Shown: positions 1 through 33,714 of the stretch, one piece after another | Layout of the letters: the number at the start of each line of letters is the position of its first letter | How positions within the stretch are numbered: position 1 is the stretch's first letter | NCBI GenBank assembly: GCA_016871575.1 | Contig: VHCW01000051.1 | Coordinates: 1 to 33,714, forward strand | Length of the DNA: 33,714 nucleotides | Reading direction: 5' to 3' | Source: Verrucomicrobiota bacterium | GTDB taxonomy: Bacteria > Verrucomicrobiota > Verrucomicrobiia > Palsa-1439 | Position numbers and translations under genes: made by a program | Notes under the pieces: model-generated | The model's database searches: none | Seen by the model: the letters and a program-made list of their open reading frames with translations, nothing else | What the model was told of the DNA's origin: nothing

Positions 1-1324
1 GGTCTTTGCAGGTGGTCAGGAACTTGCGGAAACGTTCGAGGGCGTCCTTGTAATCGCCGGTGCCGAAGATGGAGACAGCCTGCAGAAAGCCGGCGCTGTC
101 GAGCATTTTGCTTTGGGGAAATTGTTTCTTGAATTGCTCGGTCGCGGCGTTTGCCTCGGTGAGGCGTTTGCTTTCGGTCAGGGCCTGGATCAGGCCGTAG
201 AGGGAATACTCCGTGGTTTTTTCGGTTGGGTACTTTTCGATGAGGGCGCGATAGACGACCGTGGCTTGTTCGGGTTTGCGGAGTTCCTGGTAACAGTTGG
301 CGATCCGGAACAGGGCGACCGCGCGCAGGTCTTCGCGCTTGTTGATCTGGCTGGCGAGCGTCTGCAACTGCTGGATTTGCGACGTGACGATGCCGATGTC
401 AGCGCCGGCGCGGAGCAGTTCATTGCGGCGGGTGATGAGCGGCTCGATCTGCGTGGCGATGTTGGCCAGCAGGGCGGACTTGGACTGGACGCGCTTGAAG
501 TACTTGATGGCATCTGTGTAATTTTTTGCTTCGTAAAAAGAGTCTGCCATCTGATAGAGGGCGGCAGTGGCGCTGGGGTTGTTGCTTTGCTCGGCGATGC
601 GCCGAAACAGCGCCCGCGCTTCGTTGAACTTCTTTTCGTCCGTCAGGATTTGGCCGAGCAGGAAAGTGGCGTCGAGGATGGCCTGCGCATTGTTGGCGTA
701 TTGTTGGCCGACGGCGGTGATGATTTTCTTGGCGGCCTCGCGGTTGTCGTTTTTGTAGAGCACCCATGCCTCGCCGATGATGGCTTGCGGAAGGAATGGG
801 TTGTCTTTGTATTTTTCCTGAAAGGTGCGGTACCACTGGGTGGCCTGCTTGAAATCCCGCTTCTCGCGGTAGCATTCGGCGAGCTTGAGGATCGCCTCGG
901 GAACGATAGGCGCCTCTTTATAGTTCGTGATCATGCCGTTGAGGATCTTGATCGCCTCGTCGTATCGCTTGAGGTTGAAATAGCACCAGCCCTGATAGTA
1001 TTGGCCGATGGGGCGGGCGCCGCTATAAGGGAACTTTTTGTCGAAATCCTGAAACGCCTTCAACGCCGCAGGCCAATCGCCGGATCGGTAGAGGTCCTCC
1101 GCCTGGTCAAAGGCAGCTTGGGGTGTCAACGCCCCCGATTGGGGTGCAGCCGGCGGGGCGGGGAGGGCGGCTTTCGTGGGCGCCACCATCGGCGGATTGG
1201 CGGCGGGTGCCTTGGCCGGGGTTTTCTTGGGGTCTGGTTTTTTCTCGGCAGCGGATGACGGGAACGCGCCGGCAAAGGCGAGCGCCAGCATGGCAACCAG
1301 TATGCGCAGGCCGTGGCGGATCAT
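1..1324 (-). CDS. Secreted TPR-repeat protein, 3' end cut by window edge
   Basis: The frame is open from an ATG at 1324 down to base 1, giving about 441 residues with no stop, so the C-terminus is missing. It begins with a signal peptide (MIRHGLRILVAMLALAFAG, probable cleavage near SSA-AEKK). A Lys/Pro/Ala-rich spacer follows to about residue 65. The rest is tetratricopeptide-like helical repeats, for example AFDQAEDLYRSGDWPAALKAF, YYQGWCYFNLKRYDEAIKIL and ILKLAECYREKRDFKQATQWY. It starts 7 bp after the second exbD and is the last visible gene of the exbB-exbD-exbD operon. By analogy with YbgF/CpoB-type proteins beside Tol-Pal/Ton motors, it may be a periplasmic scaffold of the energised complex; that role is inferred from position. 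A long open frame on the opposite strand (113-1258) is a shadow. Confidence 0.85.
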   Translation of the reverse strand, partial: MIRHGLRILVAMLALAFAGAFPSSAAEKKPDPKKTPAKAPAANPPMVAPTKAALPAPPAAPQSGALTPQAAFDQAEDLYRSGDWPAALKAFQDFDKKFPYSGARPIGQYYQGWCYFNLKRYDEAIKILNGMITNYKEAPIVPEAILKLAECYREKRDFKQATQWYRTFQEKYKDNPFLPQAIIGEAWVLYKNDNREAAKKIITAVGQQYANNAQAILDATFLLGQILTDEKKFNEARALFRRIAEQSNNPSATAALYQMADSFYEAKNYTDAIKYFKRVQSKSALLANIATQIEPLITRRNELLRAGADIGIVTSQIQQLQTLASQINKREDLRAVALFRIANCYQELRKPEQATVVYRALIEKYPTEKTTEYSLYGLIQALTESKRLTEANAATEQFKKQFPQSKMLDSAGFLQAVSIFGTGDYKDALERFRKFLTTCKD

Positions 1325-1331
1325 GGCAACC

Positions 1332-1787
1332 TCACGGGGCCGGCGCGGCCGGCGCCGCAGCAGGTGCGGCAGCCTTTTCAGGCAGCGGTCGGAATGCCAC
1401 CTTGGTGAGTTTGGCCTGGGCGCAGGCATCCAACGCGCTGATGATGGCTTGATAATTCGTGTCGGGTTCGCCCTCGATGATCACCGTCACCGGTTGATCC
1501 GGGGTGGTGGTGAAGAGTTTCATCTGCTCGCGCAATCCCTCGGCGTCGTACGAGGCGCCGTTGACGAGGATGTTGCTCTGGTTATAGACGTGGAGTGTCA
1601 GGTCCAACTCGAATTGTGTGCCCGGCGTCATGGTCTTGCTGATCAACGGCATCTTCGCATCAATCCGTTTCTCCTTGGCTTCGAACGAGGAGAAACTCAT
1701 GTAGAAGATCAGCAGGATCAGGATCGTGTCAATCAATGGGATGATTTCGATGCGGCCGCGTTTGGTGATTCGCCGTTTGAGTTTCAT
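1332..1787 (-). CDS. exbD: ExbD/TolR-family biopolymer transport protein (second copy)
   Basis: A 151-residue ExbD/TolR-like protein. It has a basic cytoplasmic N-terminus (MKLKRRITKRGRIEI), then one transmembrane helix that starts at the PLIDT motif (residues about 17-21). The Asp there corresponds to the proton-carrying Asp of ExbD. A periplasmic domain with the TVIIEGEPDTNYQAIISALDAC pattern follows. ExbD dimers sit in the ExbB pore and couple proton flow to work across the periplasm. The protein ends in an Ala/Pro tail (PEKAAAPAAAPAAPAP), which is unusual and resembles the Ala/Pro linker in the neighbouring ExbB. Its N-terminal third is nearly identical to the upstream ExbD, while the periplasmic part differs. 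It lies 6 bp downstream of the first exbD and 7 bp before the TPR gene. Confidence 0.93.
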   Translation of the reverse strand: MKLKRRITKRGRIEIIPLIDTILILLIFYMSFSSFEAKEKRIDAKMPLISKTMTPGTQFELDLTLHVYNQSNILVNGASYDAEGLREQMKLFTTTPDQPVTVIIEGEPDTNYQAIISALDACAQAKLTKVAFRPLPEKAAAPAAAPAAPAP

Positions 1788-1793
1788 GGCTGT

Positions 1794-2285
1794 TCAGCGG
1801 ACTTCCTGGGCGGTAAAGGTGACTTCTGTAATGCCGGGGGCCGAGTTTGCCGGCAGGAACTCGCGCAGGTCGGTCTTGGCACAAACCCGCATGAAATCGC
1901 TGAGGTCCCTGTATGACATCTTGCGGTCTCCGCGAAGGATGATGGAGGGTTTGACTTCGCCCGCTTTGAGTTTGAGGGCAAGGTCCGGCGCGGTGTTGGC
2001 GAGGTTTGCGTAATAGTTGCGGATGATGGCAGGCAGTTCGGCGACCTTGCATTTCACGCCGCCGATGGAGACCTCATCGCTTGAGTACATATTGACGATG
2101 ATCTGCTGTGGCAACATCTTGAACTCATCGCCAGCGCGCGATTCCGGCAGCTTCAACGCGGATTCCCGCTGCGCCTCGGAGAAACGGGAAAACGTCATGT
2201 AGAAGATCAAGAGAATGACGATCGTGTCAATCAGCGGAATGATCTCGATGCGCCCGCGCTTGACGATTCGGCGTTTGACCTTCAT
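1794..2285 (-). CDS. exbD: ExbD/TolR-family biopolymer transport protein (first copy)
   Basis: A 163-residue ExbD-like protein. The short basic N-terminus (MKVKRRIVKRGRIEI) leads into a single membrane helix with the conserved PLIDT Asp, followed by a periplasmic domain. That domain includes IIVNMYSSDEVSIGG and PSIILRGDRKMSYRDLSDFMRVC, matching the usual ExbD pattern of a beta strand plus a residue-pair helix. It lies 21 bp after exbB and 6 bp before the second exbD. Two different ExbD subunits with matching membrane segments could form a heterodimer in one ExbB pentamer, or could address two partners; the sequence does not decide which. The operon contains no TonB-like gene within the window. 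Confidence 0.93.
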   Translation of the reverse strand: MKVKRRIVKRGRIEIIPLIDTIVILLIFYMTFSRFSEAQRESALKLPESRAGDEFKMLPQQIIVNMYSSDEVSIGGVKCKVAELPAIIRNYYANLANTAPDLALKLKAGEVKPSIILRGDRKMSYRDLSDFMRVCAKTDLREFLPANSAPGITEVTFTAQEVR

Positions 2286-2306
2286 GGCGGAGGATCAGGG
2301 GCAGGG

Positions 2307-3107
2307 TTATTCCGGGTTCTCGGAACTCTTCAGGATGACCATCAGTTCGCTGAGGCCTTTTTCCATGTCCATCAAGATGGCTTCCTTGCGGCCGGTGAAG
2401 TAATTGAAGGCAAAGAGCGCCGGAATGGCGACGGCCAAACCGGCTGCGGTGTTGACGAGCGCCTCGGAAATGCCGCCGGCCAGTTTGGTCGGGTCGCTCA
2501 TGCCGATGCGGGCGACGATGCTGAAAGAGCGGATCATGCCCAGCGTGGTGCCCAGAAGACCAATGAGCGGGCACATCGTGACCATCGAGTCAATCTGGGG
2601 CAGCCAGCGTTCCATGCCGATCAGTTCCTTGGTGACTTCGCCCTGCACGAGTTGCTCCACCTGCTCGGAGGGATAGCCGTCCCGTGCCGCAGTCAGCGCC
2701 GTGCGCAACACCCGGCCGGAAACGCCCGGTTCGGATTCGATGGCAGTCAATGCCTCCGACAATGTGCCGGCCTGTTTAACCTTCTCGATCATCGCAGCGG
2801 TGTTGGCGGAGGCCTTGCGGTAGTACATGAACCGCTCGATGATGAGTGTCATGGTAAACACCGAGCACAAGAACAGGACGACCAGCGTGGGGCCGCCATG
2901 CTTGATCATCTCCCAGTAACTGGCTTCCGTCTGTTGGGCTGCCGGAGCCGCTGGTGCCGCCGGTGCGGGAGCCGCTGCCGCGGCCGGAGCCGCCGCAGGT
3001 GCGGCCTCCTGTGCCCAAGCGGCCGTGATGCCCAGAAGGGTGACGGTGAGTAGTAAGGCGCCAAGGATGCGAAACAGATGTGATTTCTTTGTGGCAGTGA
3101 CTTGCAT
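2307..3107 (-). CDS. exbB: ExbB/TolQ/MotA-family proton channel
   Basis: A 266-residue ExbB-type protein. The start at 3107 (MQVTATKKSH) is preferred over an ATG 12 bp upstream because GGAGG lies 5 nt in front of it and the upstream ATG falls at the edge of that site. The N-terminus is a signal-peptide-like segment ending near AAWAQ, then a low-complexity Ala/Pro linker. The first channel helix is GPTLVVLFLCSVFTMTLI. A cytoplasmic loop includes the GMERWLPQID motif, and two further helices follow: MCPLIGLLGTTLGMI and KLAGGISEALVNTAAGLAVAIPALFAFNYF. That last stretch is the family hallmark, with the conserved Thr/Ala residues of the proton path. Signal-peptide-plus-linker ExbB proteins are known. 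It heads the operon with two exbD genes and the TPR gene. Confidence 0.95.
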   Translation of the reverse strand: MQVTATKKSHLFRILGALLLTVTLLGITAAWAQEAAPAAAPAAAAAPAPAAPAAPAAQQTEASYWEMIKHGGPTLVVLFLCSVFTMTLIIERFMYYRKASANTAAMIEKVKQAGTLSEALTAIESEPGVSGRVLRTALTAARDGYPSEQVEQLVQGEVTKELIGMERWLPQIDSMVTMCPLIGLLGTTLGMIRSFSIVARIGMSDPTKLAGGISEALVNTAAGLAVAIPALFAFNYFTGRKEAILMDMEKGLSELMVILKSSENPE

Positions 3108-3112
3108 GTATT

Positions 3113-3117
3113 CCTCC
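3113..3117 (-). promoter_or_regulatory. Ribosome binding site of exbB
   Basis: GGAGG on the minus strand, 5 nt before the ATG at 3107. It settles the exbB start in favour of 3107 rather than 3119. Confidence 0.75.
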
Positions 3118-3155
3118 ATCTTGATCTTATACGAAACTCGCTCTTGTTGTGCCGC

Positions 3156-3184
3156 CTTATACGTAGCGGTCGTTATCTTGGCAA
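3156..3184 (-). promoter_or_regulatory. Sigma70-like promoter of the exbB-exbD-exbD-TPR operon
   Basis: Read on the minus strand, a -35 box TTGCCA (3179-3184) and a -10 box TATAAG (3156-3161) are separated by exactly 17 bp. Each hexamer matches the sigma70 consensus at five of six positions. Transcription would begin near 3149, giving a leader of about 40 nt that contains the GGAGG site. A second CGTATAAG octamer occurs at 3126-3133 but has no matching -35 box. Confidence 0.65.
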
Positions 3185-3197
3185 CTCAATTCGATTC

Positions 3198-5315
3198 TTA
3201 ATCGGATGTTTTTGCCTGTGCATCTTTCTCCGCAAGGGCCGCCTTGCGGCTGAGACGAACCTTGCCGCGGTCGTCAATGTCCAGCACCTTGACCCAGACT
3301 TCGTCGCCCATCTTCAGGACGTCTTCCACCCGCTTGACGCGATAATCGGCAATCTCGCTGATGTGGAGCAGGCCGTCCTTGTCGGGCAGAATTTCGACGA
3401 ATGCGCCGAATTCCTTGATGCCAACCACCTTGCCGCGGTAAATCTTGCCGACTTCCGCCTCGGCAGTGATGCCGTGGATCTGGTCAATCGCCATCTGGCA
3501 GGCTTCGCCGCTGCTGGAAAAGATGTGGATCGAGCCGTCGTCTTCAATATCAATCTGGCAGCCCGTCGTCTCGACAATCTGCTTGATGACTTTGCCTTGC
3601 GGCCCGATGACCGCGCCGATTTTCTCGGGATTGATCTTGATGGTCGTGATGCGCGGCGCGTACTTGGACATTTCCTTGCGCGGCCCGCTGATGGCGGCGG
3701 CCATCTTCTCAAGAATCTGGACACGGGCTTCGCGCGCCTGTTCGAAGGCCTGGCGCGCCAGTTCAAACTTCAGGCCGTGCAACTTCAAGTCGGTCTGGAA
3801 CCCGGTAATGCCCTTCGCCGTGCCGGCCACCTTGAAATCCATGTCGCCGTAGTGGTCTTCGGCGCCGATGATATCTGTGATGGTCATTGCTTGCCCGGTC
3901 TTTTCACAAGTGATCAATCCGATGGAGATGCCCGCCACCGGTGCTTTGATCGGCACGCCGGCGTCCATCAACGCGAGTGTTCCGCCGCAGATGGAAGCCA
4001 TCGAGGATGAGCCGTTGGACTCGAGAATCTCCGAGGTCAACCGGATCGTGTATGCGAAATCCGTTTCCTCGGGAATCACCGGCAGGAGGGATCGCTCCGC
4101 GAGCGCGCCGTGGCCGATCTCGCGGCGGCCGGGACCGCCGGTGCGGCCGGTTTCGCCGACGCTGAACGGCGGGAAACTGTAGTGGAGCATGAAGCGTTTG
4201 CCGGTCGGGCCGCCGGTCCAGGCGTCCATTTCCTGCATGTCGGCCTTCGCGCCGAGCGTCGTCAACACCAAGCCCTGCGTTTCGCCGCGCTGGAACAAAC
4301 CGCTGCCGTGGGTGCGCGGGAGGATGCCGACCTCGCAGGCAATCGGGCGAAGTTCACGCGCGCCGCGGCCGTCGGGACGCTTGTTGTTCTTCAGGATTGA
4401 CGTGCGAATTGCCTCGGACTCAATCTTGTAGAAGGACTCGTTGATTTCGAACTTCGTCACGTCGGGGAACTTGACTTTGAGCGCCTCGGTGACCTTGGTC
4501 TTGAGCGCGCTGACCCTGCCCTGGCGTTCGAGTTTGGCAGGCGTGAGGATGGCGGCAAGGATTTCCGGCGCGGCAATCTCCTGTGCGACGGCAAAGACTT
4601 CGGGACGCACAACGCGCAACGGCGGCGTGCGTTTCGCCTTGCCGGCCTTGGCGACGAGTTCCTTGATGCCGGCGATGATTTTCTTCACCTCGGCATGGCC
4701 GAACTCGATGGCGGCCATCATGTCGGTCTCACTGATTTCCTTGGCGCTGCCTTCGATCATGACGAGTTCCGTCTCGCTGCCGGCATAGACGAGGTCGAGG
4801 TCGCTCTGCTCGCGTTGCTCGTGCGTCGGGTTGGCGACGAATGCGCCGTTGACCCGGCCGACGCGGACGGCGCCGATGGGGCCGTTCCATGGGATGTCGG
4901 AGATGGTCAGCGCGGCGCTGGCGCCGTTGATGACGAGGACGTCGGGATCATTCACGGCGTCGGCGCTGAGCAGGATGGAGATGATCTGGGTGTCGTTGTA
5001 AAACCCTTCTGGGAACAGCGGACGGCAGGGGCGGTCCACCATGCGGGCGGTGAGGATTTCCTTTTCGGTGGGGCGGCCTTCGCGCTTGAAGTAGCCACCG
5101 GGGAACTTGCCCGCGGCGGCGGCTTTTTCGCGGTAGTCAACCGTGAGCGGGAAGAAATCGAGTTCCTCGCGCAGCCCGGCGCTGGCGACGGCGGTGACGA
5201 GCACCACGGTTTCGCCGTACTGGACGGTGACGGCGCCGTCAGCCTGTTTGGCGAGTTTGCCGGTTTCGATGATGAGGGGTTTGTCCCCGATTTGGGGGTT
5301 GATGCGATGTGTCAT
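3198..5315 (-). CDS. pnp: Polyribonucleotide nucleotidyltransferase (PNPase)
   Basis: A 705-residue phosphorolytic 3'-5' exoribonuclease. The start at 5315 ([10 protein letters not shown]) is preferred because AGGAG lies 4 nt upstream; an in-frame extension by 8 codons has no such site. Domain order is complete. The first RNase PH domain has [25 protein letters not shown] and RPLFPEGF. An all-helical linker follows. The second RNase PH domain has [21 protein letters not shown] and [19 protein letters not shown], and carries the catalytic and phosphate-binding residues. Next are a KH domain (about 555-612, [16 protein letters not shown]) and an S1 domain (about 620-690, [24 protein letters not shown]). 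Length and order match typical PNPases. It follows rpsO on the same strand, the classic bacterial arrangement, with a 132-bp spacer that holds a long hairpin. Confidence 0.98.
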
Positions 5316-5367
5316 GTGACTCCTGTTCTGTGGAGGCACCCCGAGGGAAGGGATCGGTAGAAACGAT

Positions 5368-5416
5368 GAAATGATATCGAAGCGCGGCGTCAGGCCTTGC
5401 GCCTCGACATCATTCC
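5368..5416 (-). promoter_or_regulatory. Long hairpin in the pnp leader, candidate RNase III site
   Basis: Bases 5368-5385 and 5399-5416 form an 18-bp stem in the minus-strand (rpsO-pnp) RNA, with 15 Watson-Crick pairs and 3 G-U pairs. The three mismatches would be A-C on the plus strand but become U-G on the minus strand, so the fold is specific to the pnp transcript. The loop can add GGC/GCC (5386-5388 with 5394-5396). Weaker complementarity continues outward (about 5351-5360 with 5424-5434). In E. coli a comparable leader hairpin is cut by RNase III, which lets PNPase repress its own mRNA; the same role here is inferred. Confidence 0.65.
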
Positions 5417-5447
5417 ACCCATCCTATCCGTCCTCAGGAGTGCGTCC

Positions 5448-5714
5448 TTATTTTCTGAGGTTTAGTTTCTTGATGAGTTCGTGGTAGCGTTTGGTGTCGG
5501 TGCTGCTCAGATAATCGAGCAGGCGACGCCGCTGGCCAACCATTTTCAGCAGCCCCCGACGGGAACTGTGGTCCTTGAGGTGTGACTGCAAGTGCTCCGT
5601 CAACTCGTTGATGCGGGCGGTGAGCAGCGCAATCTGCACGTCCGCCGAACCGGTGTCCTTCGGGTGCAACTGAAATTCTTTGGTAATATGCTTCTTTTTG
5701 TCGTTCGCTATCAT
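5448..5714 (-). CDS. rpsO: 30S ribosomal protein S15
   Basis: An 88-residue S15, almost the standard 89. The start is the ATG at 5714 ([14 protein letters not shown]); a much longer open frame upstream is a read-through into the acylphosphatase region and is rejected. Family signatures are [21 protein letters not shown], then [21 protein letters not shown], and the C-terminal [13 protein letters not shown]15 binds the central domain of 16S rRNA during 30S assembly and often represses its own translation. No strong Shine-Dalgarno is visible before the ATG (only a purine-rich AGAAAGACAAACC), which would fit autoregulated or structured initiation but does not prove it. pnp follows 132 bp downstream on the same strand. 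Confidence 0.97.
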
Positions 5715-5749
5715 CTGCTTGGTTTGTCTTTCTGTGATGTACTGCCGTG

Positions 5750-5779
5750 AGCATAACCACGTTTCCCCGGTCCTGTAAA
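5750..5779 (-). promoter_or_regulatory. Probable promoter of rpsO-pnp
   Basis: On the minus strand TTTACA (5774-5779) and TATGCT (5750-5755) are separated by 18 bp. The -35 box matches five of six consensus bases and the -10 box four of six. The start site would lie near 5743, giving an rpsO leader of about 30 nt. It is divergent from the acylphosphatase gene. Confidence 0.45.
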
Positions 5780-5809
5780 GTTTTTTTTGCAAGGGTGGCG
5801 GACGAAGCG

Positions 5810-5838
5810 TTGACCGCAAAAGGTTTTGCCGGTACTCT
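5810..5838 (+). promoter_or_regulatory. Possible promoter of the acyP-ABC-pheST run
   Basis: TTGACC (5810-5815) is followed after exactly 17 bp by TACTCT (5833-5838). The -35 box is good and the -10 box weak (three of six). The ATG of acyP at 5850 is only 11 bp further on, so transcripts from here would be nearly leaderless. No Shine-Dalgarno precedes that ATG, which agrees with this. Confidence 0.35.
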
Positions 5839-5849
5839 CCGCCGTTGTT

Positions 5850-6131
5850 ATGCCGACGCGAAAACATGTTGTGGTTAATTATGCCGGGCGCGTGCAAGGT
5901 GTGGGATTCCGCTACACTGTGCGCGAGGTGGCGTGCGGCTACGAAGTCGCCGGTTTTGTCCGCAACCTGCCCGACGGTCGCGTGGAACTGACGGCGGAAG
6001 GCGACGAGGCGGAACTGAAGGCGTTTCTGCAGGCGGTACGCGACAGCGGCTTGGCCGGGTACATTCGCAACGAGGAAACGCACTGGTTGCCGGCGACGGG
6101 CGAGTTTGTTGGTTTTGACATTCGGTATTGA
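5850..6131 (+). CDS. acyP: Acylphosphatase
   Basis: A 93-residue acylphosphatase, the normal size for the family, which hydrolyses carboxyl-phosphate bonds such as acetyl or carbamoyl phosphate. The diagnostic N-terminal loop [12 protein letters not shown] supplies the phosphate-binding Arg (in VGFR). The catalytic Asn is in [13 protein letters not shown]. The ATG at 5850 ([11 protein letters not shown]) is chosen over a TTG 24 bp upstream because it matches the family start and sits just behind a possible promoter. The stop is 1 bp from the ATG of the ABC ATPase, suggesting co-transcription, though a functional link to that exporter is not evident. Confidence 0.95.
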
Positions 6132-6132
6132 G

Positions 6133-6990
6133 ATGGACGCCATTCGCACAGAGAACCTGACGAAGAAATACAACCTCGGCTGGGGCCGCGGACGGTTGCT
6201 CGCGTTGGATCGGCTGAACCTGCGGGTGCGCGAGGGGGAGGTGTACGGCCTGCTCGGCCCGAACGGCTCCGGCAAAAGCACCGCGTTGAAGTTGATTCTG
6301 AATTTGGTCTGGCCGACATCGGGTGCTGCGTGGATTTTTGATGTGCCGTGCGACAAGGTGGTCTCGCGGCTTCACGTCGGTTTTTTGCCGGAGAACCCGT
6401 ATTTCTACCGGTACCTGACCGGCGGGGAGACCCTGGAGTTTTACGGGCGGCTGTGCGGGATGCGCGGCGCGCTGTTGCGGAGACGGGTGGCTGAACTGCT
6501 GGAGATGGTGGGGTTGACGGCGGCGCGCGACCGGCGATTGTCGGGGTACTCGAAAGGGATGTTGCAGCGGATCGGGCTGGCCCAGGCGTTGGTTCATGAC
6601 CCGCGTTTGTTGTTGCTGGACGAGCCGACGGCCGGTGTTGACCCGATTGGCAGCCGGGAGATTCGCGACCTGATTCTCCGGTTGAAGGCGATGGGGAAGA
6701 CGGTGATCCTGAGTTCGCACTTGTTGGCGCAGGTGCAGGATGTCTGCGACCGGATTGGCATCCTGAACCTGGGCAGGTTGGTGTTGGAGGGTGACGTCAG
6801 CCAGTTGTTGAAGGACCAACAGCGGTTGAGCATCACGGTGCAAGACCTGCCGGAGGGCGCGCGCGGTGCCGTGGAATCGGCTGTTGCCGCGGCCGGCGGG
6901 ACCGTCGTGTCCGTCGAGCACCCCGAGACGACATTGGAGGATTTGTTCTTGAAGGCACTGCGCAAGGATGAAGGAGGGGCCAGGCCATGA
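6133..6990 (+). CDS. ABC transporter ATP-binding protein
   Basis: A 285-residue ATPase subunit. The start ATG at 6133 ([13 protein letters not shown]) follows the acyP stop by 1 bp. All nucleotide-binding motifs are present in order: Walker A (GPNGSGKST, near residue 45), a Q-loop region with Glu-Asn in place of Gln ([14 protein letters not shown]), a signature variant ([18 protein letters not shown]), Walker B ([13 protein letters not shown]) and the switch His ([10 protein letters not shown]). The YSKGMxQR signature is typical of the CcmA/GldA-like branch that pairs with ABC-2 type permeases. A C-terminal extension (about 215-285) carries the [11 protein letters not shown] motif of this branch. 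It overlaps the permease by ATGA. The substrate is unknown. Confidence 0.95.
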
Positions 6991-7892
6991 GCGGCGCGCG
7001 ACAAGAATGGGTTGGATTTTCCTTGCGGCGTGTCTGGGCGATTGCGGTGAACACGCTGACCGAATCGGTGCGGCAGAAGGTGTATCTGGTACTGATTCTG
7101 TTCGCGTTGGTGTTGATTGCGAGCGCGAGTTTCTTCTCGCAATTCGGGTTTGGCGACGCCGGCGAGCAGGGTGCGCTGGAGCAGTTGAAGTTCGTCAAGG
7201 ATTTTTGTCTGGGCGCCATTTCCGTGTTCGGGATGTTGATTGCGATCGTGGGGACGGCGCAGTTGATACCGAACGAATTGGAGCAGCGCACGATCTACAC
7301 GATCCTCTCCAAGCCGGTTCGCCGGTGCGAGTTTTTGTTCGGCAAATATCTGGGAAGCGCCTTGTTGGTGTTGGTGAGCTTGCTGGTGATGTCGGTGATG
7401 TTTGGCGCGGCGTTGAAGTTCAAGGGCGACAATTACCTGCGGGTCGTGCGGGAAACAGTCGAGCGGGCCGGCGAGAATGCGAACCTGGAGGAGGCTGCCC
7501 GCCAGACAGAGCGGATTCGGGCGGCGGTGCTTGACGCCGACCTGGTAAAGGCGTTGCTGCTGGCGTATGTGAAGCTCGCGTTGCTGGCGGCGATCACGCT
7601 GCTGGTGTCAACGTTTTCAACCTCGATGGTGTTCAACGTGGCCGTGGCGTTGTTGATCTTTTTCTCCGGCCATTTGGTTGGCGCCGCGAAGGAACGCTGG
7701 GCCGAGAGCGGCGCCGCGCGGTTTCTGCTGGCGTTGGTGCCGGACTTGAGCGTGTTCAATGTGGCCGACGACGTGATTCTCGGCGATGCGATTCCGTGGG
7801 GGTATGTCGCCAAGGTGATGTTGTACGGCGCGGTCTATTTGGCCGCCGTGCTGGCGGCAGCCCAGTTTATTTTTGCGGAACGGGAGCTGTGA
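6987..7892 (+). CDS. ABC-2 type transporter permease
   Basis: A 301-residue integral membrane protein that overlaps the ATPase stop by 4 bp (ATGA). The N-terminus RRVWAIAVNTLTESVRQK followed by a helix VYLVLILFALVLIASASFF is characteristic of GldF/NosY-like ABC-2 permeases. Other helices are SVFGMLIAIVGTAQLI, ALLVLVSLLVMSVMFGAAL, LALLAAITLLVSTFS, MVFNVAVALLIFFSGHLVG and a last one near the C-terminus (YGAVYLAAVLAAAQFIF). The conserved coupling segment NELEQRTIYTILSKPVRRCEFLFGK sits between helices two and three. A soluble stretch at about 150-185 (RETVERAGENANLEEAARQ) is probably extracytoplasmic. With the ATPase it should form a homodimeric exporter. Confidence 0.92.
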   Translation: MSGARQEWVGFSLRRVWAIAVNTLTESVRQKVYLVLILFALVLIASASFFSQFGFGDAGEQGALEQLKFVKDFCLGAISVFGMLIAIVGTAQLIPNELEQRTIYTILSKPVRRCEFLFGKYLGSALLVLVSLLVMSVMFGAALKFKGDNYLRVVRETVERAGENANLEEAARQTERIRAAVLDADLVKALLLAYVKLALLAAITLLVSTFSTSMVFNVAVALLIFFSGHLVGAAKERWAESGAARFLLALVPDLSVFNVADDVILGDAIPWGYVAKVMLYGAVYLAAVLAAAQFIFAEREL

Positions 7893-7895
7893 GTC

Positions 7896-8681
7896 ATGCG
7901 GGGGATTTTGTCGGCCATTTTGGTCTTGCTGCTGGCGGCGTGGGGGACGTTGCCGTTGCAGGAGCGGATGGAAACGCAGCGGCTGCGGTTGAAATTCGGA
8001 GGCGTGACCGTGACCCGCGAGATGCGCGATGTGATGGGGCAGGGGTTGGTCATCGGCGTGCTGGCCGGTTTTCGCGGCGTGGCGGCGGACTTCGTCTGGA
8101 TCTGGAGCCACAGCGACTGGGAACAGAAACGCTGGTTCCAACAGTACAACAAGATGCAGGTGGCGACGATGTTGCAGCCGCGGTCGGTGTTGTTTTGGGA
8201 TGTCGGCTCATGGCACATGGCCTGGAACATCGGCTATGCGGAGCGCGTGGACACCAACAACTATACGCTCGCGCAAGGCATGAAACGCGAGCTTGTCTGG
8301 CATGAACGTGGCCGTCAGTTTCTGGTGCGCGGCATCCAGAATGTGCCGAACCGATATGAGCTTTATTTCAAGCTGGGCTGGCTCTACGACCAGAAATTCA
8401 AGGACCCTTGTCTGGCCGCCGAGCAATATGCCATCGCTGCGGGCTTTAGCAACGCTCCAACATTTATCGCGAGGATGCATTGCCGGAAGCTTGCCGAATG
8501 CGGCAAGTATGCGGAAGCGTACGACTGTTGGAAGAGAATCTGGTTTCAAGACCACAAAAAAGTGCCTCACCTCTGGGGCGTCGTGGAACGCGAGATTCGA
8601 CGGATCGAAAATGAGATGGACATTCCCGATGCACAGCGTATCTTCCCGCAACAATCACCCAAACCTGAACCAAGCCGATGA
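7896..8681 (+). CDS. Membrane-anchored protein of unknown function, TPR-like C-terminus
   Basis: A 261-residue protein I do not recognise. It begins with an uncleaved anchor or signal sequence (MRGILSAILVLLLAAWGTLPL). The middle is rich in aromatics (DFVWIWSHSDWEQKRWFQQY, VLFWDVGSWHMAWNIGYAE). The C-terminal half has helical pairs of TPR type (YELYFKLGWLYDQKFKDPCLAAEQYAIAAGF, ARMHCRKLAECGKYAEAYDCWKRIW) and ends in a Pro-rich tail. It starts 3 bp after the ABC permease and overlaps the phosphoesterase by ATGA, so it is probably a partner of the exporter, acting on the outer face of the membrane. That role is inferred from position only. Confidence 0.85.
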   Translation: MRGILSAILVLLLAAWGTLPLQERMETQRLRLKFGGVTVTREMRDVMGQGLVIGVLAGFRGVAADFVWIWSHSDWEQKRWFQQYNKMQVATMLQPRSVLFWDVGSWHMAWNIGYAERVDTNNYTLAQGMKRELVWHERGRQFLVRGIQNVPNRYELYFKLGWLYDQKFKDPCLAAEQYAIAAGFSNAPTFIARMHCRKLAECGKYAEAYDCWKRIWFQDHKKVPHLWGVVEREIRRIENEMDIPDAQRIFPQQSPKPEPSR

Positions 8682-9403
8682 AATACGCCATCCTCGGAGA
8701 CATCCATAGCAACCTGGAATCGCTGCGCGCCGTGCTCGATCATGCGAAGTCGCAACACTGCGCTCACTTTATCAGCCTCGGCGACGTCGTCGGCTATGGT
8801 CCCAACCCGAAAGAGTGCCTCGACATTGTTCGCAGCCTGAACTGCCCCGTCGTGATGGGCAACCACGACGAATACTGCGGCAGTGTCCTTGATCTCGCCG
8901 GGTTCAACCCGATGGCCTCCGACGCCATCAAGTGGACCCGCGACCACCTGACGGAAGACGACCGGGAGTGGCTTCGCAATCTCAAATACTCGCAGATCGT
9001 CGAATCCTTCTCCGTTGTGCACGCGACGCTCGACCTGCCCGAGAAATGGGCCTATGTCTTCGACAAGCTGGCCGCCGCTGCCAGCATGAATTACCAGCGC
9101 ACACCAGTCTGTTTCAACGGACACACGCACGTTCCCGTTGCCTTCATCCGGACCCCCTTGGGCGTGCAAGGCGGCTTGTACACCAAAATCAAAATCGAAG
9201 TCGGCAAGAAATACTTCATCAACGCCGGTTCCATCGGGCAGCCCCGCGACCGGAACTCCGCTGCCGCCTACGTCACCTACGATCTCCCCAGCCAGACGGT
9301 CGAATTGCACCGCGTCGAGTACGATTTCCGACAGACCCAGAAAAAGATCCTCGACGCCGGGTTGCCGGAAACGCTCGCTGAACGGCTCGAATACGGCAAG
9401 TGA
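8678..9403 (+). CDS. Calcineurin-like metallophosphoesterase
   Basis: A 241-residue phosphoesterase of the YfcE/MJ0936-like group. The two-metal site motifs are all present: GDIHSN (residues 8-13), GDVVGYGPNP, GNHDEYCG and the C-terminal NGHTHVPV, followed by FINAGSIGQPRD. The family hydrolyses phosphodiesters or dinucleoside polyphosphates; the substrate cannot be read from the sequence. The start ATG overlaps the preceding gene by 4 bp, and its stop overlaps the GTG of the glycosyltransferase (GTGA), so translation of the three is probably coupled. It is cytoplasmic, with no signal peptide. Confidence 0.93.
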   Translation: MKYAILGDIHSNLESLRAVLDHAKSQHCAHFISLGDVVGYGPNPKECLDIVRSLNCPVVMGNHDEYCGSVLDLAGFNPMASDAIKWTRDHLTEDDREWLRNLKYSQIVESFSVVHATLDLPEKWAYVFDKLAAAASMNYQRTPVCFNGHTHVPVAFIRTPLGVQGGLYTKIKIEVGKKYFINAGSIGQPRDRNSAAAYVTYDLPSQTVELHRVEYDFRQTQKKILDAGLPETLAERLEYGK

Positions 9404-10341
9404 CGCCCCAGCGCATTCTCATCGTCAAGCCCAGCGCGCTCGGCGACGTTGTCCACGCGCTTCCGACCGTCGCGCGCATCCGCCGCCAGTTTCCCGAAGC
9501 GCACATCGCGTGGCTCATCAACAGCAATCTCGCGTCCCTGCTGGAACGGTCACCGGTGATCAACGAGCGCATGCTGTTTCACCGCGAACAGGCCGGCCGG
9601 TTTCCTGCGCTCCTGAAACAACTTCACTCAGCCAGTTTTGAACTCGTCGTTGATCTGCAAGGCCTGCTGCGCAGCGGCGTAATGACGTGGGTGACACGCG
9701 CTGCGCGCCGCATCGGACTCAGCGACGCGCGCGAAGGCTCGCGAATGTTCTACAACGAAATCGTCGCGGTTCCGCGATGCCACGCTGTAGAACGTTACCT
9801 GAAGGCCGCCGACCACCTCGGTTGCCACGGTGATTCGGTCGAGTTTCCTCTCGGCTTACCCCAAGCATCGCGTGAGGGATGGATTGCCATCAATGCCTCC
9901 GCCCGCTGGCCGACAAAACTCTGGGGCGACGACAAATTCGCCGAGCTGATCCGCCGGTTGCCGCGCGACCGCGTCGTTCTCACCGGCTCGGCGAACGAGC
10001 GCAACCGCATCGAACGAATTGCCCAAGGTTGTCGGGACGAAGCCGGTAAAACGAATCTCCTTCAGCTTGCCGAGTTGTATGCGCGTTGCGCCGTTGTCGT
10101 CACCAACGACAGCGGTCCAATGCACATTGCCGCGGCAGTTGGCACGCCGGTCGTCGCCATCTTTGGCCCCACCGACCCTGCCTTGACCGGGCCGTACGGC
10201 AAACAACACGTTGTTCTCCGTGCCGGCGTTGATTGTTCGCCGTGCATGAAAGATCGTTGCGTTCAGCAACCACCCATGGAATGCATGTCAAGAGTGACGG
10301 TCGAACAAGTTCTCGTCGCCGTGCAGCCGTTTTTGGTATAA
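9400..10341 (+). CDS. Glycosyltransferase family 9 (heptosyltransferase-like)
   Basis: A 313-residue GT9 protein with a GTG start that overlaps the upstream stop. The N-terminal Rossmann domain opens with RILIVKPSALGDVVHALPTV, the GT9 signature with the catalytic-type Asp after LG. The C-terminal nucleotide-sugar domain has NASARWPTKLWGDDKFAEL and NDSGPMHIAAAVGTPVVAIFGPTDP. It ends with a Cys-rich segment (CSPCMKDRCVQQPPMECM) common in GT9 enzymes. Members add heptose or other sugars to lipopolysaccharide core at the cytoplasmic face, so its presence supports a diderm cell. The actual donor sugar is unknown. The neighbouring ABC exporter may or may not be linked. pheS follows after 12 bp. Confidence 0.92.
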   Translation: MTPQRILIVKPSALGDVVHALPTVARIRRQFPEAHIAWLINSNLASLLERSPVINERMLFHREQAGRFPALLKQLHSASFELVVDLQGLLRSGVMTWVTRAARRIGLSDAREGSRMFYNEIVAVPRCHAVERYLKAADHLGCHGDSVEFPLGLPQASREGWIAINASARWPTKLWGDDKFAELIRRLPRDRVVLTGSANERNRIERIAQGCRDEAGKTNLLQLAELYARCAVVVTNDSGPMHIAAAVGTPVVAIFGPTDPALTGPYGKQHVVLRAGVDCSPCMKDRCVQQPPMECMSRVTVEQVLVAVQPFLV

Positions 10342-10353
10342 GAATTATTCATC

Positions 10354-11373
10354 ATGACTGAACTCGAACAACAACTTCAATCTGTTCGCCGAGAAGCCGA
10401 AGCTGCGGTTGCCGGTTGCGGCGACCTCGCGGCGCTGGCGCAACTCAAGGCCAAGTACATCGGCCAGCAGGGCGCTGTCACGACGGCGCTCAAGCAGCTC
10501 GGTTCGCTCGCCAAGGAAGACAAACCGCGCGTCGGCAAACTGGCCAACGAAGTCAAAGTCGCGCTCACCGCCGCCGTCGAAGCGAAACAAGCCGACCTCG
10601 AAGCCAACGCTGCCACGAGTGGCCCGGCGATTGACACGACGCTGCCGGGACGCCGACATCGCATTGGGCATCAACATCCGCTCACCCAAGTCTTCGATCA
10701 GACCGTCACGATTTTCCGTCGAATGGGTTTTGCCGTCGAGGACGGTCCGGAGATCGAAGACGAGTGGCATTGCTTCGATGCGCTGAACACGCCCGCCAAC
10801 CATCCCGCGCGCGACATACAAGACACGCTCTACGTTGACCTGCCGAAAGGCGAACACGGACGGCATCTGCTTCGCACACACACCTCGCCGGTTCAGATTC
10901 GCACGATGTTGAAGCGACAGCCGCCAATCCGCATCGTCGCTCCCGGACGTGTGTTCCGGCGTGACAATCCCGATGCGACACATAGCCCGACGTTCCACCA
11001 GATCGAGGGACTGTACGTTGACAAGAACGTGACCGTTGCCGACCTGAAAGGCACCGTCGAGTTCTTTTTCAAGCAACTGCTCGACCCCGAGACGAAGGTT
11101 CGGTTCCGTCCGCATTTCTTCCCGTACACCGAGCCGAGCTTCGAGATAGACCTGAGCACGCCGCATTTCCGCGCGCGCGGCAAGGAATGGATCGAGATCG
11201 CCGGCTGCGGCATGGTTGACCCGAATGTCTTCAAGGCGGTCGGTTATCCCGACGACGCCTATACCGGCTGGGCGTTTGGCTTCGGCATTGAACGATTGGC
11301 GATGGTCCAGTACGGCATCACCGACATCCGTTTGTTTACGGAAAATGACGTAAGGTTTTTGGAGCAGTTCTAA
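10354..11373 (+). CDS. pheS: Phenylalanyl-tRNA synthetase alpha subunit
   Basis: A 339-residue class II synthetase subunit of normal size. The N-terminal coiled-coil (about 1-85, with LAQLKAKYIGQQGAVTTALKQL) binds tRNA. Class II motif 1 lies in HPLTQVFDQTVTIFRRMGF. Substrate residues are in EDEWHCFDALNTPANHPARD, motif 2 is around RTHTSPVQIRTM and RIVAPGRVFRRD, and motif 3 is GWAFGFGIERLAMVQYGI near the end. It charges tRNA-Phe with PheT as an alpha2beta2 tetramer. It lies 12 bp after the GT9 gene and is separated from pheT by a rubrerythrin gene, which is unusual. No leader attenuator is visible, because the gene sits inside a longer run. Confidence 0.98.
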   Translation: MTELEQQLQSVRREAEAAVAGCGDLAALAQLKAKYIGQQGAVTTALKQLGSLAKEDKPRVGKLANEVKVALTAAVEAKQADLEANAATSGPAIDTTLPGRRHRIGHQHPLTQVFDQTVTIFRRMGFAVEDGPEIEDEWHCFDALNTPANHPARDIQDTLYVDLPKGEHGRHLLRTHTSPVQIRTMLKRQPPIRIVAPGRVFRRDNPDATHSPTFHQIEGLYVDKNVTVADLKGTVEFFFKQLLDPETKVRFRPHFFPYTEPSFEIDLSTPHFRARGKEWIEIAGCGMVDPNVFKAVGYPDDAYTGWAFGFGIERLAMVQYGITDIRLFTENDVRFLEQF

Positions 11374-11394
11374 CCAATAAAGGAAACCAACATT

Positions 11395-11895
11395 ATGACA
11401 ACAACCAATGAGAACCTGAAAGCGGCGTTTGCCGGCGAGAGCCAGGCGAACCGGAAATATCTGGCGTTTGCGAAGAAAGCGGAGAAAGACGGATTCCCGC
11501 AAGTGGCGCGTTTGTTCCGCGCAGCAGCGGAAGCGGAGACGATTCACGCACACGGCCATTTGAACGCGATGGGTGGCGTGAAGACAACTGTCGAGAACTT
11601 GCAGGAAGCCGTGGCGGGCGAGACGTACGAGTTCAAGGAGATGTATCCGCCGATGTTGGAGCAGGCGAAGAAGGACAACCACCGTGCGAAAACGATGTTC
11701 GGTTATGCGGTTCAAGCCGAGGAAGTTCACGCCAAGCTGTATGCGCTGGCGTTGGAGGCAGTGAAGGCGGGACACGACCTTGATGGCGCTGAGATTTACC
11801 TCTGTCCGCTGTGCGGTCATCTGGAAATCGGCAAACCCACTGCCAAGTGCCCGATCTGCGGTCTTCCTGCGGAGAAATATGAGTTAGTCAAGTGA
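11395..11895 (+). CDS. rbr: Rubrerythrin
   Basis: A 166-residue rubrerythrin with both parts. The four-helix diiron domain (1-135) carries the paired Glu and ExxH ligands ([47 protein letters not shown]). The C-terminal rubredoxin-like knuckle has two CPxCG pairs ([20 protein letters not shown]) for one Fe(SCys)4 centre. Such proteins reduce hydrogen peroxide in the cytoplasm, typically in anaerobes or microaerophiles. A gap of 21 bp separates it from pheS and 1 bp from pheT, so it is embedded in the synthetase operon. AAAGGAAACC 5' of the ATG is a plausible ribosome binding site. Confidence 0.96.
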
Positions 11896-11896
11896 T

Positions 11897-14140
11897 ATGA
11901 AATTCACCTATAACTGGCTGAAGCAATACGTTGACTTCGACTGGTCGCCGCAGGAGTTGGCGGAGAAGCTGACTTTTGCCGGGATTGAGGTTGAAGATGT
12001 GCAGACGCTTGGCGGGAAGATTCCCGATCAAGTGGTCGTGGCTCAGGTTCTCTCCAGCGAGAAGCATCCGAACGCCGACAAACTCACCGTCGCGCGCGTC
12101 AACGACGGCAGCATGGAGCGTCAGATTGTTTGCGGCGCGAAGAACTACAAGCCTGGCGACAAGGTGCCGCTGGCGTTGCCCGGTGCCGCCATGGCAGCAG
12201 GATTTACGATCAAGGAATCAAAGCTGCGAGGAGTTGTGTCGCAGGGCATGATGTGTTCCGCCGAGGAACTCGGCCTGCCGAAGGGCGAGGACGGCTTGTT
12301 GATTCTGCCGGCGGATGCGCCGGTGGGGAAGAAGTTTGCCGAGTACGTTGGGCCGGGCGACACGGTGTTTGATATCGAGGTGACACCGAACCGTCCGGAT
12401 TGGTTGAGCGTCATTGGGATTGCGCGGGAAGTGGCGGCGTTGACGGGGAACCCGCTCAAGCTACCGGAGGTGAAAACCACGGAACACACGGAAGACACGG
12501 AAGCGTTGTGTTCGGTGCAGGTCGAGGCGCCGGAGTTGTGTCCGCGCTACACGGCGCGGCTGATTCGGGGGGTGAAGATCGGGCCGTCGCCGGCCTGGTT
12601 GAAGCAGACCTTGGAAAAGATCGGGCTGCGCTCGATCAACAATGTCGTGGACGTGACCAACTACGTGTTGATGGAGTGCGGTCATCCGTTGCACGCGTTC
12701 GACTGCAATTTGCTCAAAGGACATCAAATCATCGTGCGGCGCGCCGCGAACGGCGAGCGGTACGAGGCGATTGATGACAGCAAGCACGAGTTGACTTCGG
12801 AGATGCTGGTGATTGCGGATGCGGAGCGCGCCGTGGCATTGGCCGGCATCATGGGCGGCAAGAACAGCGAGATCAATGACGCGACAACGGACGTGTTGTT
12901 GGAGGCGGCATATTTCACTCCGTCAAATATCCGTCGAACATCGAAGCAACTTGGTTTGGCAAGCGATTCCAGTTACCGCTTCGAGCGCGGGACGGACATC
13001 GAGGGACTGGTCTTTGCCAGCAATCGCGCCGCCGCGCTGATTCAGCAGCTTGCCGGCGGACAGATTGCGCGCGGGATGATTGACGTGCTGGCGAAACCAA
13101 TCGAGCAGCGTCGGGTGGCTTGCCGTTACGCACAGGCAACCCGCTTGCTCGGCATCGAAGTTCCACCGGCGACGGTGAAGAAGATTTTTGTGGGTCTTGG
13201 TTTGCGTGTCGCGAAGGACGACGCGGCGGCGTGCGAAGTCGAGGCGCCGTCGTTCCGCGTGGACTTGGAACGCGAAGCGGATTTGATCGAGGAAATCTGC
13301 CGGATTTACGGTGTCGAGAAGATTCCATCGGCGATGTTGCCGAGCACGGCGCAGGTGTCCGAGTTCGACGCGGAATGGGATGCGCGCCGGCGAGTGCGCG
13401 AGATTCTCAACGCGCTCGGATTCCACGAGGCGGTGAACCAGACGATGGTGCAGAGTGGACAGGCGAAGTTGCAGAACCCGCTGACATCGGAAATGTCGGC
13501 ATTGCGCGACAGTCTGGCGCCGGGTTTGCTGCAGAACCTGCGGACGAATGTGTCGCGCCACCAGTACGATGTCCGGTTGTTCGAGATGGGGCGGGTGTTT
13601 GCGGCGGATGGGAAGGAAACGTGGAGATTGGCTTTGGCGGCGACGGGCCGGCGAACGACGGGCGACTGGGAGCGCACGGAGAAGACTGACTATTTTGACT
13701 TGAAAGGCGCGCTGGAGGAGCTGGGCGCGAGCGCCGAGATTCGGGAGATTCCAGCGGCGCAGGCGCGCAAGATGGATTTGCGGGACGCGGTCTATTATGC
13801 CGAGCTGGATTTGCCGGCGATCACGGCGGCCGAGAAACAATTCCGCGAACTGCCGAAGTTCCCGTCGGTGGTGCGCGACATGGCGATGGTGGTGCCGGAG
13901 GATGTGCGGCACGCCGACGTGTTGGCGGCCATTGAAAAAAGTCGAAGCAAACACTTGGAATCGGTTGAGTTGTTTGATATTTTCCGAGGCGGACAGATTC
14001 CATCGGGGAAGAAGTCCATGGCGTACTCGTTGACGTTCCGGGCGGACAGGAACCTGACGGACGCGGAGGTCAACGCGGCGCATGAACAAATGAAACGGCA
14101 GTTGCAGCAGATGCTGCCGTGTGAAATACGAGAGAGTTGA
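11897..14140 (+). CDS. pheT: Phenylalanyl-tRNA synthetase beta subunit
   Basis: A 747-residue PheT, shorter than the usual 790-800. Domains in order: B1/EMAP tRNA-binding fold (about 40-150, [23 protein letters not shown]), the B3/B4 editing domain (about 205-395, [24 protein letters not shown]), B5 (about 400-475), a catalytic-like core (about 490-650) and the C-terminal ferredoxin-like anticodon domain (about 655-747, [16 protein letters not shown]). Two oddities are visible. Residues 193-202 come from a 9-bp tandem repeat (TTEHTEDTE). In the core, the usual HPGRxA...GxxGELHP segment is not found between [13 protein letters not shown] and the YYAELDL strand. The frame is intact throughout, so the gene is probably functional. 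Confidence 0.96.
12475..12501 (+). repeat. Three-unit 9-bp tandem repeat inside pheT
   Basis: Units AACCACGGA, ACACACGGA and AGACACGGA follow one another directly. Because the unit is 9 bp, each adds three residues in frame (TTE-HTE-DTE). The repeat falls in the poorly conserved linker between the B1 and B3/B4 domains. I recall similar ACACACGGA-type strings as dispersed repeats in environmental bacterial genomes; this was not searched. Confidence 0.75.
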
Positions 14141-14503
14141 TTGGCAGAGGCGGGGTTGACGTGAAAATAAACATCGAAAAGATGCTTTACCACTTGCAGT
14201 TGCTGGGGAACATGGACTATAGGTATGGCGGAGCGCGGAGATGCGGCTCCACAAGTTCTTTGGAAGTATGGCAATTGCGAAATACCCTGCCATGTACGCA
14301 ACGAACGCAAATTCTTTGAGCCAACACCGTTAATCAACGGAGCTCGGAGTTCGGTTGCCAGCGGCACACCCCGCAAGGGGCAGCCAGAAAACAGCCGACA
14401 GAGCGCCCCTTTATCGAGGGGTTCAAAGAGACCGTTCCAGCGGCATTACGGCGGGGTATTTCATTCCCGCCGGCTCCGGTCAACTGGTGCAACAACAAAA
14501 GCC
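14141..14503. other. 363-bp non-coding gap between pheT and rarA with three hairpins
   Basis: No convincing gene is seen on either strand. The rarA frame happens to be open upstream to 14225, but that stretch has no AAA+ similarity. Three perfect inverted repeats cluster in the second half: CCCC-GCAA-GGGG (14369-14380, a GNRA-type loop), CCCCT-N6-AGGGG (14406-14421) and GGCGGG-N10-CCCGCC (14450-14471). A further imperfect one, GGAGC...GCTCC, lies near 14230-14250. None is followed by a T-run typical of an intrinsic terminator. The gap separates two long plus-strand gene runs, so it probably contains the promoter for the rarA run, but no good -35/-10 pair stands out. Confidence 0.6.
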
Positions 14504-15823
14504 ATGACCGAGAACCTATTCCATCGGCAATCAGAGAACGCCGCTCCCGAAGCGGTGGCAGAAGGTCATGTGTCCGCTGCGCCGCTTGCCACGCGGATGC
14601 GCCCGCAGACTCTCGATGAATTCGTCGGTCAACAGCACGTCCTCTCGCCCGGCAAACTTCTCTGGCGCGCCATCAAGGCCGACCGGATCAGTTCCATCAT
14701 CTTGTACGGCCCGCCGGGCACGGGAAAGACAACGCTGGCGACCGTTATCGCAAACGCCACGAAGTCGAAGTTCGAACGGCTCAGCGGCGTTGAGTCCAAT
14801 GTCGCCGATATTCGACGGGTGATTGCCACCGCCGCCAACCGCCTTGCCAACACCGGGCAGCGCACGATTCTGTTTATTGATGAGATCCACCGTTTCAACA
14901 AGGCGCAGCAAGACGTGTTGCTGCCCGACGTGGAGAATGGCACAGTGCGGCTCATTGGCGCGACGACGCACAATCCGTTCTTCTACGTCAATTCGCCGCT
15001 CGTTTCGCGCTCGCAGATTTTCGAACTGAAACCGCTCCGACCCGACGACATCAAGACGCTGCTGCGCCGGGCGTTGGAACGGGAAGAATACGAAGCTGAC
15101 GACAGTGCGCTCGATTTCCTCGCAACTGCCTCCGACGGCGATGCCCGCAAGGCGCTCAACGCGCTGGAAATCGGCGCGCTCACGACACCCGGTGGTCGCA
15201 TCACGAAAGCTGTTGCTGAAGAGTCCATCCAGAAGAAGGCCGTCGTCTATGACGCGGACGAGGACGAGCATTACGACACCATCTCGGCGTTCATCAAGTC
15301 CATGCGCGGCAGCGATCCCAACGCCGCGCTCTACTGGCTGGCCAAGATGGTCGTCGCCGGGGAAGACCCGCGCTTTATCGCCCGTCGAATTACGATTCTC
15401 GCGGCGGAAGACATCGGCCTGGCCGACCCGATGGCGCTGGTCGTGGCCGTCGCGGCGCACCACGCCGTTGAATTCATCGGCTGGCCGGAAGGGGAATTGC
15501 CGCTGGCGGAAGCGACGGTGTATTGCGCGACGGCCCCGAAGTCCAACGCGAGCGCGAAAGGCATTTGGGACGCGAAAGCCGACGTGGAGCAGGGGAGGAC
15601 GTTGCCGGTGCCGGAACATCTCCGCGATACGCACTACCAAGGCGCCACGCGTTTGGGACACGGCAAGGGTTACAAATACGCGCACGATTTCGAGGGACAC
15701 ATCGTCGAGCAGGAATACGTGCCGACGACGAAGAAGTATTACGAGCCGGGTGACCAAGGGTTTGAGTTGAAGGTTCGTGAGCGAATGGAGAAATGGAAAC
15801 AGCAACTCCAAAAACAAAAATAG
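14504..15823 (+). CDS. rarA: Replication-associated recombination protein A (AAA+ ATPase, MgsA/RarA)
   Basis: A 439-residue AAA+ ATPase, close to E. coli RarA (447). The start ATG at 14504 (MTENLFHRQ) is chosen because the family motif PLATRMRPQTLDEFVGQQHVL begins about 30 residues later; the open upstream extension is unrelated. Visible motifs are Walker A GPPGTGKT (69-76), Walker B LFIDEIHRFNKAQQD (DE at 126-127), sensor 1 in IGATTHNPFF, sensor 2 around DGDARKALNALE, and the C-terminal tetramerisation region ending ATRLGHGKGYKYAHDF. RarA acts at stalled replication forks. Its 3' end overlaps the folate cyclo-ligase gene by 31 bp. It heads a chain of eight overlapping genes. Confidence 0.96.
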   Translation: MTENLFHRQSENAAPEAVAEGHVSAAPLATRMRPQTLDEFVGQQHVLSPGKLLWRAIKADRISSIILYGPPGTGKTTLATVIANATKSKFERLSGVESNVADIRRVIATAANRLANTGQRTILFIDEIHRFNKAQQDVLLPDVENGTVRLIGATTHNPFFYVNSPLVSRSQIFELKPLRPDDIKTLLRRALEREEYEADDSALDFLATASDGDARKALNALEIGALTTPGGRITKAVAEESIQKKAVVYDADEDEHYDTISAFIKSMRGSDPNAALYWLAKMVVAGEDPRFIARRITILAAEDIGLADPMALVVAVAAHHAVEFIGWPEGELPLAEATVYCATAPKSNASAKGIWDAKADVEQGRTLPVPEHLRDTHYQGATRLGHGKGYKYAHDFEGHIVEQEYVPTTKKYYEPGDQGFELKVRERMEKWKQQLQKQK

Positions 15824-16389
15824 AACTTCGTCGCGAAATACAGAGCAGACTCGCGTCGCTGACGCCGGGCGATGTACACACGCGCAGTGCGTCCGTGTGC
15901 CGATTGGCAGGATCCATGCGCGATCTGGTGTCGGCGGAATGGGTGATGGGGTTCGTGTCGTTTGGGCGTGAAGTGCACACGCACGAGTTGTTGCGCGCGA
16001 TGCTTGCGGAGGGGCGGCGTGTGTGCGTGCCGAGCTTCGACGTGGCCGGGCAGCGATACATTTGTTCGGAGTTGAAACATTTTGATTGGGACTTGAGGGA
16101 GGGGAACATGGGGATCTTGGAGCCTCGGCATGAGGTGATCCGACCGGTTCGTGCTGACAAAATGGACGCATGGCTGGTGCCGGGGTTGGCGTTTGATGAG
16201 CATGGAAATCGGCTGGGCCGGGGGATGGGGTACTTCGACCGTCTCCTGTGTGGAGCACGAGGCGTGAAGATCGGGTTGGCCTACGATTTCCAATTGATGG
16301 AGGAAGTTCCGTCGGAGCCGCACGATGTCCGTCTGGACTTCATCGTGACCGAAACCAGAGTGATACACTGCAAAAGGACTGATCAATGA
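15793..16389 (+). CDS. ygfA: 5-formyltetrahydrofolate cyclo-ligase
   Basis: A 198-residue MTHF synthetase family protein, which converts 5-formyl-THF to 5,10-methenyl-THF using ATP. The hallmark C-terminal motif is GLAFDEHGNRLGRGMGYFDRLL (about 135-155), with the glycine-rich ATP site and the conserved YFDR. The N-terminal KIELRREIQSRLASL is the usual basic helix; FVSFGREVHTHELL and GRRVCVPSF match the substrate pocket strands. The ATG at 15793 lies inside rarA (31-bp overlap), with GGAG only 2 nt before it. The next in-frame ATG is about 40 codons further in and would remove the basic helix. It overlaps rny by ATGA. Confidence 0.93.
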   Translation: METATPKTKIELRREIQSRLASLTPGDVHTRSASVCRLAGSMRDLVSAEWVMGFVSFGREVHTHELLRAMLAEGRRVCVPSFDVAGQRYICSELKHFDWDLREGNMGILEPRHEVIRPVRADKMDAWLVPGLAFDEHGNRLGRGMGYFDRLLCGARGVKIGLAYDFQLMEEVPSEPHDVRLDFIVTETRVIHCKRTDQ

Positions 16390-17927
16390 ACGAGATCATC
16401 ATCGGCCTCGTCGCGTTGCTGCTCGGTGCGGCGCTCGGCGGGGGCCTCTTCCTGTTGCACGCCCGCAGCCAGGCCGGCCGAGACGGCCGCGCGCTGGCCG
16501 CGGCGCAATCGGAAGCACAAAACATCTTGCGCGACGCCCGCGCCGCCGCGCAGGAACAAACTTTGAAGGCGCGTGAAGAACTGGACCGTGAATTGCGCGA
16601 GCGGCGGAAGGAAGCGAGCGAAGCGGACCGGCGCATTGGCCAGCGCGAGGCGAGTCTCGACCGGAAAGCCGAGTTGCTCGACCGCAAGTCGGAGGAAACG
16701 GTGAAAAAGGAACTCGCCATGGTGGGCCGCGAGCGGGAACTGCACAAGCTTCAAGCGGAACTGGACGAATTGAAACGGCTGTCGCACCAAGAACTACAAC
16801 GGATTGCCGGGCTGAGCGCCGAGCAGGCAAAGGCGATGTTGTTGCAGCAGTTGGAGGACGAGGTGAAGGCCGATGCCGCCTCCATGTCGCGACGAATGCT
16901 GGAAGGCGCCCGCGAAAACGCCGAGCGCGAGGCGCGCCGCATGATCGGCATCGCGGTCGAGCGATGCGCGTCGAGCCACGTGCAGACCGCCACGAGTTGC
17001 ACGCTCACGCTGCCCAGCGAGGACATGAAAGGCCGCATCATCGGGCGCGAAGGACGCAACATCCGCGCGTTCGAGGCTGCGACGGGCATCAACGTGCTCA
17101 TTGACGACACGCCGCAGGCGGTCGTGCTCAGCGGGTTCGATCCCGTGCGGCGCGAGGTGGCGCGGATTGCCCTGGAGCGGCTTGTGGCCGACGGACGGAT
17201 CAACCCCGCCCGCATCGAGGAAGAAGTCGCCAAGGTGCAGGCGGAACTGGAGGAAACAATCCGCCAAGCCGGCGAGGAAGCCGTCGCGCGCACCGGCGTG
17301 GTTGGGGTTCACCCCGACCTGGTGCGGATGCTCGGCCGGTTGAAGTTCCGACACAGTTATGCGCAGAACGTTCTCGACCATTCCGTCGAGGTCTCGCACC
17401 TGGCGGGGATGATTGCGGCGGAAATGGGATTGAACCAGCAACGCGCCAAACGGATCGGTCTCTTCCACGATGTCGGCAAGGCGGTGGACCATGAGGTGGA
17501 AGGCTCCCACGCCGGTATTGGATCGAACTTGTTGAAGAAATTCGGGGAGTCGGACGAAGTCTGTCAGGCTGTGGCAGCGCATCACCATGAGACAGACGGA
17601 ACGAGCGTCTATGGCACGCTGGTCAGCGCCGCCGACGCCATCAGCGCCTCGCGCCCCGGCGCGCGCAGCGAAAGCATGGAACTGTACATCCAGCGCCTTG
17701 AAAAACTGGAAACACTCGCGAACGCGTTTCCCGGCGTCGAGAAGAGTTACGCGCTGCAAGCGGGACGCGAGATTCGCGTGCTCGTCCAGCCGGACAAGGT
17801 CAACGACGGGGACACAACCGAGTTGGCCCGGCAAATTGTCCGGAAGATCGAGCAGGAACTCCAGTACCCCGGCCAGATCAAGGTCACCGTCGTCCGCGAA
17901 ACCCGCGTCACGGAGTTTGCCAAGTGA
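16386..17927 (+). CDS. rny: Ribonuclease Y
   Basis: A 513-residue RNase Y, the normal length. The layout is an N-terminal membrane helix (EIIIGLVALLLGAALGGGLFLL), then a long charged coiled coil (about 30-195, rich in RExxxRE heptads). A KH domain follows (about 205-270, DMKGRIIGREGRNIRAFEAATG). The HD phosphohydrolase domain (about 325-425) has HSVEVSHLAGMIAAEMG, the metal-binding LFHDVGKAVDHE near residue 360 and AVAAHHHETDG. The C-terminus ends in the usual IKVTVVRETRVTEFAK. It is the membrane-bound endoribonuclease that starts mRNA decay where RNase E is absent or secondary. It overlaps both neighbours by 4 bp and pairs with ymdB, a conserved linkage. Confidence 0.98.
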   Translation: MNEIIIGLVALLLGAALGGGLFLLHARSQAGRDGRALAAAQSEAQNILRDARAAAQEQTLKAREELDRELRERRKEASEADRRIGQREASLDRKAELLDRKSEETVKKELAMVGRERELHKLQAELDELKRLSHQELQRIAGLSAEQAKAMLLQQLEDEVKADAASMSRRMLEGARENAEREARRMIGIAVERCASSHVQTATSCTLTLPSEDMKGRIIGREGRNIRAFEAATGINVLIDDTPQAVVLSGFDPVRREVARIALERLVADGRINPARIEEEVAKVQAELEETIRQAGEEAVARTGVVGVHPDLVRMLGRLKFRHSYAQNVLDHSVEVSHLAGMIAAEMGLNQQRAKRIGLFHDVGKAVDHEVEGSHAGIGSNLLKKFGESDEVCQAVAAHHHETDGTSVYGTLVSAADAISASRPGARSESMELYIQRLEKLETLANAFPGVEKSYALQAGREIRVLVQPDKVNDGDTTELARQIVRKIEQELQYPGQIKVTVVRETRVTEFAK

Positions 17928-18682
17928 AGATACTTTTCATTGGCGACATCGTGGGCAGTCCGGGGCGACACGCAGTGGCGACGCTGGTGCCGCGGTTGCG
18001 GCAGGAGCGCGGCCTGGATATGGTGATTGCCAACGGCGAAAACAGCGCGCACGGCGCCGGGTTGACGGAAGCGACGGTTGGGGCGCTCTTGGGGTCGGGT
18101 GTGGACGTGATTACCACCGGCGATCACGTGTGGGACCAGAAAGGATTTGAGAAATTCATTGAGCTTGAGCCGCGAGTCGTGCGTCCGCTGAATTACCCTG
18201 CGGGAACGCCCGGTCGCGGTTCTTCTGTCGTCAACGGCGTAGCGGTGATCAATCTGGTGGGCCGGGTCTTTATGCCGCCGTGCGATTGTCCGTTCCGAGC
18301 GGTGCAGGCCGAGGTCGCCCGTCTGCGTCAACAGACCAATCTCATTGTTTTGGACATTCACGCGGAGGCGACCAGCGAGAAGATGGCGATGGGCTGGTTT
18401 CTGGATGGACAAGTCAGCGCCGTCCTCGGCACCCACACGCATGTGCCGACCGCCGATGGACAGATTCTGCCAAAGGGCACTGCGTTCATCACGGACGTCG
18501 GCATGACCGGGCCGCACGACTCTGTTCTTGGCCGCGACAAGCAAGCTGTCATCCGCCGGTTTGTGACGCAGATGCCTCAGAAACTCGAAGTGGCAGATGG
18601 CAATGTCCTGCTTAATGGCGTTATTCTGGACGTGGACGACAGCACCGGTCTGGCGCGGAGCATTGAGCGCATTCGGGCATGA
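17924..18682 (+). CDS. ymdB: YmdB-family metallophosphoesterase
   Basis: A 252-residue protein of the YmdB family (2',3'-cyclic-nucleotide phosphodiesterases in Bacillus). The GTG start overlaps the rny stop. Metal-site motifs are GDIVGSPGR (5-13), NGENSAHGAGLT, GDHVWDQKGFE, LDIHAEATSEKMAMGWFLDG and GTHTHVPTADGQIL. Location directly behind rny is conserved in many phyla and suggests a role tied to RNA turnover, although the link is biochemically established only in Bacillus-like hosts. It overlaps the amidohydrolase by ATGA. Confidence 0.95.
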   Translation: MKILFIGDIVGSPGRHAVATLVPRLRQERGLDMVIANGENSAHGAGLTEATVGALLGSGVDVITTGDHVWDQKGFEKFIELEPRVVRPLNYPAGTPGRGSSVVNGVAVINLVGRVFMPPCDCPFRAVQAEVARLRQQTNLIVLDIHAEATSEKMAMGWFLDGQVSAVLGTHTHVPTADGQILPKGTAFITDVGMTGPHDSVLGRDKQAVIRRFVTQMPQKLEVADGNVLLNGVILDVDDSTGLARSIERIRA

Positions 18683-19779
18683 TTATTCGCGCTCGATATG
18701 TACTGCCGATGGACGCTCCGCCGATCAGGGACGGAAACGTTCTTGTCGAGGGCGAGCGAATCGTAGCGGTGTCGTCGTCGGGCGCGATTCCAGATGTGGA
18801 TTTGGGCGAGGCGGTACTGTTTCCGGGGCTGATCAACGCGCATTGTCATCTCGACTACACGGACATGCTCGGTTTGGTTCCGTGGCGCGGCGATTTCCGC
18901 GATTGGATTCTGCAAATCACGGCGCTGAAGAAACAATGGACGGAAGACCGCTATCTGGCTTCCATCAACCACGGCCTTGCGGAATTGGCGCGCACCGGCA
19001 CGACGAGCGTCGTGAACATCGAGTGTTATCCGAAGTTGGTTGCGCGATTGGCGCCAACGCCGCTGCGGGTGTGGTGGTGTGTGGAGTTGCTCGACCTGAC
19101 GTGGAGCGAGGACTCGCGGCGGATGGTCGAGCACGCCGACCGCTGGCTGAAGACGCAGCCACGTGGCGGACTTGCGCCGCACGCGCCGTACACGACCAGC
19201 GCGCCGCTCTACCGGCTTGCCGCCCGCACGGCGCGGGAACACGGCTGGCTCTTGACGACGCATCTTGCCGAGACACGTGGTGAGAACGAGATGTTCCGAC
19301 TGCAAGGCGATCCAGTGTCGCTGGCGGAACTGGGGGTGCTTGGGACCAATTGCGTGGCGGCGCACGGCAATCATCTCTCCGACGCTGAAGCGGAATCGCT
19401 GGCGCGCGCGGGAGGGAGTGTGGTCCATTGTCCGCGCGCTCATCGGTTCTTCGGCCGCGGTGAAGCGCCGTGGGGGTTGTGGCGGCGAGCCGGATTGAAC
19501 AGCTGTCTGGGCACCGACAGCCTTGCCAGCAACGAATCGCTTGATTTGCGGGCCGAGATGCGAACCGTGACACAGTTCCCCGCGCGCGACGTTTTGGCGA
19601 TGGCGACAGTGAATGCGGCGAAGGCGTTGAATTGCGAGGGAAAACTTGGCAAGATAGCTGTTGGCAGTTGGGCCGACCTGGCTGCCGTGCCGCTCGATGG
19701 CGATCCCTACGAATCGGTCGCGCGCTCGGAGAAGCCGGTCTGCTTCTCGATGGTCGGCGGAAAGGTGGTGCAGCAATGA
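18679..19779 (+). CDS. Amidohydrolase, deaminase type (MtaD/SsnA/MqnX-like)
   Basis: A 366-residue metal-dependent hydrolase. The short N- and C-terminal beta-sandwich strands flank a TIM barrel. Metal ligands are visible in order: HCHLDYTD (HxH, about residue 55), HLAETRGENEMF, AAHGNHLSDAE and LGTDSLASNESLDLRAEM (the catalytic Asp). The GTDSLASN motif and HLAET are typical of the S-adenosylhomocysteine/aminodeoxyfutalosine/guanine deaminase branch. No menaquinone (mqn) genes are nearby, so a futalosine role cannot be assumed; an adenine-nucleoside derivative is the reasonable guess. It overlaps ymdB and the next gene by 4 bp each. Confidence 0.9.
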   Translation: MIIRARYVLPMDAPPIRDGNVLVEGERIVAVSSSGAIPDVDLGEAVLFPGLINAHCHLDYTDMLGLVPWRGDFRDWILQITALKKQWTEDRYLASINHGLAELARTGTTSVVNIECYPKLVARLAPTPLRVWWCVELLDLTWSEDSRRMVEHADRWLKTQPRGGLAPHAPYTTSAPLYRLAARTAREHGWLLTTHLAETRGENEMFRLQGDPVSLAELGVLGTNCVAAHGNHLSDAEAESLARAGGSVVHCPRAHRFFGRGEAPWGLWRRAGLNSCLGTDSLASNESLDLRAEMRTVTQFPARDVLAMATVNAAKALNCEGKLGKIAVGSWADLAAVPLDGDPYESVARSEKPVCFSMVGGKVVQQ

Positions 19780-20354
19780 AATGGATCGCTTTGATTGCGA
19801 GCCTGTGGCTGCTCTGCGGCAGCGTGAACGCAGCCGAGCAGCCGAAATACACGCAACAGCATTTGGACAAACTGTTTCAAGAGGCGGTGATGCTCTCGCA
19901 GGCCGGGTTGTACGACGAGGCGGAGGCGCGTTGCCGGAAAATCCTTTCGCAGATGCCAAACCAGCCGTCAGTGAAACGTCTCCTGGAAGACCTTCAGGAA
20001 AAACGACGGCGCACGGGACGTCCGGACGCCTCGGCGGAGTTGAGGTCGCTGCTGAATTCCATCGTTCTCACGGAGGTCGTGTTCCGAGAAGCGCCGGTCA
20101 CTGACGTGATCGCCTTCCTGCGTGAAGAGAGCAAGAAGCACACAAAGGACAAGACGGAGATCAATTTCGTGTTGATGTTGCCCGAAGGCAAGACGCCGAC
20201 GCTGACCTTGACGCTTCGGAAAATTCCGATGATGGAAGTGTTGCGGTACATCACGGTGATGACCGGCCTGCAATGTCAGGTGGACCCGCACGCCGTGGTG
20301 CTGTCGCCGCCGCTGAAGCTTGCTCCCGCCAAACCAAATGCCAAATCTCCGTGA
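19776..20354 (+). CDS. Secreted protein with TPR-like helices and an STN/secretin-N-like domain
   Basis: A 192-residue exported protein. The ATG at 19776 overlaps the amidohydrolase stop and is followed by a signal peptide (MKWIALIASLWLLCGSVNA, cleavage before AEQP). Residues 25-75 form a TPR-like helical pair (LDKLFQEAVMLSQAGLYDEAEARCRKIL). Residues 90-185 resemble the short N-terminal domain of secretins and TonB receptors: VVFREAPVTDVIAFLREES, then INFVLMLP, LTLTLRKIPMMEVLRYITVMTGL and VDPHAVVLSP. There is no secretin channel domain; the gene ends here. It may be a periplasmic adaptor for an outer-membrane machine. It overlaps bioF by 17 bp, and I see no biotin link. Confidence 0.82.
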   Translation: MKWIALIASLWLLCGSVNAAEQPKYTQQHLDKLFQEAVMLSQAGLYDEAEARCRKILSQMPNQPSVKRLLEDLQEKRRRTGRPDASAELRSLLNSIVLTEVVFREAPVTDVIAFLREESKKHTKDKTEINFVLMLPEGKTPTLTLTLRKIPMMEVLRYITVMTGLQCQVDPHAVVLSPPLKLAPAKPNAKSP

Positions 20355-21456
20355 CACGCTCGCTGCCGAGTTGGATGAACTGCGCGCTTGCGGCCTCCAT
20401 CGCGGGCTGCGCCGCATTGATTCGTCGCAAGGCCCGCGCATTGTTGTCGGCGGGCGCGATCTGCTGAATTTCTCCAGCAACGACTATCTCGGCCTGGCCA
20501 ATGATCCTGTGCTGAAATGCGCTGCCGTTGCGGCCATCAAACGGTGGGGTGTCGGCGCCGGTGCGTCGCGGTTGGTTTGCGGCAACCTTGCGCCCTACGA
20601 AGAACTGGAGACGAAACTTGCTGCCTTCAAGCGCAAGGAGGCGGCGATTGTGTTTGGGAGCGGTTACGCCGCCAACGTCGGCACGATTACGGCGCTTGCC
20701 GGGAAAGGGGACGTTGTCATTCTCGACAAGCTTGATCACGCCAGCATGATTGACGGTGCGCGACAAAGCGGCGCCACCATTCGCGTGTATCCGCACAAGG
20801 ACATGAGGAAACTGGAAGCGTTGTTGCGCACGGCGTCAGGGCGCGTCCTGATCGTGACGGAAACGGTGTTCTCAATGGATGGCGACGCCGCGCCGTTGGC
20901 CGAGATCGTCGCGCTCAAGGAACAATACGGCGCGTGGCTGATGATAGACGAAGCGCACGCCACCGGCATCTCCGGTAAGAACCGGCGCGGTCTCGCGGAA
21001 GAATTGGGCGTCGAGGACAAGATTGACGTGACACTGGGCACACTCAGCAAGGCGCTGGGCGGTGTCGGCGGTTTCGTCGCCGGGAGTTGTGAGTTGATTG
21101 AGTTGCTCCGAAACCGCGCCCGCAGTCTCATCTACTCGACGGCACTTCCGCCATCGGTCTGCGCCGCGGCTGCAGCGGCGGTTGATCTTGTCATGAGCGG
21201 CGAAGGCGCCCGACGGCAAGAAGGTCTGTGGGCAAACGTCCGCGCGTTGGGCGCGCAAAGCCCGATTCATCCTGTGATTGTCGGCGACGAAGCGGCGGCG
21301 GTCGAGTTGTCGCAGAAGCTTTTCGAACGCGGCATTTTCGTTCCTGCCATTCGCTATCCGACCGTTCCCAAAGGCAAGGCGCGGCTGCGCGTCACGCTGA
21401 GCGCCGCACACATGCGCGAAGACATCGAACGACTCCGCAATGAACTCTCTCGCTGA
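20338..21456 (+). CDS. bioF: 8-amino-7-oxononanoate synthase
   Basis: A 372-residue PLP enzyme of the alpha-oxoamine synthase family, which joins pimeloyl-ACP/CoA and alanine in biotin synthesis. The ATG at 20338 (MPNLRDTLAAEL) gives the usual length; an upstream TTG would add six residues. Motifs: NFSSNDYLGLANDP, GAGASRLVCGNLAPYEELE, FGSGYAANVG, the PLP-contact EAHATGISG and the Lys-bearing TLGTLSKALGGVGGFV. Glycine C-acetyltransferase (Kbl) is related, but the immediate neighbour bioA, overlapping by 17 bp, strongly favours BioF. Other bio genes (bioB, bioD) are not in the window. Confidence 0.95.
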   Translation: MPNLRDTLAAELDELRACGLHRGLRRIDSSQGPRIVVGGRDLLNFSSNDYLGLANDPVLKCAAVAAIKRWGVGAGASRLVCGNLAPYEELETKLAAFKRKEAAIVFGSGYAANVGTITALAGKGDVVILDKLDHASMIDGARQSGATIRVYPHKDMRKLEALLRTASGRVLIVTETVFSMDGDAAPLAEIVALKEQYGAWLMIDEAHATGISGKNRRGLAEELGVEDKIDVTLGTLSKALGGVGGFVAGSCELIELLRNRARSLIYSTALPPSVCAAAAAAVDLVMSGEGARRQEGLWANVRALGAQSPIHPVIVGDEAAAVELSQKLFERGIFVPAIRYPTVPKGKARLRVTLSAAHMREDIERLRNELSR

Positions 21457-22681
21457 CAACGATCATCGTTACCTCTGGCATCCGTTCACGCAGATGAAGG
21501 AGTGGATGGCTGAAGAGACTCTCATCATCGCCGCGGCGGAGGGCGCCGTGTTGCGCGACACGGAAGGACGTGAGTATCTCGACGGCAACTCCTCCATCTG
21601 GACGAACCTCCACGGTCATCGTCATCCCAAGATCACCGCAGCCATCAAGGGCCAACTTGACCGGGTCGCGCATTCCTCGTTTCTCGGCCTTTCCAACGTC
21701 CCGGCCATTGAATTGGCGGAACGTCTTTGTGCGCTGACGAAGCTTGACCGCGTGTTTTACTCTGACGACGGTTCGACCGCGATGGAAGCGGCGATCAAAA
21801 TGGCGCTCCAATACTGGCAACATCGCGGCCAGCCGCGTCGCGTGAAATTCGTCGCGTTCACGGACGCCTATCACGGCGACACGCTTGGCGCTGTCAGTGT
21901 CGGCGGGATCAGCCTGTTTCACGCGGCATTCAAACCGCTGTTGTTCGATGTCGTTCGCGTGTCGAAAGCCTCGGAACTGCCTTCCGGCAACGACGTGGCG
22001 GCCGTCGTCATTGAACCGTTGGTCCAAGGCGCTGCGGGAATGAAGTGGTGGCCGCGCGGGATGTTGCGGGAACTCCGGGAATGGTGCGACAAGACCGGCG
22101 CGCTGCTCATCGCCGACGAAGTGATGACCGGTTTCGGCCGCACCGGGACGATGTTCGCCTGCGAACAGGAAAAGGTTCGGCCCGATTTCATGGCGTTGGC
22201 CAAGGGGCTGACCGGCGGCTATCTGCCGCTGGCCGCCACGTTGACGACAGAACAGGTCTTCCGCGCGTTTCTCGGCGAGTACGGCGAGTTCAAGACTTTT
22301 TTCCACGGCCACAGCTACACCGGCAATCAACTTGGTTGCGCAGCGGCGCTGGCGAGCTTGCGAGTGTTTGACGAAGAAGGGACGTTGGGAAAGCTGACCG
22401 TTCTCAGCTCTCAGTTGTCAGACGGACTACAGCGGTGCCGGGAGTTGGTGGGGGTCGTGGATGTCCGGTGTCTGGGAATGATTGGCGCGGTGGAGATCGG
22501 ACCGTATCCGCTCGAAGCGAAGATGGGGATCAAGGTCTGCGCGGAGATGCGTCGGCGCGGCGTGCTCACGCGCCCGATCGGCAATGTGATAATCCTGATG
22601 CCGCCGTATTGCGTGACGACCGGGCAGTTGGAGCGGATGACGACAGTGCTCCGTGAGTCCATCCGCAGCGTCTGTGGCTAG
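21440..22681 (+). CDS. bioA: Adenosylmethionine-8-amino-7-oxononanoate aminotransferase
   Basis: A 413-residue class III aminotransferase, which uses SAM as amino donor to make diaminopelargonic acid. The BioA-specific start DNDHRYLWHPFTQMKEW is clear. Other motifs: DGNSSIWTNLHGHRHP, SDDGSTAMEAAIKMALQYW, YHGDTLGAVSVGG, the PLP Asp in LIADEVMTGFGRTG, the PLP Lys in MALAKGLTGGYLPLA and FFHGHSYTGNQLGCAAAL. It overlaps bioF by 17 bp and is the last gene of the eight-gene chain. Its stop codon overlaps by 3 bp the stop of the convergent metalloprotease gene. Confidence 0.97.
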   Translation: MNSLADNDHRYLWHPFTQMKEWMAEETLIIAAAEGAVLRDTEGREYLDGNSSIWTNLHGHRHPKITAAIKGQLDRVAHSSFLGLSNVPAIELAERLCALTKLDRVFYSDDGSTAMEAAIKMALQYWQHRGQPRRVKFVAFTDAYHGDTLGAVSVGGISLFHAAFKPLLFDVVRVSKASELPSGNDVAAVVIEPLVQGAAGMKWWPRGMLRELREWCDKTGALLIADEVMTGFGRTGTMFACEQEKVRPDFMALAKGLTGGYLPLAATLTTEQVFRAFLGEYGEFKTFFHGHSYTGNQLGCAAALASLRVFDEEGTLGKLTVLSSQLSDGLQRCRELVGVVDVRCLGMIGAVEIGPYPLEAKMGIKVCAEMRRRGVLTRPIGNVIILMPPYCVTTGQLERMTTVLRESIRSVCG

Positions 22682-23049
22682 TCCCAGCCGAGTTCGGCGA
22701 GCCGCTCCTCATCAATGCCGAAGTGGTGGCCGACTTCGTGAACAACAGTGCGCGCGACTTCGCGGCGCAGTTCCTCTGGGGCGTCGAAATCCTCCAGCAA
22801 CGGCCGGCGATAAATGATGATGCGGTCGGGGAACGCGCAGTAGTCGCTGGTCCGTTCCGTGAGCGGCGTGCCTTCGTAGAGGCCGTAGATCGTCTCGTCT
22901 TCGGGCACGCCGAGGTCATCAAGCAAGTCGTCGCTGGGATGATCTTCAATGACAATTTGGACGTTTTCCATGAACCGCCGGATTTCGCCGGGAATCAGTT
23001 CCAATCCCTCATCCACCAACTTCTCGAATTGACTTGCCGAGATCTGCAT
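22678..23049 (-). CDS. Small zincin-like metallopeptidase family protein
   Basis: A 123-residue protein of the small zincin-like family (Pfam Zincin_1 type). The N-terminal helix (SASQFEKLVDEGLELIPGEI) and middle segment IYGLYEGTPLTERTSDYCAFPDRIIIYRRPL are typical. The C-terminal VVHEVGHHFGIDEERLAELGW is the HExxHxxGxxEE-type zinc site. No signal peptide is seen, so it is cytoplasmic. Its substrate is unknown in any member I know. It is 21 bp behind the propeller gene on the same strand and tail-to-tail with bioA. Confidence 0.9.
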   Translation of the reverse strand: MQISASQFEKLVDEGLELIPGEIRRFMENVQIVIEDHPSDDLLDDLGVPEDETIYGLYEGTPLTERTSDYCAFPDRIIIYRRPLLEDFDAPEELRREVARTVVHEVGHHFGIDEERLAELGWD

Positions 23050-23070
23050 GAGTTCGGGAGAAGCGCCAGT

Positions 23071-24018
23071 TCAGTGAACGGCGTTGCTTGCGGCAGCGAG
23101 AATCACGACGCTGGAGATGGTCTTCATGTCCTTGTGGTTCTCGTAGGTCCACACGAGTTTCTTGCCAGGCGTGACCTCAAGGAGATGCGGAGCCTTGCCG
23201 AGATGGCCGTGGCCGAGCCAGTTTGACATCACGGTGTTGCCGTTTGGGAGACGGTGAAAACCGGTCATGAATTTCAACGGCGCGCCGGGGAGGTCGTCGT
23301 TGGTGAATTGCCAGACGACCTTTCCGTTCTTGTCCACTTCAAACAGGCCGGTTTCGACTCTTGTGGTGTTTTTGATCTTGTCGCCGACGGCGATGAGTGT
23401 GTTGCCGTTGGGCAGGCGTGCGGCGCTGTGCGGTCCGCCGGGGGCCTTGATTTCGCGGACGATCTCACCTTGTGGGCTGTATTCGCGGACCACTGCATCG
23501 GCGTACAGGCAGCAAAGATAATTGCCGTTTGGCAGACAACGGGCGTTGCGCATGTAACCGTGGCCGCCGTTGGCGCCTGCGGGAAGCGTGCGAACCTCTT
23601 TGACGATGGTCTTGCCGTCGGGCGCGATTTCGAGGAGCCGGCCGCTGTTGCATTCGCCGACGAAGGTGTTGCCGTTGGCGAGGCGTTGGCACGCGTAGAT
23701 TTCGGAGGGAGCTTCGACTTGCTTGGCGCTGCCGCCCTTTTGTTTGACAACGCCCTTGACCGGCGATCCCGTGTATTCAAAGACAATCTTCTTGTCGCGC
23801 GTGACTTCCAAGACGCCGTTGAAGGTGTTGAACAGCAGGTTGCCATTGGGCAATACCCAGAGGTCGTTGCACTGGCGGGTTTCGTACTCCCACGTGACCT
23901 TGCCGTCCTTGCCGACGAGGAAGACCTTGCGCCCGGTGTAATCGGTGCAGGCGAACTCGTGCTCGGCGCTCACGACGAACGGCAAACTGGCAATAGCGAG
24001 AAGAAGTCGAATGTTCAT
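23071..24018 (-). CDS. Secreted beta-propeller protein with NGN repeats
   Basis: A 315-residue exported protein with a signal peptide (MNIRLLLAIASLPFVVSA). The remainder is a series of about six propeller blades marked by recurring LPNGN, LANGN or LPNGNT strings (LWVLPNGNLLFNTFNG, CQRLANGNTFVGECNSG, ARCLPNGNYLCCLY, AARLPNGNTLIAVGD, FHRLPNGNTVMSNWLG), each preceded by a strand with DxxGK or TPGKK. This pattern occurs in PQQ-like and arylsulfotransferase-like propellers, but no catalytic residues are recognisable. It overlaps the upstream propeller gene by ATGA, so the two are probably made together. A binding or sugar-sensing function is possible; none can be assigned. Confidence 0.88.
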   Translation of the reverse strand: MNIRLLLAIASLPFVVSAEHEFACTDYTGRKVFLVGKDGKVTWEYETRQCNDLWVLPNGNLLFNTFNGVLEVTRDKKIVFEYTGSPVKGVVKQKGGSAKQVEAPSEIYACQRLANGNTFVGECNSGRLLEIAPDGKTIVKEVRTLPAGANGGHGYMRNARCLPNGNYLCCLYADAVVREYSPQGEIVREIKAPGGPHSAARLPNGNTLIAVGDKIKNTTRVETGLFEVDKNGKVVWQFTNDDLPGAPLKFMTGFHRLPNGNTVMSNWLGHGHLGKAPHLLEVTPGKKLVWTYENHKDMKTISSVVILAAASNAVH

Positions 24019-25055
24019 TGGCTGAGGTCAATCACAGAAATGGTCTGGATGTTGTCGGCCTTGTTGGGGCCGTAGGTGATGTCTATGTTGGAGACATAGA
24101 CTTTGTTGCCGCGACGGATGCACTCGCTGGGAGCGTCGAGTTCGCCGTACGTGCCGTCGCTGACGGTGTTCTTGGCGATGATGTTGACTTGGCCGGTCCG
24201 CGTGGGGATGCAGGCGATGGCGTTGCCGAGGAAATCGGCCACCCAGAGGTTGCCCTGCGCGTCGCACTGAAGGCCGTCCACGCTTTCGAGGCCGCCGCCC
24301 TTCACAAAGACGCTGGAGGAAGTGACTGTACCGGCGGCGTCAAGCGACAGCTTCCAGATTTCGATGTCGCCGAAGTTGCAGACGTAAAGATTGCCGCGCA
24401 GGTCAAAGGCGATGCCGTTGGCGCCGACTTTGTGGTTCGCGTTCCTCGTCTTGAGCGTGAATATCAGGCGCGGGTCGCCTTTGCCCGTGACGCGCGCGGG
24501 ATGGGCGGCGTTCAACTCGGAGAGCGTGAAACGATAGACGCCGCTGGTCATCGGCGATTCCTCGTCCAGCGTGGTGTCGCAGATGTAGATGGCGCCGCCG
24601 TGCGCCGTGATGCCGTTGGCCATGTTCAGGCCGGTGGCGACGACCTCCACGTTCTTGGCGTTGCGGCCGTCCATGTTGACGCGCAGCAGCCGCGACATGC
24701 CGCGTTTCTGCGTGGCGAACATCTGGTTGTCGGAGACGTACAGGTTGCCGTCGGAGCCGAAACAGATGCCGAGCGGGCTGGCGACGCCCGTCTCGGGGTG
24801 CTTGGGCAACTCGCAGACTTCCTCGATCTTGTCCCTTGGCGTGATGCGAACAATCTTTGCCGGGAACTTGAACTTGAAATCCTCGCCGGCGTTATTGATG
24901 GCCACGTAAATGCAGCCGTCCTTGCCGAGCGCCATGCCGTCGGGATTGCGGCAATGCTCCGGCAACTTGATGGGAACCGGCTGGTAGGTCTTCGTGACCG
25001 CGACCTTCGTCGCGCAACCGGCGGCGAGCAATGTGAGAATCAGGAGCGTTTTCAT
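24015..25055 (-). CDS. SMP-30/NHL-type beta-propeller lipoprotein
   Basis: A 346-residue protein with a lipoprotein signal (MKTLLILTLLAAGC; lipobox LAAGC, acylated Cys at residue 14). Repeated blades of the gluconolactonase/NHL kind follow: NPDGMALGKDGCIYVAINN, PLGICFGSDGNLYVSDNQ, MANGITAHGGAIYICDT, GANGIAFDLRGNLYVCNFGD, SVDGLQCDAQGNLWVADFLGN. The NGI and DG/GNLYV blocks match SMP-30/gluconolactonase proteins, where Asn/Asp/Glu residues bind Ca or Zn; a lactonase activity is possible but not shown. It lies 10 bp after a sugar kinase and overlaps the second propeller gene by 4 bp, suggesting a small sugar-related operon with an envelope arm. Confidence 0.88.
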   Translation of the reverse strand: MKTLLILTLLAAGCATKVAVTKTYQPVPIKLPEHCRNPDGMALGKDGCIYVAINNAGEDFKFKFPAKIVRITPRDKIEEVCELPKHPETGVASPLGICFGSDGNLYVSDNQMFATQKRGMSRLLRVNMDGRNAKNVEVVATGLNMANGITAHGGAIYICDTTLDEESPMTSGVYRFTLSELNAAHPARVTGKGDPRLIFTLKTRNANHKVGANGIAFDLRGNLYVCNFGDIEIWKLSLDAAGTVTSSSVFVKGGGLESVDGLQCDAQGNLWVADFLGNAIACIPTRTGQVNIIAKNTVSDGTYGELDAPSECIRRGNKVYVSNIDITYGPNKADNIQTISVIDLSQ

Positions 25056-25065
25056 AAGGCCATTT

Positions 25066-26505
25066 CTACCAAACGATTTCCAAGGCGTGAACTATTTTCC
25101 GGTAGCGTTCGTACTTCTCCGCCATGGAAGAGCGCGGTTCGTGACGGCGCGCGATCTTCGTCATCGCCTTCACCGCCTCCGCGTAGCTGGCGTAACATCC
25201 CGCTGCAACGGCTGCCGCGATGGCTGCGCCGAGCGCGCCGAGTTCGCTTCCCGCCGGCACCTCGACGGGAATCTGGAAACAATCGGCAAACAGTTGCACC
25301 CACACCTCGCTGCGGGCCGCCCCGCCGGTGAAACGCACGACTTCCGGCGGCGGACGGAATTGAAGGAGGCGTTGCAGATGCCAATGGTGGGCGAACACGA
25401 TTCCTTCATAAACCGCCCGCAACACGTCAGCGCGCGTGTGCCGGCCTTCGAGGCCGACGAGTGACGCTTTCGCCGACGGATGCGCGTTGGAACCGTACAG
25501 GAACGGCACAAACACAAGGCGCGGATCCGTTGCCGCTGTCGTGACGAGTTTGTTGCATTCGTCGTAGGAAATTCCGTAGTCGGCAAGGAACCATTCCAGG
25601 TTCGCCGTCGAGGTCGGACTGGCTTCGAGCATCAGGTAGTAGCCGGGAATGCTGTAGCACGAACTCATAAACAGGTCCTTGTCCACCAGCGGCTGTTTCG
25701 CGATGTACTGGCTGATGCCCCACGTGCCGGCAACGACGGTCATCTGCTGTTCGTCCACCAATCCCGCGGCCAGCCCGCAAGCATCCACATCAAACATCCC
25801 GCCGGCGACCGGCGTTCCGGCCGCGAGGCCGGTCGCAGCGGCAGCTTGGGGCGTGACCTTGCCGCAAATCTCCGCCGTCTTCGCCAGCGGCGGCAACAGT
25901 CGCTGCATCTCGCCGATGCCGAACGCCTCCAACACGCTCGCGTCGTACTGGGCCGTCACGACGTTCATCAAGCTCGTGGCCGACATGTCGCTCAACTCCG
26001 CCCGCGCCTCGCCGGTGAGCCTGAACCGAATGTAGTCTTTGCACATCAACGCCCATTTTGTCCGTCTCAACGTCTCCGGCTCGTTGTCGCGCAGCCATGC
26101 CAGTAAGGCGTTCGGTTGCCCCGGCCAAAGGCACTGAGCGGTCTTTGGCAGCACGTTCTCCCACACGCCCTCGGCGCGCCAACGTTCGATGTGGCGTTGT
26201 GCCCGGTTGTCAGTCGAATAAATCCCGTTGCGGACCGGCAGGCCGTCGTGCCCGACAAGATATAGCCCGTTTCCGTGGCCCGACCCCGCGATGCAGGCGA
26301 TGTCGCGCGGGTTGATCCGCGATTTGACAAGCACCTCGCGGATGGCCTCGGCGGTGCCGTGCCAGAGAGTGTTGGCGTCGCGCTCGTGCGGCGCCGCCAT
26401 CCCGGCCTTTCGGCCCGCGACAGCGACCTCGTCGCCGTTGAGCGTGAAGAGCGCAGCCTTCGAGACAGTGCCGCCGTTGTCAATGCCTAGCAGGTACTGG
26501 GGCAT
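25066..26505 (-). CDS. FGGY-family carbohydrate kinase (xylulose/L-xylulose kinase-like)
   Basis: A 479-residue sugar kinase. The N-terminal phosphate motif is LGIDNGGTVSKAALF, with DNGGT as in LyxK-like members rather than the more common DxGT. The catalytic Asp is in GGMFDVDACGLAAG. The second domain has VVAGTWGISQYI and the adenosine motif FTGGAARSEVWVQLFADCFQ followed by EVPAGSELGALGAAIAA. The length is typical. FGGY kinases phosphorylate pentuloses, hexuloses, glycerol or similar; LyxK-type is my best guess. No isomerase, epimerase or transporter lies nearby. The two exported propeller proteins follow in the same direction. Confidence 0.93.
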   Translation of the reverse strand: MPQYLLGIDNGGTVSKAALFTLNGDEVAVAGRKAGMAAPHERDANTLWHGTAEAIREVLVKSRINPRDIACIAGSGHGNGLYLVGHDGLPVRNGIYSTDNRAQRHIERWRAEGVWENVLPKTAQCLWPGQPNALLAWLRDNEPETLRRTKWALMCKDYIRFRLTGEARAELSDMSATSLMNVVTAQYDASVLEAFGIGEMQRLLPPLAKTAEICGKVTPQAAAATGLAAGTPVAGGMFDVDACGLAAGLVDEQQMTVVAGTWGISQYIAKQPLVDKDLFMSSCYSIPGYYLMLEASPTSTANLEWFLADYGISYDECNKLVTTAATDPRLVFVPFLYGSNAHPSAKASLVGLEGRHTRADVLRAVYEGIVFAHHWHLQRLLQFRPPPEVVRFTGGAARSEVWVQLFADCFQIPVEVPAGSELGALGAAIAAAVAAGCYASYAEAVKAMTKIARRHEPRSSMAEKYERYRKIVHALEIVW

Positions 26506-26639
26506 GGCTTTTCTTTAGCAACGGGGGAGTGTGGGAGGCGAGAAGATTCTTTCACTACGCTTCCACAACCATTCAGGCAGCTAGTGGAGAGGCGCATTGC
26601 TTTGGAAGGAGAAATGAGAGTAGTAATGAGGGCGATACT

Positions 26640-27809
26640 ATGAAGACGCACGGCGTTATTGTCATCGGCGGCTACATCAACGGCCTTGGCTTGTTGCGCG
26701 CGTTGGCGTCGCGAGGGATTCCCAGGGCAGTCATCACAACGAAACCCTACGACATCGCGCAATACTCGCGCTGTATCGCAGGTCACGCGGCGGCGCTGGA
26801 TTTGGGCGAACGTCCGGAATCGTTGTTGGAGGTCCTGGAGCGACGCGCCTCGGAATGGAAGGGTTGGGCGTTGTTGCCGTCCAACGACGAAGCGTTGGCG
26901 GCGTTGGCGCTGCATCATGAACGGCTTTCAGCGGCGCATCTCGTGATGGGGCCGATGCAGGGAGTGGCGGACTATTTTCTGGACAAGGCGAAGATGCTGG
27001 AGTTGGCGCGGGCCGTCGGACTGTCCGTCCCGCGTTGGTATCGTGACGCAGCGGGCGTGCCGTTTCCCGTGTTGGTCAAGCCATTGGCCGGGTACCGGTT
27101 TGCGCCGCGGTTTGGGTGCAAGCTGTTCGTGGCGCGAGACCGAAAGGCGTTGGATGCTTGCCTTGCCCAAGCCGCGGCGGCGGATTGTCCGTGCCTGTTG
27201 CAGGAATACGTTCCGGGACCGGATTCAGAGATTCATGTCTATTGCCTCTATGTGGACGGCAACGGCGAACCGAGCGCAGGTCTGACACTGCGCAAGCTTC
27301 GGCAAAGCCCGCCTTTTTTTGGCGTCGCGCGCATGATGGAACTCATTGAACACAACCCGGCCTTGCGCGAGGCAACCGTGGAGATGGCGCGTCGGATCGG
27401 TTTTCGCGGAATCCTGGAAGCGGAGTTCAAGCGTGACGCTCGCGATGGGACTTTCCGGTTCCTAGAGTTCAATGGACGCTCGATCCTTTCCAATGCGCTC
27501 TTGCGGAAGGGGGGGATGGATGTGGCATGGCTTGCGTGGTCGGATTACGTGGAAGGCCGTCCGGAGGTGGTGCGCGCGAACGGCTGGCCCGGCGTGTGGG
27601 TCAACCTGCATGCGGATCTGGCGTACTCGACGCTGTATCGCCATCTCGACCCGATCAGCCTGCGCGAGTTTGTGACGCCGTACCGTCGCCCGGTCCTTGA
27701 GGCGGTCTGGTCGTGGCGGGACCCGTTGCCGTTTGCGGTACAGTGGACGCGACTGCGCGGAACTTCCGCCCCGAAACGCGCGCCAACTCCGTCCGGTGCT
27801 CCGCTGTGA
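26640..27809 (+). CDS. ATP-grasp domain ligase
   Basis: A 389-residue ATP-grasp protein. The ATG at 26640 (MKTHGVIVIGGYINGLGLLRAL) is chosen because it opens the usual Rossmann-like N-domain; GAGGG lies about 8 nt upstream. Motifs: PVLVKPLAGYRFAPRFGCKLF (ATP-binding Lys), LLQEYVPGPDSEIHVYCLYVD (nucleotide-gripping Glu) and FRFLEFNGRSILSNALLRKGG (the E-x-N-x-R metal site). The C-terminal SWRDPLPFAVQW is typical of ATP-grasp proteins in polysaccharide or cell-surface loci. It should join a carboxylate to an amine or thiol through an acyl-phosphate; the substrates are unknown. Its last 155 bp overlap the convergent PaaK-like gene. Confidence 0.9.
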   Translation: MKTHGVIVIGGYINGLGLLRALASRGIPRAVITTKPYDIAQYSRCIAGHAAALDLGERPESLLEVLERRASEWKGWALLPSNDEALAALALHHERLSAAHLVMGPMQGVADYFLDKAKMLELARAVGLSVPRWYRDAAGVPFPVLVKPLAGYRFAPRFGCKLFVARDRKALDACLAQAAAADCPCLLQEYVPGPDSEIHVYCLYVDGNGEPSAGLTLRKLRQSPPFFGVARMMELIEHNPALREATVEMARRIGFRGILEAEFKRDARDGTFRFLEFNGRSILSNALLRKGGMDVAWLAWSDYVEGRPEVVRANGWPGVWVNLHADLAYSTLYRHLDPISLREFVTPYRRPVLEAVWSWRDPLPFAVQWTRLRGTSAPKRAPTPSGAPL

Positions 27810-29031
27810 TAAGCGCGTCGGCGCCCAGCAGACGGTCGAGCAGGGGACGGGCGCGTTCGAGGGCGCGCTGAAAGGAAGGCCCGTCCACGGTCACCAGCAT
27901 CAACGAGAACCGACGGGGTTCGTGCTGCGTAAGTTGGTACTGGAGCACCTCGCGGTCGTCCTTGAACACCTGCCAGACCGCGCGCGGATGCACGTGCCGT
28001 CCATCGGCAAGCGGCAAAATGTCCTCCACGCGACCTTCGAGTTCCGAAAGCACGCGGAACGTGCGTCCACAAGGACAAGGCACCGGCGAGATTGAGCCGA
28101 GATCACCGATCGGATAGTTGAGCAACACGGTTGCGCGGTTGATGAGATTGCTGATGACGACTTGGCCTTGTTGTCCCGGCGGAAGGATGCGGACGTGACA
28201 CAGATCTTCGTGGATGTGAAAGCCACGGCGTTGTTCGCAGAAGAAGCCGATCTTGAAGGACTCGACGGCGTTGTAACGCGACATCACGGGAATCCCGAAC
28301 TGTTCCTCGATGAACTCGCGCGCCCCGTGCGGCAACGCCTCGCCCATGTACATCACCAACTGTGGCGGACGCAGCGCGAGGTTTCGGGCGGCCACCGCGC
28401 GAAAGAACAACGCGACCCAGCCTCCGTAGCCCACGAGGATGTCCGGGCGTTCCGTGTTCGCCAGCTCGACGATGCGTTCGATTGGTTCGGTCAGCGACAG
28501 CGTCCGCCGGCGCGGGCGGACGGGAAGCATCGTGTGTTGTTCGTAGAACGCGATGACTTTCTTGAACGTCGAGGTGTCGTAGCCGACGTAGAGTTCCTTC
28601 GGGCGGAACGAACCGCCGCAGAGCCGGTTCACGGGGTCGCGCTCGCGTTCGCCGTGCGGGATGTTCGCCAACAACGAGTCGTGGTCATGGTGAATCTCGA
28701 CGGGCGCGCCCGTCGAGCCGCTTGTGAGAAACGAAAGCGTCCGTCGCGCGTTCTCCGCCACGAACAGGCGCGGCTGAGCGCGAACCAGTTCCTTGTTGAG
28801 CACCGGCAGGCGGTCGAGTTCGGCTGCGCCCTTGATGCTGCGCGGGTCAATTCCCTCACGGGCGAACCACTCGCGATAATACGGAACGTGCCGGGCGGCG
28901 TGGCGGACGATGTCGCGAATGCGGCGGTCGCGGAGCGCGTCGAGTTTCTCGCGCGGGTAAAACGGGGCGCGCCGCTGGCCGCTCAACCAGTGCGCCGCGA
29001 TCACGGCGTTGCCTCGAAGGCGTTGGATCAT
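27655..29031 (-). CDS. PaaK/CapK-like adenylate-forming enzyme
   Basis: A 458-residue phenylacetate-CoA ligase-like protein. The ATG at 29031 (MIQRLRGNAV) has a strong GGAGGGG site 2-8 nt upstream. Adenylation motifs: the P-loop LSFLTSGSTGAPVEIHHD, YMGEALPHGAREFIEEQFG, RYNAVESFKIGFFCE, the Asp-bearing LNYPIGDLGSISPVPCPCGRT and LEGRVEDILPL. The C-terminus SGRKFRAVAS is the family end and carries the catalytic-type Lys. A 29-residue Pro/Thr/Gly tail follows. CapK-like relatives are found in capsule loci. It overlaps the Ldh2-like gene by ATGA and the ATP-grasp gene in antisense. Confidence 0.92.
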   Translation of the reverse strand: MIQRLRGNAVIAAHWLSGQRRAPFYPREKLDALRDRRIRDIVRHAARHVPYYREWFAREGIDPRSIKGAAELDRLPVLNKELVRAQPRLFVAENARRTLSFLTSGSTGAPVEIHHDHDSLLANIPHGERERDPVNRLCGGSFRPKELYVGYDTSTFKKVIAFYEQHTMLPVRPRRRTLSLTEPIERIVELANTERPDILVGYGGWVALFFRAVAARNLALRPPQLVMYMGEALPHGAREFIEEQFGIPVMSRYNAVESFKIGFFCEQRRGFHIHEDLCHVRILPPGQQGQVVISNLINRATVLLNYPIGDLGSISPVPCPCGRTFRVLSELEGRVEDILPLADGRHVHPRAVWQVFKDDREVLQYQLTQHEPRRFSLMLVTVDGPSFQRALERARPLLDRLLGADALITAEHRTELARVSGRKFRAVASTVPQTATGPATTRPPQGPGDGTASQTRAG

Positions 29032-30119
29032 TTCCCCTCCAGCAGAAACGGCGCGCCGCACGCCCGGCAGACCGCGCGCAGGTCTTCAACCACTCCCCGC
29101 GACAACGGAATCCCGCTCCGGCTTCGTTCCGCATAGGCAGCGCGTTCCGGATCGCCGGCAACGAGCACCGGCTGCAACGAGTCGAGCGGTTTCGTGGCGC
29201 GCAGATCGTCCACCAGACCGTCAATATCCGCGGCAAAGCCATCGCGGAACTGTTGCGGATCAAGCGCGAGAAAGAAATGGCCGACTCCCTCCATCGCGCC
29301 GGGGAGCAACGTGGCGAGAATCTGCATCGCCACGGCGAGGCCGTACCCTTTGTGGCCGCCCAGCGGTGTAAGGCGTCGCTGTTGGTAGGCGCGCCGCGGA
29401 TTGGTCACGGGATAACCTTTGGCGTCGAGCGCCCAGCCGACGGGGAGCGCGTCGCCGGTGCGCCACGCCTCAACCAGCCGTCCCAGCGGCACCGTGCTCG
29501 TCGCCATGTCGAGCACGAACGGCTCGTTGCGGGCCGACGGCGCGGCAAACGCGATGGGGTTTGTGCCGAGTTTTGCTTCGACACCAAATGTCGGCACGAC
29601 GGCCGGCTCGGCGGTGTCTGTGGTGACGAGGCCGATGAACCCGGATTGCGCCGCAATCAACGCGTATGCACCCGCGGCGCCGAAATGGCCGGAGTTGCGG
29701 ACGGCGACCGCGGCGAGTCCGGTCGCGCGGCACTTGGCAATGGCAAGTTTCATCGCCATGTCGGCGGGAACGTGCCCGAGTCCGCCACCGCCGTCGAGCA
29801 ATGCCGTGGTCGGACCGTCGCGGACCACTTCGATCTGCGGCTTCATCGTCAATGTGCCGGCGCGCAGCAACCGATGATAGTGCAACAACATTGCGCAGCC
29901 GTGAGAGTCAATCCCGTGCAGGTCGGCGTACATCATGTGATCGAGCGTGATCTTGGCGTGCTCGTCCGACATAGCCCACGCGCCGAGGATTGCCGCCATT
30001 TGCCGTCGGAGCATTTCGGAAGCAACCACCTGGCGCGGCCACCAGCCGAGCACCGGCAGGCCAAGCCTGTCTGCCACCAGAGAGAGAGTCCACAACGGCC
30101 CGGAGGTTCGCAATGACAT
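29028..30119 (-). CDS. Ldh2-family malate/L-lactate/L-sulfolactate-type dehydrogenase
   Basis: A 363-residue NAD(P)-dependent oxidoreductase of the Ldh2 family. Motifs: MMYADLHGIDSHGCAML (conserved DSHG), AVAVRNSGHFGAAGAYALIA (catalytic His), GTNPIAFAAP, FVLDMATSTVPLGRL and LGGHKGYGLAVAMQIL. It reduces or oxidises a 2-keto/2-hydroxy acid. The first 30 residues or so (to GWWPRQ) precede the normal family start, so an internal start (GTG or ATG near VVASEML) is possible. The loop between LLPGA and GHFFLALDP is shorter than I expect. Its stop overlaps the PaaK-like start, so a hydroxy/keto acid may be fed to that adenylating enzyme. Confidence 0.9.
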   Translation of the reverse strand: MSLRTSGPLWTLSLVADRLGLPVLGWWPRQVVASEMLRRQMAAILGAWAMSDEHAKITLDHMMYADLHGIDSHGCAMLLHYHRLLRAGTLTMKPQIEVVRDGPTTALLDGGGGLGHVPADMAMKLAIAKCRATGLAAVAVRNSGHFGAAGAYALIAAQSGFIGLVTTDTAEPAVVPTFGVEAKLGTNPIAFAAPSARNEPFVLDMATSTVPLGRLVEAWRTGDALPVGWALDAKGYPVTNPRRAYQQRRLTPLGGHKGYGLAVAMQILATLLPGAMEGVGHFFLALDPQQFRDGFAADIDGLVDDLRATKPLDSLQPVLVAGDPERAAYAERSRSGIPLSRGVVEDLRAVCRACGAPFLLEGK

Positions 30120-30195
30120 GCGCGGATTCTAGAAGCGCGCCAGAGACAGTCAAGCTGCATTGCATTTGTCCGCGGCTCGGGGTAAGAAGTGGCGC

Positions 30196-31188
30196 ATGAA
30201 TGTGCGAGGAAAAACTTATCGGGCGGTCTGGATGCCGGGCCGCGACGTCGTTGTCATTGACCAGCGGTTGTTGCCGCACCGGTTCAAGCTGTTGCGGTTG
30301 CGAAACCACCGTGAGACTGCGGAGGCAATCCGCAACATGACAATCCGCGGCGCCGGCACCATCGGCGCAACGGCGGCCTACGGCATGGCACAGGCGTTTC
30401 TCGAAGGCGTTTCACTCCCCAAAGCGTACGAAACACTGGTCACGACACGTCCAACGGCGGTGGACCTGAAGCACGCGCTCGACCGTGTGTTGGTTGAGGC
30501 GCACGATGCAAAGACGGCCGTCGCTGTCGCAGAGCGGATTGCCGATGAGTATGTCGCCCGGATGAAACGGATTGCTGAAATCGGCTGTCCGCTGATTCCC
30601 AAGAACGGGCGCGTTCTGACGCACTGCAACGCCGGCTGGCTGGCCATCGTGGACTGGGGGAGCGCCACCGCGCCAATTTATGCCGCGCATCGAAAAAGAC
30701 GCGGCGTCTTCGTGTGGGTGGACGAAACGCGTCCCCGTTGCCAAGGGGCGCACCTCACCAGTTGGGAACTGTTGAACGAAGGCGTCCCGCACAAGGTCAT
30801 TGCCGATAATGCTGCCGGATATTTCATGCGACATGGCGACGTGGATCTCTGCATTGTCGGGGCCGACCGGATTGCGGCCAACGGCGACACAGCCAACAAA
30901 CTCGGCACGTACGAAAAGGCGGTGCTCGCAAAAGAGAACGGCATTCCGTTTTACATCGCCGCACCCAGTTCGACGATTGACCCGCACTGTCCGAATGGCG
31001 ACTCCATTCCCATCGAGGAACGCAGCGAGGACGAAGTGCATTTCGTCGGCGAAACACGGGTGACACCGCGCGGCGCGCGCGCTGCCAACCCCGCGTTCGA
31101 TGTGACGCCCGCCAAGTACATCACCGGAATCATCACCGAACGCGGCATCCACAAGCCCGGCGAAGTACGGAAACTATGGAGGCAGTAA
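30196..31188 (+). CDS. mtnA: S-methyl-5-thioribose-1-phosphate isomerase
   Basis: A 330-residue MtnA of the eIF2B-like fold, which converts methylthioribose-1-phosphate to methylthioribulose-1-phosphate. The ATG at 30196 (MNVRGKTYRAVWMPG) fits the family start. Motifs: NMTIRGAGTIGATAAYGMA, the active-site Cys in VLTHCNAGWLA, WVDETRPRCQGAHLTSWEL and the active-site Asp in IVGADRIAANGDTANKLGTY, then APSSTID. It ends GIITERGIHKPGEV. No other methionine-salvage genes (mtnK, mtnB, mtnD) are in the window. The HAD phosphatase gene starts inside its 3' end (13-bp overlap). Confidence 0.96.
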   Translation: MNVRGKTYRAVWMPGRDVVVIDQRLLPHRFKLLRLRNHRETAEAIRNMTIRGAGTIGATAAYGMAQAFLEGVSLPKAYETLVTTRPTAVDLKHALDRVLVEAHDAKTAVAVAERIADEYVARMKRIAEIGCPLIPKNGRVLTHCNAGWLAIVDWGSATAPIYAAHRKRRGVFVWVDETRPRCQGAHLTSWELLNEGVPHKVIADNAAGYFMRHGDVDLCIVGADRIAANGDTANKLGTYEKAVLAKENGIPFYIAAPSSTIDPHCPNGDSIPIEERSEDEVHFVGETRVTPRGARAANPAFDVTPAKYITGIITERGIHKPGEVRKLWRQ

Positions 31189-31778
31189 TCTTCGACCTCG
31201 GCAACGTGCTGTTGCCGTTCAACTGGGGCCTCGCCGCGGAGAGGTTCGCGCTCCGCACAGGACGGAGCCTTCGCGAAGTGGACGATTACATCGTCACGAC
31301 GCCGTTCCTCAACGACCTTACGTTGGGGCGTATTGCGAAGGATGAGTACTTTCATGTTGTGGCGAAGGATTTTGAGTTTGACGGCAGCTACGAGGAATTT
31401 GCTGTCATCTGGTCGGACATCTTCACGACCGATGACGAGATGATCGCTCTGGCTTCACGATTGAAGGGGAGGTGCCGGCGTTATATCCTCTCGAACACGA
31501 GCGCGATCCACATGGATTTCATCTTTGCCAGATATCCGTTTATGCACACATTTGACGGATACATCCTTTCGCATGAAGTCGGCTTGCTGAAGCCGGACCG
31601 GCGCATTTACGAGGTCACGCTGCAACGGTTCGGATTGACGGCCTCGGAGGCGGTTTTCATAGACGATATACTGGCGAATGTTGAGGGGGCGCGCGCCGTG
31701 GGGATTCATGGCATCCATCATCGCAATGCACAGGGCACGCGAGAGGAGTTGACGAAACTCGGCATAGCCGGTATATAA
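31176..31778 (+). CDS. HAD-superfamily hydrolase (YihX-like phosphatase)
   Basis: A 200-residue subfamily IA HAD hydrolase. Motif I is VIFDLGNVLLPF: the nucleophile Asp is present, but the usual second Asp is Gly, as in YihX-like sugar-phosphate phosphatases. Motif II is YILSNTSAIHMDF, motif III the Lys in EVGLLKPDRRIYE, motif IV the paired Asp in AVFIDDILANVEGARAVG. The helical cap lies between residues 20 and 85. It overlaps mtnA by 13 bp, so translation is probably coupled. A role downstream of MtnA is possible but the substrate is not indicated. Confidence 0.92.
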   Translation: MEAVIFDLGNVLLPFNWGLAAERFALRTGRSLREVDDYIVTTPFLNDLTLGRIAKDEYFHVVAKDFEFDGSYEEFAVIWSDIFTTDDEMIALASRLKGRCRRYILSNTSAIHMDFIFARYPFMHTFDGYILSHEVGLLKPDRRIYEVTLQRFGLTASEAVFIDDILANVEGARAVGIHGIHHRNAQGTREELTKLGIAGI

Positions 31779-31796
31779 CCCGCGCCCGATTTCGGT

Positions 31797-31871
31797 TCCG
31801 CAGTAGCTCAATGGTGGAGCGAGTGACTGTTAATCACTAGGTTGAAGGTTCGAGTCCTTCCTGCGGAGCCA
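31797..31871 (+). tRNA. trnN: tRNA-Asn (anticodon GUU), CCA encoded
   Basis: A complete cloverleaf of 72 nt (31797-31868) plus an encoded CCA. The acceptor stem is TCCGCAG with CTGCGGA, the D stem GCTC with GAGC, the anticodon stem AGTGA with TCACT around loop CTGTTAA (anticodon GTT) and the T stem GAAGG with CCTTC around TTCGAGT. The discriminator base is G. It lies 18 bp after the HAD gene and 50 bp before the convergent toxin gene. It borders a toxin-antitoxin and restriction-modification block, so it is a candidate integration site. Confidence 0.97.
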
Positions 31872-31918
31872 ATTTTTCTTTTGCTTGCTTCTTCGGTCAT
31901 CGTCGGTGAACGCGATTC

Positions 31919-32305
31919 TCATGCGCGTTTCGAGTTGGCCTTCAACCACTCCGCGTAGGCGGCTTCGGACATTTCCCCGGCAGCCAAGGCCAGTGTCCGC
32001 ACGACAGCGTCAGCTTCCTCCGCCTGAAACCGGTAGCCATTGAGTTCGAGGAATGACACGGACGCGGTGAACCCGATTCGCTTGTTGCCGTCCACAAAGG
32101 GATGATTCTTCGCCAAGCCGAAGCCATAGCTGGCTGCAAGTTCAAAGACAGTTGGCTTTCCGTAGGCGAATAGATGTTGTGGCCGCGCCAAAGCTGAGTC
32201 AAGCAGATGCTCGTCGCGCAGTCCGGCCGACCCGCCAAATTGCGCCAGCAATTCCTCCTGCACGGCGAGCACGGTCTCGCGCAGCACCCAAACCGGCTCT
32301 TTCAC
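31919..32305 (-). CDS. doc: Doc-type (death-on-curing) Fic-fold toxin
   Basis: A 128-residue Doc protein with a GTG start that overlaps the antitoxin stop (GTGA). The Fic/Doc catalytic motif is NHPFVDGNKRIGFTAS, matching HPFxDGNKR with the active His. The N-terminal helices have the usual Doc pattern (GLRDEHLLDSALARPQHL). Doc of phage P1 phosphorylates EF-Tu and halts translation. Here the partner is an AbrB-like antitoxin rather than the P1-type Phd, a known but less classical pairing. It is convergent with tRNA-Asn. Confidence 0.95.
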   Translation of the reverse strand: MKEPVWVLRETVLAVQEELLAQFGGSAGLRDEHLLDSALARPQHLFAYGKPTVFELAASYGFGLAKNHPFVDGNKRIGFTASVSFLELNGYRFQAEEADAVVRTLALAAGEMSEAAYAEWLKANSKRA

Positions 32306-32532
32306 TTGGCCAATTCCCGGAGCGTGTTGCGGTAACGATTCAGAACGTCCTGCGCCACCGCCAACTGTCGCGCGACTTCGGCCCTATGTGGGCTGATGCG
32401 CAGGCTGCCATCGGCGGCTTCCGTGACGCTGACCGTGTCGCCCTCCCCGACCTTCAGATGACTAAGTGCCTGTTTGGGCAGGATCACGCCCACCGAGTTG
32501 CCGACCTTGCGGATTTTGAGTTCGAGTACCAT
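32302..32532 (-). CDS. AbrB/MazE-family antitoxin
   Basis: A 76-residue protein with a swapped-hairpin AbrB DNA-binding domain at the N-terminus (LKIRKVGNSVGVILPKQALSHLKVGEGDTVSVTE). A helical C-terminal part (EVARQLAVAQDVLNRYRNTL) probably wraps the Doc toxin. It precedes the toxin and overlaps it by 4 bp, the usual antitoxin-first order. Just upstream are two similar quasi-palindromic octamers that could be its operator. Confidence 0.93.
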   Translation of the reverse strand: MVLELKIRKVGNSVGVILPKQALSHLKVGEGDTVSVTEAADGSLRISPHRAEVARQLAVAQDVLNRYRNTLRELAK

Positions 32533-32538
32533 GTCTTC

Positions 32539-32566
32539 AGTGTAATCACAAATGTTATAACGTCAA
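32539..32566 (-). promoter_or_regulatory. Possible promoter and operator of the antitoxin-toxin pair
   Basis: On the minus strand TTGACG (32561-32566) is followed after 16 bp by TACACT (32539-32544). That places transcription start almost at the ATG at 32532, so the mRNA could be leaderless. Two related octamers, GTTATAAC (32554-32561, a perfect palindrome) and GTAATCAC (32542-32549), are spaced 12 bp centre to centre across the promoter, which suits autorepression by the antitoxin. Confidence 0.35.
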
Positions 32567-32573
32567 GCCGCCA

Positions 32574-33714
32574 TCACTTCTTCAGGTCTTCCGCTATCTC
32601 CGAGAACTGTTCCATCGCTGCCTCCAGGTCTTCGGTGATTTCTTCGGCGATGACGTGCGGGGCGGGGAGATTGGCGCTGTCTTCGAGGCTTTCGTCTTTG
32701 AGCCAGAAGATGTCGAGGTTGACCTTGTCGCGTTTCAACAGGTCGTCGTAGCTGAATGACTTGAACCGGTCGCTTTCCTTGCGGTTGTGGCGGTTCTTGG
32801 GGTTGTAGCACTTCACGAAATCATCGAGGTCGGGGCGTTGGAGGGTGTTTTCTTTGAGCGTGAAATGTTTGTTGGTGCGGAGATCGTAAATCCACAGCTG
32901 GGTCGTCCACGGTTTCTCCTGCGCGGGTTTGCGGTCGAAGAACAGGACGTTGGCCTTCACGCCTTGCGCGTAGAAGATACCGGTCGGCAGCCGCAACAAC
33001 GTATGCACGTCGGCCTGCTTGAGTAGTTCGCGGCGGATCGTCTCCCCGGCGCCGCCTTCAAACAGCACGTTGTCCGGCAACACCACGGCGGCTCGGCCAT
33101 GCTGTTTGAGGATGGTAAAGATGTGCTGGAGGAAATTGAGTTGTTTGTTGCTGGTCGAAGCCCAGAAATCGTCGCGGTTGATGACGAGGCTTTCCTTCTG
33201 TTGTTCCCCGGCTTCGTTGACGATGGTGACGCTGCTCTTCTTGCCGAACGGCGGATTGGCCAGCACCATGTCGAACTCGCCATGCTTCCCGGCCAACGCA
33301 TCGCGGACGGTGACGGGGAGGTTGTAGGCCGCGTCACCTGACGCGGCGTTTTGTTTTCCGCCCGGTGAGGTCACCGGGCCTACATCGCCCCCAATCCCGT
33401 GCAACAACAGATTCATCGCGCAGAGGCGGGCGACGCTGTCTACCAACTCGACACCGTGCAGCGTACCGGAGCGGAGACGTTTCTTCTGTTCCTTGTCCAG
33501 CCCGGGCGTCTTGGCGATGTAATCGTGCGCGGCCAGCAGGAAACCACCGGTGCCGCACGCCGGATCGCAGATGGTCATGCCTGGCTGCGGCGACATCACC
33601 TCCACCATCGCCGTGATGAGCGAGCGCGGCGTGAAATACTGCCCGGCACCGCCTTTCACGTCCTCGGCGTTCTTCTGCAACAGCCCTTCGTAGGCGTCGC
33701 CTTTCACGTCGGCG
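32574..33714 (-). CDS. hsdM: Type I restriction-modification methyltransferase subunit, 5' end cut by window edge
   Basis: About 380 residues of the catalytic and C-terminal part of an N6-adenine methyltransferase; the frame is open to the right edge, so the N-terminal helical domain lies outside. Motifs: GGAGQYFTPRSLITAMVEVM, the SAM-binding DPACGTGGFLLAAHD, the catalytic NPPF in MVLANPPFGKKSS, NKQLNFLQHIF and VVLPDNVLFEGGAGETIR. It ends EEITEDLEAAMEQFSEIA. Between HGIGGD and NLPVTVRDAL lie 20 extra residues (VGPVTSPGGK..GDAAY) encoded by a palindromic element. No hsdS follows; the antitoxin gene begins 41 bp downstream. Confidence 0.95.
   Translation of the reverse strand, partial: ADVKGDAYEGLLQKNAEDVKGGAGQYFTPRSLITAMVEVMSPQPGMTICDPACGTGGFLLAAHDYIAKTPGLDKEQKKRLRSGTLHGVELVDSVARLCAMNLLLHGIGGDVGPVTSPGGKQNAASGDAAYNLPVTVRDALAGKHGEFDMVLANPPFGKKSSVTIVNEAGEQQKESLVINRDDFWASTSNKQLNFLQHIFTILKQHGRAAVVLPDNVLFEGGAGETIRRELLKQADVHTLLRLPTGIFYAQGVKANVLFFDRKPAQEKPWTTQLWIYDLRTNKHFTLKENTLQRPDLDDFVKCYNPKNRHNRKESDRFKSFSYDDLLKRDKVNLDIFWLKDESLEDSANLPAPHVIAEEITEDLEAAMEQFSEIAEDLKK
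33324..33383. repeat. 60-bp double-hairpin palindromic element inserted in frame in hsdM
   Basis: The element is bounded by GTAGG (33324-33328) and its complement CCTAC (33379-33383). Inside are two perfect hairpins: CCGCGTC-acct-GACGCGG (33329-33346) and CCCGGTGA-gg-TCACCGGG (33361-33378), joined by a 14-bp T-rich linker (33347-33360). The whole can fold as a three-way junction in RNA or as a cruciform. It is exactly 20 codons long and keeps the hsdM frame. Related methyltransferases, as I know them, have no such insert at this place. Confidence 0.8.

Follow-up and report, generated by a model that had tools for sequence, protein, structure and literature searches.

The window analysed here is a 33.7 kb contig (33,714 nucleotides) from a Verrucomicrobiota draft genome of 5.19 Mb, and it contains a trio of enzyme genes flanked by an FGGY kinase and MtnA (Table 1). 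The preliminary description of this DNA had read the trio as an Ldh2-type dehydrogenase gene coupled to that of a PaaK-like adenylating enzyme, opposite an ATP-grasp ligase gene. This layout holds: the dehydrogenase stop and the PaaK-like start share four bases, and the ATP-grasp gene lies on the other strand and so is not in the Ldh2/PaaK operon. Also as described, no acyl carrier, glycosyltransferase or transporter gene was seen directly adjoining the trio in the window. An alternative GTG start for the PaaK-like gene, at 29061, is less likely than the ATG at 29031. Further along, at 31919-32532, a gene for a Doc/Fic-like protein (HPFVDGNKR motif) overlaps a small AbrB-like upstream gene by four bases; this pair has the look of a toxin-antitoxin system, with an HsdM-like gene beside it at the contig end.

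Table 1. Coordinates of the three enzyme genes, their overlaps and their neighbours in the window.
Feature	Position	Strand	Basis
FGGY kinase, left of trio	25066-26505		
Predicted ATP-grasp superfamily ligase, 389 aa	26640..27809	+	ORF, invariant columns, profile match, Foldseek
ATP-grasp/PaaK 3' ends, tail-to-tail overlap of 155 bases	27655..27809	.	
PaaK-like (ANL class) adenylate-forming enzyme, 458 aa from ATG at 29031	27655..29031	-	
ATGA overlap, Ldh2 stop/PaaK start (translational coupling)	29028..29031	-	Sequence
Ldh2 (malate/L-lactate/sulfolactate dehydrogenase-like) NAD(P)-dependent oxidoreductase, 363 aa	29028..30119	-	PF02615, alignments
MtnA, right of trio	30160-31188		

Using two conserved PaaK peptides as queries, we scanned 84,980 species genomes and followed up with tblastn, obtaining 80 PaaK loci. 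One of these, in a Gemmatimonadaceae MAG (L025), carries Ldh2, PaaK and ATP-grasp genes (56%, 61% and 52% identity, respectively) in exactly the order and orientation of the window. Another, on a Binatia MAG contig (L021), has Ldh2 and PaaK, with the contig ending inside PaaK; an ATP-grasp search of the same genome found a second contig (L105) that ends just past an ATP-grasp gene (50%), and we infer that the two contigs are apparently the halves of one broken trio. Searching the phylum sample to which the Binatia genome belongs, we also found a complete trio in a Binatota genome (L118, G1099), again in the window's order and orientation. In total the trio occurs in four genomes from lineages assigned to three phyla; as several copies come from MAGs, mis-binning could inflate the phylum count, though not the count of distinct copies with different flanks. 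Because the scan can miss non-matching copies, L118 having lain outside its 80 loci, the rarity of the trio is approximate. Apart from the window's own genome, it was absent from the 11 family, 286 class and 388 phylum genomes sampled, and plasmids yielded only distant ATP-grasp matches, all below 60% identity (about 24-30% among the 20 matches listed). A genome of the same genus (G001) has, of the three, only a PaaK relative, at L014:4152-5555, broken by two in-frame stops; that gene adjoins arginine-biosynthesis-like genes (an aminotransferase and an ornithine carbamoyltransferase-like gene). We found no description of the trio, or of PaaK with ATP-grasp, in the literature, a weak negative given that subscription journals fall largely outside the coverage.

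All four copies share the four-base overlap between Ldh2 and PaaK, as ATGA or GTGA (RTGA), and in both L025 and L118 the 3' ends of the PaaK and ATP-grasp genes are about 12 bases apart or less. The tree of each protein unites the trio copies in a single clade, with support of 100/100 for PaaK and 99/99 for both ATP-grasp and Ldh2. Their flanks share no other specific gene: the best 70 of 160 matches contained, besides antisense shadows of the trio itself, nothing but a generic match to an ABC ATPase, and no hidden small gene or carrier, precursor peptide gene or cofactor gene of at least 50 aa was common to them. The trio of Ldh2, PaaK-like and ATP-grasp genes is a real but rare inherited unit, and the compact three-enzyme unit of the preliminary description is borne out, inherited together across three assigned phyla with nothing else specific shared around it. 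The preliminary description is supported in part, since its proposed course, in which a keto or hydroxy acid would be made, activated and joined to an amine, is no more than a possible order of steps. That description had also taken rare co-occurrence as a sign of chance adjacency; the rarity is literally there (four genomes), but shared order, overlap and monophyly mean that it does not imply chance. We therefore reject chance adjacency of three unrelated genes as exceedingly improbable, for while no other class- or phylum-sample genome has the trio, its repeats at L025, L118 and L021/L105 agree in order, strand, overlap and monophyly amid differing flanks.

The PaaK tree groups the window copy with the Binatota copies, which suggests, on sequence, transfer between phyla; the branch joining the window and L021 has support of 96/70 only. 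In GC3 and codon usage the trio does not stand out from the rest of the window's genes. Recent acquisition was rejected on this compositional evidence, and any transfer into this lineage would not be recent.

Assignment of the dehydrogenase to the Ldh2 family by its sequence is certain: it passes the Pfam PF02615 cut-off with 349 bits against 38.8 (E=3.2e-104), and alignments show that it keeps both invariant catalytic histidines (His44 and His116 in AllD). These features are common to the Ldh2/L-sulfolactate dehydrogenase-like family (AllD, ComC, YiaK, DpkA, HcxB). Two others are points of difference. Roughly 30 additional N-terminal residues are common to all four trio copies and absent from the three E. 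coli enzymes in the alignment, and the position of AllD Arg48 holds Met in 4/4 copies, unlike an AllD-type ureidoglycolate dehydrogenase. Arg48 is essential in AllD, the R48A mutant being inactive (PMC3527362). Met at this position makes an ordinary small 2-hydroxy-acid substrate less certain for the trio enzyme; it is also found in the nearest non-trio Ldh2 and in E. coli HcxB, whereas most other aligned relatives retain Arg. HcxB accepts bulkier aromatic oxo acids, and by analogy the shared Met would point to a trio Ldh2 substrate that is larger or carries less charge. The nearest non-trio Ldh2 (L136:9095-11973 in genome G152, 50%) adjoins a DapA-family lyase. The window Ldh2 itself lacks loop residues near GHKGYGL and before GHFFLALDP that the other trio copies have.

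The PaaK-like protein has the TSGSTGAP loop, the YNAVES, YPIGD and GRVED motifs and the C-terminal Lys, so that the TSGSTG, GD and GR signatures of ANL enzymes are all present together with a PaaK fold. It has no Pfam match at E<=0.001 and matches PaaK-like NCBIfam models only below their cut-offs, scoring 58.7 bits against the 646 set for the phenylacetate-CoA ligase equivalog TIGR02155. Profile and fold comparison placed it with PaaK1/2, BT_0428, NatL2, ClxA and 2-hydroxyisobutyryl-CoA ligase. It shares fold and adenylation motifs with solved members of the PaaK/phenylacetate-CoA ligase family (2y27, 4r1l, NatL2 6siw, ClxA 9s3l, HCL 6hdw), but identity in the fold alignments is only about 18-24%. 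PaaK homologues of known activity often act as CoA ligases, and the trio enzyme may therefore make a thioester that is used by an unlinked acyltransferase.

The third protein is placed in the ATP-grasp superfamily by its modelled fold and by conserved Lys, Glu and Asn positions. Lys116, Lys147, Glu262, Glu276, Asn278 and Arg280 are invariant columns in alignments A2 and A3. The protein had no Pfam match, no PDB match by single-sequence search and an NCBIfam match below cut-off; a profile built from it and three relatives matched structures of biotin carboxylase, carbamoyl-phosphate synthetase, D-Ala-D-Ala ligase and L-amino acid ligase. Foldseek with the structure model, modest in quality at a mean pLDDT of 67, likewise matched biotin carboxylase, L-amino acid ligase 3vot, PurK and PylC, the top matches being mostly biotin carboxylases.

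Our leading interpretation, to which we give a probability of about 0.4, is that the trio is one inherited, carrier-free biosynthetic unit making a small amide or pseudodipeptide. Ldh2 would convert a small acid between an oxo (or imino) form and a reduced one, and so set its oxidation state. The PaaK-like enzyme would adenylate a small carboxylic acid, possibly that of Ldh2, and hand the acyl group to an amine with or without CoA as an intermediate. A second acyl bond would come from the ATP-grasp enzyme by way of an acyl phosphate, and either ligation could come first; the product would arise without a carrier protein or NRPS. All three proteins retain their catalytic motifs, and the nearest folds include amide and acyl-adenylate makers (L-amino acid ligase, PylC, PaaK, NatL2, 2-hydroxyisobutyryl-CoA ligase). 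Several points speak against this reading: the ATP-grasp gene is outside the operon of the other two, PaaK homologues are often CoA ligases, the ATP-grasp model is modest with mostly biotin carboxylases as its top matches, and no exporter or resistance gene adjoins the trio.

There are precedents for such a pair of ligases. DdaG, an adenylating amide ligase, and the ATP-grasp enzyme DdaF in dapdiamide synthesis, CysC and CysD in cystargolide synthesis, and Cp1D and Cp1B in E-64 synthesis each form a pair of amide bonds with no NRPS involved (PMC12568646, PMC11427300). As in dapdiamide-type pathways, the trio has an ATP-grasp and an adenylating ligase side by side, a likeness that extends to its chemistry by analogy at best. 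The adenylating enzymes of those pathways are described as amide-bond synthetases, a description that sets them apart from the PaaK-like enzyme, and warhead or other tailoring genes of their type are absent at the trio. We know of no Ldh2 partner in the dapdiamide, cystargolide or E-64 pathways.

The two ligase families also meet elsewhere. Within the stretches of flank covered, this ATP-grasp family occurs at only three of the 80 PaaK loci, L025, L086 and L088. A locus from the Gemmatimonadota sample (L110) has a sister ATP-grasp gene followed by a different PaaK, as an overlapping pair. Distant members are found at three further loci: L086 has ATP-grasp then PaaK; at L115, PaaK, a glycosyltransferase and ATP-grasp are consecutive genes; and in an Omnitrophota MAG (L088:12500-16189) PaaK, glycosyltransferase and ATP-grasp are fused in one 1229-aa frame within a glycosyltransferase-rich cluster. 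The two families therefore come together in several settings, polysaccharide clusters included. The pairs at L086, L088 and L115 adjoin or are fused, much as in the trio, but their proteins fall in other clades and lack Ldh2, and L088 and L115 have glycosyltransferases. Separately, PaaK cousins in Caldithrix, HR37 and Gemmatimonadaceae (L022, L023 and L024; 40-48% to the window copy) have a conserved methyltransferase nearby, which is about 41-47% identical from locus to locus, forming another recurring pair.

These settings bear on the main rival, a serious one although we think it unlikely, in which the ligases decorate a surface polysaccharide or lipid: an acyl group or amino acid, formed with the help of Ldh2, would be attached to a sugar amine or uronic acid of a glycan made elsewhere in the genome. 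The distant relatives in glycosyltransferase clusters, consecutive at L115 and fused at L088, speak for it, as do the PaaK cousins near the methyltransferase; yet in none of the four genomes is a glycosyltransferase or polymer export gene common to the trio's surroundings, and the PaaK and ATP-grasp proteins of the glycosyltransferase clusters belong to other clades.

Catabolism or salvage is less probable still. Here the PaaK-like enzyme would join an acid to CoA as a thioester, Ldh2 would oxidise a hydroxy acid and the ATP-grasp enzyme would have a separate role. Catabolic functions are common among Ldh2 and PaaK enzymes, and the lyase next to the nearest non-trio Ldh2 fits such a role; however, no uptake, beta-oxidation or ring-cleavage genes were seen beside the trio, and an ATP-grasp ligase conserved with Ldh2 and PaaK favours synthesis. 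Poorer odds attach to the idea that the trio modifies a protein, peptide or cofactor instead of a free metabolite: ATP-grasp enzymes do modify proteins and peptides too, but no precursor peptide or cofactor gene was common to the flanks at the 50-aa threshold.

Small-amide synthesis thus remains our preferred reading of the trio. The stronger form, an undescribed carrier-free three-enzyme pathway that has spread between phyla and yields a hydroxy-acid- or reduced imino-acid-derived amide through PaaK-like amide ligation, we regard as doubtful. With two ligases, a dehydrogenase and no other conserved neighbour, the trio is a minimal set that can be expressed and assayed whole. If it makes an amide, it would be a new type among the few known NRPS-independent two-ligase pathways and a pointer to an adenylating ligase for biocatalysis, and it would open a first way into the metabolites that uncultured Verrucomicrobiota, Gemmatimonadota and Binatota make.
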